Source: Sideroxydans lithotrophicus (lineage in GTDB: Bacteria; Pseudomonadota; Gammaproteobacteria; Burkholderiales; Gallionellaceae). Taken from it: a stretch of DNA of 64,000 nucleotides. This document shows positions 1-64,000 of the stretch, piece by piece. The notes beneath the pieces were generated by a model, which had not been told where the DNA came from, did not search any database, and was given only the letters and a program-made list of their open reading frames with translations. The stretch is taken from the NCBI GenBank assembly GCA_020723185.1, contig DYJI01000002.1, positions 186,001-250,000 of the forward strand. Reading direction: 5' to 3'. The translations under genes were made by a program, and so were the position numbers. Each line of letters opens with the position of its first letter. Position 1 is the first letter of the stretch.

Positions 1-80
1 GAAGCCGGAATGTACACAAAGTACATGAGGATTTTGAGCACCGCGCAACGCGGCAATCAGACTGCGCAGTAGGTTTTGCG
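1..80. repeat. Partial copy of a ~149-bp dispersed repeat
   Basis: The first ~80 bases match the right part of the element at 18924-19072. Shared blocks include CCGGAATGTACA, GTACATGAGGATTT and GAGCACCGCGCAACGC, with scattered differences. The copy is cut by the window edge on the left and lacks the terminal TTTTTCAACAGCC arm on the right, where it runs into the ribosome binding site of the next gene. It is probably a non-coding, MITE-like element. Confidence 0.75.
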
Positions 81-90
81 AGGTGAACAT

Positions 91-480
91 ATGCTGCTAC
101 GACTGCTACTGATCTGGAGCCTGAACTCACTGGCATTGATCGCCGTGGCGAGCTTCGTGCCGGGCATCCATGTGGACGGCTTCATGGCCGCCTTCGTGGC
201 GGCGCTGGTGCTGGGGCTGGTGAACACCTTGATCAGGCCGATCTTTCTGGTGCTGACTTTGCCGGTCACCGTGCTGACGCTGGGGCTGTTCATCCTGGTC
301 ATCAACGGCCTGATGTTCTGGTTCGCGGGCTCCATCCTGCGCGGCTTCGTGGTCGACAGTTTCTGGCATGCCGTGCTGGGTGCCCTGCTGTTCAGTATAT
401 TTTCATGGGCGCTGTCCGCAGCCGCCGCACAACTATTGGTGAGGAAACATGGGAAACCCAACCACCCCGATCAGCTTTGA
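91..480 (+). CDS. Phage holin family 4 / YvlD-like membrane protein
   Basis: This is a 129-aa, almost entirely hydrophobic protein with about four predicted membrane segments. It resembles the small integral membrane family often annotated as mycobacterial-type phage holin family 4 or YvlD; typical family features are the early PGI.V.G turn and the LVN.LIRP motif around residues 50-55. The ATG at 91 is preferred over an in-frame TTG at 76 because AGGTG lies five bases before it. The 3' end overlaps metF by about 30 bases, suggesting translational coupling. Despite the family name nothing phage-like is nearby, so its function is unknown. It may be a general envelope protein. Confidence 0.75.
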   Translation: MLLRLLLIWSLNSLALIAVASFVPGIHVDGFMAAFVAALVLGLVNTLIRPIFLVLTLPVTVLTLGLFILVINGLMFWFAGSILRGFVVDSFWHAVLGALLFSIFSWALSAAAAQLLVRKHGKPNHPDQL

Positions 481-1291
481 ATTCTTCCCTCCGCAAACGC
501 CGGAGGGTGCCTCCAAACTGACTGCCGCGCGCCAGCGTCTGGCCGCGTTCCAGCCGGAGTTCTTCTCCGTCACATTCGGCGCGGGCGGCTCCACGCAGGA
601 TCGCACGCTGGAGACCATCCGGCTGATCCACAGCGAAGGTCACAGCGCCGCGCCGCACCTGTCCTGCGTGGGCAGCACGCGCGAGAACATCCGCGGGCTG
701 CTGCACATCTATAAGGATATGGGCATCAAGCGCATCGTCGCACTGCGTGGCGACCTGCCTTCCGGCATGGCCAGCATCGGCGAGTTCCAGTATGCCAACG
801 AGCTGGTGAGCTTCATCCGCGCGCAGACCGGCGAGCACTTCCACATCGAGGTCGCCGCCTATCCCGAGTTCCACCCGCAGGCGAAGTCTGCGCGCGACGA
901 CATGCTCAACTACAAACGCAAGATCAACGCAGGTGCGAACTCGGCCATCACGCAGTATTTCTACAACGCCGACGCCTACTTCCGTTTCGTCGACGAGACC
1001 CGCAAGCTCGGTGTCGAGGCACCTGTCGTGCCCGGCATCATGCCCATCGTGCGTTACTCGCAACTGGCGCGCTTCTCCGACATGTGCGGCGCCGAAATCC
1101 CGCGCTGGATGCGCAAGACCATGGAAGGCTATGGCGACGATGTGGAATCGGTGCAGAACTTCGGTCTGGATGTCGTGACTGAACTGTGCGAAAAACTGAT
1201 CGCAGGCGGCGCACCCGCGCTGCATTTCTACACATTGAACCAGGCCAAGGCTTCCATCGATATCCTGCAACGTCTGGGTTATCACGCATAA
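449..1291 (+). CDS. metF: 5,10-methylenetetrahydrofolate reductase
   Basis: This 280-aa cytosolic flavoprotein is expected to reduce 5,10-methylene-THF to 5-methyl-THF, the methyl donor for methionine synthesis. The N-terminal SFEFFPPQTPEG and VTFGAGGS motifs and the later ALRGDLP segment are characteristic of the MetF TIM barrel, and the length is normal for the bacterial enzyme. GAGGA at 441-445 precedes the ATG. The gene overlaps the end of the membrane protein gene upstream and lies 19 bases before trhP, so the three are probably co-transcribed. No SAM-related riboswitch is visible upstream. Confidence 0.96.
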   Translation: MGNPTTPISFEFFPPQTPEGASKLTAARQRLAAFQPEFFSVTFGAGGSTQDRTLETIRLIHSEGHSAAPHLSCVGSTRENIRGLLHIYKDMGIKRIVALRGDLPSGMASIGEFQYANELVSFIRAQTGEHFHIEVAAYPEFHPQAKSARDDMLNYKRKINAGANSAITQYFYNADAYFRFVDETRKLGVEAPVVPGIMPIVRYSQLARFSDMCGAEIPRWMRKTMEGYGDDVESVQNFGLDVVTELCEKLIAGGAPALHFYTLNQAKASIDILQRLGYHA

Positions 1292-1310
1292 ACGAAAGCC
1301 AGTTGAAACC

Positions 1311-2648
1311 ATGAAGAGACCGGAACTCCTGTTACCCGCCGCCTCACTGGAAAAGATGCGCACCGCCTACGCCTACGGTGCGGACGCGGTGTATGCCGGT
1401 CAGCCGCGCTACTCGCTGCGCGTGCGCAACAACGAATTCATGATGGAGCAGCTTTCCCAAGGCATCGAAGAAGCACACGCGCTGGGCAAACAGTTCTACG
1501 TCGCCAGCAACCTGATGCCGCACAACGCCAAGCTGAAGACCTACATGGCGGACATGGAACCCATCATCCAGATGAAGCCGGATGCGCTGATCATGGCCGA
1601 CCCCGGCCTGATCGCCATGGTGCGCGAGCGCTGGCCGGAACAGGTGATCCACCTGTCGGTGCAGGCCAACACCGTCAACTACGCGGCGGTGAAATTCTGG
1701 AAGTCCATCGGTCTGTCGCGCGTGATCCTGTCGCGCGAACTGTCGCTGGACGAGATCGAGGAGATCCGCCAGCAATGCCCGGACATGGAGCTGGAGGTGT
1801 TCGTGCACGGCGCGCTGTGCATCGCCTATTCCGGCCGCTGCCTGCTGTCCGGCTACTTCAACCATCGCGATGCCAACCAGGGTACCTGCACCAACTCCTG
1901 CCGCTGGGATTACAAAGTGGAGAATGCCGCTGAAGACGGCACCGGGCACATCCAGAAGATCGACTTCGATTTCGACAAGGCGCTGGGTGAGAGTGCGCTG
2001 TCCGATTGCGGTTCGCAACCGCGCCATCCGCTGGCCGACCGCGTGTATGTGATCTCGCGCCAGGACCATCCGGGCGAACTGATGCCGGTACTGGAAGACG
2101 AACACGGCACCTACATCATGAACTCCAAGGACCTGCGCGCCGTCGAGCATGTCGAGCGTCTGGTGAAGATCGGCATCGATTCGCTGAAAGTGGAAGGCCG
2201 CACCAAATCCATCTACTACGTGGCGCGCACCGCACAGGTGTACCGCCAGGCCATCGACGATGCGATGAAGGGGCGGCCGTTCGACCTGAAACTGCTGGGC
2301 GCGCTGGACGCGCTCGCCAGCCGCGGCTACACGGACGGCTTCTACGAGCGCCACCACACGCACGAGCAGCAGAACTACATGCGCGGCCACTCCGAGAGCT
2401 TCCGCCAGCAGTATGTCGGCGACATCGTGGCCTGTGCGGACGGCATGGCCGAGATCGCGGTGAAGAACAAGTTCTCCGTCGGCGACAAGCTGGAGATCAT
2501 CCACCCCTCCGGCAACAGCATCGTCGAATTGCACGAGATGAAGGATCTGGATGGCGAGACGCTTTCCGTCGCGCCGGGCAGTGGCCACCATGTGCGCATC
2601 CCGATGCAGGGCGACCTGTCCAAGGGCATGATCGCGCGCTTCATCTGA
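1311..2648 (+). CDS. trhP: tRNA 5-hydroxyuridine synthesis protein (peptidase U32 family, YegQ/TrhP)
   Basis: This 445-aa member of the U32 family was long annotated as a collagenase-like peptidase. The E. coli homologue YegQ/TrhP is needed for prephenate-dependent hydroxylation of U34 in tRNA. The start ELLLPAASLEKMRTAYAYGA and the cysteine-rich segment near residues 165-205 (HGALC, GRCLLSGY, GTCTNSCRW) are diagnostic; these cysteines are thought to bind an iron-sulfur cluster. The full length is present. It follows metF by 19 bases. Confidence is high for the family and slightly lower for the exact substrate. Confidence 0.92.
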   Translation: MKRPELLLPAASLEKMRTAYAYGADAVYAGQPRYSLRVRNNEFMMEQLSQGIEEAHALGKQFYVASNLMPHNAKLKTYMADMEPIIQMKPDALIMADPGLIAMVRERWPEQVIHLSVQANTVNYAAVKFWKSIGLSRVILSRELSLDEIEEIRQQCPDMELEVFVHGALCIAYSGRCLLSGYFNHRDANQGTCTNSCRWDYKVENAAEDGTGHIQKIDFDFDKALGESALSDCGSQPRHPLADRVYVISRQDHPGELMPVLEDEHGTYIMNSKDLRAVEHVERLVKIGIDSLKVEGRTKSIYYVARTAQVYRQAIDDAMKGRPFDLKLLGALDALASRGYTDGFYERHHTHEQQNYMRGHSESFRQQYVGDIVACADGMAEIAVKNKFSVGDKLEIIHPSGNSIVELHEMKDLDGETLSVAPGSGHHVRIPMQGDLSKGMIARFI

Positions 2649-2715
2649 AACCCTGAACTAATTGAGGCCTTACCTGTCCACAGCGTCGTCCCAACCCTGA
2701 CACAGGAGCATCGAA

Positions 2716-3264
2716 ATGACCCAGCAGAACACTCAGACCCGCTATAGCCCACTCTCCATCGGCCTGCACTGGCTGATGCTGCTGGTGTTCATCGGCGTTT
2801 ACGGCAGCATCGAGCTGCGCGAACTGTTCGAGAAAGGCAGCGACCCGCGCGAGATGCTGAAGTCCTGGCATTTCATGCTTGGCATCCTGCTGTTCGTGCT
2901 GGTATGGCCGCGCATCGCCGCACGCTTCACCAGCCCCACACCGGCCGTCGTCCCCGAACCCGAGAAGATCCAGCAGCTCGCCGCCAAGTTGTTGCATCTG
3001 GCGTTGTATGTGCTGATGATCGCCATGCCGATCAGCGGCTATCTGCTGCTCAGCGCCGCCGGCAAGCCCATCCCTTTCTTTGGGCTGGAACTGCCAGCGC
3101 TGATCGACACCGACAAGGAACTGGCCAAGCAGATCAAGGAAGTGCACGAGCTCGTCGGCAGCGCCGGTTACTTCCTGATCGGCGCGCATTTCGTGGCTGC
3201 GCTCTATCACCACTTCATCGTGCGCGACAACACCATGACGCGCATGCTGCCGGAAAAGAAATGA
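2716..3264 (+). CDS. Cytochrome b561 family protein
   Basis: This 182-aa inner-membrane di-haem cytochrome has four predicted membrane helices. It begins RYSPLSIGLHWLMLL, with a helix-1 histidine, and has later histidines in SWHFMLG, LHLALY, EVHELVG and AHFVAALYHH, the expected haem-ligand positions of the prokaryotic b561 family. The likely role is quinol-linked electron transfer in the periplasmic membrane face. GGAG precedes the start at 2716. The next gene, a phosphoethanolamine transferase, starts nine bases after the stop, so the two may share a transcript. No partner dehydrogenase is visible. Confidence 0.9.
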   Translation: MTQQNTQTRYSPLSIGLHWLMLLVFIGVYGSIELRELFEKGSDPREMLKSWHFMLGILLFVLVWPRIAARFTSPTPAVVPEPEKIQQLAAKLLHLALYVLMIAMPISGYLLLSAAGKPIPFFGLELPALIDTDKELAKQIKEVHELVGSAGYFLIGAHFVAALYHHFIVRDNTMTRMLPEKK

Positions 3265-3273
3265 ACCCGCTGC

Positions 3274-4899
3274 ATGAGCCTGCGTGACCAGATAGCAGAT
3301 AGATTGACCGCGCTCTACCGGCGCACAGGCTTCAATCCGAGCGCGACGAAGTTCATCCTGATCTTCGCCGTGCTCAACGGCGTGCTATATCACCTGCCGC
3401 TGTATTCCTTCGCCGTCAAAGACCTGGCACCGCTCACTTTGCCGAGCACCCTCACGCTGCTGACCCTGTTCGTGCTGGTCATGCTGCTCACGGTGCTCGC
3501 GATGTTCCTGTTCGCGCTGGTATCGCAACGCCTGCTCAAACCGCTGGCGATGCTGATCGTGTTCAGCAACGCCTTCGCGCTGTATTTCATCCAGACCTAT
3601 CAGGTGATCCTGGACAAGGCGATGATGGGCAACGTGTTCAACACCAACACCGCCGAAGCGGGCAGCTATCTGAGCTTCTCGTTCCTGTGGCATGTGTTGC
3701 TGTTCGGCGTGCTGCCCGCCTGGCTGATCTCGCGCATCACCATCCGCCATGTATCGCGTCTGCGCACACTCGCCGCACTGACGATCTCGTTCTTCGTCGG
3801 GATCGGCTGGTTGTACGGCAATGCGCAGAGCTGGCTGTGGATAGACAAGCACGGCCGACAACTGGGTGGCATGATCCTGCCCTGGTCGTATGTGATCAAC
3901 GCGGCGCGTTACCAGACCGAGAAGTCTATGCAGTCGCGCGAGCTGGAACTGCTGCCCGCCGCACAACACTCTGCACAAGAAAAGACCGTGGTGGTGCTGG
4001 TGATCGGCGAATCGGCGCGCGCCGCGAACTTCGCGCTGTACGGCTACGCACGCGATACCAATCCCCTGCTGCAAAAGGCTGGCGTCACCGCCATACGCAA
4101 CGCGCGTGCCTGCTCCACCTACACCACCGCCTCGCTGCAATGCATGCTGTCGCACGTCGACACCGGCAACAAGCTGTTCCACAACCACGAAGCGCTGCCC
4201 AGCTATCTGCAGCGCAGCGGCATAGCAACCATCTGGCTCACTCGCAACTGGGGCGAACCGCCGCTCAAGGTGCACACCTATCTGCGCGACACCGACATCC
4301 GCAGCACATGTACCGGGTCGAACTGTGATTACGACGAAGTGCTGCTCACCGGCCTGCAGCAGCGTATCGCCAATATGGACAGCGACAAGGTGTTCGTCGT
4401 GTTGCACCAGTCCGGCAGCCACGGCCCCGATTACTACAACCACTATCCGGCGGACGGCGAACGGTTCATTCCGGTGTGCCGCTCGGTGCAATTGCAGGAT
4501 TGCTCACCCGAGACAGTCACCAACGCCTACGACAACACCATCCTTTACACCGACAAGTTCCTGTCCGGGGCGATAGATGTCCTGCGTGCCATGCCGAACA
4601 CGCGGACGATGATGATGTACATCTCCGACCACGGCGAATCACTCGGCGAGTATGGCTTATACTTGCACGGCACCCCGAATTCGCTGGCACCCGACGTGCA
4701 GAAGGACATCCCCTACATCGTGTGGATGTCCGACGCATTCAGGCAACACAAGACTTTGGCTGCGGATATGGCACTGGCGAATGCCAAGCATGCGCAGCAG
4801 ACGGTGTTCCACAGCATCATGGGCGCCTTCGATCTGCGCAGCGACATCTACGATCCCGTATTGGACATCTTCAAAGATGCCGCGATCAAGAAACGATAA
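3274..4899 (+). CDS. Phosphoethanolamine transferase (EptA-like, lipid A modification)
   Basis: This 541-aa inner-membrane enzyme has about five N-terminal transmembrane helices and a periplasmic sulfatase-fold domain from about residue 225. Visible catalytic and zinc elements are VIGESARAANFALYGYARDT, the nucleophile region CSTYTTASLQCMLS and the metal-binding YISDHGESLGE. The family transfers phosphoethanolamine from phosphatidylethanolamine to lipid A or core sugars, which can lower binding of cationic peptides. It is followed by a PAP2 phosphatase gene nine bases downstream, consistent with a lipid A phosphate remodelling pair. The precise acceptor (lipid A, core or another glycan) cannot be told from sequence. 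Confidence 0.9.
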   Translation: MSLRDQIADRLTALYRRTGFNPSATKFILIFAVLNGVLYHLPLYSFAVKDLAPLTLPSTLTLLTLFVLVMLLTVLAMFLFALVSQRLLKPLAMLIVFSNAFALYFIQTYQVILDKAMMGNVFNTNTAEAGSYLSFSFLWHVLLFGVLPAWLISRITIRHVSRLRTLAALTISFFVGIGWLYGNAQSWLWIDKHGRQLGGMILPWSYVINAARYQTEKSMQSRELELLPAAQHSAQEKTVVVLVIGESARAANFALYGYARDTNPLLQKAGVTAIRNARACSTYTTASLQCMLSHVDTGNKLFHNHEALPSYLQRSGIATIWLTRNWGEPPLKVHTYLRDTDIRSTCTGSNCDYDEVLLTGLQQRIANMDSDKVFVVLHQSGSHGPDYYNHYPADGERFIPVCRSVQLQDCSPETVTNAYDNTILYTDKFLSGAIDVLRAMPNTRTMMMYISDHGESLGEYGLYLHGTPNSLAPDVQKDIPYIVWMSDAFRQHKTLAADMALANAKHAQQTVFHSIMGAFDLRSDIYDPVLDIFKDAAIKKR

Positions 4900-4908
4900 G
4901 GAAATCGC

Positions 4909-5505
4909 TTGAGCAACTGGCGCGACTCTCTGCCGAAGGAAAAACCGATGGGTTTCATCGCTGCCTGCCTGCTCAGTCTCGTGGTCTGCGTGTTCTATCC
5001 CTCCGATTTGGCGAGCTACCGCACGAACCTGAATGCCGAAAGGCCAGCATGGGTCGAGCCGACCGAAACGAAACTGCGCTTCGTCAACACCGTCGCCCAG
5101 GTCGCCATGCCGCTGCTGCTGCGCGACAAGGAAGGCATGGTGCAACTGCTCGCCCTCGCCGTCACCGCCACCGTCGCCACACAGGGATTGAAACGCATCG
5201 TGAACGATGTAGAGGTCGGCGGCACGCGCCTCGGCGAACGTCCCTACGCGCCCGACAGCCGGCACAACATGCCCTCCGGCCACTCCTCGATGTCCTCCTG
5301 CGCCGTGTACTTCGTGGCGCGCCGCTACGGCCTGTGGCACCTGCTCTATCTCCTGCCCATCCTGCTGCTCACCATGGGCGCACGCCTGATGCTGGACGCC
5401 CACACGCTCTCCGCCGTGCTGGCAGGCTGTCTGATCGGCCTCATCTGCGCCGCATGGTTCACCTCGCCCTATCGCAAGAAGAAAACAGAAGAGACCCCGA
5501 CATGA
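4909..5505 (+). CDS. PAP2-superfamily membrane phosphatase with altered third motif
   Basis: This 198-aa membrane phosphatase has the PAP2 core: KR at 95-96 with RP at 111-112, PSGHS at 122-126, and R159-x5-H165. The usual aspartate four residues after the last histidine is alanine (A169), and the serine before the arginine is also alanine. The TTG at 4909 has AAGGA upstream; an ATG at 4948 also has a good AAGGAAAAA site and would remove 13 residues. Position directly behind a phosphoethanolamine transferase suggests a lipid A or undecaprenyl pyrophosphate substrate. The four-base overlap with the next gene indicates coupling. Confidence 0.85.
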   Translation: MSNWRDSLPKEKPMGFIAACLLSLVVCVFYPSDLASYRTNLNAERPAWVEPTETKLRFVNTVAQVAMPLLLRDKEGMVQLLALAVTATVATQGLKRIVNDVEVGGTRLGERPYAPDSRHNMPSGHSSMSSCAVYFVARRYGLWHLLYLLPILLLTMGARLMLDAHTLSAVLAGCLIGLICAAWFTSPYRKKKTEETPT

Positions 5506-5957
5506 TCCTATCCGCCCTGTCCCAATCCGAGCGCTATACGAAACTGCATCCGCTGTTCCAGTACGCCTTCGAGTACATACGCGACACCGATCTGTACGCG
5601 CTTGCGCCGGGACGACATCAGGTGGTCGGCGACGACCTGGTCGCCATCGTGGAACAGGTGCCCGCAAGAACGAAGGAGATGGCAAAGCTGGAAGCACACA
5701 GAAAGTACATCGACATCCAGCTAGTGCTTGAAGGCGACGAGACGATGGGATGGAAACCGCTGGCCGATTGCCTGAACCCGGTGAGCGAGCACAGCGAAGA
5801 GAAGGACATCCGCTTCTTCCTCGATGCACCGGCCTCATACGTGCCGGTGCCTCCGGATCACTTCTGCATCTTCTTCCCGGAGGATGCGCATGCCCCGCTC
5901 ATTGGAACGGGCACGATACGCAAGGTGATCTTCAAGGTGGCAGTCCAGCCGGCCTGA
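5502..5957 (+). CDS. YhcH/YjgK/YiaL family beta-barrel protein
   Basis: This 151-aa protein belongs to the YhcH/YjgK/YiaL (DUF386) family of cupin-like beta barrels, some of which are linked to sialic acid or sugar metabolism. Visible features include KLEAHRKYIDIQLVLEGDE near residues 60-80 and the C-terminal FFPEDAHAP motif with conserved His and Glu positions thought to bind a metal. The ATG overlaps the stop of the PAP2 gene (ATGA). A longer in-frame extension upstream exists only because it reads through the two preceding genes; it is not real. Function here is unknown. Confidence 0.88.
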   Translation: MILSALSQSERYTKLHPLFQYAFEYIRDTDLYALAPGRHQVVGDDLVAIVEQVPARTKEMAKLEAHRKYIDIQLVLEGDETMGWKPLADCLNPVSEHSEEKDIRFFLDAPASYVPVPPDHFCIFFPEDAHAPLIGTGTIRKVIFKVAVQPA

Positions 5958-6019
5958 TCCCCGGATCGCGCGCGCTTCGATACGCCTTGCTGCGCAAGGC
6001 ACTCAGCACGAACGGCGTC

Positions 6020-6865
6020 TCAGTCGAACGCCACGTCGCCTTCCGCGACGATATCCCCAGCCTTGATCCCCTTGAAGTCGAACAGGTTGCCGTCGAGCAG
6101 GTGCGAGGGCCGCACGTTCTGCATGGCGGTGAAGATGGTCTGCGAACGTCCCGGATACTGGCGCTCCCAGTCGGTCAGCATCTGCTTGATGTTCTGCCGT
6201 TGCAGGTTCTCCTGCGAGCCGCACAGGTTGCACGGGATGATGGGGAATTCCATACCGCGCGCATAGCGGGCGATGTCCTTCTCCACACAATACGCCAGCG
6301 GCCGGATCACCACGTGGTCGCCCTTGTCGGTCACCAGCTTGGGCGGCATCGCCTTCAGTTTGCCGCCGAAGAACATGTTGAGGAACAGCGTCTCGATCAT
6401 GTCGTCGCGATGGTGCCCCAGCGCGATCTTGTTCGCCCCCAGCTCGCCCGCCACCTTGTAGATGATGCCGCGACGCAGACGCGAACACAGCGAGCAGGTG
6501 GTCTTGCCCTCGGGGATCTTCTCTTTGACGATGGAATAGGTGTCCTGCGTCTCGATGTGGAAATCGACGCCGATGCTCTTCAGATAGTTCGGCAACACAT
6601 CCTCAGGGAAGCCCGGCTGTTTCTGGTCCAGGTTCATCGCGATCAGCTTGAAATCGATGGGCGCACGCTTCTGCAAGGTGCGCAGGATGTCGAGCAGGGT
6701 GTAGGAATCCTTGCCGCCGGACAGGCACACCATCACCACGTCGCCGTCCTCGATCATGTTGAAATCGCCGATGGCTTTGCCGACCGAGCTTTCCAGGCGA
6801 CCTTTCAGACGATTGAAGTTGGTGGAGTGATGTTCGAAGTGGATGGGTTGTACGATGTCGTTCAT
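6020..6865 (-). CDS. ttcA: tRNA 2-thiocytidine biosynthesis protein TtcA
   Basis: This 281-aa iron-sulfur enzyme thiolates cytidine 32 of certain tRNAs. The PP-loop ATP-binding motif SGGKDS is near residues 49-54. Two CxxC motifs, CSLC (about residue 124) and CNLC (about residue 215), supply cysteines for the [4Fe-4S] cluster, and the family signature [20 protein letters not shown] is intact. The length matches TtcA rather than TtuA or TilS. It lies seven bases behind the pteridine-reductase-like gene on the same strand, so the two are probably co-transcribed. It is convergent with the YhcH-family gene. Confidence 0.95.
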
Positions 6866-6872
6866 GCTTGTC

Positions 6873-7613
6873 TCAAAGATTTATGCTGCGGCCGCCATCG
6901 ACTGCGATGACCTGACCAGTGATATACGGCGCATCGGCGATCAGGAATCGCACCGCCTTGGCTATGTCTTCCGGACTGCCCTCGCGCTTGAGCAGGGTAT
7001 GCGCCACGATCTTGCGGCGCTTCTCCTCGTCGTCCCAGTCTGCGCCTTCCGGCCACACGATGACGCCCGGCGCGACCGCGTTCACTCGCACCTGCGGTGC
7101 CAGTTCCTGCGCCAGACCCTTGGTCAGCGCCACCAGTCCCGCCTTGGCCGCGCTGTACAACAGATGGCCCTGCATCGGTCGCTCGGCATGGATGTCCACG
7201 ATGTTCACGATGCAACCATGACGGCGGCGAAGTTCGGCCGCAGCGGCCTTGGCCAGGAACAACGGGGCCTGCAGATTGGTGCCGACCAGATCGTTCCATT
7301 GCGCGGCATCGATCTCGTCCAGCGGGGTGGCATAGAAACTGGAGGCATTGTTGACCAGCGCATCAAGATGGCCGAAATGCTGCACCACCTCCTCTACCAT
7401 GCGTGGCAGCGTGCCGGGTTCCAGCAGATCGGCCTGCACGCAGATGGCGGAGTCCGCGCGCAAATCGTTCAACTCACCGCGCAAGGCGAACGCCTCGTAG
7501 ACCGAGCTGCGGAAATGGATGGCGACGTTCGCACCTTCCGCATGCAGACGGCGCACGATGGCCGCGCCGACGCGCTTCGCACCGCCCGTGACCAATATTG
7601 TTTTGCCCTGCAT
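6873..7613 (-). CDS. Pteridine reductase-type short-chain dehydrogenase
   Basis: This 246-aa SDR has the nucleotide-binding start TGGAKRVG and the catalytic Y153-SAA-K157. The usual catalytic serine is replaced by Asp140, exactly 13 residues before the tyrosine. That Asp/Tyr spacing is the signature of pteridine reductase PTR1 and FolM, which reduce dihydrobiopterin, dihydromonapterin or folate. The ATG at 7613 has GGGGA five bases upstream; in-frame starts further out lack a better site. It precedes ttcA by seven bases. The physiological pterin is not shown by the sequence. Confidence 0.88.
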
Positions 7614-7697
7614 AGCAATCCCCACTAAACTTTGTCCCATCGCCAACGCACCCCGATGCTCAGTAGGACACTGAGCACCGTGCAATTATAACCGAGC

Positions 7698-8852
7698 ATG
7701 CAAGTTAACCTTCCCCATCCCAGCCCGGACGCCCTCGCCCACAGCGCCCGCCTGTGCGAGCTGATCCGCACCGACATCCAGAGTCAGGGCGGCTGGATAC
7801 CCTTCTCGCGCTTCATGGAATTGGCGCTGTATGCGCCGGGGCTGGGCTATTACACCGCCGGCGCACGCAAGTTCGGTGAATCGGGCGATTTCGTCACCGC
7901 ACCGGAGATCTCCTCCCTGTTCGGCCGCACCCTGGCGCGCCAGTTGCAGGCCGTGATGCAGACCAGCACCCCGCACATCCTCGAACTCGGCGCGGGCAGC
8001 GGCAAGCTGGCGCTGGACATCCTGCGCGAACTGGAACGCCTGGATACGCTGCCCGAGACCTACTCCATCCTCGAAGTGAGCGCCGATCTGCGCGGACGCC
8101 AGCAGCAACTGCTGCAGGAGCAACTGCCGCACCTGTACGCGCGCATCCACTGGCTGGACGCCTTGCCCGACACGATCAGCGGCGCGGTGTTCGGCAACGA
8201 AGTGCTGGATGCGCTGCCGGTACATCTGGTGTTCTGGAACAAAGGCCGCATCATGGAGCGCGGCGTCGCCACCGAAGACAACCGCTTCATCTGGGCCGAC
8301 CGCCTGCCGCAGAACGAGGCGCTGCACGACATCGCAAAAGGCATCGCCGTTCCGGACGACTACCTGAGCGAAGTGTCGCTCACCGCGCGCGGACTGGTCT
8401 CCAGCCTGGCCGAACGGCTCACGCGCGGCGCACTGCTGTTCATCGATTACGGTTTCGGCGCGCGCGAGTATTACCATCCGCAACGCCATCGCGGCACGCT
8501 GATGTGCCATTACCGCCACCACTCGCACGACGACCCGTTCTATCTTCCCGGCCTGCAGGACATCACCTCGCACGTCGACTTCACCGCCGCTGCCGAAGCC
8601 GCCATCGACTACGGCGCCCACCTGCTGGGCTACACCACGCAAGCGCATTTCCTGCTCAACAACGGTCTGCCCGAGCTGCTCGGCGAAGTCTCACCGGAGA
8701 ACGTGCGCGAATACCTGCCGCTCGCCAAGCAGGTGCAGAAACTCACCAGCCCGGCCGAGATGGGCGAACTGTTCAAGGTGCTGGTGATGGGCAAAGGCAT
8801 CGACGCGCCGCTGCACAATTTCATGTCCGGCGACCGCTCACGCATGCTGTGA
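7698..8852 (+). CDS. Class I SAM-dependent methyltransferase, MidA/NDUFAF7 family
   Basis: This 384-aa protein belongs to the DUF185/MidA family; the mitochondrial homologue NDUFAF7 methylates an arginine of complex I subunit NDUFS2. Family marks are IPFSRFMELALYAPGLGYYT (about residues 33-52), the SAM-binding loop ILELGAGSGKLA (about residues 95-106) and the EVLDALPV segment. It is transcribed divergently from the pteridine-reductase gene, with starts only 84 bases apart. The deoxyinosine glycosylase gene begins four bases after its stop. A role in complex I assembly is an inference from the homologue. Confidence 0.9.
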   Translation: MQVNLPHPSPDALAHSARLCELIRTDIQSQGGWIPFSRFMELALYAPGLGYYTAGARKFGESGDFVTAPEISSLFGRTLARQLQAVMQTSTPHILELGAGSGKLALDILRELERLDTLPETYSILEVSADLRGRQQQLLQEQLPHLYARIHWLDALPDTISGAVFGNEVLDALPVHLVFWNKGRIMERGVATEDNRFIWADRLPQNEALHDIAKGIAVPDDYLSEVSLTARGLVSSLAERLTRGALLFIDYGFGAREYYHPQRHRGTLMCHYRHHSHDDPFYLPGLQDITSHVDFTAAAEAAIDYGAHLLGYTTQAHFLLNNGLPELLGEVSPENVREYLPLAKQVQKLTSPAEMGELFKVLVMGKGIDAPLHNFMSGDRSRML

Positions 8853-8856
8853 CGGC

Positions 8857-9363
8857 ATGCAGCGCCTGAACAGCTTCCCGCCCGTCGCAGACCGCAATGC
8901 CAGGATCCTCATCCTCGGCAGCATGCCCGGCCAGCGCTCTCTCGACGCGCAGCAGTACTACGCCCATCCGCACAATGCCTTCTGGAAGATCATGGGTGAA
9001 CTGGTCGGCGCGCATCCTCACTTGCCCTATGCACAACGTTTGCAGGTAATGCAAAACGCCCATATCGCGCTATGGGACGTGCTGCATTCGTGCGAACGGC
9101 AGGGCAGCCTGGACAGCAATATCGAGGCCGAACAGGTCAATGACTTCGCGGCGTTCTTCAAGCGACATCCGCACATCACCCGCATCTGTTTCAACGGCGC
9201 GAAGGCGGAAGAGAGTTTCAGGAGATATGTGACCGGGCGGCAGGCCTTGCCCGAACTGCATTACACGCGTCTGCCTTCCACCAGTCCGGCGCATGCCGGG
9301 ATGCGTTATGAGGAGAAGCTGGCTGCGTGGAGGACATCACTGACAGACTCACCGCAAGATTGA
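8857..9363 (+). CDS. DNA-deoxyinosine glycosylase (UDG superfamily family 6)
   Basis: This 168-aa cytosolic repair enzyme is predicted to excise hypoxanthine (deaminated adenine) from DNA. The N-terminal ILILGSMPGQRSLDAQQYYA followed by HPHNAFWKIM is the signature of the hypoxanthine-DNA glycosylase branch of the uracil-DNA glycosylase superfamily. Near the C terminus, LPSTSPAHAGMRYEEKLAAW carries the second conserved motif. Length is normal. It is four bases behind the methyltransferase gene and probably shares its transcript. Confidence 0.9.
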   Translation: MQRLNSFPPVADRNARILILGSMPGQRSLDAQQYYAHPHNAFWKIMGELVGAHPHLPYAQRLQVMQNAHIALWDVLHSCERQGSLDSNIEAEQVNDFAAFFKRHPHITRICFNGAKAEESFRRYVTGRQALPELHYTRLPSTSPAHAGMRYEEKLAAWRTSLTDSPQD

Positions 9364-9502
9364 GCGGACCGCAGCTGTCGAGCCGCAGAACGATGCGGCG
9401 CGGGATGCCCGCCGAAACTCGGTTCCGTGCTGTCGGCCTCCCGCTGCCGTCAATGCGAATCTCCCATGCCGATCCGGTTGTGCCCGTCTTGCGCCCCATC
9501 GC

Positions 9503-12500
9503 TCACCGCGTTGCCAGCGTATCGCGCCGTTGTTTGTAGCGCGCCGCCTCGTCAGGTTTCTTCATCCAGAGGTAAAGGTTGGCCAGCGAATCCAGCGTAC
9601 CCTGCAGCAGACGCGGTTGCTTCGCCGCATTCTTCTCGGCAATGGCCAGTGCGCGCAGGTACAGGGGCTCTGCCTCGTTGTAACGCTTGAGCATGAAAAG
9701 GATGAATCCCAAATCGGTATGCGCCACGGCCACAGCGGGATGGTCGGGGCCGTTCAGGCGCTCCGCCAGTTCCACCAGTCGCCGGGAGTAGGGTTCCGCC
9801 TCGACGAACTGGCGCTGGCTCCTGTGGTGATCGACGAGCAAGTCCAGGCTTTTCTCTAGGGCGAGGAGGTTGTTGCCCTTCTCCCGGATGGCCAGGGCGC
9901 GGCGATGCAGGGGCAGCGCCTCGGCGTGGCGGGTCCGGTAGTCGTACAACGTGGCCAGTTCGGTGGCGATGATGGCAACCAGGTCCGAATCCTTGCCGTC
10001 GGCGGCTTCCGCCTCCCTAAGGGCTTGCAGGTACTGCTGCTCCGCTTCCGGATACTGCTGGTCGGTGCGCAGGCAGACAGCCAGGGTGTTGCGGCTTTCC
10101 GCCACCAGGCGGTGTTGCGCGCCGCCCTTTTGTTCGGCCAAGGCCAGAGCCTCGCGCGCCTTGGCGATGGCGACGGCCTGGTCGGCATCGTCGTCCTCGT
10201 TCATGCGCAGGGCGGTGTCGTACAGCTTGCGCCATTCATCTCGCCAGTCGGCGGGTGTGCGCAATTTCGCGAGGGCGGCCAGCTGCTCGCGAGCGAATGC
10301 GGCCTGTTCTTCGCTGGGGGCCTTGGTTAGCGCCTGCTTGAAACGCGTCTCGGCTTCGTCGAACCGTTTCAGCCCCGCCAGCGCCTCCCCCATCCTGTTG
10401 AGCGCCATGGCTTCCAGGCTGTGCGCTCCCGCTTCATCGACGAAGGCGATGGCTGCCTCGGCGGCACGCAGGGTGTCTTCAAATCTCCCCGTCGTGAGCG
10501 CCTCGTTCATCCCGTTGATAAGGTAATACTCCTCCGCGTTCTTGTTCTGCTGCACACTGCTCGCGGCCTGTGGTCGGGACTGCGGCTGGAGTTGCTGAAT
10601 CTTGCCGGCGCGGAAGTCGTCGGAAAGGGCTTGCGCCTTGGCGGCGTCGGCCTGGCGCCCGGTCAGCTGATAGAGTTTGACGCGGCTCTCATAGAGATCG
10701 GCGATGTCGGCCGCGGGCAGCGGGGTAATTTGTGCATAAAACCCCTGGGCACGGTCGAACGCCTCTTCCGCCTGGGCATGGTGGCCCATATTCCGGGTCG
10801 CCACACCGATGCGCCAGTAGGTCAAGCCGGCCAGCCGACGATCCATATCGTCGGACTCGGGGTTTTTCAAGTACGCATCGAGATAACTGCCCACGGCCTC
10901 GTTGAGGTGGTTCAAGCCTTCCAGAGCTTCCCCCAAGCGGTAATAGGCCATACTGATGCTGTAATGTTTGTCGCCGTACAGATACTTAAGGATGTCCACC
11001 CGGCGACGCTCCAAAGGCTCCTGCTCCGCATAGCGCTTCTGGCTAGCATACAGGTTGGCGAGCTTGAGCAAGGTGGTGCGCAACAGCTCCTTGGGCTGGC
11101 GGATGGACCATGATTGGGCGATGCGCTCGTCGAGGGTGGCGATGGCCTGACGGTACAAGGTCTCGGCAGCTTCCGCATCCTGATGCGCCTCGAACAGCCC
11201 GGCCATCTGGTGGAGGGTGAGGCCGACCTGTGCCAGATCCACTTTACCCCGCGTCTGCTGCCCCACCGCCAGGGCAGCCTCGTAAAGGGCCAGGGCTTCG
11301 CCGTGGCGGTTGGCATTGAGATGGTCGCCGGCCACTTTGTTGAGCGCAACGAGCGCGGCGGAAGGGTCGCTCCAGGCCGGCATCGGCAGGCTGCCAGCCT
11401 CGGTAGTGCGCCCCAGTTGACGCAGGCTGATCGGGCCGGGCTGGAAGGGCTGCGCTGGCTTGTTGGTCGCCCAGGCGAGGTCGAGGCCGTATTGCCGGGC
11501 CATTGCCACGGGGTCAAAGCGTTCGTCGGGCTCGTAGGGGTTAGCGTCGTGCCGGTAGTTGCCGCCGAGCAGGGAGGCCAGAATCAAGCGCTGGATAGTG
11601 GCCGTGTCGCGCAGGTCTTTCAGGGTCTGCCACTGCGGGTTGAAGAAGGCGAAGCTCGGTTCGCCAAGGCCGGTATGCGGCGGTGCGGCGAGGGTGGCGT
11701 TGAATTTTTCCGACACTTCGCGCGGGATGTCGCCGAGCCGGGCGTAACAGTCTTCGAGCTGCGCTGCGTGGCGACGGGTGTGGCTGTTGTCGATACTATC
11801 CGTGAAGGCATCGATGATGAACTGCCGGCGGCGCCAGTCGCTCTGGGCACAGATCAGCAGGCGATCCACCGGCGCGGCTTCATTCATGTAGGCATGCATC
11901 ATCGCCACGCCACGCTCCTGCATGGCGGTGTCGCACTGGTTGCGCCCCATCCACCGCCCCCAACTGTCGTTGCCGGCAATATCGACGTTGCGCTTGCCGG
12001 GACAGTTCATGCTCAGGCTGAGCCCTTCCAGCAACTTGAAGCGGCCACCATATTCCCGGGCAGCACGGCTGGCCCATGGGAGCATCAGGTCGGCTTCCGG
12101 GTAGGCGGTGAAGATCAGCTCCCGGTAGTCGTCCGGGCTGGGGTGCGGCTTGGCGTTGGCCTTCGCCGCCAAAGCTTGCAGGCGCTGCTCGATCAGAAGC
12201 CGCGAAGCCAGTGCGTTGGCCTCGCGCCCGCCAAGGAACCGGCGGCGCTCCTGTTCCTCCGTTTCCTGTTGAGAGCGCTGCGCGGCCGCGGCGGCCGCGC
12301 TCTCCTTAAGGCGGCGATCTATTTCGGCGTTGCGCGCCTCCTCGTCCCGGATGCGCGCATCGTATTCACGCTGGTACATGGCAGCGCGCGCATCGCTGGC
12401 AGATGAATCGATGGTGTCCCGTCCATGCCATGAGTTCATGCAGGCGTTGAATGCCGCTTCATTCTGGCGCAGGCGATCACAGTTGTCGTAGGCAAGAGCC

Positions 12501-12544
12501 TGGAACGACATCAGGGAAAACAGCAGAAACGGGAGCGATCTCAT
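9503..12544 (-). CDS. Large secreted tetratricopeptide-repeat protein
   Basis: This is an about 1013-aa protein. A short signal peptide (start MRSLPFLLFSLMSFQALA, then YDNCD) implies export. An Ala/Gln/Arg-rich stretch near residues 70-110 looks like coiled coil. From about residue 420 to the C terminus there are many TPR units of the Kinesin-light-chain type (for example HGEALALYEAALAV, YPEAEQQYLQALREAEA and HAEALPLHRRALAIREKG). No enzymatic domain is recognised. The ATG at 12544 is chosen because the signal peptide begins there. It is a neighbour of other unknown secreted proteins. A scaffold or peptidoglycan-associated role is possible but unproven. Confidence 0.82.
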   Translation of the reverse strand: MRSLPFLLFSLMSFQALAYDNCDRLRQNEAAFNACMNSWHGRDTIDSSASDARAAMYQREYDARIRDEEARNAEIDRRLKESAAAAAAQRSQQETEEQERRRFLGGREANALASRLLIEQRLQALAAKANAKPHPSPDDYRELIFTAYPEADLMLPWASRAAREYGGRFKLLEGLSLSMNCPGKRNVDIAGNDSWGRWMGRNQCDTAMQERGVAMMHAYMNEAAPVDRLLICAQSDWRRRQFIIDAFTDSIDNSHTRRHAAQLEDCYARLGDIPREVSEKFNATLAAPPHTGLGEPSFAFFNPQWQTLKDLRDTATIQRLILASLLGGNYRHDANPYEPDERFDPVAMARQYGLDLAWATNKPAQPFQPGPISLRQLGRTTEAGSLPMPAWSDPSAALVALNKVAGDHLNANRHGEALALYEAALAVGQQTRGKVDLAQVGLTLHQMAGLFEAHQDAEAAETLYRQAIATLDERIAQSWSIRQPKELLRTTLLKLANLYASQKRYAEQEPLERRRVDILKYLYGDKHYSISMAYYRLGEALEGLNHLNEAVGSYLDAYLKNPESDDMDRRLAGLTYWRIGVATRNMGHHAQAEEAFDRAQGFYAQITPLPAADIADLYESRVKLYQLTGRQADAAKAQALSDDFRAGKIQQLQPQSRPQAASSVQQNKNAEEYYLINGMNEALTTGRFEDTLRAAEAAIAFVDEAGAHSLEAMALNRMGEALAGLKRFDEAETRFKQALTKAPSEEQAAFAREQLAALAKLRTPADWRDEWRKLYDTALRMNEDDDADQAVAIAKAREALALAEQKGGAQHRLVAESRNTLAVCLRTDQQYPEAEQQYLQALREAEAADGKDSDLVAIIATELATLYDYRTRHAEALPLHRRALAIREKGNNLLALEKSLDLLVDHHRSQRQFVEAEPYSRRLVELAERLNGPDHPAVAVAHTDLGFILFMLKRYNEAEPLYLRALAIAEKNAAKQPRLLQGTLDSLANLYLWMKKPDEAARYKQRRDTLATR

Positions 12545-12617
12545 AGCGGCAAATATTCCTGGGCAGATGGAGGCGGACTGAGAGTGAATTGCAGGATCGG
12601 CGCAGCGGAGCTTGATG

Positions 12618-13013
12618 TCAGCGGGTGTCATCGCGACTGAACTCTGCTTTGTATTTGCCAAGGATGTGGAGCATGAACAGCGCCAGCGCAACGCCGGAGA
12701 ACACCGGCACCAGCAAGCGCCAGAGCGGCTGCCCGATATCGACAGCGCCATCCATCGCAGCGAAAGGATTGATGACGCCGATGGGCAGCACGATCACCAC
12801 CAGCCAGAGCAGCGCCACGGCGACGCGGCGTGCCAGCGGATGGAGCCGCCACAATCCCCAGGCGAGCGGCAACCACAGCAGCAGCGCCACTGCGAGCGGC
12901 AGCCAGTTGCCGCTGACGGCTTCGCCCACGGCCGAGGTAGCAAACCACAGGCAGCACAGGATGAGCAGTAGCAGAACGCCTTTCAAGGCTGGCGAATCGT
13001 GGGTGGATAACAT
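12618..13013 (-). CDS. Small four-helix membrane protein, unknown function
   Basis: This 131-aa hydrophobic protein has about four predicted membrane helices (around residues 11-30, 37-55, 63-82 and 95-115) and a charged C terminus ending FSRDDTR. No family is recognised. It lies 73 bases upstream of the large TPR protein gene on the same strand and may be co-expressed with it. Codon use resembles its neighbours. The assignment as a gene rests on its length, clean hydrophobic pattern and position. Confidence 0.6.
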   Translation of the reverse strand: MLSTHDSPALKGVLLLLILCCLWFATSAVGEAVSGNWLPLAVALLLWLPLAWGLWRLHPLARRVAVALLWLVVIVLPIGVINPFAAMDGAVDIGQPLWRLLVPVFSGVALALFMLHILGKYKAEFSRDDTR

Positions 13014-13076
13014 GGCGCTGTCCGACTTTGATAACGTTGCGGCGACTAACCCGCCGCTCCCTGCACGAACGTAGTC

Positions 13077-14348
13077 TTAGAATTCGCGCGCATAGAAGTT
13101 ATCGAAGGCCAAGCTCTGCGGGCCGAAGAAGCTGATGCCAACACAGCAGAGGTTGCGCGGTTCATACCAGTCGGGCATCTGCACCGTGGTCTGGTAGTCG
13201 AAATTGACGAAGACCAGCACGCGGCCGTCGGCCAGCACGCTCATGTTGAGCCAGTTGTCGCCATCGGCCCGCAGTGACGGCGTCTCGATCCATGGCGTCA
13301 CGGCGTCCATATGCCCGTCCGGCTTCTGGTTGACCAGCCGCATAAGTTTGTCGGTCACCCACAGCGCCAGGAAAGGCGTGGTCTGACCCTTTTTCTCGCT
13401 GCCAAAGATGGCGATGCCGTGCGGTTTGACGATCTCCCCCAGATTGGTGACACGGGTGCTCACCTGAAAACCGAAAGGGAGGTTACTGCGGCCAATGCCG
13501 CCGAGTGAGGTGGCGCCGATGAGCCCGTAGTCGTCATCCGTTTTGCCGGTCACCAAATAGCGCCCGCCGCTCACCTTGGAGCTGTATTCGTCTGTATCGG
13601 TGATGAGCCAGTTATCGTCGTTATCGAACTTGTCCACCAGCAGCTCCTGTGTACCGGGCGTGCCGACGATGTTGAGCAGCCTCACATAGCGGCTATCCTT
13701 GCCGATCTCCTCCAGCTTGAGGTTGTCCAGCTCCTCCACTGCAGGCTTGAATGATTCCGCAATGACGCCAACAAAGCGCGGGGTGAGATCGATGATGCGG
13801 GTACGTGCCACGAACACGCCGTTGACGAAGATGCGGAAATAACCGGCCTCGCGCTCGACGACAAGCGTATTGATTGCATTGTCTTCAAGCCGCGCTGCGG
13901 TGGCCTTGGCAAAGTGCACAGGATTGGGTTTAACCCAGTCTTTTCCGTTGAAATGAGTAAACAGCACATCTCCCTCTCGGTCGATGACTATTTCGATGCT
14001 ATCTCCAAGCGCGCCGGTGATCGAGAAGCCGGCACGGACGTTGACATCGTCCTTGGCATAGGCAGCAAAGCGGACATCGAGACTGACTCGCCAAGCTGCA
14101 GCGGGAGTCACGGAAACTGGCTTGGTAATCTCGGTTTTCTTGTTGGTGTCTTTGCGCTCGATACGCAGCACACCGTTTTCTTCGGCTACTTTGTCGCGCT
14201 CGGTATCTCGCGCCCATCCGGAAGGCTTTGAAAAGTCGTCAAAGAACCGCAGGTTGCTGCTGTCGGCCCAGACCGTGTTGGCAAGCAGGGTCAAGTGCAA
14301 GGCACAGAAGGCTGCAAGGGTACGTACGGTGGTGGTTGAGCGCATCAT
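13077..14348 (-). CDS. Secreted protein with concanavalin-like beta-sandwich segments, unknown function
   Basis: This 423-aa exported protein has a signal peptide in the first ~28 residues, ending ANTVWA. Two similar halves are suggested: FFDDFSKPSGWARDTERD near residue 35 and LVDKFDNDDNWLITDTDEYS near residue 240. Each is followed by beta-rich sequence of the kind seen in laminin-G/DUF1080-like sugar-binding folds. No catalytic motif is evident. Its start codon overlaps the stop of the upstream Sel1-like protein gene (ATGA), so the two are translationally coupled. Cell-surface or periplasmic binding is a guess. Confidence 0.7.
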   Translation of the reverse strand: MMRSTTTVRTLAAFCALHLTLLANTVWADSSNLRFFDDFSKPSGWARDTERDKVAEENGVLRIERKDTNKKTEITKPVSVTPAAAWRVSLDVRFAAYAKDDVNVRAGFSITGALGDSIEIVIDREGDVLFTHFNGKDWVKPNPVHFAKATAARLEDNAINTLVVEREAGYFRIFVNGVFVARTRIIDLTPRFVGVIAESFKPAVEELDNLKLEEIGKDSRYVRLLNIVGTPGTQELLVDKFDNDDNWLITDTDEYSSKVSGGRYLVTGKTDDDYGLIGATSLGGIGRSNLPFGFQVSTRVTNLGEIVKPHGIAIFGSEKKGQTTPFLALWVTDKLMRLVNQKPDGHMDAVTPWIETPSLRADGDNWLNMSVLADGRVLVFVNFDYQTTVQMPDWYEPRNLCCVGISFFGPQSLAFDNFYAREF

Positions 14349-15211
14349 GGCCGGATCATCTCCTCGAGCTTGGCTACATCGTGCTGAGACTTGTTCTTGC
14401 TGTTGTAGAAGGCGGCGGCTTGTTCGCGCATCGCCTTGGCCTTGGCCGGGTCAGCATCCACGCCCCATCCCTTCTCCACCATGCGTGCGGCATTGAAGCT
14501 GCAGCGCGTGCGGATGGTGACCTGGTCTTCCTCGTCACTGCGTGCGATCCTATTCTCGCCCTTATCGTTTGCGCACCAATTGAAGAGGCGCAGCGCCTCC
14601 TCTTCATCCCTTCCCACACCGCGCCCCACCAGATAGAGCTTGGCCAGCATGTTCACCGCCCACAGCTCCCGCTTGTCATCCCGCCCGTAAGCCTTGCGCC
14701 GCAGTAACAGCGCAGCCTCGTCGTCGCGGGGCTGACCGGGGAAAATGGTCGGGCCGTCCGGGTGCAGCCAGAGCGCATACTCGATCAGGCGCTGGCTGGC
14801 ACGCCAGTAACCCTTCTTTGAATTGGTCTCCAGCATCTCGAGCAGGATGCGCCGCTCGTTCTCGTTGCTGACCATCACTTCCTTGCCGCCGTCGATAGCG
14901 AACCAGTATGTGTTCCAGATATCCGCTTCTTGCTCGGCTGCGGCCTGGCGTTGCAACTCGCGCTGATACATGCGACTCACCAGGTTGGAGACGCCGGCAC
15001 CCAGCGCCTTGGTGGCCGCATCGGGATTGCGCTGGTGTTCGTCGAAACGCCTGTCCGCCTCGGAGGACGTATATTGGCGCAACAGCGATTCCTTCAGCAT
15101 GCGGTCGCCCTCGGCGTCGGCGCGCGCCGCGGCCGGCAGGAGGGATACAAAAAGGACGACTGAGAGACGCAGAAGAACAGAAGATTTCACATCCGACAAA
15201 CAAGCAACCAT
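14345..15211 (-). CDS. Secreted Sel1/TPR-like protein, unknown function
   Basis: This 288-aa exported protein has a hydrophobic N-terminal signal ending AAARADAEGD. The C-terminal half has helical repeats resembling Sel1 units, such as VNMLAKLYLVGRGVGRDEEE followed by ALRLFNWCANDKG and then ARMVEKGWGVDADPAKAKAM. Sel1-type repeats usually mediate protein contacts. It is coupled by a four-base overlap to the next secreted protein. This pair and the large TPR gene probably form a functional group of envelope proteins. No enzymatic residues are recognised. Confidence 0.72.
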   Translation of the reverse strand: MVACLSDVKSSVLLRLSVVLFVSLLPAAARADAEGDRMLKESLLRQYTSSEADRRFDEHQRNPDAATKALGAGVSNLVSRMYQRELQRQAAAEQEADIWNTYWFAIDGGKEVMVSNENERRILLEMLETNSKKGYWRASQRLIEYALWLHPDGPTIFPGQPRDDEAALLLRRKAYGRDDKRELWAVNMLAKLYLVGRGVGRDEEEALRLFNWCANDKGENRIARSDEEDQVTIRTRCSFNAARMVEKGWGVDADPAKAKAMREQAAAFYNSKNKSQHDVAKLEEMIRP

Positions 15212-15347
15212 GGCTCAGGCTCCGCTCGATTCATTCGCGCAGCAAGATACCTCAAGCGTTTCGTTTTTGCCATACAGCCCAGCGAACGGACGTTATTGAT
15301 ATCGGGGGAATCCCCCTCCCGACGTTTTCAAGAAGGCAGGCGGCAGC

Positions 15348-16586
15348 TTACGACCTGGCCTTGACCACGGCCTCCACCGCCACGATGCGCGCCTCGCGCA
15401 CCTTGTCGGCGATGAGGTTCTTGTCTGCACAGGCTCGCGCGATGTCGCCGGCATTCACCGCCTGCGCGGCCTTGGCGCAGGACAGCATGAAGCGCGCTTG
15501 AGGGTAGTCGTCTTCCTCGTGTCCGGTGCGGCCGTGAGCATCGGAGATGCACGCTTCGAGGATCAGCGCGAACCGTTCCGGCTTGCGCCACAGGTCGCAG
15601 CGGTCGAACAACTTTACGATGGTGTCCGGGCGCAAGGATTTGGCGCGGTGGATGTGGCTGTGATATTGCGCGACCAGCAACGCAAGATCGCGACAGTCGC
15701 CCGGCACGCGCAAACGCTCGCAGACCGCTTTCACCAGATCGATGCTGCGTTGTTCGTGACCTATGTGCCTGGGCAATGTCTCTTCGGGCGTAGTGGCTTT
15801 GCCGAGGTCATGGCCCAGTGCGGCAAAACGCACTTCGAGTGAGCGTTCGAGTTTGGCCGTGTCGTCCAGCACCATCATCACGTGCACGCCGCAATCTACC
15901 TCTGGATGGTAGTGCACGGGCTGCGGCACGCCGAACAACGCATCCACCTCGGGCAATATCCTCTTCAGCGCGCCGCATTCGCGTAGCGTGAGGAAGAAAC
16001 GCGAAGGATGTCTTTCCATCAGGCCGCGCGACAGTTCCTGCCACACGCGTTCAGGCACCAGTGCATCCACCTCGCCGTTCGCCACCATGGCGCGCATCAA
16101 GTCCATTGTCTCGGGCGCGATGGTGAAGCCGAAACGTGCTGCGAACCTTGCACCGCGCAAGATGCGCACCGGGTCTTCGGCGAAGGCGTCACTGACATGG
16201 CGCAGCACGCCCGCTTCCAGATCGGCCTGTCCGTTGTGGGGGTCGATGAGGTTGCCGTCATCATCCTGCGCGATGGCGTTGACGGTGAAGTCGCGGCGCA
16301 GCAGGTCCTGCTCCAGCGTGACGTCGGGCGATGCGTAGATGTTGAAACCTTTGTAGCCGGCAGCCGTCTTGCGCTCGGTACGCGCCAGCGCGTACTCCTC
16401 GTGCGTGTCGGGATGCAGGAAGACGGGGAAATCCGCACCCACCGGCGTGAAGCCGCGCGCCACCATCTCCTCTGGCGTGCTGCCGACCACGACCCAGTCG
16501 TGGTCCTTCACCGGCAGCCCCAGTAAACGGTCGCGCACTGCGCCGCCGACGCAGTAGGTCTTCAGTCCTTCACATCGCTTCGGCAT
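15348..16586 (-). CDS. cca: Multifunctional CCA-adding enzyme (tRNA nucleotidyltransferase)
   Basis: This 412-aa enzyme adds or repairs the 3' CCA of tRNAs. The class II nucleotidyltransferase start [20 protein letters not shown] with its DxD carboxylates, then the [12 protein letters not shown] segment, are diagnostic. A C-terminal HD domain ([14 protein letters not shown], about residue 255) is typical of the gammaproteobacterial and betaproteobacterial multifunctional form with phosphohydrolase activity. The ATG at 16586 overlaps the end of slt by 17 bases; no better start exists closer to the catalytic domain. It is probably co-transcribed with slt. Confidence 0.96.
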
Positions 16587-18495
16587 GCGCGCGCGCCTGT
16601 ACCGGCCGGTTGGTGCCGACCACGCCCAAGCGCTGCTTGAGCGATTCTGCAGGATGGCCGAACAGCTTGGCGTAGTAGATGGTGTTGCTCATCACCTTCT
16701 TCACATAGTCTCGCGTCTCGTCGAAGGGGATGGTCTCGGCATAGATCGCCCCTTCCAGCGGCACGCCGCCGCGCCAGCGGTTGGCGCGCGTGGGCCCTGC
16801 GTTGTAGGCGGCGGAAGCCAGAACCGGATTGTCCTCGAAGCGGCTGTACACGCTCTTCATGTAATAGGTGCCGAGACGCAGGTTCACATCCAGTTGATGG
16901 ATGAGGCCTTTGCGGTAACCCTTGAGGCCGATGCGCCGCGCCGCCCAGCGCGCGGTGTCTGGCATGATCTGCATCAGGCCGGCTGCGCCCACATTCGATT
17001 TGGCGTGCGTGACGAAGCGGCTCTCCTGGCGCATCAGGCCGTACACCCACGCCTCCTCCACATCGTGCTCGTCCAGCGAAACGCGCAATGCATCGCGGTA
17101 GGGCGCGGGGTAGCGCAGGTTGAAATCGTGCAGCGAGACGGTGCGGATGGCGGCGTTGATGGAGCGGTCGTACATCTCGTTGCGGCGCGCGACCTCGGCC
17201 GCCACCAGCAGCTCACGGTCGTCCAGACCGCGCATCGCCCAGTCCCATTCCTTCATGGCCTCGGTGCGCAACCCCATCTGGTAGAGCAGCACGGTGCGGC
17301 GCACCTCTGGACGCGCTTCCATCCCGGCCACCTCGTCCGGTGAAGGCTGGAAGCTGGCTGTCATGATGCCGGCCGCCGGCGAAGCGCCCAGTTCTTCCGC
17401 CGCCAGCTGGCCGTAGAAATGGTATTCGCGACTGAGCGGTGCCAGTAACACCTCGGCATCGTCCGGATGCCCCAGCACGATCAGCGCCCGAGCCTTCCAG
17501 TAGCGCCAGGCCGCCTCGTTCTGCTGTTCCTGCGGCATGGCGGTGATGCCCTCCCACACCGCATGCCAGTCCTGTTCGCGCAGTGCGGCGCGCACGCGCC
17601 AGGCCAGTTGCTGCGGATCGAGCACCGCATCCTCGGCGGCGGCATACCATTCCAGCGCGCGCGGGTCGTGCTGGCGCGCCGCTTCAAAAGCAAGCAGGCC
17701 GTGGAAATACTGCCGCTCGCCGACTGGGAAATGGCTCTCCAGCCGCTGCCATTGCACATGCGCCGGCGTCACCGACTGGCGTGCCAGCCGATGCAACGCG
17801 AACAACGCGACCATGCGTCGCCCGTCCCCCGCGTCAGCCAGCTTCACCCGCTGCAGATAGCGCTGCGGATTGCGTTTGGCTTCGTCCAATTCGGGCAGTG
17901 CAGGCCGCATCGCTTGCGGCAGATGGCGCACCAGTTTCTTCGCATCGTTCACGTTGTTCGCTTCGAGCAGGGTGCGCATGCGCTGCACCACATCCTGCGG
18001 GGTGATGACCCCGCGCCGGATGGCGACCTCGAACACCGGGCCGCAACTGTCCGCCTTCGCGCCCGCGAACCATTGCTTGCGCGCGGCACGCAGCGCCAGC
18101 GCCTCGTCCTGCATGCGCTGCCAGGCGATGGCATGGCAGGTCAGCTCGGCATCGGCATTGATGAGATAGGGATATTCGGCGGCGAACTCGTCCCAGCGCT
18201 GTTTCTTCGCCATCTGTTTCAGCCATTCGCCACGGAACTGGTCGATCACCGGCGTATCTTCCTCGCGCGCCAGGTACTCGTGCACGGGACGCGTATTGGC
18301 CTCGTCCCAGTGCAACCGCAGGCGGTAATAGGTGACATAGGGTTCCAGCGGGGAATCCTGCAGACGCTGCGCCACACGCTCCAGTTCCGCCACCTTCCCG
18401 GCGGCGAACGCCGCGCGCGCGGCCATGAAATCCTGTTCCTGATCGGCACGGGAGATCAGCGGCAACAACAGCAAAATGAGGTAGAGGAAACGCAT
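16570..18495 (-). CDS. slt: Soluble lytic murein transglycosylase
   Basis: This 641-aa periplasmic enzyme cleaves peptidoglycan glycan strands to form anhydromuramic ends. The signal peptide spans roughly residues 1-17 ([17 protein letters not shown]). A long alpha-helical superhelix follows, and the C-terminal SLT domain begins near residue 480 with the catalytic glutamate in GLMRQESRF, then [13 protein letters not shown] and the [11 protein letters not shown] motif. Length fits the Slt70 family. The ATG at 18495 is chosen because it gives a proper signal sequence, although its ribosome binding site is weak. cca overlaps its 3' end. Confidence 0.94.
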
Positions 18496-18636
18496 GTGGA
18501 AAAGTCCGGTTCGTACGCGATAAAGGATAGCACAGCCTGCTTCTTGCGCTCTGTCAGACGCCCCCCGGTTGCGGCGAAAAAGCAAAAAAAAAACGCCCCC
18601 GCACGGGAGCGTCTTCGACATCCTGCAGCGACCGGC

Positions 18637-18852
18637 TCAACGCTGGTTCGCGTACATCTTGTGCAGGAAGGCTTCGATATCGGCATCCGCCAAGGAGGGC
18701 GGGAAAGCCGGGCGTGCCGGTGCGATGTGAGCGACCTCGGCCTGGGCCAGTTGCGGGTTCCAGCCTGCGTACATCACCTCGTCCCCGTAGGACTCGACGA
18801 CCTCTTCCACGCGCGCGATCTCGTAGCTGCCCATATCCATCACGATAGTCAT
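18637..18852 (-). CDS. Small acidic protein of unknown function (71 aa)
   Basis: This 71-aa soluble protein starts MTIVMDMGSYEIARVEEV. It has an excellent ribosome binding site (AAGGAGGTG, six bases before the ATG), the strongest argument that it is translated. The C terminus PSLADADIEAFLHKMY looks helical. There is no signal peptide or membrane segment, and no family is recognised. It is followed by slt, with its own promoter possible in the ~140-base gap. It could be a regulator or a small chaperone, but nothing in the sequence decides this. Confidence 0.7.
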   Translation of the reverse strand: MTIVMDMGSYEIARVEEVVESYGDEVMYAGWNPQLAQAEVAHIAPARPAFPPSLADADIEAFLHKMYANQR

Positions 18853-18923
18853 GTCACACCTCCTTCACTGCGGGGCGACCTCGCGCCCCTGTGAACAATG
18901 TATCGGCACGCCACGAAGAATGC

Positions 18924-19072
18924 TTAGCAGGTTGTTGAAAAACGTAGCGAGGATGGTCGGATGCAAGGCGCACGGCGCGCAGAAACCGGAATGTACATGC
19001 AGTACATGAGGATTTCGAGCACCGCGCAACGCTGCAGATGACCACCGCAGTAGTTTTTCAACAGCCTGTTAG
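18924..19072. repeat. ~149-bp dispersed element with imperfect terminal inverted repeats
   Basis: The ends form an imperfect inverted repeat of about 22 bases: CAGGTTGTTGAAAAAC on the left and GTTTTTCAACAGCCTG on the right. An internal TGTACATGCAGTACA palindrome is present. A second, right-truncated copy lies at window positions 1-80. No coding capacity is seen. The right end includes the stop codon of the neighbouring TAXI protein gene (19069-19071). The structure resembles a miniature inverted-repeat transposable element. Confidence 0.8.
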
Positions 19073-20391
19073 GCCGTCGCGTACTGCTCGATGCGAGCAC
19101 GTACCAACCCGATATGGCTGCGCAGCTCGTACAGGTGGCTGGAGAACGCCACCGGCAAGCGCAAGTGGTTGACTTTGTTCTCTATCGCATCCAGCTCGTG
19201 CCGGAATCGCGCAAGATCGACCGGCTGGGGAGCATTGCGCAACTGCAACTCAAGGAAACGCAATTCTCCATACAGTTTGTGGATGCGAGACTTCACCAGC
19301 CAGGTATAGATCGCCGGTGCCAGGCGGCTCAGCGGGATAGCGAGCGCCAACAACGGCAGCAGGATGATCAGCACGCGGCTGACGAAGGTCGCCGCCCAGA
19401 ACGGCAGGTAACGGTCGAGGAAAGGCGGGCCGGACTGGTAGAAATATTCCGCCTGGCTGCTCAGTTCGAAATCGGAATCCTTGTCGGCCGGGAACTCATG
19501 CTCTTTTTGCAGCATGCCCGCATTGCCGTGCACGCGGGTGAGTACCTTGAGCAGCAGGTAGGTCAACGCCGGATGCAGCGTATCGCGCGCCACCAGCGTG
19601 ACGGTGGGTGCCAACAGATGCGCACGGCGCGGCGGGATGTTCGCCTGCAGGCTGAGCGCACTCTCCGGCAGCACCAGGTGATGCAGGAAACTGTACTGGC
19701 GCGAAATGGCTTCGGAATCGTCCAGATCGACCAGCGACACGCCGGGCATGTTCGCCACCTCGGCTATCAGCGGCGAATTCGGCACGCCGGTCAGGAAGAT
19801 GACATCCACGACGTCGTGCCGCAGCGCTTCCATGGAATCGTCCAGGCCGATCTCGTAAAGCGTGGCGTTCTGCTCGGTCACCCCGGCCGCATCCAGCAAC
19901 ACCTTCGTTATCAGACGGGTGCTGCTGTCCGGCCGCCCCACCCCGACGCGCAGCCCCTTGAGCTGCGACAGGTGCTCGATCTTCTGCTTGCCCCGGTGGA
20001 AGATCCACAACGGTTCGTAGTACAGGCTACCCAGCGACTCCAGCCCCACCGTGGACTGCCCGCCCGCCATGCCGCCCGGCACGAAGGCCAGATCGACACC
20101 GGAATCCGGCTGGCGCAATTCCTCCAGACTCTGCAGCGGCCCTTCCGTCTCGCGTATCTCCAGCGTGATGCCTTCCTGCTGCAGCAGCGCGGCGTACAGA
20201 CTGGCATAGGCCTGATAGTTGCCGTCTTCCTTGCTGATGGAGATCACCATCGTCTTCGGCGGGGCCGGATCGACCAGCCAGTAGCCGACACCTGCGATCA
20301 CCAGCAGCGCGAGCAGATACGGCAGCGCTGCCTTGAACGCTTCCATAGGCAAAGAGACGTGCAATTCCTCGCGCGCCTCTTCGGTATTCAT
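19069..20391 (-). CDS. TAXI-family TRAP transporter solute-binding protein, membrane anchored
   Basis: This 440-aa protein has an N-terminal membrane anchor (about residues 19-38), then a TAXI-type periplasmic binding domain: GNYQAYASLYAALLQQEG, the SGVDLAFVPGG region and LRVGVGRPDSSTRL. A second membrane helix follows near residue 340, then a helical cytoplasmic tail. TAXI proteins bind carboxylates or amino acids such as glutamate for TRAP import. No TRAP membrane subunit is adjacent, so it may act as a sensor or with an unlinked permease. The ATG at 20391 is chosen just before the soluble N terminus. The stop codon lies within the border of the dispersed repeat. Confidence 0.85.
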   Translation of the reverse strand: MNTEEAREELHVSLPMEAFKAALPYLLALLVIAGVGYWLVDPAPPKTMVISISKEDGNYQAYASLYAALLQQEGITLEIRETEGPLQSLEELRQPDSGVDLAFVPGGMAGGQSTVGLESLGSLYYEPLWIFHRGKQKIEHLSQLKGLRVGVGRPDSSTRLITKVLLDAAGVTEQNATLYEIGLDDSMEALRHDVVDVIFLTGVPNSPLIAEVANMPGVSLVDLDDSEAISRQYSFLHHLVLPESALSLQANIPPRRAHLLAPTVTLVARDTLHPALTYLLLKVLTRVHGNAGMLQKEHEFPADKDSDFELSSQAEYFYQSGPPFLDRYLPFWAATFVSRVLIILLPLLALAIPLSRLAPAIYTWLVKSRIHKLYGELRFLELQLRNAPQPVDLARFRHELDAIENKVNHLRLPVAFSSHLYELRSHIGLVRARIEQYATA

Positions 20392-20495
20392 CTCACGATT
20401 CTCTTCAGACACGATGCGCACCTTCCCACATTGCGGCAAGCTCGCCGCGAACGGTGCGCATCATAGCCGTTCGCCGAACTTCCGTGGCAGGTCGG

Positions 20496-20870
20496 CTACA
20501 GGGCGGGTATCAGCGTCGCTTCGCTGCTGATGTGATCGGTGTTACCCCAGACGGTGACCATCTCCACGAACCATTTTTCATCGCTCGGGTGCGGGCAGAA
20601 CAGGTCGTACTCGGCATAGAAGCTGCCGTCGCTGTTGAAGGTGATGCCGCCGCAGCGCTCCTTGCGCGCGTTGCGCCACACCCCTTCATAGCCCGGCTGC
20701 TGGTTGGCCGGGTCGACCACGCGCGTGAACTGCGCGGCTGCGAGGTCTATGCAGGGTGCAGCGCCGGTCGCGCTGAACCGCTCGGCCTCCAGCTGCAAAG
20801 CGATGATGAGGCGCCTCGCCACCGCCTCCAGCGCGGCAGGCAACTGCCGCGAGGTATCCAGTTCTACCAT
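20496..20870 (-). CDS. Unknown protein, last gene of the nifE operon
   Basis: This 124-aa soluble protein starts MVELDTSRQLPAALEAVARR. Its start overlaps the stop of the [2Fe-2S] ferredoxin gene by seven bases, so it is translationally coupled to the nifE operon. It contains three cysteines (APCIDLAAA, ERCGGITF, DLFCPHPSDE) and an EVAR-like helical N terminus; the second half appears beta-rich. No family is recognised. Its operon position makes a nitrogen-fixation role likely but unspecified. Confidence 0.75.
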   Translation of the reverse strand: MVELDTSRQLPAALEAVARRLIIALQLEAERFSATGAAPCIDLAAAQFTRVVDPANQQPGYEGVWRNARKERCGGITFNSDGSFYAEYDLFCPHPSDEKWFVEMVTVWGNTDHISSEATLIPAL

Positions 20871-21187
20871 ACGTCGGCAGGGGCCTTCAGGCGTTCCACC
20901 GGCGTGCCACCCAGCAGATGCTGCTCGAAGATCTCGCCCACATCCGCACGGGTCACGCCGCTGTACATCACACCTTCCGGATAGACCAGCACGTTCGGCC
21001 CCATGCTGCACGGGCCGATGCAGCCACTGGGCGTGACCATCACCTCAGCGAAGGCCTGGCGCTGCTGCCACTGCTGCATGAACTCGTCCACCACCTCGGC
21101 GCAGCCCTTAGCGCCGCACGATCCGCGTGGGTGACCGGCGGGACGGTTCTGCGAGCACACGAACACATGTCTGGTCGGTTTCGGCAT
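20864..21187 (-). CDS. Thioredoxin-like [2Fe-2S] ferredoxin
   Basis: This 107-aa protein has the thioredoxin-like ferredoxin fold. The cluster ligands are visible as VFVCSQNRPAGHPRGSCG (Cys-x12-Cys) and SGCIGPCSMGPNV (Cys-x3-Cys), the pattern of Shethna-type and clostridial [2Fe-2S] ferredoxins found in nif regions. It should work as a cytosolic electron carrier or a redox partner in cofactor assembly. It is one base downstream of fdxB and overlaps the next gene by seven bases. Which nif step it serves is unknown. Confidence 0.9.
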   Translation of the reverse strand: MPKPTRHVFVCSQNRPAGHPRGSCGAKGCAEVVDEFMQQWQQRQAFAEVMVTPSGCIGPCSMGPNVLVYPEGVMYSGVTRADVGEIFEQHLLGGTPVERLKAPADVW

Positions 21188-21188
21188 A

Positions 21189-21485
21189 TCAGGCTCCCAC
21201 CGGCATCGGCTGATGCGTATGGCATTGTTTCGGGCAGACACGTGCGCACGATCCGCAGCCGATGCAATCCAGCGCGTTGGCGATGGACATTACCATCATG
21301 TTGTCCTCGTCCTCGTCGTAGTTCTCGTCATCCTCGTCGCGCTCCAGAAGCTCGAACACACTGCGCGGACAGACCTTGAAACAGCGGCCGCAGCCGATGC
21401 AGTTGGCCGGGTCCAGCTTGGTGACGAAGGTCGGTTCGTAAGGCGTGCCGCCTCGGGTGATGCCGGTGATGTTTGACATGGTCAT
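21189..21485 (-). CDS. fdxB: Nif-specific 2[4Fe-4S] ferredoxin III
   Basis: This 98-aa ferredoxin has two [4Fe-4S] motifs, CIGCGRCFKVCPRSVF (about residues 34-49) and CIGCGSCARVCPKQC (about residues 76-90). The family is nif-linked ferredoxin III. A strongly acidic stretch between the two motifs (ERDEDDENYDEDEDN) is notable and may steer docking. Two in-frame ATGs (21485 and 21479) lie behind AAGGAAGC; the first is chosen because it overlaps the stop of the DUF683 gene by four bases. The likely role is low-potential electron transfer for nitrogenase or FeMo-cofactor assembly. Confidence 0.93.
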   Translation of the reverse strand: MTMSNITGITRGGTPYEPTFVTKLDPANCIGCGRCFKVCPRSVFELLERDEDDENYDEDEDNMMVMSIANALDCIGCGSCARVCPKQCHTHQPMPVGA

Positions 21486-21694
21486 GCTTCCTTCTGAACT
21501 TCGGATAATCTTGCGCTCGCCTCGGCCCATGCCTGGCAAGCATCGTAAGTGGATTGCGCGATGCCCGGCAGCTCCTTGTAGCCCGCCGGCAACTTGTCCT
21601 CGACCAGATCGTGCAACTGCCCCGCCCACTCCGTGGCGATGCGCTTCAGTTTCTTCACTTCCTTGTCGAGGGCTTTCAGTTCATCTTCCGTCAT
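21482..21694 (-). CDS. Nif-associated DUF683 / CCE_0567-family small protein
   Basis: This 70-aa helical protein starts MTEDELKALDKEVKKLKRIA. It matches the short DUF683 (CCE_0567) family regularly found between the NifX-associated gene and fdxB. The family is described as a helical hairpin metalloprotein with unclear function. AAGGAGG precedes the ATG at 21694. It overlaps fdxB by four bases and lies ten bases after the preceding gene. Its place in the operon is the normal one. Confidence 0.9.
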   Translation of the reverse strand: MTEDELKALDKEVKKLKRIATEWAGQLHDLVEDKLPAGYKELPGIAQSTYDACQAWAEASARLSEVQKEA

Positions 21695-21704
21695 CTCCCC
21701 CTCC

Positions 21705-22166
21705 TTACATCCCCGCCACATCCGGGTGCTTGCCGATGATCTCCAGCGCGACGGAGAGCAGCTTGTCACCCTCGTCCTTCATCTTGGACAGGCTCTCGTA
21801 ACCGTAGCGGTGCACGTCGCGCAACGTCTTGTCCATCACCACCAGCTTGCCGACGGTGATCACCGCGCGGCCGAAACCTTCGTGGGTGATGTTGATCATC
21901 GGCACTGCCATCTGTCCGCATTCCTTCTCGATCAGCGAAGCGATGGCGTTGTAGAAACACTTGATGCGCGACAGCAGGATCTCGTCCGGATCGCCGATGA
22001 TCGGGATCTCGCGTTTCTGTTCCTTGGTCAGCACATACGGCGCCAGCACGCGCTCGGCGGGCCAGCCGTCATACGTGCCGTAGCTGTCGACGGCACGCAT
22101 CTGCTTGACCATCTCCTTGATGAAATCCGTAGTCATCAACGGATCTTCTGCAATTGCCTCACTCAT
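21705..22166 (-). CDS. NifX-associated nitrogen fixation protein (DUF269)
   Basis: This 153-aa cytosolic protein of the DUF269 family nearly always follows nifX. Characteristic segments are FIKEMVKQMRAVDSYGTYDG at about residues 15-34 and FGRAVITVGKLVVMDKTLRD near residues 98-117. The biochemical role is not established; linkage suggests handling of FeMo-cofactor intermediates. AAGGAG lies eight bases before the ATG. It overlaps the rseC-like gene by four bases. Confidence 0.94.
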   Translation of the reverse strand: MSEAIAEDPLMTTDFIKEMVKQMRAVDSYGTYDGWPAERVLAPYVLTKEQKREIPIIGDPDEILLSRIKCFYNAIASLIEKECGQMAVPMINITHEGFGRAVITVGKLVVMDKTLRDVHRYGYESLSKMKDEGDKLLSVALEIIGKHPDVAGM

Positions 22167-22585
22167 GGTGTTTCTCCTTTGGTTGAACTTGTTTGCACGA
22201 CTACACGCGGTGCCCAGCCGGACACGCGCGCCAGAACGAAACCGCTTGCCGCACCGACGGCCGCGCCCACTGCCGAGCCGACATCTCCGTAACCTGATGC
22301 CAGTGCAGCGCCAGCGACCGCCGTCACGCACGGCAACAGATATGCAAGCAGCCCGGCCTTGATCAGATCGCCTTCGCTCAGCGAAAGCTGCAACGCATCA
22401 CCCGCGCGCACTTGCGCATCGCAGGCGACATCGATGGTCTTGCGCCGCGACGAGAAATATCTGCCCAGCCCAGACACGCCGCACGCATCGCGTGATGCGC
22501 ATCCGCCGCAGCCGGACTTCTCGGTGGGCATCACCTGTGCCACGCGGTTCTGCACAGCGATCACACGTACCGGTGCGCTGATCAT
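22163..22585 (-). CDS. RseC/RnfI-type SoxR-reducing membrane protein in the nif operon
   Basis: This 140-aa inner-membrane protein of the RseC family has the cysteine motif C26-GG-C29-x5-C35 in its cytoplasmic N-terminal part and two membrane helices near residues 75-95 and 97-115. RseC proteins cooperate with Rnf/Rsx complexes in reducing SoxR. Placement between nifX and the NifX-associated gene suggests a link to the Rnf complex encoded at 61-64 kb. The ATG at 22585 overlaps the nifX stop; a GTG nine bases upstream is a second option. Confidence 0.85.
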   Translation of the reverse strand: MISAPVRVIAVQNRVAQVMPTEKSGCGGCASRDACGVSGLGRYFSSRRKTIDVACDAQVRAGDALQLSLSEGDLIKAGLLAYLLPCVTAVAGAALASGYGDVGSAVGAAVGAASGFVLARVSGWAPRVVVQTSSTKGETP

Positions 22586-22992
22586 TCCTGCCACGCCTCG
22601 TCATCGGCGAAGCTCTTGCCCGCCTGCTTCTTCAGATGTTTCGTCAGCCAAACCGGCGGCTCGCTCACCATGCTCTGCTGCAATCCGCTCAGCAGACCGT
22701 CGATGCACATGCCTTCGTCCACACGCATCGGCTGGATGCCACCGGCCAACAGTTGCTGGATCGCCGATGCACCTGCCGCGTTGCAATACACCGCCGCGCA
22801 ATCGCCGAGCAGTTCCACCTTGGCGGCCAGCTTGCCTTCGTGTCCGTCCATCGCGGTCTCGATGAACTCGGCCACCTCGATCAGCTTCGCATCCGTCTCG
22901 CTCACCTCGTAGATGGCGAATGCTTCCGCCGCACCGAAATGCTGGTTCACCGCCTTGCGGTCGCTGGTGGCGAATGCGATCTTCACTGTCAT
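22582..22992 (-). CDS. nifX: Nitrogenase cofactor carrier protein NifX
   Basis: This 136-aa NifX/NafY-family protein carries NifB-co or the VK-cluster during FeMo-cofactor synthesis. It starts MTVKIAFATSDRKAVNQHFG, in which the conserved HFG loop is typical of FeMo-cofactor binding domains. A central VYCNAAGASAIQQLLAGGI segment follows. GAGGAG lies eight bases upstream of the ATG. It is ten bases behind nifN and overlaps rseC. Its order after nifE and nifN is the canonical nifENX arrangement. Confidence 0.95.
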   Translation of the reverse strand: MTVKIAFATSDRKAVNQHFGAAEAFAIYEVSETDAKLIEVAEFIETAMDGHEGKLAAKVELLGDCAAVYCNAAGASAIQQLLAGGIQPMRVDEGMCIDGLLSGLQQSMVSEPPVWLTKHLKKQAGKSFADDEAWQE

Positions 22993-23002
22993 CGCTGTCT
23001 CC

Positions 23003-24394
23003 TCAGTGGGTTTGACCAGACGCAGGTGTCGCACGACTCTCTCCTGTCCGCTGTGCATAGATGGAGACATACGGCTCCGGCTCGTGATGCCCGTGCTCCA
23101 CCAGCAGGTTCGCCAGATCGAACAGCGACTGGCGCGTACCGCGATAACCCACCCACAGGCGCTGGTAGCCGCCGAGCAGGTCGTACTGCGGGAAGCCCGC
23201 GCGCAGCAGCGGCACGCCGAGGCGACGCGCCGTCTCCACCGCATGCGAGTTGCTGATGACCAGTTGCGCGCCCTTGCGTTTGGCCGCGATCTCCAAATCT
23301 TCCAGATCGCCGATGCCCACCTGTTCCGCCAGCACGCTCTCCAGGATGTTGGCGCGCGCCGGTGCGACGGCGGCCACCACCTCGCAGCCCATCTCCGTCA
23401 CCAGCCGCGAGAAACCGTAGAGCAGATCGGGATCGGCGGCGATGGCGACGCGCGCGAAGCCCAGCATGAAATGCGCATCCACCATCGCGTCCTGCAACTG
23501 CGCGCGCTGGCGTTCGATCTTCTCCGGCACCGGCTTGCCGCTGATCTCGGCCAGCGCCAGCACGAAACTGTCCACGGCTTCCAGACCCATCAGTGCATCG
23601 AATCGATAGTCCGGCACACCGGTCTGACTCTTCAGGAAGTCCGCCGCGTCGAACAGCGAATTGCCCAGCACCAGCGTGGCGATGGATTCGCCCATGCTGG
23701 CGATATCGCTGACAGGCGTGCCGCCCACAGTGAGCGGCGAACTTTCCATCTCGGTGAGGTGACCGTCGAGCGAATCGCCGATGTCCGGCAGCACCAGCGG
23801 ACGCAGGCCGAAGGCTTCGATCAATTCCTTTATATGTTCGACATCGCCCGGCGTGAGGAAGGAGCCGGCCAGCACGTTGACCTGCTTCTTGCGCTTGCCC
23901 ACATTGTCCGTCTTCTCCGGCAACATCACTTCCAGCGTCGCCTTCACCGCCAGCGCATAACCGCTCTCCAGACAGCCGGTGAAATCCGGCGTGTTCACCG
24001 GCACCACCGGGATGTGCGCGAACTCGGGATGCGCGATGTAGAAATCCCGCACCAGCCGTTTGATGTCCGTGCCCTGCGTCTCGGACAAACCTGTCGTCGG
24101 CAACCCGATCAAGGCGGGTTTGCTCTTCTCGCAGATGGTCGCCAGGCCGAGGATCACGTTCTCGTCCGCGCTCATCACCGTGGACACCTGATCCATCGCC
24201 GTGGTCTGCAGCGGGATCGGCTCGCGGAAGTGGCGCACGAAATACACCTTGCCGAACGCAGTGCACCCCTGCGAACCGTGCATCATCGGGATGGCTTTGT
24301 TGATGCCCAGGAAAGCGAGCGACGCGCCGACCGGCTGGCTGGCCTTGAGCGGATTCACCGCGAGCGCTTTGTTGCGTTTCAATATCTCGGCCAT
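23003..24394 (-). CDS. nifN: FeMo-cofactor scaffold subunit NifN
   Basis: This 463-aa beta-type subunit of the NifEN scaffold matures the FeMo-cofactor precursor. It starts [20 protein letters not shown], and C44 sits in [20 protein letters not shown], matching the NifK-like cluster region. The later [17 protein letters not shown] segment is typical of NifN. Its ribosome binding site GGAGG (24400-24404 on the minus strand) starts with the last two bases of a palindromic repeat inserted upstream. The distance to nifE is 171 bases, mostly filled by that repeat. Confidence 0.96.
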
Positions 24395-24403
24395 ATCACA
24401 CCT

Positions 24404-24540
24404 CCGTCATTCCGGCGCAGGCCGGAATCCAGTTGAAAGAATGACCCCGCGCAGCGGGACAACAATGGTTTAGCAATTCGCTTTGTCCGCTACGCGGGCT
24501 ATATGTTTTCGCTGGATTCCGGCCTGCGCCGGAATGACGG
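24404..24540. repeat. 137-bp nested palindromic element between nifE and nifN
   Basis: The outer arms, 24404-24432 and 24512-24540, form a perfect 29-bp inverted repeat (core CATTCCGGCGCAGGCCGGAA). An inner inverted pair is CCCGCGCAGCGGGACAA and TTTGTCCGCTACGCGGG. The same plan occurs at 33861-33989, with a degenerate relative at 29029-29136. It sits inside the nifEN transcript, ten bases before the nifN start, and would fold into a very stable stem in RNA. Confidence 0.9.
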
Positions 24541-24565
24541 GTTGGATAACGAGTCGCAGTCATCA

Positions 24566-25972
24566 TCACGCCCCCAACTCCACACCCGGCACCTTGGTCT
24601 TCGCCCACGGCGCAGTCTTGCGCACACCCGGCCACACCGGACTCTGGATGGTCAGCGCCAGTTGGCGCGCGAGTTCCACCATGCCGCTGTAGCCCTCGTA
24701 TCCGAATTCGCGTTCCTGATTGATGTCGAGGAAAGGGATGCGCGCCTTGAGCGCGGTGTACATGTTGCGGCCGCCCGCGATGAGGATGTCGGCCTGGTAT
24801 TCCTTCACCACCCCGAGCAGCGCCTTGGGGCTGCCGTCGGTGATCATCTTGGTCTTGTCGCCCATGATCTCGCGGATGCGCGCCTTGTCTTCCTCGGTGG
24901 ATTTGCTGGTGCCGGTGGCGACCACGTCCATGCCCAAGTCTTGCAGCGCGGAGACGATGGACCACGACTTCACGCCGCCGGTGTAGAGCAACACGCGCTT
25001 GCCGCGCAGCTTCTCGCGCCACGGGTCGAGTGCGGCGTTGATCTTGGCTTCTTCCCTCGCGATCATCGCTTCGGTGCGCTCGGTCAGCGAGGGGTCGTTG
25101 AGCAGCTTGGCAAAATCCCGGAAGGCATTCGAGGTATCGGTCACGCCGTAGAAGCTGCCTTCGAAGAACGGCACCTTGTGATCGGTCTGCAGTTTGCGTG
25201 CGATGTTGAGCAGCGCCTTGGCGCATACCACCATGCTGGCTTCGGCGCGGTGCATGGTCTGCACTTCGTGGAAGCGCGCATCGCCTGACAGCGTGCACAG
25301 GATGCGCAGGCCCAGTTCGTCGAACAACGGCGCCACGTTCCAGAATTCGCCCGCGATGTTGTATTCGCCGATGAGGTTCACGTCGTGCACGGTGATGCCG
25401 GGGCGCTGCAGTTCGGCAGGCACCGGCAAAGGCTCGCCCGTGCCCACCACATACTTGAACATCGCCTCGCCCGCGATGCGGTTGCCCAGATTCTTGGTAC
25501 CGTAGAAACCGGCACAATCCACCGGCACCACCGGCACGCCGGTCTTCTCGGCGGCGGCCTTGCACACCGCGCCGATGTCGTCGCCGGTCAGCGCGGGTAC
25601 GCAGGTGTTGTAGATGAAAACGGCTTTCGGAGAATAAGTGTCGACCGCCTGCTTGATGGCATGGAACAGACGCTTCTCGCCGCGCCCCATGATCACATCC
25701 TGCTCGGTCAGATCGGTGGTCATGCCGATGCGGTACAAGGTCGGGCCGGAAGAACGCGTGCCGCGGTTGTCCCAAGAACTGCCCGCGCAGGCGATCGGCC
25801 CGTGCACGATATGCGCAACGTCGGCGATGGGCAGCAAAGCGATCTGCGCCCCGTCGAACGAACAGCCGCCCGCAGTCGCCCCGGGCTTGGGACGCGCACA
25901 ACCGGATTTCTCCTTCTTGTTATGCGTACAGGCCGGTTCGTTCAGCAGTTCGGCGATGTCCTTGGCTTGCAT
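24566..25972 (-). CDS. nifE: FeMo-cofactor scaffold subunit NifE
   Basis: This 468-aa alpha-type subunit of the NifEN scaffold is the first gene of the nifENX operon. Cluster-region cysteines are C37 ([11 protein letters not shown]), C62 ([11 protein letters not shown]) and a third in [14 protein letters not shown]. The N terminus also carries an extra cysteine pair in [17 protein letters not shown] sigma54-type promoter lies ~36 bases upstream of the ATG and a NifA-type site ~95 bases upstream. The ribosome binding site is weak. Confidence 0.96.
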
Positions 25973-26007
25973 GGCAGTGACTCACGAGTATTGACGCCCT
26001 CCTACTC

Positions 26008-26022
26008 GCAGGAAACATGCCA
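26008..26022 (-). promoter_or_regulatory. Sigma54 (-24/-12) promoter for the nifE operon
   Basis: On the minus strand the sequence reads TGGCAT-GTTTC-CTGC. The invariant GG and GC are ten bases apart as required; two less critical positions differ from TGGCAC-N5-TTGC. Transcription would start near 25996, 24 bases before the nifE ATG. Confidence 0.7.
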
Positions 26023-26066
26023 ACCGACACGGGGTTGATTTAAAGGGGATTTATTGAATGGCGTTT

Positions 26067-26082
26067 TGTAGGAAAGCAGACA
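26067..26082. promoter_or_regulatory. NifA upstream activator site for nifE
   Basis: TGT-AGGAAAGCAG-ACA fits the NifA consensus TGT-N10-ACA exactly. It lies about 45-60 bases upstream of the nifE -24 element. That is closer than the common 80-150 bases but still feasible. Confidence 0.65.
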
Positions 26083-26154
26083 AATCAAGAGCGCGCTACA
26101 AAAGCCACCGAGTTGAAGGTCAGCGCAAAAGCACGCAGCGCACCATTGCCACAA

Positions 26155-26172
26155 AGTAACCCATTGGTTACT
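26155..26172. promoter_or_regulatory. Palindromic operator of the toxin-antitoxin operon
   Basis: AGTAACC-CATT-GGTTACT is a 7-bp perfect inverted repeat ending nine bases before the toxin ATG. The position suits an antitoxin autoregulation operator. This is inferred from location and symmetry only. Confidence 0.55.
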
Positions 26173-26180
26173 ATCTGCAC

Positions 26181-26528
26181 ATGAAAATCACCGTCGAAGA
26201 ATATCTTCGCCAGGATGGTTCGAACCCCTACAAGACTTGGTTCGACAGCCTAGATGCGCAGGCAGCCGCAAAAGTCGTCACGGCCAAGCTGCGCATGGAA
26301 CAGGGCAACACCTCGCGCGTGAAATGGTTCGACGGCATGGGCGAATACGTCATCGACTGGGGCCCCGGCTACCGCATCTATCTGGCAAAGGATGGCGACA
26401 CACTCATCATCCTGTTCGGCGGTGGCACCAAGCGCGGACAGCAACGCGACATCGACCGCGCAAAAGAATTGCTCGCCGAATACAAGGCGCGCAAGAAAAT
26501 GAAAAAGACAGAAACAAAGAAGAGGTGA
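26181..26528 (+). CDS. RelE/HigB-type toxin (addiction module killer protein)
   Basis: This 115-aa toxin of the RelE/ParE superfamily, killer-protein subgroup, starts [20 protein letters not shown]. It has the typical [19 protein letters not shown] and [13 protein letters not shown] segments near residues 41-75. Relatives cleave mRNA on ribosomes. A Lys-rich tail ends the protein. The antitoxin gene follows five bases later, giving the toxin-first order of HigBA-like modules. The pair sits between the nifE promoter and an AT-rich PIN gene, in what appears to be an accessory insertion zone. Confidence 0.88.
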
Positions 26529-26533
26529 ACGAC

Positions 26534-26857
26534 ATGGCACTCACTAGAGATTTCAAACAGACTGTAGTCGAACGCGTAGAGCGCGACCCAGAATTCGCCA
26601 AGTCACTGCTGGACGAAGCGGCGACCCTGTTCCTGAGCGGCGAACCAGAAACCGCCCGCCTGATCCTGCGCGACCTCGTCAACGCCACGATAGGTTTCGA
26701 ACAGCTCGCAACGATGACCGATAAACCCAGCAAGAGCCTGCACCGCATGCTATCGCCACGCGGCAACCCCAGCATGGACAACCTTGCCGCCATCTTCGGT
26801 GCGATGCGCTCGCGGCTGAATGTGGAGCTTGAAGTAAGGGCAGTGGAGATGGCTTAA
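26534..26857 (+). CDS. Helix-turn-helix antitoxin partner
   Basis: This 107-aa DNA-binding antitoxin of the addiction-module antidote type is preceded by AGGTG eight bases before the ATG. A helix-turn-helix is suggested by LATMTDKPSKSLHRMLSPRG, then NPSMDNLAAIFGAMRS. It should neutralise the upstream toxin and repress the operon through the palindrome at 26155-26172. Unlike short antitoxins it has an N-terminal helical domain (about residues 1-50). Confidence 0.85.
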   Translation: MALTRDFKQTVVERVERDPEFAKSLLDEAATLFLSGEPETARLILRDLVNATIGFEQLATMTDKPSKSLHRMLSPRGNPSMDNLAAIFGAMRSRLNVELEVRAVEMA

Positions 26858-26925
26858 ACGAGGTCAGAACTTATTGCGATGCTGCCCCCGTTTCAAGGGC
26901 GACAAAGCTGGGCGTAATTGAACTG

Positions 26926-28095
26926 TTAGGATGAGCTTTCTGGCAAATTATTCCCCGCATACACTATCTTCGATAATTTTGGTGCCGTAAGATTTTGTGC
27001 CTGAGAAAGGGTTGCGCTCCAATGAGCCTCGAATTTCTCTCTCCCCTTTAGATCAACAACTTTCTTTTTGGGCGTGCCGCTTCCTAATAGCCCCAACCCA
27101 CTCTTCGCCGTTTCAGCAGCTGTTTTTGCTTGTGCCTGCGTAGCTAGGAAGTTAGCCGCAAATCCCGCAAGAGAATTCATATTGGGAGTTTCAGATTCAT
27201 AGTGGAAAATTTCAAACTCTGGTTCTATTGGTGTTACCCAATATACCGTTTGACGATCTTTCCTAATAAAAATTGGCTCAGAAATCCACCACGTTCCATT
27301 TGATCGAAGCCCATCTGGGATTGGTGTTTTCTTGAGTTCCTCTGAATACTGCTCTCGGATTTTCTCCCCAATTTGTTCTTTGTAGTAAAGAGTTTTTTCA
27401 TTTTCTTTTTCAAAGAACACCTTGCTCGCCTTCTTCGAAAGTTCGCCTACGAAATCTTCCGAAACAGTAGAAACAAGCGTATTTATAAGGCTTTCCAACT
27501 CATCCAGCCCCTTAAGGATTCTAATATTACTTGCACTACCAGTTAATTCTGCAACGTAATCTCTTAACCTTTGATCTTCTGAAACTAATGCCAACCTGCA
27601 GATATTTGGAGTCGTAGGCGAGACTTGGTGCAATTGAAGAAAACTGTGAGCAATTATTGCATCACGAAATCCCTTTTCATTTTCACCTGCATCAAAAGGA
27701 GGCAGTCTTTTCGTCGAGCGTTCAATTAAATCATTCCAATCTATTTTGGATTGATTGATACCAATCCTTCCCAATTTATTCTTATCAACGCCATCCTTTA
27801 TTGCTTTGTCTACATGAAGCTCTAAAGTATCTTCGCCGACACCGAATTGGTGGCCAATCAATTTTTCTAGCTTCTTCATGTTTGGGAGTAATTCTTTTGC
27901 TTTCCCAAGCATTTGATACTTCCGCTCACCAACAACAACATCCGGCAAATACCATGAAATGTTCAAATCAACATGATTTGAATTTTCCTCGATAATTCTT
28001 TGCGCATCACTTCGAATTAAATCAGAGGCTACTTGGGTAAACAGGACATTAGTGTCGAAGACAACTAACAATTTAGGAATACGTTTGCCTGCCAT
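26926..28095 (-). CDS. AT-rich PIN-domain protein (DUF4935-like)
   Basis: This 389-aa protein has an N-terminal PIN-type nuclease fold: LLVVFDTNVLFTQ (acidic D14, then N16), a central GFRDAIIAHSFL with acid residues near 145, and ALVSEDQRLRDYVAE near 175. Such domains are metal-dependent RNases. The C-terminal half has no recognised domain and includes WWISEPIFIRKD. Base composition is clearly more AT-rich than neighbours and codon use differs, pointing to recent transfer. AGAGGTG precedes the ATG. It may be a defence or toxin-like gene; no partner is evident. Confidence 0.78.
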   Translation of the reverse strand: MAGKRIPKLLVVFDTNVLFTQVASDLIRSDAQRIIEENSNHVDLNISWYLPDVVVGERKYQMLGKAKELLPNMKKLEKLIGHQFGVGEDTLELHVDKAIKDGVDKNKLGRIGINQSKIDWNDLIERSTKRLPPFDAGENEKGFRDAIIAHSFLQLHQVSPTTPNICRLALVSEDQRLRDYVAELTGSASNIRILKGLDELESLINTLVSTVSEDFVGELSKKASKVFFEKENEKTLYYKEQIGEKIREQYSEELKKTPIPDGLRSNGTWWISEPIFIRKDRQTVYWVTPIEPEFEIFHYESETPNMNSLAGFAANFLATQAQAKTAAETAKSGLGLLGSGTPKKKVVDLKGREKFEAHWSATLSQAQNLTAPKLSKIVYAGNNLPESSS

Positions 28096-28106
28096 CGTTA
28101 AGCACC

Positions 28107-28240
28107 TCTTAATAAAGGTTCATTGACTGAATCAAACTGGTCAGCATCGAATTTGTTTTAAGCCGAAACCCGCTTTCGCCCAGAATCCTATCCCGCCCCA
28201 CTTCCCGCACCAAGCAGAAATTTTGCCTATATATTTTTTG
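28107..28240. repeat. Dispersed ~130-bp direct repeat, copy 1
   Basis: This shares long stretches with 30401-30540, for example CAGAATCCTATCCCGC, CCGCACCAAGCAGAAATTT and GCCTATATATT, in the same orientation. Each copy lies directly upstream of a leftward gene (PIN protein here, rhodanese at the other). The leftward strand contains TTGATT and TATTAA, sigma70-like boxes, spaced about 15 bases in this copy. Confidence 0.8.
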
Positions 28241-28251
28241 AACGACCTACC

Positions 28252-28950
28252 TCACCAGGGAATCACCACCCCGTCATTCCCGATGAACTTCCCCGTATCC
28301 GCAAGCGTGAGCCCGTCTATCACCTTGCGCAGGTCGCTCACACTTTGCTCGACGGTGATCATGGCGTTGGGGCCGCCCATGTCGGTCAGTACCCAGCCGG
28401 GGTTGAAGGCGACCGAGGTGATGCCGCGCCCTTTCAGATCCACGGCGAGACTCTTCACCACCATGTTCGCGGCGGCCTTGCTGCTGCGATACAGATAGCT
28501 GCCGCCGCTGCTGTTGTCGTCCACGCTGCCCATCTGGCTGGTGATGGTGATGATGCGTTTGAGCTGGCTGCGCGCGATCTGCTCGATGAACGCTTCGACC
28601 ATCTTCAGCGGGGCCATGGTGTTGATGTTGAATGCGTCCATCCATGCCGCATAGTCGGTATGGCCGAAGCCCTTCCTGTCTGCGGCTGGATACACGCCTG
28701 CATTGTTGATGAACAGGTCTATCGCCTCGCCGGAGAGCGTGCGCGACAGTTGTTCGATCTGCGCATGGTCGGTGACGTCGAGTGCGTGCACTTCGATCTG
28801 AACGGGGTACTGCGTCGCCAGTTTATTCAGCGCACCCGCCTTGCGCGGATCGCGACAGCACGCGATGACGCGCCAGCCTGCCGCGGCATATTGTTTGCAG
28901 AATTCGAGGCCGATGCCGCGATTGGCACCGGTGATCAGCATGGTTTTCAT
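28252..28950 (-). CDS. Short-chain dehydrogenase (C-factor-like SDR)
   Basis: This 232-aa NAD(P)-dependent SDR has a Rossmann start MLITGANRGIGLEFCKQYA and the NNAGVYP motif. The catalytic serine is in ITSQMGS and the active site is Y-RSS-K (YLYRSSKAAANM). It resembles the C-signal/carbonyl-reductase-like subgroup. The substrate cannot be predicted. It is a single gene flanked by a dispersed repeat on its downstream side and by a palindromic repeat on its upstream side. Confidence 0.88.
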   Translation of the reverse strand: MKTMLITGANRGIGLEFCKQYAAAGWRVIACCRDPRKAGALNKLATQYPVQIEVHALDVTDHAQIEQLSRTLSGEAIDLFINNAGVYPAADRKGFGHTDYAAWMDAFNINTMAPLKMVEAFIEQIARSQLKRIITITSQMGSVDDNSSGGSYLYRSSKAAANMVVKSLAVDLKGRGITSVAFNPGWVLTDMGGPNAMITVEQSVSDLRKVIDGLTLADTGKFIGNDGVVIPW

Positions 28951-29028
28951 GTTCGTCCTTTGTCGTTTTCGATCTTGCGCTTTACTGGCATGCTACACAT
29001 CAAGGGATGCGCTGAGTAAGTCCTTATT

Positions 29029-29136
29029 CGTCATTCCGGCGAAGGCCGGAATCCAGTATTTTGCGAGCATCCGCCTTGCGGATTGCCTGCTTACACCTCT
29101 TCGATCAACTGGACACCGGCCTTCGCCGGTGTGACG
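29029..29136. repeat. Degenerate copy of the CCGGCGAAGGCCGG palindromic element
   Basis: The outer arms at 29029-29057 and 29108-29136 pair with about four mismatches and share the core of the elements at 24404 and 33861. The interior is shorter and lacks the inner inverted pair. It lies between the SDR gene and a lipoprotein gene. Confidence 0.8.
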
Positions 29137-29184
29137 ACATATTTAGTGTTTGCCGACAAATAACGCCCAGCCATCTGGCAGCAC

Positions 29185-29763
29185 TTACATCAGGCTCGCT
29201 TCCAGCGCGGCGCTCATGTCCTCTTCGAGTGTCCGCAGTCCCTTGACCACCAAGGTTCCGCCGTTCTCCCAGTGGGTGCGCATATCGGCAAGTGGCACCG
29301 CTGCATTCAACACGCGCACTTCGATCACCACTTCCGTTCCGCCTTTGATGATGAACGGTATGCCGATCTGCAATTTCGGCCCGAGCTCTCGCACTGTGAT
29401 GAGCACGACTTGATCCGCCCCGGTTTGTTGCGCCTGCTCCAGTAAGGACATATCCGAATAGGAGGCAGCAGCAGGCAGCCGTTTCAGTTCCTTGACGTTG
29501 ATGCAGCCATGCCGGGCGATGAAGCGTTCGATCCCCTTCTGCGCCAATGCTTCGCGGAGCGGCGGTTCCTTCTGGTCGGCTCGCCATTGCGGGCGCCAGT
29601 AGACAGCTACTGGCTGAGATGCCGCTCCCGCGACGCAAAGCGGCTGCTGAAGGCGCGAGCCGGTAGTCTCGATCTTCGTGGTGGCGCAACCTGCCAAGGA
29701 TATCGCGAGAGGCATCCAGATCATGGCACTCAGGAAACGCTGGAACGGCTGGTATCTCTTCAT
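29185..29763 (-). CDS. Predicted lipoprotein of unknown function
   Basis: This 192-aa protein starts MKRYQPFQRFLSAMIWMPLA. A lipobox ends at SLAGCATTK (Cys about residue 25), so it is likely anchored to a periplasmic membrane face. The central VVLITVRELGPKLQIGIPF segment suggests a beta fold. The ATG at 29763 has AAGGAAAAG upstream. No family is recognised. It stands alone between two repeats. Confidence 0.78.
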   Translation of the reverse strand: MKRYQPFQRFLSAMIWMPLAISLAGCATTKIETTGSRLQQPLCVAGAASQPVAVYWRPQWRADQKEPPLREALAQKGIERFIARHGCINVKELKRLPAAASYSDMSLLEQAQQTGADQVVLITVRELGPKLQIGIPFIIKGGTEVVIEVRVLNAAVPLADMRTHWENGGTLVVKGLRTLEEDMSAALEASLM

Positions 29764-29983
29764 GCTCTTTTCCTTTACTTGCTTATCACTGCCGCATTGC
29801 CGGTTCGATCCATGATGCAGGCTGCGCACTGTTCGACAATGAGTAATAGGGGACGAACCACGATTTCCCGCTACATCCACCGCCTCCGGTGGCAGGTTTG
29901 TTTTTCCAAAATTATTAAAAATTAAGATGAAAGGTACCGGGAAGATATCTTTTCAGCCGGGACTATCCTTGATTCCGCCACCT

Positions 29984-30391
29984 CTACTCGCAACCACAAG
30001 CCTTGGCCGTGCTGCTTCCTGCCCCACATTCCGTTGGATGGCCATCCCTCTTCCACCAATCCAGACCGCCGATCAGCTCCTTGACCCGAAACCCCAGCTT
30101 CGCCATCTTCAATGCGCCCTTGGTTGAGGCATTGCAGCCGATGCCATCGCAGTATGCGACGACCAGCGCTGCGCGATTGATCCCCTTTGTCGTTTCCTCG
30201 CTCATCTTCCGGTGGGGGATGTTTATCGCGCCGGGGATGTGTTCCTTTTGATAAGCCTCCGGTGATCGCGCATCGATGACGACGATGTCTTCACCTGATT
30301 CCAGGGCAACCTTCAAATCCCATGAGTCGATCTCAAAGGCGAGTTTCTTTTCGTAGAAATCCAGTTGTTGTTCCATTGCACATTTTCCCAT
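29984..30391 (-). CDS. Rhodanese-like sulfurtransferase
   Basis: This 135-aa single-domain rhodanese shows DIVVIDARSPEAYQKEHIPG and INIPHRKM, then the active-site loop VVAYCDGIGCNAS with the catalytic cysteine near residue 84. The C terminus carries three more cysteines (CGAGSSTAKACGCE), which is unusual and could bind metal. An alternative ATG at 30376 gives five residues less. A rhodanese in a nif neighbourhood could supply sulfane sulfur for clusters, but no nif-type promoter is seen. Confidence 0.87.
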   Translation of the reverse strand: MGKCAMEQQLDFYEKKLAFEIDSWDLKVALESGEDIVVIDARSPEAYQKEHIPGAINIPHRKMSEETTKGINRAALVVAYCDGIGCNASTKGALKMAKLGFRVKELIGGLDWWKRDGHPTECGAGSSTAKACGCE

Positions 30392-30400
30392 TAGTTCCGA

Positions 30401-30540
30401 TCTTAATAAAAACGAAGTTGCATCGAATCAATCCGGTCAGCATAGAATTGTTTTGCCGACGATCAGCCACTTTCGCTCAGAATCCTATCCCGCACCACTC
30501 CCCGCACCAAGCAGAAATTTGGCCTATATATTCTTCGAAA
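30401..30540. repeat. Dispersed ~130-bp direct repeat, copy 2
   Basis: Partner of 28107-28240. Leftward -35/-10-like boxes TTGATT and TATTAA are 17 bases apart here and could drive the rhodanese gene. The end nearest the gene is the most diverged part. Confidence 0.8.
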
Positions 30541-30645
30541 GAGAAAAACGCCCCCTCTCGTGTTGACGCCGCGCGCTCCGCTGGGATAATGCGCCGTCCA
30601 TTGCAAGGCAATACTCCGAGTTCCTTTTCAGGCCAATACACAGAC

Positions 30646-31494
30646 ATGAACGACTTCGATTTCACCATCCCCCCTTCCAAATCCACCTACGATGCAAAAG
30701 ACGCATTGGATTTTTTCCAGTCTGCAGGCGAAACAAAAGACGTCGCCGCCGGTAAGACGCTGTTCAAGGAGAACAGCAAGGCCAATGCGTTGCTGCTGCA
30801 AAAGGACAAGATGTATTACCTGCTGGAGGGCGAGGTCGAGTTGTCGGTGAACGATAGCCCGGTGGGGTTGGTGCGCGCGGGCGAGTTGTTCGGCGAGATG
30901 ACGCTGATCACCGGCATGCCGCGCACGGCGACCGCCACCACCAAATCGGATTGCCGACTCATCATGCTGGACAAGGATCAATTGCAGGCTGCGTTGCGCT
31001 CCGCTCCCGAATTCGGGCTGTCGCTGATGAGCGTCATGATCACGCGGCTGCGCGACATGGTCGCACAGTTGAATTCGCAGGGCGGAAGCAGCAACGAGAT
31101 GCTGAAAGACTCTGCCGTATTCGACAAGAAGCTGCTGAACCAGTTGGCGGACGAGCTGGGCCACAGTGCGCGCATCCGCTATCCGGCAGGCAAGGTCATC
31201 ATCCAGGAGGGCCAGGCTGGAGTACTCATGTACGTCGTGCTGAATGGCACCGTAGAGATCGCCATTCAGAACAACATCGTGGGTACGATAGGAACGGGCG
31301 GGATGTTTGGCGAGATGGCGCTGATCTCGCGTTCGGAGCGCCTTGCCAGTGCCACTGCGAAATCAGATTGCGAGCTGCTTGCCATCAACCGCAATGTGTT
31401 CCTGGACATGGTGAGCGCACACCCGAAGTTCGCCCTCTCGCTGCTCGGCGCGGTCGGCCACCGCGCGCACTTCATCGCATCATTGCGAAACTAG
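30646..31494 (+). CDS. Protein with two cyclic-nucleotide-binding domains
   Basis: This 282-aa soluble protein has two tandem cNMP-binding domains. The first (about residues 35-130) includes AGELFGEMTLITGMPRTATA; the second (about residues 160-275) includes TGGMFGEMALISRSERLASA. Both retain the glutamate and arginine of the phosphate-binding cassette. No helix-turn-helix or other effector domain is present, so it is probably a cAMP or c-di-GMP-responsive regulator acting through partners. It is convergent with the partner gene of the LRV operon. Confidence 0.85.
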   Translation: MNDFDFTIPPSKSTYDAKDALDFFQSAGETKDVAAGKTLFKENSKANALLLQKDKMYYLLEGEVELSVNDSPVGLVRAGELFGEMTLITGMPRTATATTKSDCRLIMLDKDQLQAALRSAPEFGLSLMSVMITRLRDMVAQLNSQGGSSNEMLKDSAVFDKKLLNQLADELGHSARIRYPAGKVIIQEGQAGVLMYVVLNGTVEIAIQNNIVGTIGTGGMFGEMALISRSERLASATAKSDCELLAINRNVFLDMVSAHPKFALSLLGAVGHRAHFIASLRN

Positions 31495-31510
31495 CCGACG
31501 ACGTCCCACA

Positions 31511-32476
31511 CTAGACCGAATACGGTGCCGCAGCCCAGCCCTGCACCAATGCCGCTTCGGTGTCCGGCAGGTAGCTGAAGCCGGATTCCAGATCGCGCAC
31601 CACGGCGTAGGCGACGGCGGGCGGGGTGATGGTGTTGGAGACGAGGTGGAAATACCAGGCGGAGGGATAGCCGGCCACGCGGTCGAAGGCTTGCAACTGG
31701 TGCGACATCTCGACGCCGGAGAGTTCGGCGTTCCAGTGGAACGACTTGAGTTCGCGCGCGTGGCGCGACACCAGCGAGGCAGACACCACGGGATTACGAT
31801 AGCGGTCCAGATGTTCGCGCAGGCCGACCACCCAGTGGTCGCTGAAGTGGCCGCGCGTGGCGGCGCTGCTGTGCGACCATTCCTTGAGCAGGCGCGGCAG
31901 GCCGTTGTCGCGCCCGGTCGCCAGGCCCACGCGCGCCACGGTCTGCTTCATGTCGAGCAGACGGCGGAACTTGTAACGCGGCGAACCCACGGCATGCCCT
32001 TCGAGCAGCAGCGGCGAGATGGGGTCGATGAGCTCCTGCATGTCTTCGGGCAGGGCATCGGGATCGATCAGTTCGCGGTCCAGCACTTCCTGCAGTTCTT
32101 CCACTTCCAGTTGCATGAAGTCGGCGGGGGCCGGGCCGTAGGCGCAGACGAAATAATGGGTGCGGCCGGAATGGCGGGTGACTTGCAGGCCTTTATCGAG
32201 ATGGCGCTCGACCAGTTCGCCCATGTCGCCGTCGCAGGCTTCCAGCTCGCTGCGCGCCCAGCGTTCCAGTTCGTCCGAGAGACGGTCGCCGTTCGGCGCG
32301 ATGACGCCGCCGGGGCGATACCAGCCGCCACGGTTCAGCGCGTACTCAAAGGTGCAGCCGGGATGGATGCGGTTGGCGATCTCCATCAGTCCGGCGTGAT
32401 GCGGGCGCGGCGACAACGCTTCGATCTTGCGCGCAAGTTCCTGCAGCGCTGTTTCGTCGGGCGTCATGATCGTCAT
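31511..32476 (-). CDS. Unknown protein coupled to the LRV iron-sulfur protein
   Basis: This 321-aa cytosolic protein starts MTIMTPDETALQELARKI. Helix-rich sequence is interrupted by segments such as RGGWYRPGGVIAPNGDRL and DLESGFSYLPDTEAALVQGW. No catalytic family is recognised. Its start overlaps the stop of the [4Fe-4S] LRV protein by four bases and it is under the same sigma54 promoter, so it belongs to the nif regulon. Companion genes of this kind beside lrv genes have no assigned function that I know of. Confidence 0.78.
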   Translation of the reverse strand: MTIMTPDETALQELARKIEALSPRPHHAGLMEIANRIHPGCTFEYALNRGGWYRPGGVIAPNGDRLSDELERWARSELEACDGDMGELVERHLDKGLQVTRHSGRTHYFVCAYGPAPADFMQLEVEELQEVLDRELIDPDALPEDMQELIDPISPLLLEGHAVGSPRYKFRRLLDMKQTVARVGLATGRDNGLPRLLKEWSHSSAATRGHFSDHWVVGLREHLDRYRNPVVSASLVSRHARELKSFHWNAELSGVEMSHQLQAFDRVAGYPSAWYFHLVSNTITPPAVAYAVVRDLESGFSYLPDTEAALVQGWAAAPYSV

Positions 32477-33234
32477 TTCTCTTCTCCCATCAGGTATTCG
32501 TTCAATCGCTGGCGCACCACGGCGCGCACGTCAGGCTCGGCATCGTCCACTAGTTCGGCGATAGACTCAAGCGGCGCATGCTCCGCCGCGCGCAGCCGCA
32601 CCACCCAATCCTCATCGTGCAGCATCTTCACGGCATCGTCCGGCAACACGCGCTCGGCCACGATGCGCCGCACTTCCACGTCCTCGTCCTGCGCCATGCG
32701 CGCCAGCGCGAACGGCGGCAGACGGCGCGCCACCACCTTGCGCACCTCGCGTTCCTCGTCGTGCGCCATCTTTGGCAATTGGCCGTGCGGCAGGCGCTTC
32801 GCCACCTGCATGCGCACCAGATAGTCCTCATCGTTCTGCAACACGCCCAGTTTCTCCGGCGCCAGACGGTCCGCCGCGGTCATGCGTACCTCGCGGTCGG
32901 TGTCGTGCAGATAGTCGTCCAGCTCGTCGATGGGCAGGCGCATCACCATCACGCGCCGCACCACCTCATCCTCGTCGCGCGGCAGCGTACGCAAGGCCGC
33001 CAGCGGCGCATGCTGCGCGGCGATGGCGCGCCGTTCCCAGAAGGCATCGTGCAGATAGCCTTCGGCGAATTCCTTGTTGCGGCGCAGAAAGCGGTCGATC
33101 TGCCGTCCGCTGTGCGCGGTCACGCAGATGTCGCCCGGCACACAGCGGCCTTCCGCCAGCAGCGCGCGGTGCGGACACGTCGCACAATCCGCAAGGGCGA
33201 CCGGCGGCGATGCCTCCGAATGACGTTCCGGCAT
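32473..33234 (-). CDS. [4Fe-4S] leucine-rich-repeat-variant (LRV) protein
   Basis: This 253-aa protein has an N-terminal cluster site (C17-x2-C20-x10-C31-x5-C37) and a right-handed superhelix of LRV repeats from about residue 75, seen as recurring units such as MAHDEEREVRKVVARRLPPF. The Azotobacter vinelandii LRV protein has the same design and is linked to nif genes; its role is unresolved. The ATG at 33234 has AGGGA upstream. A sigma54 promoter (33275-33289) and NifA site (33363-33378) precede it. Confidence 0.92.
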   Translation of the reverse strand: MPERHSEASPPVALADCATCPHRALLAEGRCVPGDICVTAHSGRQIDRFLRRNKEFAEGYLHDAFWERRAIAAQHAPLAALRTLPRDEDEVVRRVMVMRLPIDELDDYLHDTDREVRMTAADRLAPEKLGVLQNDEDYLVRMQVAKRLPHGQLPKMAHDEEREVRKVVARRLPPFALARMAQDEDVEVRRIVAERVLPDDAVKMLHDEDWVVRLRAAEHAPLESIAELVDDAEPDVRAVVRQRLNEYLMGEEK

Positions 33235-33274
33235 GTGGATCCCTGCTTTCAAAATAGACATCGCCGGTATGACT

Positions 33275-33289
33275 GCAACACCCGTGCCA
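33275..33289 (-). promoter_or_regulatory. Sigma54 promoter of the LRV operon
   Basis: The minus strand reads TGGCAC-GGGTG-TTGC, a perfect match to the -24/-12 consensus. The LRV ATG is about 41 bases downstream of the GC element. Confidence 0.85.
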
Positions 33290-33362
33290 CTCTGCATCTC
33301 ATGTTACAAATCCATTGCAGACAGTGGGTTACGGATGATGAGGAAAATGGAGTGGACGGTTT

Positions 33363-33378
33363 TGTCGCGAATGCTACA
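33363..33378. promoter_or_regulatory. NifA upstream activator site for the LRV operon
   Basis: TGT-CGCGAATGCT-ACA fits TGT-N10-ACA exactly and lies 74 bases upstream of the -24 element, close to the usual spacing. It is in the gap behind the stop of the GNAT gene. Confidence 0.75.
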
Positions 33379-33389
33379 GACGATTTCAC

Positions 33390-33842
33390 TCAATCCAGGC
33401 GTTTGCGCAGCACCGTCATGTGCGACCCCTCGAAACCGAGCACGCGGTAGAAATCCAGTGCGGGGGCGTTGTCGCGGTCGGCCAGCAGGGTGACGCGCGT
33501 CATGCCCTGCCGCTTCGCCCATGCCAGCACATGCTCGACCAGCTTGCGCCCGTATCCGCCGCCGCGATGCGCGCGGCTGACGATCACATCTTCCAGCAAC
33601 AGCACCTTGCCGCCCTCGGCCGTGCTGACGGTGATGAGCGCGTTCGCCATGCCTGCTACTTTTCCATCCACGCGCAACACGAACAGCTTGCCGAGTTGCG
33701 GCTCGTCAAGGATGAGGCGCAGGCCGCGCAATTGTTTGTCGCGCTCTGGAGTGAAGTCGCTCTCCAGCGCGAACAACTCACTCAGCAGGTCGGCGAGCTG
33801 CGGCAGGTCGGCGGTGGTGGCGAAATCGATACGAATATTCAT
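33390..33842 (-). CDS. GNAT-family N-acetyltransferase
   Basis: This 150-aa acetyltransferase has the acetyl-CoA binding motif RAHRGGGYGRKLVEHV (R/Q-x2-G-x-G type) near residues 93-108. A C-terminal DFYRVLGFEGSHMT matches the family motif with its tyrosine. Substrate is unknown. It stops 12 bases before the NifA site of the LRV operon, so it is not likely to be part of that operon, although read-through is possible. A palindromic repeat lies immediately upstream. Confidence 0.88.
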   Translation of the reverse strand: MNIRIDFATTADLPQLADLLSELFALESDFTPERDKQLRGLRLILDEPQLGKLFVLRVDGKVAGMANALITVSTAEGGKVLLLEDVIVSRAHRGGGYGRKLVEHVLAWAKRQGMTRVTLLADRDNAPALDFYRVLGFEGSHMTVLRKRLD

Positions 33843-33860
33843 TCCGGATGCTCCAATGGT

Positions 33861-33989
33861 CCGTCATACCGGCGAAGGCCGGTATCCAGTCGGTTGACAA
33901 CATCCCGCGCAAGCGGGACAACACCTCGGTTTTGTCCGCTTCGCGGAACATTCTTGATCACTGGATACCGGCCTTCGCCGGTATGACGC
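33861..33989. repeat. Nested palindromic element (complete copy)
   Basis: The outer 29-bp arms (33862-33890 and 33960-33988, core CATACCGGCGAAGGCCGGTA) are perfect inverted repeats. The interior has the same CCCGCGCAAGCGGGACAACA and TTTTGTCCGCTTCGCGG pair as the nifE/nifN copy. It separates modC from the GNAT gene and could act as a bidirectional terminator. Confidence 0.9.
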
Positions 33990-34014
33990 GGCTGTTTCCA
34001 TTGGGCGATCAGGC

Positions 34015-35088
34015 TCACGACATCAGCGCCACGCTCTTCACCTGCGCGCACACATACATGCCGTCGACCAGACCGAGGTGATCGCGCGAGCGGCGTGTGA
34101 TGCGCGCCAGCAGTTGCTGTGCTTCGCCCACGCGCAGGCGCACCAGCACTTTGTCCACGCCTTCGTCGCGTATCTCTTCGATGCGCGCGTTGAGGATGTT
34201 GTTGATGCTGCTGCCGTGCGGTACCTGGGTTGCGATGCTCACGTCGCGTGCCAGCACGCGGGCGCGCATCGTCGTGCCGAATGGCTGCTCCACCCTGCTC
34301 ACCCAAAGTTCGCCACCGGCGAAATCCAGCCGTGTGAGGTGATACTTCTCGTCCTGCTGCGCGACCTTCGCCTCGATCACCGCACCGGCATCATCGAAAT
34401 GCGCGGTCGGCAGGTCGAGGCGCGACAAGGTTTCGCGCACATCGCCGCTGGCGATCACTTTTCCGTTTTTCAACAACACCAGATGGTCGGCAAGTCGCGC
34501 CACCTCGCCCATGTCGTGGCTGACATAGAGCATGGGAATCTGCAGTTCTCGGTGCAGGCGTTCGAGATAGGGCAGGATCTCCTGCTTGCTCTGCGTGTCG
34601 AGCGCGGACAGCGGCTCGTCCATCAGCAGCAGTTCCGGGCTGACCAGCAGCGCGCGGCCGATGGCGACGCGCTGGCGTTCGCCGCCGGACAGGCTGGTCG
34701 CATCATGCCTGTCGACCAGATGCGACAAACCCAGCCAGTCGATCACCTGTTCCGGCTGCACCTTGCGCTGCGCTGCGGCGATGCGTTTGTAGCCGTATTC
34801 CAGATTGGCGCGCACCGACAGGTGCGGGAACAGGCTGGCCTCCTGGAACACATAGCCCAGCGGCCGTTTGTGTACCGGCATGAAGGTCGTCTCGTCCTGC
34901 CACGGTACGCCGTTCACGCGCAGCCAGCCGTGTCCCTGCTCCAGCCCGGCGATGCAGCGCAGCAGCGTGCTCTTGCCGGAACCGGACGGGCCGAACAATG
35001 CGGTGACGCCGACCGGCGGCGCGCTGAACTGGGCATCCAGCTCGAAGCTGCCTTGCTGCATCTTGAGGTGTACGCGCAACCAGGTCAT
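34015..35088 (-). CDS. modC: Molybdate ABC transporter ATP-binding protein
   Basis: This 357-aa ATPase energises molybdate import. Walker A is GPSGSGKST (about residues 32-40), the signature is SLSGGERQR (about 132) and Walker B is [12 protein letters not shown] (about 152). A C-terminal TOBE/MOP domain from about residue 290 ([20 protein letters not shown]) is the molybdate-sensing part typical of ModC. The start overlaps the modB stop by four bases. It is the last gene of modEABC. Uptake of molybdenum here presumably feeds FeMo-cofactor. Confidence 0.96.
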
Positions 35089-35762
35089 CGCGCCCCCTTG
35101 GCCCAGTTTCCGCCGACGCGGTACAGCCCGAGCAGCACCAGGAAGGAGAACAGCACCATGCCGCCCGCCAGCCAATGCGCCTCGCCGTATTCCATCGCTT
35201 CGACGTGGCTGTAGATGGCGACCGAGAGCACCTGCGTCTCGCCGGGGATGCTGCCGCCCAGCATCAGCACCACACCGAACTCGCCGACGGTGTGCGCGAA
35301 GGCGAGGATGGTCGCGGTGAGGAAACCGGGGCGCGCCAAAGGCAGCGCGACGCTGATGAATCGGTCCCACGGCGTGGCGCGCAAGGTGGCGGCCACTTCC
35401 AGCGGACGCTTGCCCATCGCCTCGAACGCGTTCTGGATCGGCTGCACCGCGAACGGCAGCGAGAACAACACCGAGCCGACCACCAGACCGGAGAAGGTGA
35501 ACGGCAACGCGCCGATGCCGAGCGCGCGCGTGATCTCACCCACCATGCCTTGCGGGCCCATCAGCAGCAGCAGATAGAAACCCAGTACCGTAGGCGGCAG
35601 CACCAGCGGCAACGCCACCATCGCCGCCACCAATCCTTTATACCAACTGCGGCTGTGCGCCAGCCACCAGGCCAGCGGCGTGGCGATGCACAGCAATACG
35701 AGCGTGGTGATGCTCGCCAGCTTGAGCGTGAGAGTTACAGCTTGCAGGTCTTCGGGGGTCAC
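35085..35762 (-). CDS. modB: Molybdate ABC transporter permease
   Basis: This 225-aa inner-membrane permease has about five to six helices. The EAA loop is [20 protein letters not shown] near residues 115-134 and contacts Mod[18 protein letters not shown] is the typical ModB substrate channel segment. It overlaps modC by four bases and is 44 bases downstream of modA. Full length. Confidence 0.95.
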
Positions 35763-35806
35763 AATGTTTTCCTTACTCTCTTTTTACATCGTCATTCCCG
35801 GATTAA

Positions 35807-36559
35807 TCACGGCAGCTCGTATCCGTAGCTGCGGATCACCGTCGCAGCTTGCGGCCCTTTGAGGAAGTCGAGGAACGCTTTGGTCGCGTCTGCATCTTTC
35901 GCACTCGACAGCATCACCGCGCCCTGTTCGATCGGGCTATAGAAGTGCGACGGCACGATCCACCATGAACCTGCGCTCACCTTGCCGCCCTTGGTGATCT
36001 GCGACAATGCGATGAAGCCGAGTTGCGCATTGCCGCTGGCGACGAACTGGTATGTCTGCGTGATGTTCTCACCCCTGACCAGTTTGCCTTGCACCTGTTT
36101 CCACACTCCCATTTTTTCCATCGTCTCCTGCGCGGCGGTGCCGTATACGGCAAGCCTGGGATCGCCGATGGCGAGCTTGTTGTAGCCGCCCGTGCGCAGC
36201 ACCGCGCCCTTGTCATCCACCAACCCCGGTTGCGCGCTCCACAGCGCCAGCTTGCCCAGCGCATACACGAAGCGCGAGCCCGGCACCGTCAGACCGTCTT
36301 CATCCAGTTTCTTGGGCGTCTTGCTATCGGCCGAGACGAGCACATCGTAGGGCGCCCCCTGTTTGATCTGCGCGTAGAACTTGCCGGTGGAGCCGAAGCT
36401 GAGCGATACCTTGTGCCCGCTCGCCTGCTCGAACAGCGGCGCGATCTCCTGCATGGGCGCGGTGAAGTTAGCCGCCACCGCCACGCGCACTTCGCCCGCC
36501 TGTGCCACTTGCGCCAACAACAACAGCGCGCCCAACGATCCCAGTTTGATCGATCTCAT
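35807..36559 (-). CDS. modA: Molybdate-binding periplasmic protein
   Basis: This 250-aa secreted binding protein has a signal peptide ending AQAGEVRV. Oxyanion-binding serines are in NFTAPMQEI (near residue 32) and FGSTGKFYAQIKQGAPYDVL (near residues 56-75). Conserved ALGKLALWSA and LGFIALSQITKGG segments identify ModA. It lies ten bases behind modE. A second, diverged modA is encoded upstream at 37658-38425. Confidence 0.95.
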   Translation of the reverse strand: MRSIKLGSLGALLLLAQVAQAGEVRVAVAANFTAPMQEIAPLFEQASGHKVSLSFGSTGKFYAQIKQGAPYDVLVSADSKTPKKLDEDGLTVPGSRFVYALGKLALWSAQPGLVDDKGAVLRTGGYNKLAIGDPRLAVYGTAAQETMEKMGVWKQVQGKLVRGENITQTYQFVASGNAQLGFIALSQITKGGKVSAGSWWIVPSHFYSPIEQGAVMLSSAKDADATKAFLDFLKGPQAATVIRSYGYELP

Positions 36560-36569
36560 TTCCTGTTCC

Positions 36570-37379
36570 TTATGCAGTGACTGCCAAGATTATGTGCGAC
36601 GCTTTGATCAGCGCGGTCGCCTTGACGCCTTCCTTCAAGCCCATCGACTTGATGCTGTCGTTGGTGACGATGGCGGCCACACTCTTGCCACCCGCCAGTT
36701 CGATGATGACCTCGCCGCTCACCGCGCCTTCCTGACAGCGCACCACGGTGCCGTGCAGTTCGTTGCGCGCGCTGGTCTTCAAGCCTTCCGAGGTGGTCAC
36801 GATCACCCACGGCGCTTTCACCAGCGCATAGGCCTCGCCTCCCACTTTCAATCGCAGATGCGCCACGCTCTCGTTGGTGATCACCGCTGCCAGCGTGTCG
36901 CCGCTGCCGATCTCCATCACCACTTCCGCGTTGACCTGTCCCAGCTTGATGCTCTTGATAGTGCCGAGGAACTGGTTACGGGCACTCGTCTTCATGTCGA
37001 ATCTCCTGATCAACTGGTAGTACTCGTCGAAGTCGTCCATCACCTCGGCCAGCCGCTTGAGCACTTGTTCGCGCTCCTGCTCCAGCCGCCGATAGGCACC
37101 CGCCACCCGGCGGCCGTAGTTGGTCAGCGTGGTGCCGCCACCCTTGGCCCCGCCGGTCTTGCGCGCCACCAGGGGTTGCCCGGAAAGGTTGTTGACACTT
37201 TCCACCGCTTCCCACGCCGCCTTGTAGCTCATGCCCATGGCGCTCGCCGCCGCCGAGATGGAGCCGGTCGCATCGATACGTTCCAGCAATTCCAGATGGT
37301 CCCAGCGCCGCCCGCGGGCGATCTTCAGTTTGGAGACGACACTACCGTCGCTCTGTTTCGCTGCTGCTGCCTGAACCAT
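36570..37379 (-). CDS. modE: Molybdate-responsive transcriptional regulator
   Basis: This 269-aa ModE has an N-terminal winged helix (about residues 20-85, including ATGSISAAASAMGMSYKAAW and the TTLTNYGRRV element). Two MOP/TOBE domains begin KTSARNQFLGTIKSIKLGQ and KTSARNELHGTVV and bind molybdate. The ATG at 37379 is preferred to one 21 bases upstream because GAGGG precedes it. A ModE box at 37547-37574 lies ~170 bases upstream, suggesting autoregulation of modEABC. Confidence 0.94.
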   Translation of the reverse strand: MVQAAAAKQSDGSVVSKLKIARGRRWDHLELLERIDATGSISAAASAMGMSYKAAWEAVESVNNLSGQPLVARKTGGAKGGGTTLTNYGRRVAGAYRRLEQEREQVLKRLAEVMDDFDEYYQLIRRFDMKTSARNQFLGTIKSIKLGQVNAEVVMEIGSGDTLAAVITNESVAHLRLKVGGEAYALVKAPWVIVTTSEGLKTSARNELHGTVVRCQEGAVSGEVIIELAGGKSVAAIVTNDSIKSMGLKEGVKATALIKASHIILAVTA

Positions 37380-37546
37380 GTCGCCCTCACTCGTTATCAC
37401 TTGCGCTACCTGACGCTATGCAAGAGCGATGCCAGCCCGCCCTATTGAGTGCCAAACCCGCCGCACTGCGGGTATCGGCGCATCGCCCCGTTTGGCGGCG
37501 GGCGCTTTGTCTCTTTCAGGCTGCAGGATTTTCACAAATTGGCGTT

Positions 37547-37574
37547 TTCGTTACATCCTTTGGTACATAACGAA
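37547..37574. promoter_or_regulatory. ModE-binding box
   Basis: TTCGTTA-N14-TAACGAA is a perfect 7-bp inverted repeat. Its 28-bp span and CGTTA/TAACG cores reproduce the geometry of the E. coli ModE box (ATCGNTATATA-N6-TATATAACGAT). It lies upstream of modEABC and downstream of the second modA. Confidence 0.8.
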
Positions 37575-37613
37575 TACTAGCGCAAGCCCGATGCAGCGCG
37601 CCCCCTACAAATA

Positions 37614-37639
37614 GAAACGGGCACCAAGGTGCCCGTTTC
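37614..37639 (-). terminator. Hairpin terminator-like structure behind the second modA
   Basis: GAAACGGGCACC and GGTGCCCGTTTC form a 12-bp perfect stem with almost no loop. It lies 19 bases after the modA2 stop. The following bases on the minus strand are only moderately T-rich. Confidence 0.65.
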
Positions 37640-37657
37640 TTCCGGGTTCGCAATCGC

Positions 37658-38425
37658 TCAGGGCGATTCGTAACCGTAGCCGCGCATCACCGCTCTGGCT
37701 TTCTCGCTCTGCAGGAAGTCCAGCAAGGCCTGTGCCGCCACCGGGTCTTGCGCGCCGGACAATAGCACCGCACTCTGACGCACCGGCTGATGAAGATCCG
37801 CCGGCACCAACCACCACGATCCCTGCGTCACCTTGCCGTCGCGCATCACTTGCGACAGCGGGAGCAAGGCCAGGTCGGCGCGTTCCGACTGCGCCAGACG
37901 ATAGGTCTCCGTCACGTCGTCGCCCTTGTCCAGCTTGCGCTGCATGGCGTTCCACATGGTCAGCTTGGTCAGCGTCTGTTGCGCAGCGACGCCGTAGGGC
38001 GAATGGCGCGGATTGGGGATGGCCAGCTTGGCGAAGGCGTTCTTGTTCAACACCATGCCCGTTTCATCCACCAAGCCCCGCTGTGCACTCCACAACACCA
38101 GCCGCCCGGTGGCATAGACGAAACGGGAACCGCCGACCGCCGCACCTTGCTGCAGCAGACGTTTGGGCAATTCTTCGTCCGCCGAGAGGAACACGTCGAA
38201 CGCCGCACCTTTCCTGATCTGCGCATACAACTTGCCGCTTGCATCCGGCGTGACCGTCACCGTGTGTCCGCTCTCCTTGCGGAACATGGCCGCGATGCGC
38301 TCCATCGGCGCAACGAAATCGGATGACAGCGCCACGCGCACTTCGCCGGCATTCGCCGGCGCGGCATACAGACCGACTGAAACCAGTACAGCAAGATAAC
38401 TTTTTACGAAATTCCCGATACGCAT
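37658..38425 (-). CDS. Second ModA-like oxyanion-binding protein
   Basis: This 255-aa periplasmic protein is similar to ModA throughout: signal peptide to ANAGEVRVAL, then SSDFVAPMERIAAMFRKESG, ASGKLYAQIRKGAAFDVFLS and a C-terminal AVMRGYGYESP. The start at 38425 has GGAG six bases upstream. Sequence differs markedly from the modA at 35807, so it is an old paralogue. It could bind molybdate, tungstate or another oxyanion. It is separated from modE by a hairpin and a ModE box. Confidence 0.9.
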   Translation of the reverse strand: MRIGNFVKSYLAVLVSVGLYAAPANAGEVRVALSSDFVAPMERIAAMFRKESGHTVTVTPDASGKLYAQIRKGAAFDVFLSADEELPKRLLQQGAAVGGSRFVYATGRLVLWSAQRGLVDETGMVLNKNAFAKLAIPNPRHSPYGVAAQQTLTKLTMWNAMQRKLDKGDDVTETYRLAQSERADLALLPLSQVMRDGKVTQGSWWLVPADLHQPVRQSAVLLSGAQDPVAAQALLDFLQSEKARAVMRGYGYESP

Positions 38426-38562
38426 CGTCATCTCCATTCGATAGTGTTTGCATGATAGCAAGCTAGTGTGTGTCGCGACATGCCAATGACCGGATGCTGC
38501 ACATATTGACCGCCTGCAGTGGTGGGCGTAGCGTGCATCCCATCATTCCGCTCCGGCCAGCC

Positions 38563-39639
38563 ATGCTCACGCAAAGACCCTGCACGTTCATTTTGTCATG
38601 CTGCCTGCTGTGGCTGTCCGGTTGCGGCAGCACGAGTGCATGGCGACATACCGAGATCGTGCCCATCGCGCCGGGGGCGACCATCCACCTGCGCGTGGCG
38701 CATGCGGTGAACGGCAGGCTGCCGCGCATGACGCCGGAACATTTGGATACCTTGCTGGCGGCGACACGCAAGACCGCGCTCGAACATTTCGGCGTGCATC
38801 TGGTTTTCAGCGCAGTGACCGAGACGTCCGTCGATGCGTTGCTGGCGCAGATCCCGCCCAAAGTGCGGCAGGCGCGCATGAGCGAGATCTACGATTTCAA
38901 ATCCGGCACGGGCGACCGCCAACGGTTGTCCGCTGCCATCCTGCACACGCTGCATGAGCGCAAGACGGAACTGGCGGACGCGCTCGCTTATGCGCGACCT
39001 TACCTGCCCCGCACAGCCGAACCCAGTACATTGCAGGAATTCTCGGTGGTGTTGGCCGATGTGATGCTGGCACGACTGGACGACTGGCGCGCGCTCAAGG
39101 CCGATGATGGCAAACCCGTGCTGGATGACACACCGCGCAACGAATGGATCTACTGGGACACTTTAGGGTACGGCGCGCTGCCTTATGACGTGATCCTCAC
39201 CAACCAGCTCGTGGCCAGTGCGGAATTCACGGCGGTGGAAGTGCATACCGCGATACGCGGCGGGCTGACGACCGGCACCACTACCTTCAGTCGCACCGCG
39301 CCCTATGGCTCGTTCGTGTTCTGGAGCACGTTCCCGTTCACCGACACCTCCGCGCTCAGCCATGCCTTGCGCGGCGATGAAGATTACACACCGACTCAGG
39401 CCGCCGAACTGTCCGGCGCCTATCTGGCGCACGAGATCGGCCACCTGCTGTTCAAGTTCGGCCACCCGTTCGGACATCGCGCCTGCGTGATGAATCCGGC
39501 CAGCATGCTGCACTACCGGGCATGGCACGAAGGGCTAGATGCAGCGCAATGCCGCATCGGCAGCCTGCCGGAGATGCGGGTGGGCGCGATACCGGAGGTA
39601 TACAACCTGGACTGGCTGCGCATGGCGCAGCAACCCTAA
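38563..39639 (+). CDS. Lipoprotein with zinc-metalloprotease motif
   Basis: This ~358-aa predicted lipoprotein has a lipobox in LLWLSGCGS. Near residue 300 the segment AYLAHEIGHLLFKFGHPFGH contains HExxH followed by another histidine pair, the pattern of a zinc peptidase. No named family is recognised. A longer N terminus from 38470 is possible, but the ATG at 38563 opens the lipoprotein signal. It is divergent from the second modA, with starts 138 bases apart. Substrate unknown. Confidence 0.72.
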   Translation: MLTQRPCTFILSCCLLWLSGCGSTSAWRHTEIVPIAPGATIHLRVAHAVNGRLPRMTPEHLDTLLAATRKTALEHFGVHLVFSAVTETSVDALLAQIPPKVRQARMSEIYDFKSGTGDRQRLSAAILHTLHERKTELADALAYARPYLPRTAEPSTLQEFSVVLADVMLARLDDWRALKADDGKPVLDDTPRNEWIYWDTLGYGALPYDVILTNQLVASAEFTAVEVHTAIRGGLTTGTTTFSRTAPYGSFVFWSTFPFTDTSALSHALRGDEDYTPTQAAELSGAYLAHEIGHLLFKFGHPFGHRACVMNPASMLHYRAWHEGLDAAQCRIGSLPEMRVGAIPEVYNLDWLRMAQQP

Positions 39640-39847
39640 GCTCTGGAATCGCAACACATTCCCGATCCGTGATGGCTGCGTTTCTGCAAGCCAAATCCCT
39701 GCCGAACGCTCAGGCATTCGCCGTGCACGGATTCCGTGCGCATCAAAATGGTGATACAACGTCACTCAAATAACTGAGACGGGAACGATCCCCGCCGGGG
39801 CATCAACCACAGACCCTGAACAACAGGGCAGCAGTGAGGAGAGCATC

Positions 39848-41659
39848 ATGAAAGCACCGTTCCCCGAGAACGAGCAGGAACGCCTGGAGGCGCTACTGAG
39901 TTACGACATCCTGGATACGGACCCCGAAGCCGAGTTCGACGGGATGGTGCAACTGGCCTCCTCCATCTGTGAAGCACCCATCGCCGTGATCAGTCTGGTC
40001 GACCGCGACCGCCAGTGGTTCAAGGCCATCGTCGGCCTGGACGCGAAGGAGACCTCGCGCGACCTGGCCTTCTGCGCGCACACCATCCTGCAGGACGACG
40101 TGATGGTGGTGGCCGACGCGCTGCAGGACCCGCGCTTCCACGACAACGGTCTGGTCACCGCCGACCCCAAGATACGTTTCTATGCCGGCGCGCCGCTGAT
40201 CACCTCCGGCGGCCATGCGCTGGGCACCATCTGCGTGATCGACCGCGTGCCGCGCGAACTGAAGTCTGATCAGTTGCTGGCGCTGAAGGCGCTGGCCAAC
40301 CACATCGTCACCCAGTTCGAGCTGCGCCAGTCGCACCGCACGATCAACCGCCACCTGCGCGAACTGCACCAGACGCAGCAGGTGTTGAGCACACTGATCA
40401 ACGCCAGCCCGGACTTCATCTGCTTCAAGGACGGCGAGGGTCGTTGGCAGACCGCCAACAAGAGCGGACTGCAACTGTTCCATCTGGACGGTGTGGACTA
40501 CCGGGGCAAGACCGATCTGGAACTGGCCGAGCACACGCACCCGATCTACGAAGATGCCTTCCGCGAATGCCTTGTGTCGGACAACCTGGCCTGGCAGGCA
40601 AACTCGCTGTCGCGGCTGGAGGAGATCATCCCGCTGCCCGAGGGCGGCACGCGCAGCTTCGATACCTACAAGATCCCGCTGTTCAACGAGGACGGCAGCC
40701 GGCAGGGGCTGGTTGTGCTGGGGCGCGACATCACCGCGCGCAAGGAGATGGAAGACCGGCTGCGGCTGGCTGCCTCCATCTTCGAGCACAGCAGCGAGGC
40801 GATGCTGATCACCGACGCCGAAAACAACATCATCAACGTCAACCCGGCCTTCACCCAGATCACCGGCTACCGCGCGGACGAGGTGATCGGACAGAACCCG
40901 CGCATGTTCAGCTCGGGACGCCAGGACAAAGCGTTCTACCGCGACATGTGGCGCTCGCTGAACAAGATCGGTTACTGGCAAGGCGAGGTGTGGAACCGGC
41001 GCAAGAGCGGTGAGGTGTTCATCGAATGGCTGACCATCAACCTGGTGTTCGATGCGGAAGGCAAACTTTCACACCATATCGCGTTCTTCTCCGACATCAC
41101 CGAGAAGAAGAAGGCCGACGAACTGATCTGGAACCACGCCAACTTCGATCACCTGACACAACTGCCCAACCGCCGCCTGTTCCGCGACCGGCTGGAGCAG
41201 GAGATGAAGAAATCGGAACGCGCCAAACTCGGCATGGCGCTGCTGTTCATCGACCTCGACCGCTTCAAGGAAGTGAACGACTCGCTGGGCCACGACGCGG
41301 GTGACGCGCTGCTGGTGGAGGCCGCACAGCGCATCAGCGACTGCGTGCGCGAGTCGGACACTGTGGCGCGGTTGGGCGGCGACGAATTCACCGTGATCCT
41401 GTCGCGCATCACCGACGCCAGCCATGTCGACCGCGTCGCGCGCGACATCATCCGCATGCTGTCCACGCCCTTCATGTTGCACGGCATGTCGGTCTCTTCG
41501 TCCGCCAGTATCGGCATCACGTTCTACCCGGATGACGGCAAGGGCGCGGGGGAACTGATCAAGAATGCCGATCAGGCCATGTATTCCGCCAAGAACAAGG
41601 GACGCAACTGCCACTGCTATTACCCGGCTGTCACTGCCCTCCCCGTCACGGACAACTGA
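39848..41659 (+). CDS. GAF-PAS-PAS-GGDEF diguanylate cyclase
   Basis: This 603-aa cytosolic sensor has a GAF domain (about residues 25-165), two PAS domains (about 180-295 and 305-420, with ITGYRADEVIGQNPRMFSSG) and a C-terminal GGDEF domain. The catalytic motif is intact in RLGGDEFTVIL, and an RESD inhibitory site lies five residues before it. It should make c-di-GMP in response to a small ligand or redox/light cue. No membrane segment is present. An HD-GYP phosphodiesterase gene follows 91 bases later, giving a synthesis/degradation pair. GAGGAG precedes the ATG. Confidence 0.93.
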   Translation: MKAPFPENEQERLEALLSYDILDTDPEAEFDGMVQLASSICEAPIAVISLVDRDRQWFKAIVGLDAKETSRDLAFCAHTILQDDVMVVADALQDPRFHDNGLVTADPKIRFYAGAPLITSGGHALGTICVIDRVPRELKSDQLLALKALANHIVTQFELRQSHRTINRHLRELHQTQQVLSTLINASPDFICFKDGEGRWQTANKSGLQLFHLDGVDYRGKTDLELAEHTHPIYEDAFRECLVSDNLAWQANSLSRLEEIIPLPEGGTRSFDTYKIPLFNEDGSRQGLVVLGRDITARKEMEDRLRLAASIFEHSSEAMLITDAENNIINVNPAFTQITGYRADEVIGQNPRMFSSGRQDKAFYRDMWRSLNKIGYWQGEVWNRRKSGEVFIEWLTINLVFDAEGKLSHHIAFFSDITEKKKADELIWNHANFDHLTQLPNRRLFRDRLEQEMKKSERAKLGMALLFIDLDRFKEVNDSLGHDAGDALLVEAAQRISDCVRESDTVARLGGDEFTVILSRITDASHVDRVARDIIRMLSTPFMLHGMSVSSSASIGITFYPDDGKGAGELIKNADQAMYSAKNKGRNCHCYYPAVTALPVTDN

Positions 41660-41750
41660 GCACGGTAGCCATAACCACACCGCCCGCGTCCTTGTATGTC
41701 GCCCGCCACAAGCGGACAATCGTTCGTCCTCGCATTGATCAGGAGCAAGA

Positions 41751-42359
41751 ATGGAACTGAATGACCCCGCCATGAAGGTGCTGTATGCCTACACCCGGGC
41801 ACTATCCGTGGCGCTGGACTATCGCGACCAGCCGACCCGGCTGCACTCGGAGCGGGTGCGCGACCTGTCGGCATCCATCGCGATCCGTCACGGACTGGCG
41901 GGGACGGACCTGGAAGCGGTGCTGATCGCCGCCTCGTTCCACGACATCGGCAAGATCGGCGTGCCCGACCACATCCTGATGAAAACGACTTCGTTCACTC
42001 AGGACGAGTGGGAAAAGATGAAACAGCATGCCGCGATCGGGGCAGAGATCATCGCAGCCACCGGGATCGCCGAAGCCGAGCGGGCGGCCAGAGTCATCCG
42101 CCACCACCACGAACATTTCGACGGCTCCGGCTATCCCGACGGACTGGCAGGCTCAGCCATCCCGATCTGCTCGCGCATCATCTCCATCGCGGACAGCTAC
42201 GATGCAATGGCAGTGACACGCAGCTACCACCCGCCCCGCTCGCACGACGAGATCATGGTGATCCTGCATGACGAGACCGGCGTCAAACACGACCCGGATG
42301 TGATGGCGACCTTCTGCAAGGTCATCGAGTCGAACGACTTCCTGGCGACCCGGCGCTGA
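41751..42359 (+). CDS. HD-GYP-type c-di-GMP phosphodiesterase
   Basis: This 202-aa single-domain HD-GYP protein has the first metal motif in HDIGKIGVPD and the signature in HHHEHFDGSGYPDGL, both intact. It should hydrolyse c-di-GMP to pGpG or GMP. No sensor domain is attached, so control probably comes from a partner or expression. Its stop is back to back with the stop of the last nifH-operon gene (TGA/TCA), leaving no intergenic base. Confidence 0.92.
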   Translation: MELNDPAMKVLYAYTRALSVALDYRDQPTRLHSERVRDLSASIAIRHGLAGTDLEAVLIAASFHDIGKIGVPDHILMKTTSFTQDEWEKMKQHAAIGAEIIAATGIAEAERAARVIRHHHEHFDGSGYPDGLAGSAIPICSRIISIADSYDAMAVTRSYHPPRSHDEIMVILHDETGVKHDPDVMATFCKVIESNDFLATRR

Positions 42360-42626
42360 TCAGCGCAGCGAACCGACGTAGCGTCCTGCTTCCTGCTGTG
42401 GTTCCGGTTTGGTTTCCTGTACAGGCACGCCGATCAGTCCCAGCTGGTTCATCAACTGGATCACGATCAATACCAGCTCGGGGTCGTCGACGTTACTGAG
42501 TTCCTTGAGGGTGGTCTCGGCGTAGGCCTTCTCGTTGCTCATCCTGACCAGATCAATGTTGATGCCGATCTTCTTCGCCAACATCTTCACCTTGGCCAGC
42601 AAGGCCAATGTCGCTGCGTCCAGCAT
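42360..42626 (-). CDS. Small unknown protein, last gene of the nifH operon
   Basis: This 88-aa helical protein starts MLDAATLALLAKVKMLAKKI. AAGGGAGAAG precedes the ATG. The last third is Pro/Glu-rich (QETKPEPQQEAG). Family not recognised. It is 72 bases behind another small gene and terminates exactly at the convergent HD-GYP gene stop. By position it is part of the nitrogenase operon. Confidence 0.7.
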   Translation of the reverse strand: MLDAATLALLAKVKMLAKKIGINIDLVRMSNEKAYAETTLKELSNVDDPELVLIVIQLMNQLGLIGVPVQETKPEPQQEAGRYVGSLR

Positions 42627-42698
42627 GGTGCTTCTCCCTTGATCGCTTGTCTTGTTGTTTGTTGTGCAAGCGTTGGTTCGTTTTGAATCTGCTCCTAT

Positions 42699-42965
42699 CT
42701 ATTCTTCCACCTGCGCCAGCACCACACCGATGGCGCGCTCGGGATCGTCGGTGAGGCTAAGGCAATGCTCGCTGCCGCCGATCAGATACAGGTTGAATCG
42801 CTTTTCGCTCAGCGCGGGCTTCATGCGCGCCGGCATGTCGTCGTCACTGCACAGGGTGAAACGCAGATCTGGCCAGGCCTTCTTGAGCGTGGCCAGCGTG
42901 GCCTCGCCCAACGCACCTTGCGCGGCACGCTGCGCGATCTGGCTGAGTGTCTCGGCGGCGATCAT
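42699..42965 (-). CDS. Small nif-operon protein (DUF6129-like)
   Basis: This 88-aa soluble protein starts MIAAETLSQIAQRAAQGALG. It resembles a short family found behind nafY/nifX-type genes in betaproteobacterial and gammaproteobacterial nif operons (my recollection is DUF6129). The fold appears alpha/beta, with RFTLCSDDDMPARMKP and NLYLIGGSEHCLSLT. It begins four bases after the nafY stop. Function unknown, presumably cofactor handling. Confidence 0.75.
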   Translation of the reverse strand: MIAAETLSQIAQRAAQGALGEATLATLKKAWPDLRFTLCSDDDMPARMKPALSEKRFNLYLIGGSEHCLSLTDDPERAIGVVLAQVEE

Positions 42966-42969
42966 CGCT

Positions 42970-43680
42970 TCACTCTTCGTCGGCGGTGCTGAAACGGCTC
43001 AGCGATTTCGCTTCGACGCCGAGGATCTTCGCCAGCCAGGGCGGCGGCGCATCGAGCACGGCTTGCAGACGCTGCAACGCGATCTGCGCCGGTCCGCCTT
43101 CCGGTGCCTTCACCGGATGCACATTGGCGCGCACGGCTTTTGCTGCGGCGGGACCGCCTATGGATTGCACGTAAACGATCTGGCAATCGTTGATGAGCGC
43201 GGCACGTGCCACGTTCTTGTCTTCTTCAGCGTCCGCACTGGCAGTTGAGCGGATGGCGATCAGACGTATCTCTTCAGGTCCGACCTGATACACGAGGAAG
43301 CGCGGGCAGGAACCGAAGTGTCCATCCAGGTTCTCTTCGCTGTTGGATGCCACGGCCACGCGCAGACTGCCGGGCATGTCGCCTTCCTGGAACGCCTGCG
43401 GCTTCGGCAGGTTCTCGGCTTCGGCACTGTCGCCCCACAACTGTCGCACGGCGAGCTTGATGCTGGCGGGGTCGACATCGGGTTCGACCGTCTCTTCGCC
43501 GGACAGCATGAGTTTGAGATCGGCCACGGTGACCTTGGCCAGTTTCTCTTCGGTGATCGGCAGACCGATCTGGCTGCCCATCTTGGATGCCAGCGCGGCG
43601 ACATCCACATCGTCCAGCGTGCGCGCTGCCAGCGCGATGCGCAGTGCCGCTTCTTTGGTGATGATGCCGTTGCTAGTCAT
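42970..43680 (-). CDS. nafY: NafY-type nitrogenase accessory/FeMo-cofactor binding protein
   Basis: This 236-aa protein has a helical N-terminal domain (about residues 1-95) and a C-terminal NifX-like FeMo-cofactor binding domain containing NLDGHFGSCPRFLVYQVGPE. In Azotobacter NafY binds apo-NifDK and inserts the cofactor. The C terminus WLAKILGVEAKSLSRF is also typical. AGAGG precedes the ATG at 43680. It follows the ferredoxin gene by 72 bases. Other NifX-domain proteins with an N-terminal extension are possible, so NafY is the best but not the only label. Confidence 0.85.
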   Translation of the reverse strand: MTSNGIITKEAALRIALAARTLDDVDVAALASKMGSQIGLPITEEKLAKVTVADLKLMLSGEETVEPDVDPASIKLAVRQLWGDSAEAENLPKPQAFQEGDMPGSLRVAVASNSEENLDGHFGSCPRFLVYQVGPEEIRLIAIRSTASADAEEDKNVARAALINDCQIVYVQSIGGPAAAKAVRANVHPVKAPEGGPAQIALQRLQAVLDAPPPWLAKILGVEAKSLSRFSTADEE

Positions 43681-43752
43681 GATTACCTCTTCTGGATTCG
43701 GGGTGGGGCTTGGACAGCCATCCCCGCTTGCGCGGGAACGGCCGCACATTGC

Positions 43753-43947
43753 TTACGCAGGGACGATACAGCCCTTGATCGGGCAGACCTTCACACACTG
43801 CGGTTTGGCGAAGTCGCCTTCGCACTCGGTACATTCGCTTGCATTGATGACGTACAGACCCTTCTTCACGCTGATGGAAGCCGTGGGGCATTCTGGTTCG
43901 CAATCACCGCAAGAGGTGCACAGATCGGTCAATATCTTCATTGCCAT
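43753..43947 (-). CDS. 2[4Fe-4S] ferredoxin of the nifH operon
   Basis: This 64-aa bacterial-type ferredoxin has motif one [12 protein letters not shown] and motif two [18 protein letters not shown]. The extended loop between the second and third cysteine of motif two is typical of FdxN/Alvin-type nif ferredoxins. It is 18 bases downstream of nifT. A role in low-potential electron transfer to NifH or to cofactor synthesis is likely. Confidence 0.93.
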
Positions 43948-43965
43948 GATGAGTCTCCTTGTCGT

Positions 43966-44190
43966 TCATTCCGCCGCATCGAGGCGCTTGGCGCGCACCG
44001 AGTAAGGCAGCCGCGCGGGTGCAGTTTGCGGCTCGATGTAATACGTTCCACCGTTGTTCAGCTTGATCTCCCCGCCCCACTTCTCCGGGGTGTCGAACTC
44101 CATCGAAACGATGGTGTCCTCGAGATCGCGCTTGGGCAGGTAGAACTGATAGCTGCCTTTGCTATCACGTCGGATCATGATGTTTGCCAT
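43966..44190 (-). CDS. nifT: Nitrogen fixation protein NifT
   Basis: This 74-aa protein starts MANIMIRRDSKGSYQFYLPK. The central KWGGEIKLNNGGTYYIEP segment is the NifT/FixU signature. AAGGAAG precedes the ATG at 44190; a start ten codons upstream is less likely. It lies 77 bases behind nifK, the gap holding a 12-bp hairpin. NifT is generally non-essential and its function is unknown. Confidence 0.95.
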   Translation of the reverse strand: MANIMIRRDSKGSYQFYLPKRDLEDTIVSMEFDTPEKWGGEIKLNNGGTYYIEPQTAPARLPYSVRAKRLDAAE

Positions 44191-44232
44191 GACTACTTCC
44201 TTTCCAATTTCATCCACCATTAATGCGGATGA

Positions 44233-44260
44233 GTTGCGTGTGCATCACTGCACACGCAAC
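44233..44260 (-). promoter_or_regulatory. Hairpin between nifK and nifT
   Basis: GTTGCGTGTGCA and TGCACACGCAAC form a perfect 12-bp stem with a TCAC (GTGA on the transcript) loop. No run of T follows, so RNA processing or stabilisation is more likely than termination. Confidence 0.75.
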
Positions 44261-44267
44261 CTCATGA

Positions 44268-45836
44268 TTACCGTACTAAGTCGTGGTTGTAGTCGGTGGT
44301 ACCCATACCGCGAGTCTCCTCGTCCAGGCGCTCCATCACTGCGTTGACCAGGGTCGTCAGGATCTGCATGGCGCCCTCGTAACCCAGCGTGGTGGAACGA
44401 TGCAGGTGGTGACGGTCGAAGATCGGGAAGCCGATGCGGATCAGCGGAACTTCGAACTCCTTGCCCTTGTGCAGCGTGTCGCGCTGGATGAACTTGGCGT
44501 AGGAGTTGCCGATCATGAAGTCCGGCTTCTCGGTCAGCACCAGCGAACGGAAGTGCCACAGGTCGGCACCCGCGAACAACTGGGTGTTCTTGCCGTAGGG
44601 GGACTCGTCCAGCATCTTCTGCATGGCCTTCTGCCACTTCTTGCTGCCGTTGTTGCACAGCACGTGCAGCGGCTCGACGCCCAGCTCCAGCAGGAACTTG
44701 GTCATGCCGTAGGTGAAGTCCGGATCGCCGTACAGGCTGATCTTCTTGGCGTGCAGCCAGGTATGGCTGTCCATCATCATGTCGACCAGACGGCCGCGCT
44801 CTTTCGCCAGCGAATCGGGGATGGCCTTGCCGGTGACTTCCGCGACTTTCATCAGGAACTCGTCGGTGGACTCCAGACCCATCGGGATGGTCATCTTCGG
44901 CACTTCGTGCTTCCAGGTCGTCTCGACATACTTCTTGGTCTTTTCCAGTTGCATGGGCTGCAGCAGGAAAGTGGTCTTGGCGTTCGGTGCATCCTTCACT
45001 TCGTCCAGCTTGGTGCCGCCCGCGTACATGCGGAACTCGCCGTCAGCCGGTGTATCCAGCACTTCGGTCGGATCGCTCAGCAGGGTGTGCGCAACGCCCA
45101 TCTCGTCCAGCATGCGATGGATCACGCGGTAGTTGCCCAGGTAGGTCTCGAAGCCGGGAACGATGTTGATCTTGCCGTTCTTGCCGACATCCTTGTCGTC
45201 CATGGTGTTCAGCGTGAAGTAACGCATGATGCCTTCGAACATGTTGTCCCAGCCGGTCACGTGCGAACCCACGAAGGACGGGGTGTGCGCGTAAGGTGTG
45301 GGGAACTCCATGGGCACGCCGCCGGCCTTCTTGGTGTTGGTGATGAAGGCGTTCAGGTCGTCGCCGATCACCTCTGCCATGCAGGTGGTGGAGACGGCGA
45401 TCATCTCCGGCTTGTACATCGCCTTGGCGTTCTCGAGACCGTCGATCATGTTCTTCTGACCGCCGAACACGGCTGCGTCTTCAGTCATGGAGTCGGACAC
45501 GCAGGACACGGGCTCGCGGAAGTGACGGTTGAAGTAGGTACGGAAGTACGCCACGCAACCTTGCGAACCGTGCACATACGGCAGGGTCTTTTCGAAACCC
45601 AGTGCGCACAGCACGGCACCGAGCGGTTGGCAGGCCTTGGCCGGGTTCACGGTCAGGGCTTCGCGCTGGAAGTTCAGTTCACGATATTCCATCGTGGTGG
45701 TCCAGTTGAAGATCTCCTGGACCTTGTCTGCGGCGTGGCCTTCTTCGAAGTTCGCCTTCTTGTTTGCCAGCGATTCCTTGTATTCGTCCTGACGGAACAG
45801 TGGATAGCAAGGCTTGATGTCATCGACTTTTTGCAT
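44268..45836 (-). CDS. nifK: Nitrogenase MoFe protein beta subunit
   Basis: This 522-aa subunit is complete. P-cluster ligands are C69 (NPAKACQPLG), C94 (HGSQGCVAYF) and C152 (VSTTCMAEVIGDD), with the nearby serine ligand in TPSFVGS at 187. Length fits group I nitrogenases with an extended N terminus. It forms the alpha2-beta2 MoFe protein with NifD. It is separated from nifD by 82 bases with a hairpin. No damage is visible. Confidence 0.98.
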   Translation of the reverse strand: MQKVDDIKPCYPLFRQDEYKESLANKKANFEEGHAADKVQEIFNWTTTMEYRELNFQREALTVNPAKACQPLGAVLCALGFEKTLPYVHGSQGCVAYFRTYFNRHFREPVSCVSDSMTEDAAVFGGQKNMIDGLENAKAMYKPEMIAVSTTCMAEVIGDDLNAFITNTKKAGGVPMEFPTPYAHTPSFVGSHVTGWDNMFEGIMRYFTLNTMDDKDVGKNGKINIVPGFETYLGNYRVIHRMLDEMGVAHTLLSDPTEVLDTPADGEFRMYAGGTKLDEVKDAPNAKTTFLLQPMQLEKTKKYVETTWKHEVPKMTIPMGLESTDEFLMKVAEVTGKAIPDSLAKERGRLVDMMMDSHTWLHAKKISLYGDPDFTYGMTKFLLELGVEPLHVLCNNGSKKWQKAMQKMLDESPYGKNTQLFAGADLWHFRSLVLTEKPDFMIGNSYAKFIQRDTLHKGKEFEVPLIRIGFPIFDRHHLHRSTTLGYEGAMQILTTLVNAVMERLDEETRGMGTTDYNHDLVR

Positions 45837-45890
45837 GTTTATCTCCTTGGCCCGGCCGCCAATCTGCGGACGCGGGCATCGTTAAGGGTT

Positions 45891-45910
45891 AGCCGGACCG
45901 GAGTCCGGCT
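45891..45910 (-). promoter_or_regulatory. Hairpin between nifD and nifK
   Basis: AGCCGGAC and GTCCGGCT form an 8-bp stem with a four-base loop, eight bases after the nifD stop. There is no T run. A processing or protective role is inferred. Confidence 0.65.
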
Positions 45911-45918
45911 TCAGTACA

Positions 45919-47367
45919 TTACGCGGCCTTTTTCCAGGGCGGAGTCAGTTGGCTCCAGCACGGATTGTTCAAGGTCATGTCCATGTCACGGGCGAAGATG
46001 GCGAAGCCGTCGTAGCTGTGATACGGACCGGAGTAGTCCCACGAGTGCATCTGGCGGAAGGGGATGCCCATCTTCTGGAAGATGAACTTTTCCTTGATGC
46101 CGGAACCGACCAGGTCGGGCTTGACGCGTTTGACGAACTCTTCGAATTCGAGGCCGGTCACGTCGTCGTACAGCAGCGTGGCGTTACCCATTTCCTTGAT
46201 GGTGCGGTCGTAGTCGTCGTTGTGCGCGAACTCGTAACCGGTACCGACCACTTCCATGCCCAGGTCTTCATAGGCACCGATCACGTGACGCGGACGCAGA
46301 CCACCCACGTACAGCATGACGCGCTTGCCTTGCAGACGCGGTTTGTACTTGTCGATCACGGCTTGCATCATCGGCTTGTACTTGGCGATCACTGCCTCAG
46401 CCTTGGCCTTGATGGTGTCGTCGAAGAAGGAAGCGATCTCGCGGATGGAGGCTTCGATCTTGGTCGGGCCGAAGAAGTTGTATTCCATGTAAGGGATGCC
46501 GTACTTCTCTTCCATGTGGCGGCTGATGTAGTTCATCGAGCGGTAGCAGTGCAGCAGGTTCAGCTTGGCCTTGGGAGTATTCTCCATCTCAGCCAATGTA
46601 CCGTCGCCGGACCACTGGGCGATCACGCGCAGCCCCATGTCTTCCAGGATGGTACGGGTCGCCCATGCGTCGCCGCCGATGTTGTAGTCGCCGATGATGG
46701 TCACGTCGTAAGGCGTGGATTCGAACTTGCTCTCGTCACGGTTGCCCAACACCCAGTCACGGATCGCGTCGTTGGCGATGTGGTGACCCAGCGATTGCGA
46801 CACGCCACGGAAACCTTCGCAGCGCACCGGGATGACCGGCTTGTTGATCTCTTTGGCGGACTTCTTGGAGACGGCTTCGATGTCGTCACCGATCAGACCG
46901 ATCGGGCACTCGGACTGGACCGAGATACCTTTGTGCAGCGGGAACAGGCCTTCGATCTCGGTGATCAGCTTGGCGAGTTTCTTGTCGCCGCCGAACACGA
47001 TGTCCTTCTCCTGGAAATCGGAAGTGAAGTTCATGGTGCCGAAGGCGTTCACGCCGGTGGTACCGACGTAGTAGTTACGGCGACCGGCGCGGGAATACTG
47101 ACCGCAGCCGACTGGGCCGTGGGAAATATGGATCATGTCCTTGATCGGGCCCCACACCACACCTTTGGAACCGGCGTAGGCGCAACCGCGGATGGTCATC
47201 ACACCCGGCAAGGATTTGCGGTTGGAAGTGATGCACTTCTTGGACTGTTCGATGGATTGATCGTTGACCGCCAGGTGCTTGGCGCGATCTTTCTTTGCTT
47301 TCTCTGGATAGACCTCGAGCACCTCCTGGATGAGGGCTTCCGTCTCTTCTCTGGTCATTGCTGTCAT
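45919..47367 (-). CDS. nifD: Nitrogenase MoFe protein alpha subunit
   Basis: This 482-aa subunit is complete. P-cluster ligands are at C62, C88 and C154, the same numbers as in Azotobacter. FeMo-cofactor ligands are C274 (LLHCYRSM) and H441 ([10 protein letters not shown]). Active-site R96, Q191 and H195 ([11 protein letters not shown]) are all present, so it is a molybdenum enzyme and predicted functional. The ATG at 47367 follows AAGGAG. It is 84 bases behind nifH. Confidence 0.98.
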
Positions 47368-47417
47368 TTCATTCTCCTTATGGCCCACCAATCTGTGGAG
47401 CCCAGTGTTAGAGAGAG

Positions 47418-47439
47418 CGGCGGGCCGGATGACCCGCCG
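47418..47439 (-). promoter_or_regulatory. Hairpin between nifH and nifD
   Basis: CGGCGGG and CCCGCCG form a 7-bp GC stem with an 8-base loop, 12 bases behind the nifH stop. Such structures after nifH in other diazotrophs raise nifH mRNA level; that role is inferred here. Confidence 0.6.
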
Positions 47440-47451
47440 TTACAACATCAT

Positions 47452-48351
<900 letters not shown>

Positions 48352-48393
48352 TTAAGTCGCGATTGAAGTTCTCTCGCTCGCACCCTTTACATC

Positions 48394-48408
48394 GCAAGCT
48401 CTGTGCCA
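48394..48408 (-). promoter_or_regulatory. Sigma54 promoter of nifHDK
   Basis: The minus strand reads TGGCAC-AGAGC-TTGC, a perfect consensus. Transcription would start near 48382, leaving a leader of about 58 bases. Confidence 0.9.
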
Positions 48409-48437
48409 GCCCCCTCACAAAACCCCAAGCGACTGAA

Positions 48438-49328
48438 ATGAAACATAATTCCACTCACGCGCAACCCCACAAAGGGGATGGGGAACACAACAAGGAAGCC
48501 CGCTTTGTAGGAGTAGCTACAAGCCTGCCGCGCTACGCACGTCTGCCCATCAACCGCTGCAACCTGCCCGCCGACATCCTCGGCGGCCTCACCTTCCAGC
48601 GCGCCCCCGTGCCGCTCGAACTCGACGGCGTCGCACAGTTCCACCACGGCTTGTTCGAGCTGCTGGACAAGATCGACGACGCACACGAACGCGCGCGCGC
48701 ATTCAGCATCCACATGAATGCCTCCTTCTATCTGGACCAACCGGAACAAGCGGGCTACACGGAAAACACCCTGCACAAACGACTCAAGGCCGACTACCTG
48801 CGCATGATGCGCGGCTGGAGTTTCGATTCGGACGGCGCGGAAGGCGCGGCATTGAAAGGCTGGGTGGAATCAAGGTTCGGATTGTTGCCCAGGCACCACG
48901 GCGGACAGATCAGGGACTTCTCCGGCGAGGCGTACAGGAGATATCTGGAGATGCGCGCCACCGCCCTGTATGGCACCAACGCACTGGAAGCACAGTTCGA
49001 CCTGCTTTACACCTACTGCCAATACGAACTCGGCAGACAACATCCCGGCGAGTCGCACCTCACGCTGTATCGCGGCGTGAACCGCATGGACGAACACGAG
49101 ACCCTCTCCACACTGGAGAACAAGAATCGCATCGTCCTGCTCAACAACCTCAACTCCTTCACCTCCAACCGCGAACGCGCCGACGAATTCGGCGACTACC
49201 TGCTCACCGCACAGGTGCCGCTGGCCAAAGTGTTCTGCTATTCAAGATTGCTACCGGGAATGTTGCAGGGGGAGGACGAGTACACGGTGCTGGGCGGGGT
49301 GTACGAGGTGGGGATGGCGGCGTATTAA
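48438..49328 (+). CDS. draT: NAD+-dinitrogenase-reductase ADP-ribosyltransferase
   Basis: This ~296-aa enzyme is expected to ADP-ribosylate NifH Arg101 and switch nitrogenase off after ammonium or darkness/energy shift. The family block ARLPINRCNLPADILGGLTF, the NAD-binding LTLYRGVNRM and the SFTSNRERADEFGDYL motif are intact. The ATG at 48438 is the first plausible start; a start further in, nearer the conserved block, cannot be excluded. It is divergent from nifH. No draG (the removing hydrolase) is found in this window. Confidence 0.92.
   Translation: MKHNSTHAQPHKGDGEHNKEARFVGVATSLPRYARLPINRCNLPADILGGLTFQRAPVPLELDGVAQFHHGLFELLDKIDDAHERARAFSIHMNASFYLDQPEQAGYTENTLHKRLKADYLRMMRGWSFDSDGAEGAALKGWVESRFGLLPRHHGGQIRDFSGEAYRRYLEMRATALYGTNALEAQFDLLYTYCQYELGRQHPGESHLTLYRGVNRMDEHETLSTLENKNRIVLLNNLNSFTSNRERADEFGDYLLTAQVPLAKVFCYSRLLPGMLQGEDEYTVLGGVYEVGMAAY
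48506..48521. promoter_or_regulatory. NifA upstream activator site for nifH
   Basis: TGT-AGGAGTAGCT-ACA fits TGT-N10-ACA. It lies ~98 bases upstream of the nifH -24 element, inside the first codons of draT as annotated. Confidence 0.75.
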
Positions 49329-49409
49329 ATTCCCGGCGACTATGGTCTACTATCGGCCAATAAGAGCCTTTCATTTATTTCCTCCATCGCCGTCACAAGG
49401 GGTACAGCA

Positions 49410-49955
49410 ATGAAAAACATTGCACTATTATTTAGGCGCATAACGTTGGGTTTGGTATGTGCGGCGTTGCCGATGTTGGGGGGATGTTCGAATACGCTTA
49501 CTTGGCAGGAAGAGGTGAAGCTATTGGATGGGCGGGTGATTACAGTGACGCAGAAGCGGCGCATTGATATAGAAAACAACGCAAGAGAATCGTGGCTAAC
49601 ATTGAAATTACCAGAATTTGGTAATCAGGAAATTACTTGGCATGAAAACCTCTTTCCAATAGTCCTCAATGTATATCAGGGCAAACTGTATGTGGTTGGT
49701 TTTGTATTTTCCGATAGGGAATACCGTCAGTATGGCGAGCCCTACCCCGCATACGTGCCTTACCGCTACGAAGCAGGGCAGTGGCAACGGATCCCGTTTA
49801 ATGAAATACCTGTTGAGATTTATGAGGTCAATATGTTTCTTGATGACCTACCAGAAACTTATCCGAAATATAGCTCACTGACCGACAAGGCGGGTCAAAT
49901 GAAGGACGACAGGATTCGTGATTCTTTAAGAAGACTATCTGCAACCTATAAGTAG
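49410..49955 (+). CDS. Predicted lipoprotein of unknown function
   Basis: This 181-aa protein has a lipobox ending MLGGCSNTL (Cys about residue 26). Composition is more AT-rich than the nif genes around it. The mature part is beta-rich, with EVKLLDGRVITVTQKRRID. A long C-terminal helix is likely. It resembles short exported proteins of unknown function. It follows draT by 81 bases and may be an acquired single gene. Confidence 0.72.
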   Translation: MKNIALLFRRITLGLVCAALPMLGGCSNTLTWQEEVKLLDGRVITVTQKRRIDIENNARESWLTLKLPEFGNQEITWHENLFPIVLNVYQGKLYVVGFVFSDREYRQYGEPYPAYVPYRYEAGQWQRIPFNEIPVEIYEVNMFLDDLPETYPKYSSLTDKAGQMKDDRIRDSLRRLSATYK

Positions 49956-50232
49956 ACCGCAACTAAAGGGATGTTCAGCATCGCAATAGATTTCCTTAAC
50001 GACCGCTTCGGGTTATTAACAGTCAGTCACAATCCCGCCCGCGCCGACTCCTTGGCCAGCTTCTTGCTCATCATCTCCCGGTAGCACTCTGCAACTTCGA
50101 CTGGCATCAGTCTGATCCCCGCAACCCCCAACACCTGCCGTCTTCCAATGCGGCGCTTCACGGTTGTAGGCATTCCGACATCGTCAGCGTTTGTTGTGGC
50201 GTCGCGTTCGTTATTCACTTTGGGAATCGACA

Positions 50233-50850
50233 ATGAAGTTCTACATGACACCCGGCTCGTGTTCGACCGGCATCCATATCCTGCTCGAAGAGCTGGAGCT
50301 GGTGTTCGAGGTGTATCTGGTCAACCTGATGGCGGGCGACCATCTGCGGCCGGAGAATCTTGCGGTGAATCCCAAGGCGACCATCCCAACGCTGGTGCGC
50401 GACGATGGTTCGGTCATCACCGAGTTCCAGGCCATCGCCTGGTGGCTGGCGCGCACTTACCCCAAAGCGAAGTTATTGCCGAACGATGTGGAGGGCGAGG
50501 TGCGCGTTATCGAGACACTGGATTACGTGGTGGGCACGATCCACGGTTCCGGATACACACGCATCTTCACCACCGACAACTACTCATCGAATGTAGCCGA
50601 ACACGCTGCGATCCAGGCACGCGGGCGGGAGATCGTGAGCAAGGGTTTTGCGCTGATGAACGGAGTTCTGGCTGGCAAAGACTATGTGGTCGGCAGTTTC
50701 AGCATCGCGGATGCGGCTTTGTTCTATGTGGAATTCTGGGCGGACAAGATCAAGCTGGAATTGCCACCGAATTGTCTCGCGCATTACCAGCGCATGTTGC
50801 AGCGCCCAGCGGTGCGGCGCGTGTTGATGGAGGAAGGGTACCGGGTATGA
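50233..50850 (+). CDS. Glutathione S-transferase-like protein, nif-linked
   Basis: This 205-aa protein has the GST N-terminal thioredoxin fold (MKFYMTPGSCSTGIHILLEE, with the SCST motif at the active-site position and NPKATIPTLVRDDG) and a C-terminal helical domain with NGVLAGKDYVVGSFSIADAA. Its stop overlaps the start of an iron-sulfur protein gene, so the two work together. GST-like genes occur in other nif clusters, but their role is unclear; redox or thiol chemistry is a fair inference. Confidence 0.88.
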   Translation: MKFYMTPGSCSTGIHILLEELELVFEVYLVNLMAGDHLRPENLAVNPKATIPTLVRDDGSVITEFQAIAWWLARTYPKAKLLPNDVEGEVRVIETLDYVVGTIHGSGYTRIFTTDNYSSNVAEHAAIQARGREIVSKGFALMNGVLAGKDYVVGSFSIADAALFYVEFWADKIKLELPPNCLAHYQRMLQRPAVRRVLMEEGYRV

Positions 50851-52235
50851 GCGAAAAACCGGCACAGCTACAGACCAAGCTCGATTGGTCGGCCTACGAG
50901 AGCTACGGCAGTTTCGGAAGTTTTGATTTCGGTGGTTTCGGCGAGAGCGAGGCAGCGCCCGCAGCAGGCGGCGGTTATGCCAAGGCGGCGGCAGTGTGCA
51001 TGGGCAAACGTCATTGTCAGAAGAAAGACAAGGGCGTGATGTGTCCCAGCTTCCGCGCCACCGATGACGAGAAGCATTCCACGCATCACCGCGCGGTCAC
51101 ACTCAAGGCTGCGCTCGACGGCGAATTGGGCGCGCATCCATTCCTGAGCAAAGAACTGACCGAGGCGATGGAGTATTGCGTGAGTTGCAAAGGCTGCAAG
51201 AGCGAGTGTCCGCACGGTGTGGATATGGCGCTGCTGCGCGTCGAGGCACTGGCGCAGCGCTGGCAGCGACTCGGCCATGTGCCCTTGCGCGAGCGCTTGT
51301 TCGCGTTCACGCCGCGCTATGCGAAGCATCTTAAACATCTCAACTGGGTGGGCGCGTTGCGCGCACGCCTCCCCTTGCTGTCGAAGGCGATGCAGCGCTG
51401 GCTGGGCATCGCAGAGAAACGCTCGCTGCCCAAGGCGGCCGCGCGCGATTTCATCTCCTCGCAACCCCAATCGGTCACGGTGAGCGAAGGCAAGCCCGAG
51501 GTCGTGCTGCTGGTGGATACCTTCTCCAACCATCTCGATCCGCAGATCGCCCAAGCGGCACTGGAGGTGTTGCAAAGCGCGGGCTACACGGTGCACATCG
51601 CGCAACCCGCGACAGGTGAACGCGCGCTGTGTTGCGGCCGCACTTTTCATTCCAATGGATTGATAGACGAAGCGCGCGCCGAAGCGACGCGCTTGCTGGA
51701 TGTGCTCTCGCCGTTCGCCGAGCGCGGCCTGCCCATCATCGGTCTGGAGCCATCCTGCCTGCTGATGTTGCGCGACGAATATCACTCGCTGGGACTGGGC
51801 GAGCGAGTGGGCAAGGTCGCCAACGCGGCCGTGTTGTTGGAAGAGTTCCTCGCGCGCGAACTCGATGCGAAGCGACTGCAGCTCGACTTCCAGCCCTTGC
51901 TCGGAAAAGTGCTGGTGCACGGCCACTGCCACCAGAAGGCATTCGGAGTGATGCCCGCCGTGGCGAAGGTGTTGGCGCTGGTGCCGGACTTGCAGGCGGA
52001 GTTCATCGAATCGAGTTGCTGCGGCATGGCAGGTTCGTTCGGCATGGAAGCGGAACACTACGAGGTATCGATGCAGATGGGTGAGCTTTCGTTACTGCCA
52101 ACGGTGCGCGCCGCCGAGGCGGACACACTGCTGATCGCCAACGGCACCAGCTGTCGCCACCAGATCCGCGATGGCGCAATGCGCGAATCGCTGCATATCG
52201 CGCAAGTGCTACAGCGCGCAATCCTTCCACAATAA
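50847..52235 (+). CDS. Iron-sulfur oxidoreductase resembling the C-terminal half of YdiJ/GlcF-type proteins
   Basis: This 462-aa protein has an N-terminal Ser/Phe/Gly-rich segment, then CMGKRHCQKKDKGVMCPSF and CVSCKGCKSECPHGVD, two cluster motifs (about residues 51-69 and 111-125). Two CCG-type cysteine domains follow: ERALCCGRTFHSNG and HGHCHQKAF with SSCCGMAGSFG. This order matches the C-terminal part of FAD/Fe-S fusion dehydrogenases, but the FAD domain is absent. The partner for substrate oxidation may be elsewhere, or the protein may act as an electron wire with the coupled GST. Confidence 0.87.
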   Translation: MSEKPAQLQTKLDWSAYESYGSFGSFDFGGFGESEAAPAAGGGYAKAAAVCMGKRHCQKKDKGVMCPSFRATDDEKHSTHHRAVTLKAALDGELGAHPFLSKELTEAMEYCVSCKGCKSECPHGVDMALLRVEALAQRWQRLGHVPLRERLFAFTPRYAKHLKHLNWVGALRARLPLLSKAMQRWLGIAEKRSLPKAAARDFISSQPQSVTVSEGKPEVVLLVDTFSNHLDPQIAQAALEVLQSAGYTVHIAQPATGERALCCGRTFHSNGLIDEARAEATRLLDVLSPFAERGLPIIGLEPSCLLMLRDEYHSLGLGERVGKVANAAVLLEEFLARELDAKRLQLDFQPLLGKVLVHGHCHQKAFGVMPAVAKVLALVPDLQAEFIESSCCGMAGSFGMEAEHYEVSMQMGELSLLPTVRAAEADTLLIANGTSCRHQIRDGAMRESLHIAQVLQRAILPQ

Positions 52236-52356
52236 GCTTCCCGCGATACACTACATCCGTCTCCGCAGCGCGGCGGTTCTCGCGCTCAACGCGAAGATTC
52301 GCAATCTCGGTCAGGCACTTCCCCGCCCGGCTCTGTATCTTGCCGTCCAAGGAGAT

Positions 52357-53229
52357 ATGACAGTGAACACATCGAGAGAAGACTTATACGCAGCACGATT
52401 CAAAAAGGTGTTCGACCATATCGACCATCATCTTGATGAGACGTTGTCGGTTGAATCATTGAGTCAAGTCGCGAATTTCTCGAAGTTCCATTTCCATCGT
52501 CAATTCTCCGATTACTGCGGCATCAGTGTGATGCGCTATATCCAGCTGATGCGTTTGAAGCGGGCCTCTTACCGGCTTGTCTTCAACGCACTGGAACGGA
52601 TCACCGATATTGCACTGGATGCCGGTTTTGAAAATCCGGAATCGTTCTCGCGCGCGTTCAAGAACACCTTCGGGCAAACCCCGACTGAATTCAGGCAACA
52701 GCCGAAATGGCAACCCTGGAACGAGCGCTATCGATTCCCCAACATAGACAGGAGCAGACAAATGGAAGTGAAGAGCTGGGAGTTCGAGGAAACACCCATC
52801 GCCGTACTGGAGCATCGCGGCCCGCCCGACCTGGTGAATGATTCGGTGATGATATTCATCGACTGGCGCAAGACGAGCTGTCTGTCACCGGTCAAGACCA
52901 GCGACACCTTCGGCATCGTCTATGACAATCCTGACACGACAGCCCCGGAAGATTTCCGCTTCGACATCTGCGGCTCGGTTACAGAAGCCGTGCCCGCCAA
53001 TCCGCAGGGCGTGATCAACAAGCGTATCCCGGCAGGTCGCTGCGCGGTGGTGCGTCATCAGGGTTCGCATCAACGCATCGGCGAAGCGGCCTATTACTTG
53101 TATCGGGACTGGTTGCCGAACAGCGGCGAAGAGTTGCGCGATTTTCCGTTGTTCTTCCATTATCTGAACCTGATGCCGGACACGCCGGAGCATGAATTGC
53201 TGACGGATGTATTTCTGCCGCTGAAGTAG
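52357..53229 (+). CDS. AraC-family regulator with GyrI-like ligand domain
   Basis: This 290-aa regulator has an N-terminal AraC helix-turn-helix pair (LSQVANFSKFHFHRQFSDYC at about residues 35-54 and ITDIALDAGFENPESFSRAF near 80) and a C-terminal GyrI/effector-binding domain from about residue 130. Rob/SoxS-like relatives sense drugs or small molecules. AAGGAGAT lies close before the ATG. Its stop is followed by a hairpin terminator and then by the sigma54 promoter of the next operon. Confidence 0.9.
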   Translation: MTVNTSREDLYAARFKKVFDHIDHHLDETLSVESLSQVANFSKFHFHRQFSDYCGISVMRYIQLMRLKRASYRLVFNALERITDIALDAGFENPESFSRAFKNTFGQTPTEFRQQPKWQPWNERYRFPNIDRSRQMEVKSWEFEETPIAVLEHRGPPDLVNDSVMIFIDWRKTSCLSPVKTSDTFGIVYDNPDTTAPEDFRFDICGSVTEAVPANPQGVINKRIPAGRCAVVRHQGSHQRIGEAAYYLYRDWLPNSGEELRDFPLFFHYLNLMPDTPEHELLTDVFLPLK

Positions 53230-53267
53230 CCTTCTGGCCTGAGAATCGCTCTACCCCCGCACCCATT

Positions 53268-53294
53268 CCCGACAACGGCTCGGCCTTTGTCGGG
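53268..53294 (+). terminator. Hairpin terminator after the AraC-type gene
   Basis: CCCGACAA and TTGTCGGG form an 8-bp stem with an 11-base loop, followed by TTTGCT. The structure is moderately strong. It separates the AraC gene from the SIR2 operon. Confidence 0.6.
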
Positions 53295-53303
53295 TTTGCT
53301 ACC
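53288..53303. promoter_or_regulatory. Near-match NifA site upstream of the SIR2 operon
   Basis: TGT-CGGGTTTGCT-ACC differs from TGT-N10-ACA in the last base. It is 46 bases upstream of the -24 element and overlaps the terminator stem, so it is a weak candidate. Confidence 0.35.
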
Positions 53304-53348
53304 AAGCCTCCTGCCACTCAAACCCCGCCGTTACAGGCTTCGCAGCGC

Positions 53349-53363
53349 TGGCGTGATTATTGC
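53349..53363 (+). promoter_or_regulatory. Sigma54 promoter of the SIR2-hemerythrin-nifZ-SagB operon
   Basis: TGGCGT-GATTA-TTGC fits TGGCRY-N5-TTGC. Transcription would begin near 53375, 27 bases before the SIR2 ATG. This ties the operon to RpoN control. Confidence 0.75.
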
Positions 53364-53401
53364 GAATGGTATGGCATCCCTACTGACAGGAGTCATGACC
53401 C

Positions 53402-54259
53402 ATGAGCAAAGCATTCGACGACATCTTATCCGGCCTGCGCGATGGCAGCGTTGTCCCCTACCTCGGCCCCGGCGCGCTGAGCGGCGTGACCGATGCCAAT
53501 GGCAAGGCGATCCCCGCTGACAGCGACAGCCTGATCCTGGCGATGAACAACGGCCAGCCGATGGCACCGAAGCTGATGTACGAATTCCCGCGCGCGGCGA
53601 TGAACATCGAATTGAAGCGCGGCCGCAAGGCAGTGAACAATTTCCTCGACGCGACCTATAAAGACACCAAGTGGAGCACATCCCCCTTGCACGCCTGGCT
53701 GGGAGAGCAAAAGCTTCCCTACATGATCGATGCCAATCGTGACACACAGATGCAACAGCAATATGCCGGCACGCCGCACACGCTGGTGGTGGGCATCGCG
53801 CGCATGTCGGGCACGGCGTTCCGCTTCAAGCTCTACCACTACGACGGCACCAGCTACACCTCCGTCGAGCAGGAAGCCGTCGACAGCAGTCTGCCCATTC
53901 TGTTCAAACCGCTGGGCACGCCGACACCGGAATCGAACTACATCGCATCGGACGCCGACTTCGTCGACTACATCACCGAACTGATGGGCGGCTTCGCCAT
54001 CCCGTCCTTCATCAAGCGCTCGCGCCAGAACAAGCGCTACGTGACGCTGGGCCTGCGCCTGAACCGCGACACCGACCGCATGGTGTTCTCCGACATCATC
54101 TTCGGCGCGGACAAGCCCGCAGGATGGGCGCTGATCCCGCATCCGACCGACAAGGAGAAGCGTTACCTCGACCGCCTCAACATCGAGATCGTCAACGCCG
54201 ATGTGGTCGACCTGCTCGCCGCCGCGCAAGGGGTGAGTACCGCGCTGGAAGCTGCATGA
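53402..54259 (+). CDS. SIR2-like NAD-linked protein in a nif-type operon
   Basis: This 285-aa cytosolic protein starts MSKAFDDILSGLRDGSVVPY. The N-terminal VVPYLGPGALSGV resembles the first nucleotide-binding loop of SIR2-like proteins, and a similar N-terminal theme is seen in SIR2 genes linked to nif clusters. The C-terminal half (TLGLRLNRDTDRMVFSDIIF and LIPHPTDKEKRYLDRL) has no clear family. Catalytic deacetylation is not certain, because the usual SIR2 His could not be identified. It may hydrolyse NAD or sense it. GGAG lies nine bases before the ATG. It is the first gene of its operon. Confidence 0.75.
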   Translation: MSKAFDDILSGLRDGSVVPYLGPGALSGVTDANGKAIPADSDSLILAMNNGQPMAPKLMYEFPRAAMNIELKRGRKAVNNFLDATYKDTKWSTSPLHAWLGEQKLPYMIDANRDTQMQQQYAGTPHTLVVGIARMSGTAFRFKLYHYDGTSYTSVEQEAVDSSLPILFKPLGTPTPESNYIASDADFVDYITELMGGFAIPSFIKRSRQNKRYVTLGLRLNRDTDRMVFSDIIFGADKPAGWALIPHPTDKEKRYLDRLNIEIVNADVVDLLAAAQGVSTALEAA

Positions 54260-54660
54260 CGCATCCAGCCGCATGGGACGACGCACGCCATGCGATAGGG
54301 ATGGCGGAGTTCGACGACACGCACCGCGAGTTCATCGCACAGGTGGCCGCGCTCAACGCCGCCGGCCCTGCCGAGTTCCCCGCGCTGTTCCAGTCGCTGG
54401 TCGCACATACCCGTGAACATTTCATCGCAGAGGGTAAACTGATGCGCGAATCGAAATATCGCGGCCTGCCGGAACACGAGGGCGAGCATCACCGCGTGCT
54501 GGGCGAGATGCAACAGCTCAACCGCAGCCTCAAGCGCGGTCACCTGCCTCTGGTGCGTGCCTATGTGAAGGAAGGCCTGATGGACTGGTTCGACACGCAC
54601 GTCGCCATGATGGATGCAGCACTGGCGATGCACCTGAAGAAACAGAAGGAGACGGTATGA
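54256..54660 (+). CDS. Bacteriohemerythrin
   Basis: This 134-aa single-domain hemerythrin keeps all di-iron ligands: H23, H55 and E59 (HFIAE), H74 and H78 (HEGEH), H115 and D120 (HVAMMD). It should bind O2 reversibly or sense it. It overlaps the SIR2-like gene by four bases and the NifZ-like gene by four bases. In a nitrogen-fixation operon it is a good candidate for O2 buffering near oxygen-labile nitrogenase, by inference. Confidence 0.93.
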   Translation: MTHPAAWDDARHAIGMAEFDDTHREFIAQVAALNAAGPAEFPALFQSLVAHTREHFIAEGKLMRESKYRGLPEHEGEHHRVLGEMQQLNRSLKRGHLPLVRAYVKEGLMDWFDTHVAMMDAALAMHLKKQKETV

Positions 54661-54926
54661 GCATGTACAACATGGGCGACATGGTGTTCGCCGCATACGA
54701 CCTTTTCAATGAGCCGATGGAAGAGACCGGCGAGAGCGGCATCCCCGATGTGGCGGTGGGCGCACTGCTGGCCGCGGCCGGTACGCGCGGCGTGGTGGTC
54801 AATGTCGGCCATGCCAAGGAACTGCCGGACGAGGCCATCTATCTGGTGCGTTTCGAGATCGACGCCGAAGGAACGCTGGGCGAACCCATCGGCTGTCTGA
54901 CTGACGAATTGAGCGGGCTGAACTGA
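54657..54926 (+). CDS. nifZ: NifZ-family protein
   Basis: This 89-aa protein has the NifZ core: MYNMGDMVFAAYDLFNEP, then LLAAAGTRGVVVNVGHAKEL and EAIYLVRFEIDAEGTLGEP. Known NifZ helps mature the second P-cluster pair in NifDK. It overlaps the hemerythrin gene by four bases and is two bases from SagB. It is encoded away from the main nifHDK operon. Confidence 0.85.
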   Translation: MSMYNMGDMVFAAYDLFNEPMEETGESGIPDVAVGALLAAAGTRGVVVNVGHAKELPDEAIYLVRFEIDAEGTLGEPIGCLTDELSGLN

Positions 54927-54928
54927 GG

Positions 54929-56461
54929 ATGTCCGACCCGCGCGCTGCGCGTGTGATGGCTTATCACGCGCGCAGCAAACACGCACTGGACCGCTACGCC
55001 GCCGGACCGGGCACACTGGACTGGGAGGCACAACCGGCCGCGTTCCGCGACTGGACGGGCTGCACGCAGACGGCCTTGCCGCGTGAAATACTGGTGAGCG
55101 ACATCGCGTGGGGAGAGATCGCAGCGGCGCGTGAACCTTTGCCGTTCGATGCCCGCTCGCTGGGTTCCTTCTTGCGCCTCTCGCTCGGCCTCACCGCATG
55201 GAAGGAATACGCCGGTTCGCGCTGGTCGCTGCGCGCGCATCCTTCCTCCGGCAACCTGCATCCCACCGAAAGCTGGCTGATCACCTCGCAAGTACCGGGC
55301 ATCGCGGACGGGCTGCACCACTATCAGAACCTGTATCACGCGCTCGAACACCGCGCCTGGAACGACGGAACATCCGCACCCGGCGTATGGCTGGGTTTCA
55401 GTTCCATCCACTGGCGCGAAGCGTGGAAATACGGCGAGCGCGCCTTCCGTTATTGCCAGCTCGACATGGGTCATGTGCTGGCCGCGGTGAGCTATGCGGC
55501 AGCACTGCACGGCTGGCAACCGCGCTTGTTGCGCCTAGACTCCAACAAGGTCGCGCAGGCGCTTGGCGTGGATCGCAGCGAGGATTTCAGCGGCGTGGAA
55601 ACGGAAGAGGCGGAAGTGATCGTGGCGCTGCACGCGGATGCAAACCCGCCCGACACGACATGGCAACACTACGCGGGCACACCCAGCCTGCTCGATCCGC
55701 GTCCGCTGTACCAATGGCCGGTGATCGAGGAGGTCGCTGCCGCCACGCGCGGCGCACTGCCCGCGACAGCATCTGCCGCGCAGGCGATCGCCACGCACAC
55801 CGATGCATCCGACATACGCGCCGCACAAGTGATATTGAAGCGCCGCAGTGCACAAGCCTTCGACGGCGTATCGGTGATACCGCACTCCTTGTTCAAACGC
55901 ATGCTGAGTTCACTTCTGGCAGGCGGTTCACCGGTGTGGCAACTGTGGCCGCACACGCCGCGCGTGCATCCGGTGTTGCTGGTGCACCGCGTGGAAGGCG
56001 TCGCACCCGGCCTGTATGTGTTGCCGCGCGCCGATGTCGTTGAATCACTGGGGTCAGCCCTGCGCGACAGCTTCTCCTGGCAGGTCGCCGATGACACCCT
56101 GCCGCTTTATCGCCTGGTCACCGCCCAGGCGGGAAAGACCGCACGTACCCTGTCCTGCCATCAGGATATCGCCGCACATTGCGCAGTCACATTCATGATG
56201 CTGGCCGAGTTCGAAGCACCCATCGCCCACGATGCCGCCGCCTACCGCCACCTGCACTGGGAAGCGGGCATGCTGGGCCACATCCTCACGCTGGAGGCCG
56301 AAGCCGCCGGTTGGCGCGGTACCGGCATCGGCTGCTTCTTCGACGATGCCGATCACGAGGTGCTGGGCCTCAAGGATGCGCAATTTCAGGTGATCTACCA
56401 CTATGCCATCGGCATGGCGCTGGACGATGCGCGCATATCCACCCTGCCTGCCTACGCATAA
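54929..56461 (+). CDS. SagB/ThcOx-type nitroreductase with two domains
   Basis: This 510-aa protein has two FMN-binding nitroreductase-like halves. The first half contains LRAHPSSGNLHPTESWLITS (about residues 100-119) and the second carries LKRRSAQAFDGVSV and MLGHILTLEAEAAGWRGTGI. SagB/ThcOx proteins are flavin dehydrogenases, often acting on azolines in peptides, but stand-alone members exist. No modified peptide gene or cyclodehydratase is found here, so the substrate is unknown. It is two bases after nifZ. The start is well supported by AGG and operon spacing. Confidence 0.85.
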   Translation: MSDPRAARVMAYHARSKHALDRYAAGPGTLDWEAQPAAFRDWTGCTQTALPREILVSDIAWGEIAAAREPLPFDARSLGSFLRLSLGLTAWKEYAGSRWSLRAHPSSGNLHPTESWLITSQVPGIADGLHHYQNLYHALEHRAWNDGTSAPGVWLGFSSIHWREAWKYGERAFRYCQLDMGHVLAAVSYAAALHGWQPRLLRLDSNKVAQALGVDRSEDFSGVETEEAEVIVALHADANPPDTTWQHYAGTPSLLDPRPLYQWPVIEEVAAATRGALPATASAAQAIATHTDASDIRAAQVILKRRSAQAFDGVSVIPHSLFKRMLSSLLAGGSPVWQLWPHTPRVHPVLLVHRVEGVAPGLYVLPRADVVESLGSALRDSFSWQVADDTLPLYRLVTAQAGKTARTLSCHQDIAAHCAVTFMMLAEFEAPIAHDAAAYRHLHWEAGMLGHILTLEAEAAGWRGTGIGCFFDDADHEVLGLKDAQFQVIYHYAIGMALDDARISTLPAYA

Positions 56462-56584
56462 GACAACGCAAGTGACTTGTGCAGAATCATCCATCAAAAT
56501 GAACTCTTTTCCCATCCTGAACTCTGAGCGGCCTGCGCGCGGAAACATCCGCGCTTTGGCAACCCATCCCGGAAAGGAACACGC

Positions 56585-57055
56585 ATGAACGACAATCAAC
56601 TCCGCTGCTGGCTGGCGCAGGCCAGATTCCATGTCAGCGACCCGGTGGAGACCGACATCAACCGCCCACTGGCGAACAGCACCACACCGTTGATGTATGC
56701 CGCACAGACCGGCGATCTGGACGTGGTCCGGTCGCTACTCAAGCGTGGTGCCGACCCGGCGCTGCTGAACAACGACGGCAACGGAGCATTGTGGTTCGCC
56801 TGTTATTCCAACAGCGCGGCATGCGTTGCCGAACTCATCAAGGCCGGTGCGCCGCTGGACACGCAGAACGTGAACGGCGCGACCGCGCTGATCTACTGCG
56901 CCTCGGCAGGCAAGGCGCCCTTGGTGGAACTGTTGCTGGAAGCGGGGGCGAACACCGAGCTGATGACGCATGACGATTTCACCGCGCTGGAGCTGGCAGC
57001 CGACCTGCAGTGTTTGCGCCTGCTCAAGGATGCTCGCAAGACCGTCTGTGCCTGA
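56585..57055 (+). CDS. Ankyrin repeat protein downstream of SagB
   Basis: This 156-aa protein has three to four ankyrin repeats, seen in STTPLMYAAQTGDLDVVRSL (about residues 34-53), LLKRGADPALLNNDGNGALW and GATALIYCASAGKAPLVELL. AAGGAA lies before the ATG. It is 123 bases behind the SagB gene, so it may be in the same transcript or have its own promoter. Ankyrin genes occur in some nif clusters; the partner is unknown. A ~320-base gap follows. Confidence 0.87.
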   Translation: MNDNQLRCWLAQARFHVSDPVETDINRPLANSTTPLMYAAQTGDLDVVRSLLKRGADPALLNNDGNGALWFACYSNSAACVAELIKAGAPLDTQNVNGATALIYCASAGKAPLVELLLEAGANTELMTHDDFTALELAADLQCLRLLKDARKTVCA

Positions 57056-57132
57056 GCCAGGGTTCTCGCTTGCCAGTGCGCAGCACACTGGATGGCCCGG
57101 CGACAGATTTCCGTTGACGCCGGGCTGGCCGC

Positions 57133-57252
57133 ATGACGATAATCCACCCCATGAGATCCCAACACCACCACTGCAACGTACGAGCCCTACCCGTCGCGAT
57201 GAAGCGCGCGGTATGGCGCATTGCGCGCAGTGGCCCGGGAGGTTCGCAGTAG
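57133..57252 (+). CDS. Possible short leader peptide upstream of a terminator
   Basis: A 39-codon reading frame from 57133 (internal ATG at 57151) has a CAC-CAC-CAC-TGC run (His-His-His-Cys). It ends 28 bases before a strong terminator, which is followed by the EamA gene. A GTGGCC at 57230-57235 could pair with the terminator 5' arm, as in transcription attenuation. No ribosome binding site is seen, so translation is doubtful. Apart from this frame the gap 57056-57374 shows no gene. Confidence 0.25.
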   Translation: MTIIHPMRSQHHHCNVRALPVAMKRAVWRIARSGPGGSQ

Positions 57253-57280
57253 TTTCGTAGTCCGTCGTAACGATATCCCC

Positions 57281-57317
57281 AAGGCCACAGACTTCCCTCT
57301 GTGGCCTTTTTGTTTTT
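57281..57317 (+). terminator. Strong Rho-independent terminator
   Basis: AAGGCCACAGA and TCTGTGGCCTT form an 11-bp perfect stem with a six-base loop, followed by TTTGTTTTT. It ends the ankyrin/SagB transcript or, if an attenuator, controls the EamA gene 58 bases downstream. Confidence 0.9.
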
Positions 57318-57374
57318 CACCGTTCGCCACTTGGCTCAGGCGAACGGCTTGTTAGTTGAGCCCTGGAGAGCATC

Positions 57375-58250
57375 ATGTCCTTACCGGCAGCATTTGTTTC
57401 TGTCGTCCTGATCTGGTCCACCACGCCGCTCGCCATCAAGTGGAGCTCGCTTGGCATCGGGTTCAGCTTTGCTGTCTTTGCACGTATGGCGATCGGCGTC
57501 CTGCTGTGCATCGCCCTGCTGGCGCTGTTCCGCATCCGCTTCCCGCTGCACCGCAAAGCGCGTATGGCCTATGTCGCGGGTGGCGTGAGCATGTTTGCCG
57601 CGATGGCGCTTACCTACTGGTCGGCGCAATATGTCAGCTCGGGCATGATCGCCGTGCTGTTCGGCCTGTCGCCGCTGATCACCAGTCTGGGTGCCATGCT
57701 GTGGCTGGAAGAGGAAACGCTCAGCCGCAACAAAGTAGCGGGCATGCTGCTGGGCGTACTCGGTCTGGTGATGGTGTTCTACGGCGGACTCGACCTCGGC
57801 TCGAACGCGGGCTTCGGCATCGTCACGCTGCTGTGCGCCGTCACCGCGCAATCGCTCGGCCTGGTTTGGGTGAAGCGCATCGGCGACGACAGCCCGCCGC
57901 TGGCGATGACCTGCGGCACGCTGACCGTGTCGCTGCCGCTGTTCCTGCTGGCGTGGTTCGTGCTGGACGGCCACGTGCCGCACGGCGCACCGCAACAGTC
58001 CATCGCGGCGACCTTGTATCTGGGCGTGTTCGGTTCGGTGCTCGGCTTCGCGCTGTACTACTACCTGATCAAGCACATGGACACCGCCCGCGTCGCGCTG
58101 ATCACCCTCATCACTCCGGTGATGGCGCTGCTGCTCGGCCACACGTTGAACGACGAAGTCATCCTGCCGCAGGTCTGGCTGGGCACGGCCAGCATCGTGC
58201 TCGGGTTAGCCTTGCATCAGTGGGGCGGGCGCCGGGTGAAAGCGGGATAG
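57375..58250 (+). CDS. EamA/DMT-family exporter
   Basis: This 291-aa inner-membrane protein has two EamA repeats and ten predicted helices. Repeat one begins SVVLIWSTTPLAIKWSSLGI, and the second repeat has FGSVLGFALYYYLIKHMDTA near residue 220. The family exports amino acids and related metabolites. The AGAGCATC upstream of the ATG gives a modest binding site. It follows a strong terminator, so it is regulated separately. The substrate is unknown. Confidence 0.9.
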   Translation: MSLPAAFVSVVLIWSTTPLAIKWSSLGIGFSFAVFARMAIGVLLCIALLALFRIRFPLHRKARMAYVAGGVSMFAAMALTYWSAQYVSSGMIAVLFGLSPLITSLGAMLWLEEETLSRNKVAGMLLGVLGLVMVFYGGLDLGSNAGFGIVTLLCAVTAQSLGLVWVKRIGDDSPPLAMTCGTLTVSLPLFLLAWFVLDGHVPHGAPQQSIAATLYLGVFGSVLGFALYYYLIKHMDTARVALITLITPVMALLLGHTLNDEVILPQVWLGTASIVLGLALHQWGGRRVKAG

Positions 58251-58348
58251 ATAAACCGCAGAAAGATTGTGACTACTGACACTCGGGGGCGGCTCATCCG
58301 ATGAGTTGCCCCTGCTTATTGTTATAGACTCGCGCGTCGTTCTTCACC

Positions 58349-59095
58349 ATGAGTCTTATGCAGCGCCTCCTCTACGCACTTGTATTCGCCGCCTCCTTCG
58401 CTTTCTCGTCTCACGCATCTGCCGACACAAACGATTTTGGACAATGCCGCCAGCTATTCGCCGACCAGAGTCCGCCTATCGTCCTTCAACCGCAAGCCAA
58501 GGAGACGCGTGCACTCTGCTTCACTGCGTTCGCCGTCTTGCATTCCGGGCAAAGTCGCACGCCGCTCTACGTCGCTGAAAAACTGAACCGCAAGACCCTG
58601 CAAACCGCGCACGGGAAGCGCACGGATGAATTCTTCGCCGACGCACGCCTGCCTCTCTCGGAACGTGCCGAACTGGAGGACTACAATGGTTCCGGCTATG
58701 ACCGAGGCCACATGGCACCCGCTGCAGACATGGCCACACCGGAAACGATGGCGCAGAGTTTCTCGCTCGCCAACATGGTGCCGCAGGCACCGATCAACAA
58801 TCGCAAGGCATGGGCCAGGATCGAGAAGGACACGCGCAAATACGTGTTGCGCGCAAAAGGGGATGTGTATGTGATCACCGGCCCGGTGTTCGATGCCGCG
58901 CCCTCCACCATCGGCAGCAACCGCGTCTGGGTACCTAAACATCTGTTCAAGCTGGTCTACGACCCGTCCGCGAACAAGACATGGGCGCACTGGATCGACA
59001 ATCATGATGCGGCGAAAGCAGGCAAACCGATCAGCTACATCGAATTAGTAAAACGCACCGGGATGGATTTCCTGCCCAACTATCGTGGCAGCTAA
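58349..59095 (+). CDS. Secreted DNA/RNA non-specific endonuclease
   Basis: This 248-aa nuclease has a signal peptide (MQRLLYALVFAASFAFSSHA) and the beta-beta-alpha-metal active site YDRGHMAPAADM at about residues 117-128, with the metal-binding Asn in VPQAPINNRKAWARIE. It matches the NUC1/Serratia nuclease family. It is expected in the periplasm or outside, for scavenging nucleic acids. A second ATG at 58358 is equally possible. The glutaredoxin gene follows 34 bases later. Confidence 0.9.
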   Translation: MSLMQRLLYALVFAASFAFSSHASADTNDFGQCRQLFADQSPPIVLQPQAKETRALCFTAFAVLHSGQSRTPLYVAEKLNRKTLQTAHGKRTDEFFADARLPLSERAELEDYNGSGYDRGHMAPAADMATPETMAQSFSLANMVPQAPINNRKAWARIEKDTRKYVLRAKGDVYVITGPVFDAAPSTIGSNRVWVPKHLFKLVYDPSANKTWAHWIDNHDAAKAGKPISYIELVKRTGMDFLPNYRGS

Positions 59096-59129
59096 CTCCC
59101 CCGCCACACGAAAAACGAAAGGACAAAAA

Positions 59130-59516
59130 ATGAGAACCTTGATACGAATGTTCTTCCGCACACTGCGCCTGGTGTTGATGCCGTTCATGCTGCTCTGGGC
59201 GAAGCTGGCGATGCCGAAAGGCGTGGTGCGCAGTGCGGAGGCCCAGCAGCAGGTCGAACGCGAATGCGCAAAGATGTCGCTGTACCACTTCAAGACCTGC
59301 CCGTTCTGCATCAAGGTGCGGCATGAGATGGGGCGCTTGTCGCTTCCGATAGAATTGCGCGATGCACAGCATGAAGCGGAACACAGGGAAGCGTTGCTGC
59401 AAGGCGGTGGCAAGGTGCAGACACCTTGCCTGCGCATCATCGGCGACGATGGTCAGGTACAGTGGATGTACGAGTCCGGCGACATCATCCGTTATCTGCA
59501 GCAGCGCTTCGCCTGA
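59130..59516 (+). CDS. Membrane-anchored glutaredoxin-family protein
   Basis: This 128-aa protein has an N-terminal membrane segment (MRTLIRMFFRTLRLVLMPFM, residues 1-20) and a glutaredoxin domain with the active site TCPFCIK near residue 54. A KVQTPCLRI segment with the conserved cis-proline follows. The ATG at 59130 has AAAGGAC upstream. It may reduce disulfides close to the inner membrane. It is not obviously connected to the nif genes, although its strand-opposed neighbours are. Confidence 0.86.
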   Translation: MRTLIRMFFRTLRLVLMPFMLLWAKLAMPKGVVRSAEAQQQVERECAKMSLYHFKTCPFCIKVRHEMGRLSLPIELRDAQHEAEHREALLQGGGKVQTPCLRIIGDDGQVQWMYESGDIIRYLQQRFA

Positions 59517-59614
59517 TTCACGATGCCGCTGGAAGCCCTGAGCCATACTACTCATGCACCAAACCGGAAAGCAGCGCTCCCCGATGGTGCAGCGTTGTGC
59601 CGTATTCAGGTGGG

Positions 59615-61049
<1,435 letters not shown>

Positions 61050-61087
61050 GGTTTTACTTCCTGTCGGTTGGTTAAAGAAAAATGGTG

Positions 61088-61369
61088 TCACTCATCGTCG
61101 TCTTCACCGGCGAACACGCGGCGCGGCACCGTCGCCGGATCGGCAGTGATAGGACGATAGATCTCGATGCGATCGCCCGGCTTGAGCACGGCATCCAGCT
61201 CGGCCAGCTTGCCGAAGATGCCGACCTTGTATGCAGCCAGGTCGATATGCGGGAATTTCCTGAGGATGCCGGACTGCTCGATTGCGAGCTGCACGGTGGC
61301 CTCCTCCGGCACTTCGATACGCAGCCAGAGCTGGTTGACGGGTTCGGAGTATGCGATGCCGACTTGCAT
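61088..61369 (-). CDS. rnfH: RnfH ubiquitin-like protein
   Basis: This 93-aa member of the RnfH (UPF0125) family starts MQVGIAYSEPVNQLWLRIEV. The segment GIFGKLAELDAVLKPGDRIE leads to the characteristic EIYRPITADP motif near residues 68-77. RnfH accompanies Rnf genes in diazotrophs; its job is unclear. It is nine bases behind rnfE. An acidic tail (AGEDDDE) ends the protein. Confidence 0.93.
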   Translation of the reverse strand: MQVGIAYSEPVNQLWLRIEVPEEATVQLAIEQSGILRKFPHIDLAAYKVGIFGKLAELDAVLKPGDRIEIYRPITADPATVPRRVFAGEDDDE

Positions 61370-61378
61370 TCCGTTCTC

Positions 61379-62056
61379 CTAGCCCGCGACCGTGGCGGCG
61401 GCCACGGCTTCTGCACGTTCGGCGCGACGGCGGTCATACACGCGCTTGGCCGCCAACAGGAAACCCAGCGCCATGAAGCCGCCCGGCGGCAGAATCATCA
61501 GCAGGAAGCCCTTGTAGTCCGGCACGATAGTGGTCTCGAGGAAGGCGAACGCGGAGCCCAGCAACAGGTGCGCGTTGGAGAACAGCGTGCCACTGCCCAG
61601 TATCTCGCGCATGCCGCCCAGTGCCACCAGCGCCAGCGTAAAACCCAGGCCCATCATCAAACCGTCCAGCGCCGCATCCGCCACACCGTTCTTCGAGGCG
61701 AACGATTCGGCGCGGCCAAGGATGGCGCAGTTCACCACGATCAGCGCGATGAACAGGCCGAGCACTTTGTAGAGTTCATGCACCCAAGCATTGAGCGCCA
61801 TGTCTAGCAGTGTCACCAGTGTGGCGATCAGCACGATGTAGACCGGGATGCGCACCTCGGGACTGACCAACTGGCGCACGCTGGACACGATGATGTTGGA
61901 CAGCAGCAACACAGCGGTGGTCGCCAGCCCCATGCCCAATCCGTTGGTGGCCGTGCTGGTCACCGCCAGTGTCGGGCACAGCGCAAGCATCTGCGCAAAC
62001 ACCACGTTGTTGCTCCACAGGCCTTCGCGCGTGATACGGCCGTATTTCTCGTTCAT
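61379..62056 (-). CDS. rnfE: Rnf complex membrane subunit E
   Basis: This 225-aa inner-membrane subunit has six predicted helices. Typical segments are [20 protein letters not shown] at about residues 11-30 and [16 protein letters not shown] near residue 110; both contain conserved cysteines. Rnf uses ion flow to reduce ferredoxin or flavodoxin with NADH. It overlaps rnfG by four bases. Confidence 0.95.
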
Positions 62057-62673
62057 CTCACACCTCCCGCTTCATCCAGCAAAGCAGCCCTGTTCGCTTC
62101 GAAGAACACCAAGCCGCCCTTCACCGCTTTCACCACCGCACGCGGCGTGATGGTGGCGCCGGCGAACTGGTCGAACACGCCGCCATCCTTCTTCACCGCC
62201 CATTTGTCTACGGGCGGTTCGCCCAGCCACTTGCCGTCGAAGTCGAATATCCATTTCGCCTTGGCCGGTTCGATCTTGTCGCCCAGACCAGGTGTCTCCG
62301 CATGTTTGATGACGCGCACGCCGAGAACCTTCCCTTCGCGCGACACGCCCATCATGCATACGATGGCACCCGAGTAGCCGTAACCGGTGACGCGATACAC
62401 CACCGCTTCCACCTTGCCGGTGCGTCTTGCTCTATAAACCAGCACTTCTCCTGCTTCGCCGTGCAGAGAGACGGTGTCTTTCAGCAAGTCGTTGTCGTAG
62501 CTGCCCGGCAACACCTGGGTCAGAGATTGCTTGAGATCGGCCTCTTCCGCAGCCTTGATTTCCGGCCCGGTGAGCAGCGCGGCGAAAGCCAGCGCCGCAC
62601 TGGTGAGCAAGGCCACACCGCCCAGCAGCAGCGCCTGATATCCCAGCCTGGTGCGCAATTCTGCGAGCTTCAT
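62053..62673 (-). CDS. rnfG: Rnf complex flavoprotein subunit G
   Basis: This 206-aa periplasm-facing subunit has one N-terminal membrane helix (about residues 14-35). Covalent FMN attachment is predicted at T176 in [10 protein letters not shown], the (S/D)GATxT-type motif, although Ala replaces the first residue. [20 protein letters not shown] matches the Rnf/Nqr C-subunit family. Its start shares one base with the rnfD stop. Confidence 0.94.
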
Positions 62674-63740
62674 CACACCCCCTTCTTCGCGGGCAATGCA
62701 GCGCCCTTGCTGTCGCGGCCGTAGATGCGCGGTTTGACGTATTGGTCGATCAGCGGCGTGGCGGCATTCATCAGCAGCACGGCGAAGGCCACGCCTTCCG
62801 GATAGCCGCCCCAGGTGCGGATGACCCAAGTGAGCAGGCCGCAGCCCAGACCGAAGATGAATTGACCTTTGGCCGTATTCGGTGAAGTGACCGGATCGGT
62901 GATGATGAAGAACGCGCCCAGCATCACCCCGCCGGACAGCAGATGCACCAGTGGCCCGGCATAGTGGTTACCGTCGATGAGGCTGAAGATCAGCGCGGGC
63001 ACGGCCACACCGAGCAACATGGCGACCGGCGCATGCCAAGTGATGATGCGGCGCGCGATCAGGACCAGACCGCCCAGTAGCAACAATAACGCTGCCGTCT
63101 CACCCAGACTGCCGGCACGTATCCCCCACAGCGCGTCCATAGGTGTGAAGAAACCGGCGAGTGCCTGATCCAGCCCGATGCCGCGCGTGAATTCGGTCTT
63201 CACATGACCGAGCAGCGAAGCGCTGGCCATGCCGTCTATCGGTTGCGACAGGAAGGTGACACGCAGACCCTCGATCAGATTCAATCCGTTCGGAGAAGTC
63301 AGCGGCAATGGAGCGCCCCAGGTCGTCATCTCCAGCGGGAACGAGATGAGCAACATCACGCGTGCCGCCATCGCCGGATTGAACACGTTCTGTCCCAGCC
63401 CGCCGAAGATCTGCTTGCCGACCACCACTGCGAACAGACTGCCCAGCACCGCGATCCACCACGGCGCATACGGCGGCAGCGACAAGGCCAGCAGCCATGC
63501 GGTGAGGATGCCGGATCCGTCCATGATGACCGGACGCACCGCGCGCTGCTGGATGCGGATGACGAAAGCCTCTCCGAAGATGGAGGCGATGATCGCCACC
63601 GCCCACAGATGGATGGCAGGCCAACCGTACAGCCAGAAACCGAACAGCGTGGCCGGGGTGAGCGCCAGCATCACGGTGAGCATCACCTTGCCGATGGAAC
63701 TCTGCGCATGCGCGTGGGGGGAATGGGCGATGGGGTTCAT
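62673..63740 (-). CDS. rnfD: Rnf complex membrane subunit D
   Basis: This 355-aa inner-membrane subunit has about nine helices. NVFNPAMAARVML near residue 120 and FFIITDPVTSPNT near residue 280 are family motifs. The usual SGATP-like FMN-threonine motif reads DGMASASLLGHV, giving Ser175 where Thr is normally flavinylated. It overlaps rnfC by four bases and rnfG by one. Full length. Confidence 0.94.
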   Translation of the reverse strand: MNPIAHSPHAHAQSSIGKVMLTVMLALTPATLFGFWLYGWPAIHLWAVAIIASIFGEAFVIRIQQRAVRPVIMDGSGILTAWLLALSLPPYAPWWIAVLGSLFAVVVGKQIFGGLGQNVFNPAMAARVMLLISFPLEMTTWGAPLPLTSPNGLNLIEGLRVTFLSQPIDGMASASLLGHVKTEFTRGIGLDQALAGFFTPMDALWGIRAGSLGETAALLLLLGGLVLIARRIITWHAPVAMLLGVAVPALIFSLIDGNHYAGPLVHLLSGGVMLGAFFIITDPVTSPNTAKGQFIFGLGCGLLTWVIRTWGGYPEGVAFAVLLMNAATPLIDQYVKPRIYGRDSKGAALPAKKGV

Positions 63741-64000
63741 GCAGTCTCCTCGGCCGCTTTCGCTGCTGCTTCTTTCGCAGCGCGTTCCTTAGCTTCGCGC
63801 GCCGCTTTGCGTTTCGCCATCATCTCGGCGCGTTCGCGTTCGATGCGCGCGATGCGTTCGCTGCGTGCATCGGCCAGTTTCTTGGTGGCTTCCTGTTTCA
63901 GCTTGGCGCGCTCCTGCGCGGCGAGATCGCCCTTGGCGTAGTTGAAGTAATGCACCAGCGGGATGTGCGCCGGACACACATAGGAACAGGAGCCGCAGGC
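63737..64000 (-). CDS. rnfC: Rnf complex iron-sulfur subunit C, partial (C-terminal end)
   Basis: Only the last 87 residues lie in the window; the gene continues past position 64000. The first visible residues, ACGSCSYVCPAHIPLVHYFN, are the second [4Fe-4S] motif of RnfC. A long Lys/Glu/Ala-rich helical tail follows, typical of proteobacterial RnfC. RnfC docks NADH-side electrons to the membrane part. It overlaps rnfD by four bases. Confidence 0.93.
   Translation of the reverse strand, partial: ACGSCSYVCPAHIPLVHYFNYAKGDLAAQERAKLKQEATKKLADARSERIARIERERAEMMAKRKAAREAKERAAKEAAAKAAEETA

Follow-up and report, generated by a model that had tools for sequence, protein, structure and literature searches.

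Genomic setting and organization of the locus

The window, by which we mean the whole 64,000-nucleotide stretch of DNA analysed here, comes from a Gallionellaceae-type genome of an iron-oxidising-type bacterium. About 5 kb from nifHDK, and separated from nifH by draT, GST, FeS and AraC genes, lies a run of five open reading frames, all on the plus strand and headed by a SIR2-like gene. The features of the region are:

43966-44190, minus strand: nifT (context)
44268-45836, minus strand: nifK (context)
45919-47367, minus strand: nifD (context)
47452-48324, minus strand: nifH (context), followed on the same strand by nifD, nifK and nifT
48438-49328, plus strand: draT (context), divergent from nifH
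53268-53294, no strand assigned: inverted repeat CCCGACA..TGTCGGG, upstream of the promoter
53288-53303, plus strand: degenerate NifA-site-like TGT-N10-ACC (5/6), 61 bases upstream of the -24 element
53349-53363, plus strand: -24/-12 (RpoN) promoter TGGCGTGATTATTGC, TGGCGT-N5-TTGC
53402-54259, plus strand: SIR2-like gene of the pnfA family (285 aa, 31.4 kDa), with Leu at the sirtuin catalytic His position
54256-54660, plus strand: single-domain bacteriohemerythrin, seven presumed diiron ligand positions intact
54657-54926, plus strand: small NifZ-domain protein, the second, divergent NifZ of the genome
54929-56461, plus strand: tandem-domain SagB-type nitroreductase (510 aa)
56585-57055, plus strand: ankyrin-repeat protein, whose gene accompanies the SagB-type one in 26/30 SagB loci
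57281-57308, plus strand: intrinsic-terminator-like stem and T-run 3' of the operon, of a kind whose count is not above shuffles

The junctions between genes 1 and 2 and between genes 2 and 3 are ATGA overlaps, genes 3 and 4 are 2 bases apart, and a gap of 123 bases, in which no sigma-70-like site was found, separates the SagB-type gene from the ankyrin gene. The sequence-only reading, which had described four overlapping or nearly touching genes with an ankyrin gene behind them, was accurate in both coordinates and junctions. The operon genes are probably co-transcribed, which would place the SIR2-like gene and the bacteriohemerythrin in one transcription unit. Terminator-like stems are not enriched in the region (2 found vs 2.8 expected from shuffles). 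A candidate lost gene of 105 aa downstream of the ankyrin gene was rejected, its match (13 residues, E 0.057) being too weak to claim.

A conserved nif-type promoter

The promoter sequence proposed earlier at 53349-53363 is indeed present, and the accompanying suggestion of RpoN control is supported by its conservation. Across the window, TGGCRY-N5-TTGC has 6 matches vs 1.37 expected, and one of the others precedes nifH. Requiring at least 8/10 positions with GG and GC fixed, and using mononucleotide shuffles as control, a -24/-12 site precedes the SIR2-like gene by no more than 300 bases in 54/78 loci (window included) vs 3.8 expected. Exact NifA sites (TGT-N10-ACA) lie upstream of this gene in 43/78 loci vs 4.1 expected. 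The vicinity of the window promoter contains no exact TGT-N10-ACA, the best NifA-like site being the 5/6 match listed above; a site of at least 5/6, located 59-61 bases upstream of the promoter, is found in 16/16 close loci inspected. Related loci carry TGCGACA..TGTCGCA at a distance similar to that of the inverted repeat of the window, and this inverted-repeat element is present in 11/79 loci examined.

Distribution of the PnfA family

In a class-wide sample, the family of the lead gene, referred to as PnfA for reasons given below, was identified in 22/232 genomes, all of them among the 26 with nifD (Fisher 4e-27), while none of the 206 genomes without nifD is a carrier. Within this sample PnfA is thus confined to nif genomes, which bears out the link to nitrogen fixation first read from the sequence; 4/26 nif genomes are without PnfA. 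For these counts, a genome whose nifD is split in two was placed in the nif group, and five genomes whose nifD matches are weak (E 1e-5 to 1e-12) in the non-nif group. Linkage to and divergence from nifHDK are seen in the window and in many loci. Neighbouring genes were scored in 74 loci, the SIR2 frame not being recovered in 7/81; because gene calling was faulty in some GC-rich loci (including L069, L074, L162, L164 and L169), the run counts given below are lower bounds.

The lead gene as a probable pnfA homolog

The earlier reading had assigned the SIR2-like protein no known role in nitrogen fixation. This does not hold, as the gene appears to be pnfA of Pseudomonas stutzeri A1501, a correspondence based on position, size, promoter type and annotation. 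PnfA (PST1325) is 31.7 kDa, compared with 31.4 kDa for the window protein, is encoded divergently from nifHDK behind a NifA/RpoN-type promoter (the window gene has this orientation and a -24/-12 promoter with a degenerate NifA-like site), and was later annotated as a SIR2 family protein (PMC11332353). The window gene differs from PST1325 in its distance of 5 kb from nifH, with intervening genes, and in having a hemerythrin gene and a second module behind it. Homologs of pnfA have been named in Azoarcus and Dechloromonas (PMC2820453), and the relatives found in these genera (L137 and L152) share 59% and 61% identity with the window protein. The same paper names a 72% homolog of PnfA in Azotobacter vinelandii.

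In P. stutzeri, pnfA expression is NifA-sigma54 dependent, and a non-polar mutant retains 23% nitrogenase activity with nifH transcription unchanged (PMC2820453). The mutant is impaired microaerobically and not under plain anaerobic conditions, a test in which wild-type activity was low too; nitrate-supported N2 fixation under anoxia is also lost (PMC2820453). The authors suggested a resemblance of PnfA to UspA or ETF-alpha (PMC2820453).

Other SIR2 proteins of nif clusters include Rhodobacter capsulatus Rcc03262, Mesorhizobium loti msi351, a Rhizobium etli p42d gene and Zymomonas mobilis ZMO1821; Rcc03262, msi351 and ZMO1821 are likened to the window protein by description only. The R. etli protein and one from a Mesorhizobium plasmid, each with 24% identity to that of the window, belong to the same fold family. 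In rhizobia and R. capsulatus the SIR2 genes are placed differently in their operons, alongside nifZ and nifT, and 11 sequences of this distant group have Trp where the pnfA group has the Asn of the TTNxD motif. No match to the window hemerythrin and no annotated hemerythrin was found beside the distant SIR2 genes in the loci inspected. A Paraburkholderia plasmid has a gene for truncated hemoglobin adjacent to nifH, with the distant SIR2-like gene not far away. Rcc03262 is missing from the proteome of a nifA mutant (PMC6925177). The msi351 gene, a distant-group member, is preceded by a NifA/RpoN-type promoter, and its mutant is fully effective in symbiosis, while deletion of nifZ-fixU is Fix- (PMC3538637).

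A SIR2 fold without the catalytic histidine

The window protein alone matches SIR2_2 weakly (E 0.002, below the Pfam cut-off); 54/56 members of the pnfA-group alignment match it with E values of at most 0.01 (lowest 1.7e-10). Profile comparison with hhalign between the pnfA group and 18 SIR2_2 proteins from elsewhere gave a probability of 98 (E 4e-13). These 18 were drawn from 30 SIR2_2 loci, leaving out 9 nif-linked and 3 weak ones, and some of the pieces are incomplete, with TTNxD visible in 8 and the HG motif in 14. The pnfA-group profile by itself retrieved no PDB chain at E 1, and a mixed SIR2 profile matched the solved structures of KomC (E 4e-6) and ThsA (E 7e-4), with DSR2 reaching only E 0.6.

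In the profile-profile alignment, the HG histidine of the SIR2_2 proteins (present in 14/18 pieces) falls on Leu171 of PnfA. This position is Leu or Met in 52/56 members of the pnfA group and His in 1/56, as judged by profile alignment. The serine position of GAGxS is Leu in 55/56 sequences, and the TTNxD Asn is kept in 56/56, compared with Trp in 11/18 of the mixed set, these 11 being the distant-group sequences. Asn112, Lys169 and Gly217 of PnfA are invariant. At the level of sequence, then, PnfA is a SIR2 fold that has lost its catalytic His. The SIR2-domain NADases KomC and ThsA have the fold in common with PnfA; KomC keeps the catalytic His (H146, according to its PDB entry title), unlike the PnfA family. 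Because this residue is lost, PnfA may be a pseudo-sirtuin that binds a nucleotide without hydrolysing it.

The hemerythrin partner

Gene 2 exceeds the cut-offs of both the Pfam hemerythrin domain and TIGR02481, the bacteriohemerythrin family. It shares with that family the domain and seven positions (H23, H55, E59, H74, H78, H115 and D120) that are identical in 37/37 sequences and that we take to be the diiron ligands; it differs as the partner in a nif operon. A hemerythrin gene directly follows PnfA in 27/28 close-relative loci and in 34/74 loci overall, and is found in the same run in 37/74. The remaining 37/74 have no hemerythrin in the run, and 35/80 PnfA loci, some of them short, have no match to the window hemerythrin anywhere, so the pair is not obligatory. 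Because 12 hemerythrin-domain matches are present in the genome of the window, the operon copy need not be special. Our literature search found no paper tying bacteriohemerythrin to pnfA.

A second module behind the pair

The NifZ domain of gene 3 scores 45.5 bits against a cut-off of 27. This protein was ruled out as the main NifZ of the genome by a better one at C2:280007-280219 (103 bits, compared with 44 for the operon copy). Gene 4 exceeds the cut-off for the nitroreductase domain and, in two stretches, that for SagB (TIGR03605; 86.3 vs 78.4 bits), and it matches the tandem nitroreductase 3eo7 (E 8e-24), sharing the tandem-domain architecture of both. No cyclodehydratase, precursor peptide or other azoline-peptide biosynthesis gene was noticed among the ten proteins classified. 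The ankyrin match of gene 5 is clear. Strong SagB matches occur in 17/26 nif and 16/206 non-nif genomes of the class sample (weak matches in eight genomes, E 3e-8 to 5e-4, being disregarded), and are thus enriched in nif genomes without being confined to them.

The five genes had been read as one undescribed system, a view that the comparison of gene order does not support. The five-gene order is found in 6/28 close-relative loci; in 16/28 close genomes the PnfA-hemerythrin and NifZ-SagB-ankyrin modules are both present and lie apart, and 6/28 have no SagB match. What recurs in other nif genomes is the PnfA-hemerythrin pair, while the set of five is largely absent. The five-gene set is therefore a junction of two modules and not a widespread system. 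As for a promoter of the second module, one locus (L075) has no site of at least 8/10 within 400 bases upstream of NifZ and another (L077) has one 8/10 site at -194.

Proposed function and alternative explanations

As our best explanation, to which we give roughly even credence, PnfA and hemerythrin form a NifA/RpoN-controlled helper pair for nitrogenase in the presence of oxygen. The operon leader would be an accessory nif gene transcribed together with the bacteriohemerythrin, behind which a second nif-linked module (NifZ, SagB-type nitroreductase and ankyrin protein) would have been joined in the closest relatives of the window. The SIR2 Rossmann fold of PnfA may bind NAD(H) or a related nucleotide, and the nucleotide-bound state would, in the presence of oxygen, help nitrogenase or the supply of electrons to it. 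Oxygen would be bound beside PnfA by the hemerythrin, as a buffer or as an oxygen-sensing partner. A physical target, cooperation between PnfA and the hemerythrin and a role for the second module are inferred. The oxygen connection, suggested earlier from the sequence, gains support from the intact hemerythrin ligand positions and the published oxygen-dependent phenotype (PMC2820453); the NAD response proposed along with it may also hold. The helper pair draws further on the nif-confined distribution, the conserved promoter, the frequent hemerythrin neighbour, the nifA-mutant proteome lacking Rcc03262 (PMC6925177) and the truncated hemoglobin gene of the Paraburkholderia plasmid. Against the helper pair stand the effective msi351 mutant, the missing exact NifA site in the window and the four nif genomes without PnfA, and buffering leaves the loss of nitrate-supported N2 fixation under anoxia unexplained (PMC2820453). 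In a bolder form, which we consider doubtful, diazotrophs have turned a sirtuin fold into a dedicated pseudo-enzyme that senses NAD(H) or ADP-ribose and leaves it intact. Joined by a hemerythrin as oxygen-binding subunit, it would gate or shield nitrogenase post-translationally, the two forming an oxygen/redox sensor pair distinct from NifL, FixL, DraT and the Shethna protein.

A role in nitrogenase maturation, in which PnfA, NifZ and NifT would together serve the MoFe protein during the P-cluster or cofactor stage, with the oxygen phenotype a secondary effect, is unlikely yet draws on several gene neighborhoods. The window operon itself contains a NifZ gene. Both rhizobial plasmids examined have the distant SIR2 gene behind nifB, a ferredoxin gene, nifZ and nifT, and in Methylococcus and Paraburkholderia this group is located towards the end of nifB...nifZ-nifZ...nifT clusters. 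Downstream of pnfA-hemerythrin in L082 come iscA, nifU, nifS, nifV and later a NifZ-like gene (names assigned by eye), and L088 has the same clusters. Such a role is at odds with the near wild-type behaviour of the P. stutzeri mutant under plain anaerobic conditions (PMC2820453), with the contrast between msi351 and nifZ-fixU mutants (PMC3538637), and with the small window-type NifZ occurring in the PnfA run in only 2/74 loci, a longer NifZ-like gene being found in 2 others. That the five genes form one co-adapted system, with the SagB-type enzyme and ankyrin protein as partners of PnfA, is improbable: the operon is tight in six genomes and Dechloromonas L152 has SIR2, hemerythrin, SagB and ankyrin genes in one run, whereas the modules lie apart or SagB is missing in most close genomes, and strong SagB matches occur without nifD and are missing from 9/26 genomes with it.

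Two further readings invoke NAD chemistry. Upregulated ZMO1821 of the Z. mobilis nif island has been linked to Nif protein acetylation, with a deacetylase assumed (PMC8600466); that PnfA deacetylates Nif proteins as an active sirtuin is nevertheless very unlikely, given the residues at its catalytic His and GAGxS serine positions and its retained TTNxD Asn in the alignment of 56 pnfA-group sequences. We think it highly unlikely that PnfA provides NAD to the DraT/DraG switch of the Fe protein or senses NAD on its behalf: draT is upstream in the same run in 14/74 loci and, in the window, precedes the SIR2-like gene by 4 kb on the same strand, whereas DraT is present in only 9/22 PnfA genomes and in 3/4 nif genomes without PnfA (Fisher 0.31). 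An anti-phage defence locus of SIR2 type placed near nif by chance, as the matches to the NADases KomC and ThsA might suggest, is exceedingly improbable in view of the nif-confined distribution and nif-type promoters; PADLOC matched none of genes 1-4, and its hits to gene 5 were all of ankyrin type.

The helper-pair explanation bears on the upkeep of oxygen-labile nitrogenase in micro-oxic diazotrophs, a practical question for nitrogen-fixation engineering. The pnfA gene, its NifA/RpoN dependence and its oxygen-dependent phenotype were already known (PMC2820453), and the papers found offer no mechanism for this strong phenotype, published in 2010. To this are added a sirtuin fold without catalytic His, a distribution confined to nif genomes in our sample and a frequent hemerythrin neighbour, which together lead to testable hypotheses.

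Lead gene of the operon and its nif setting

The lead gene of the operon, coding for a SIR2-like protein, appears to be pnfA, assigned from position and description in comparison with PST1325 of Pseudomonas stutzeri A1501. A 2010 study (PMC2820453) describes A1501 pnfA as divergent from nifHDK and NifA-sigma54 dependent in expression, with PST1325-like proteins confined to diazotrophs. In the same study, the pnfA mutant retained 23% of nitrogenase activity and lost nitrate-supported N2 fixation, with nifH transcription unaltered, and pnfA complemented it. The defect was microaerobic, with none under plain anaerobic conditions, where the activity of the wild type was itself low (PMC2820453). 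Further papers annotate PST_1325 as a "SIR2 family protein" (PMC11332353) and place SIR2 proteins in nif clusters, namely Rcc03262 (PMC6925177), ZMO1821 (PMC8594446, PMC8600466), msi351 (PMC3538637) and a Rhodovulum protein (PMC9412634).

The window genome is of the Gallionellaceae type, and the window carries nifH, nifD, nifK, nifT, nifE, nifN, the gene of a NifX-associated protein and a nif ferredoxin gene as well as draT and, at 60-64 kb, an Rnf-like cluster (genes named by eye). In the operon, pnfA is followed by genes for hemerythrin, NifZ, a SagB-type nitroreductase and an ankyrin protein:

53402-57055, + strand: five-gene operon (ORFs), with ATGA overlaps at junctions 1 and 2

The sequence-only reading had set a -24/-12 promoter before these genes, and it does start at 53349 (TGGCGTGATTATTGC). 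Another good -24/-12 site (TGGCACGGGTGTTGC, 33275-33289, - strand) lies ahead of an LRV-repeat gene (32473-33141). Between draT and pnfA (50233-52235) lie genes for a GST and for a GlpC-like FeS protein, both found again near pnfA in L079, L080 and L083 (L numbers denote loci of relatives of PnfA or SagB); L084 has the FeS gene without GST, and an FeS gene stands immediately 3' of pnfA in L134. A 185-aa protein without a Pfam or NCBIfam match (60492-61049, - strand) has relatives within the gene run around pnfA in L111, L146 and L152.

Distribution of PnfA

PnfA was detected in 36 of 100 relatives' genomes, all of them among the 41 with a nifD-model match; nifD exceeds the cut-off in 29 of these carriers, whereas the match in the other 7 is just a fragment or in the nifE range (1 weak, genome G021). 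In a class-wide sample of 232 genomes at least 95% complete, 26 encode nifD (25 above the cut-off plus one split gene). All 22 PnfA carriers belong to these, leaving 4 of the 26 without PnfA, and none of the 206 non-nifD genomes carries it (Fisher 4e-27, ignoring relatedness). Among 72,556 plasmid records, 68 match PnfA (Rhizobium 51, Mesorhizobium 7, Sinorhizobium 7, and one each from Methylococcus, Paraburkholderia and Bradyrhizobium), and all four matches opened sit within nif clusters. A genome-contig scan confirmed at least 521 PnfA relatives, the best 80 of which were used as loci; nifH/D/K/E/N are visible inside 38 of these 80, many loci ending at contig ends.

Promoter region of pnfA

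Among loci from the best 80 of at least 521, 54 of 78 have a -24/-12 site before pnfA and 43 of 78 a TGT-N10-ACA motif, where mononucleotide shuffling gives expectations of 3.8 and 4.1, respectively. Exact NifA sites are mostly missing from close loci; all 16 close loci shown, L086 and L094 excluded, nevertheless have a NifA-like site (5-of-6 or better) 59-61 bases 5' of the promoter. An inverted repeat 5' of the RpoN promoter is present in 11 of 79 loci from the same best 80 (53268-53294 in the window and 10 others), its pairing kept despite changes in both arms (outer bases CCC..GGG or TGC..GCA between loci). Conservation of these upstream elements may be due to descent.

Fold and active site of PnfA

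The AlphaFold2 model of PnfA, built from 56 sequences, has a mean pLDDT of 94, and 54 of the 56 alignment members match Pfam SIR2_2. A mixed profile matched KomC (E 4e-6), ThsA (E 7e-4) and, only at E 0.6, DSR2 in the PDB, H146N and H171A mutants being named among the solved structures; the pnfA-group profile alone had no PDB match at E 1. Sirtuins and SIR2 NADases use His and Asn for catalysis. When the PnfA profile was compared with one of 18 SIR2_2 proteins from other loci, nif-linked and weak hits excluded, their TTNYD aligned with ANRD of PnfA and their HG with LG. All 56 pnfA-group sequences keep Asn112; at position 171, 32 have Met, 20 Leu, 1 His and 3 other residues, and Leu occupies the GAGxS serine position in 55. 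Based on this alignment and these residue counts, PnfA appears to have lost the catalytic base, with the pocket region still strongly conserved.

Two relatives, L161 (Mesorhizobium plasmid) and L140, carry His at the mostly Leu/Met catalytic position (APHG, KPHG). Furthermore, 18 of 80 PnfA proteins (best 80 of at least 521) end in cysteine, often as -VGC or -IGC past a variable linker (L097, L102, L106, L111, L117, L124, L126, L127, L129, L133, L136, L138 and six others), a tail that could perhaps serve in tethering or metal binding.

Hemerythrin and the NifZ-SagB-ankyrin module

Of 74 loci, 34 have the hemerythrin gene directly after pnfA and 37 have it in the pnfA run, run counts being lower bounds (loci from the best 80 of at least 521). 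It follows pnfA in 27 of 28 close-relative loci, L020 being the exception. All 37 hemerythrin sequences agree at each of the seven ligand positions, and pairwise identities of PnfA and hemerythrin correlate with a Spearman coefficient of 0.71 that ignores shared ancestry. A literature search, including portions of PMC8788690 and PMC3916325, found no paper linking hemerythrin with pnfA; excerpts of the Sideroxydans ES-1 genome paper list three nif clusters and 14 hemerythrin genes and draw no connection between them (PMC3770913).

NifZ, SagB and ankyrin genes are grouped in 23 of the 30 SagB loci examined and SagB and ankyrin genes in 26 of 30. Six genomes join this module to the PnfA-hemerythrin pair, their PnfA being 92-100% identical to that of the window; of the remaining 22 close genomes, 16 carry a SagB match elsewhere and 6 carry no match. 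SagB occurs in 31 of 100 relatives' genomes, and 28 of these also match the nifD model. Class-wide, SagB is strongly matched in 17 of 26 genomes with nifD and 16 of 206 without, 33 of the 232 in all (Fisher 7e-11), so it is enriched in nifD genomes and not exclusive to them. The module is best described as a neighbor of uncertain role; a literature search for SagB with ankyrin and nif found no paper. The module is placed after nifE-nifN-nifX in L075 and L077, and in L167 a nitrogenase-associated protein (TIGR01616, 9341-9736), which we take to be NifO-like, is encoded right before SagB-ankyrin, divergent from nifHDK.

Overall, the finding in the window is partly known: the regulation and the oxygen-dependent phenotype of pnfA are already in print, as is the gene itself, going by its position and description. 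Past these points and those added here, we can only infer the mechanism of PnfA. The additions are a SIR2 fold apparently without the catalytic His, the genome-scale distribution and the hemerythrin partner of PnfA.
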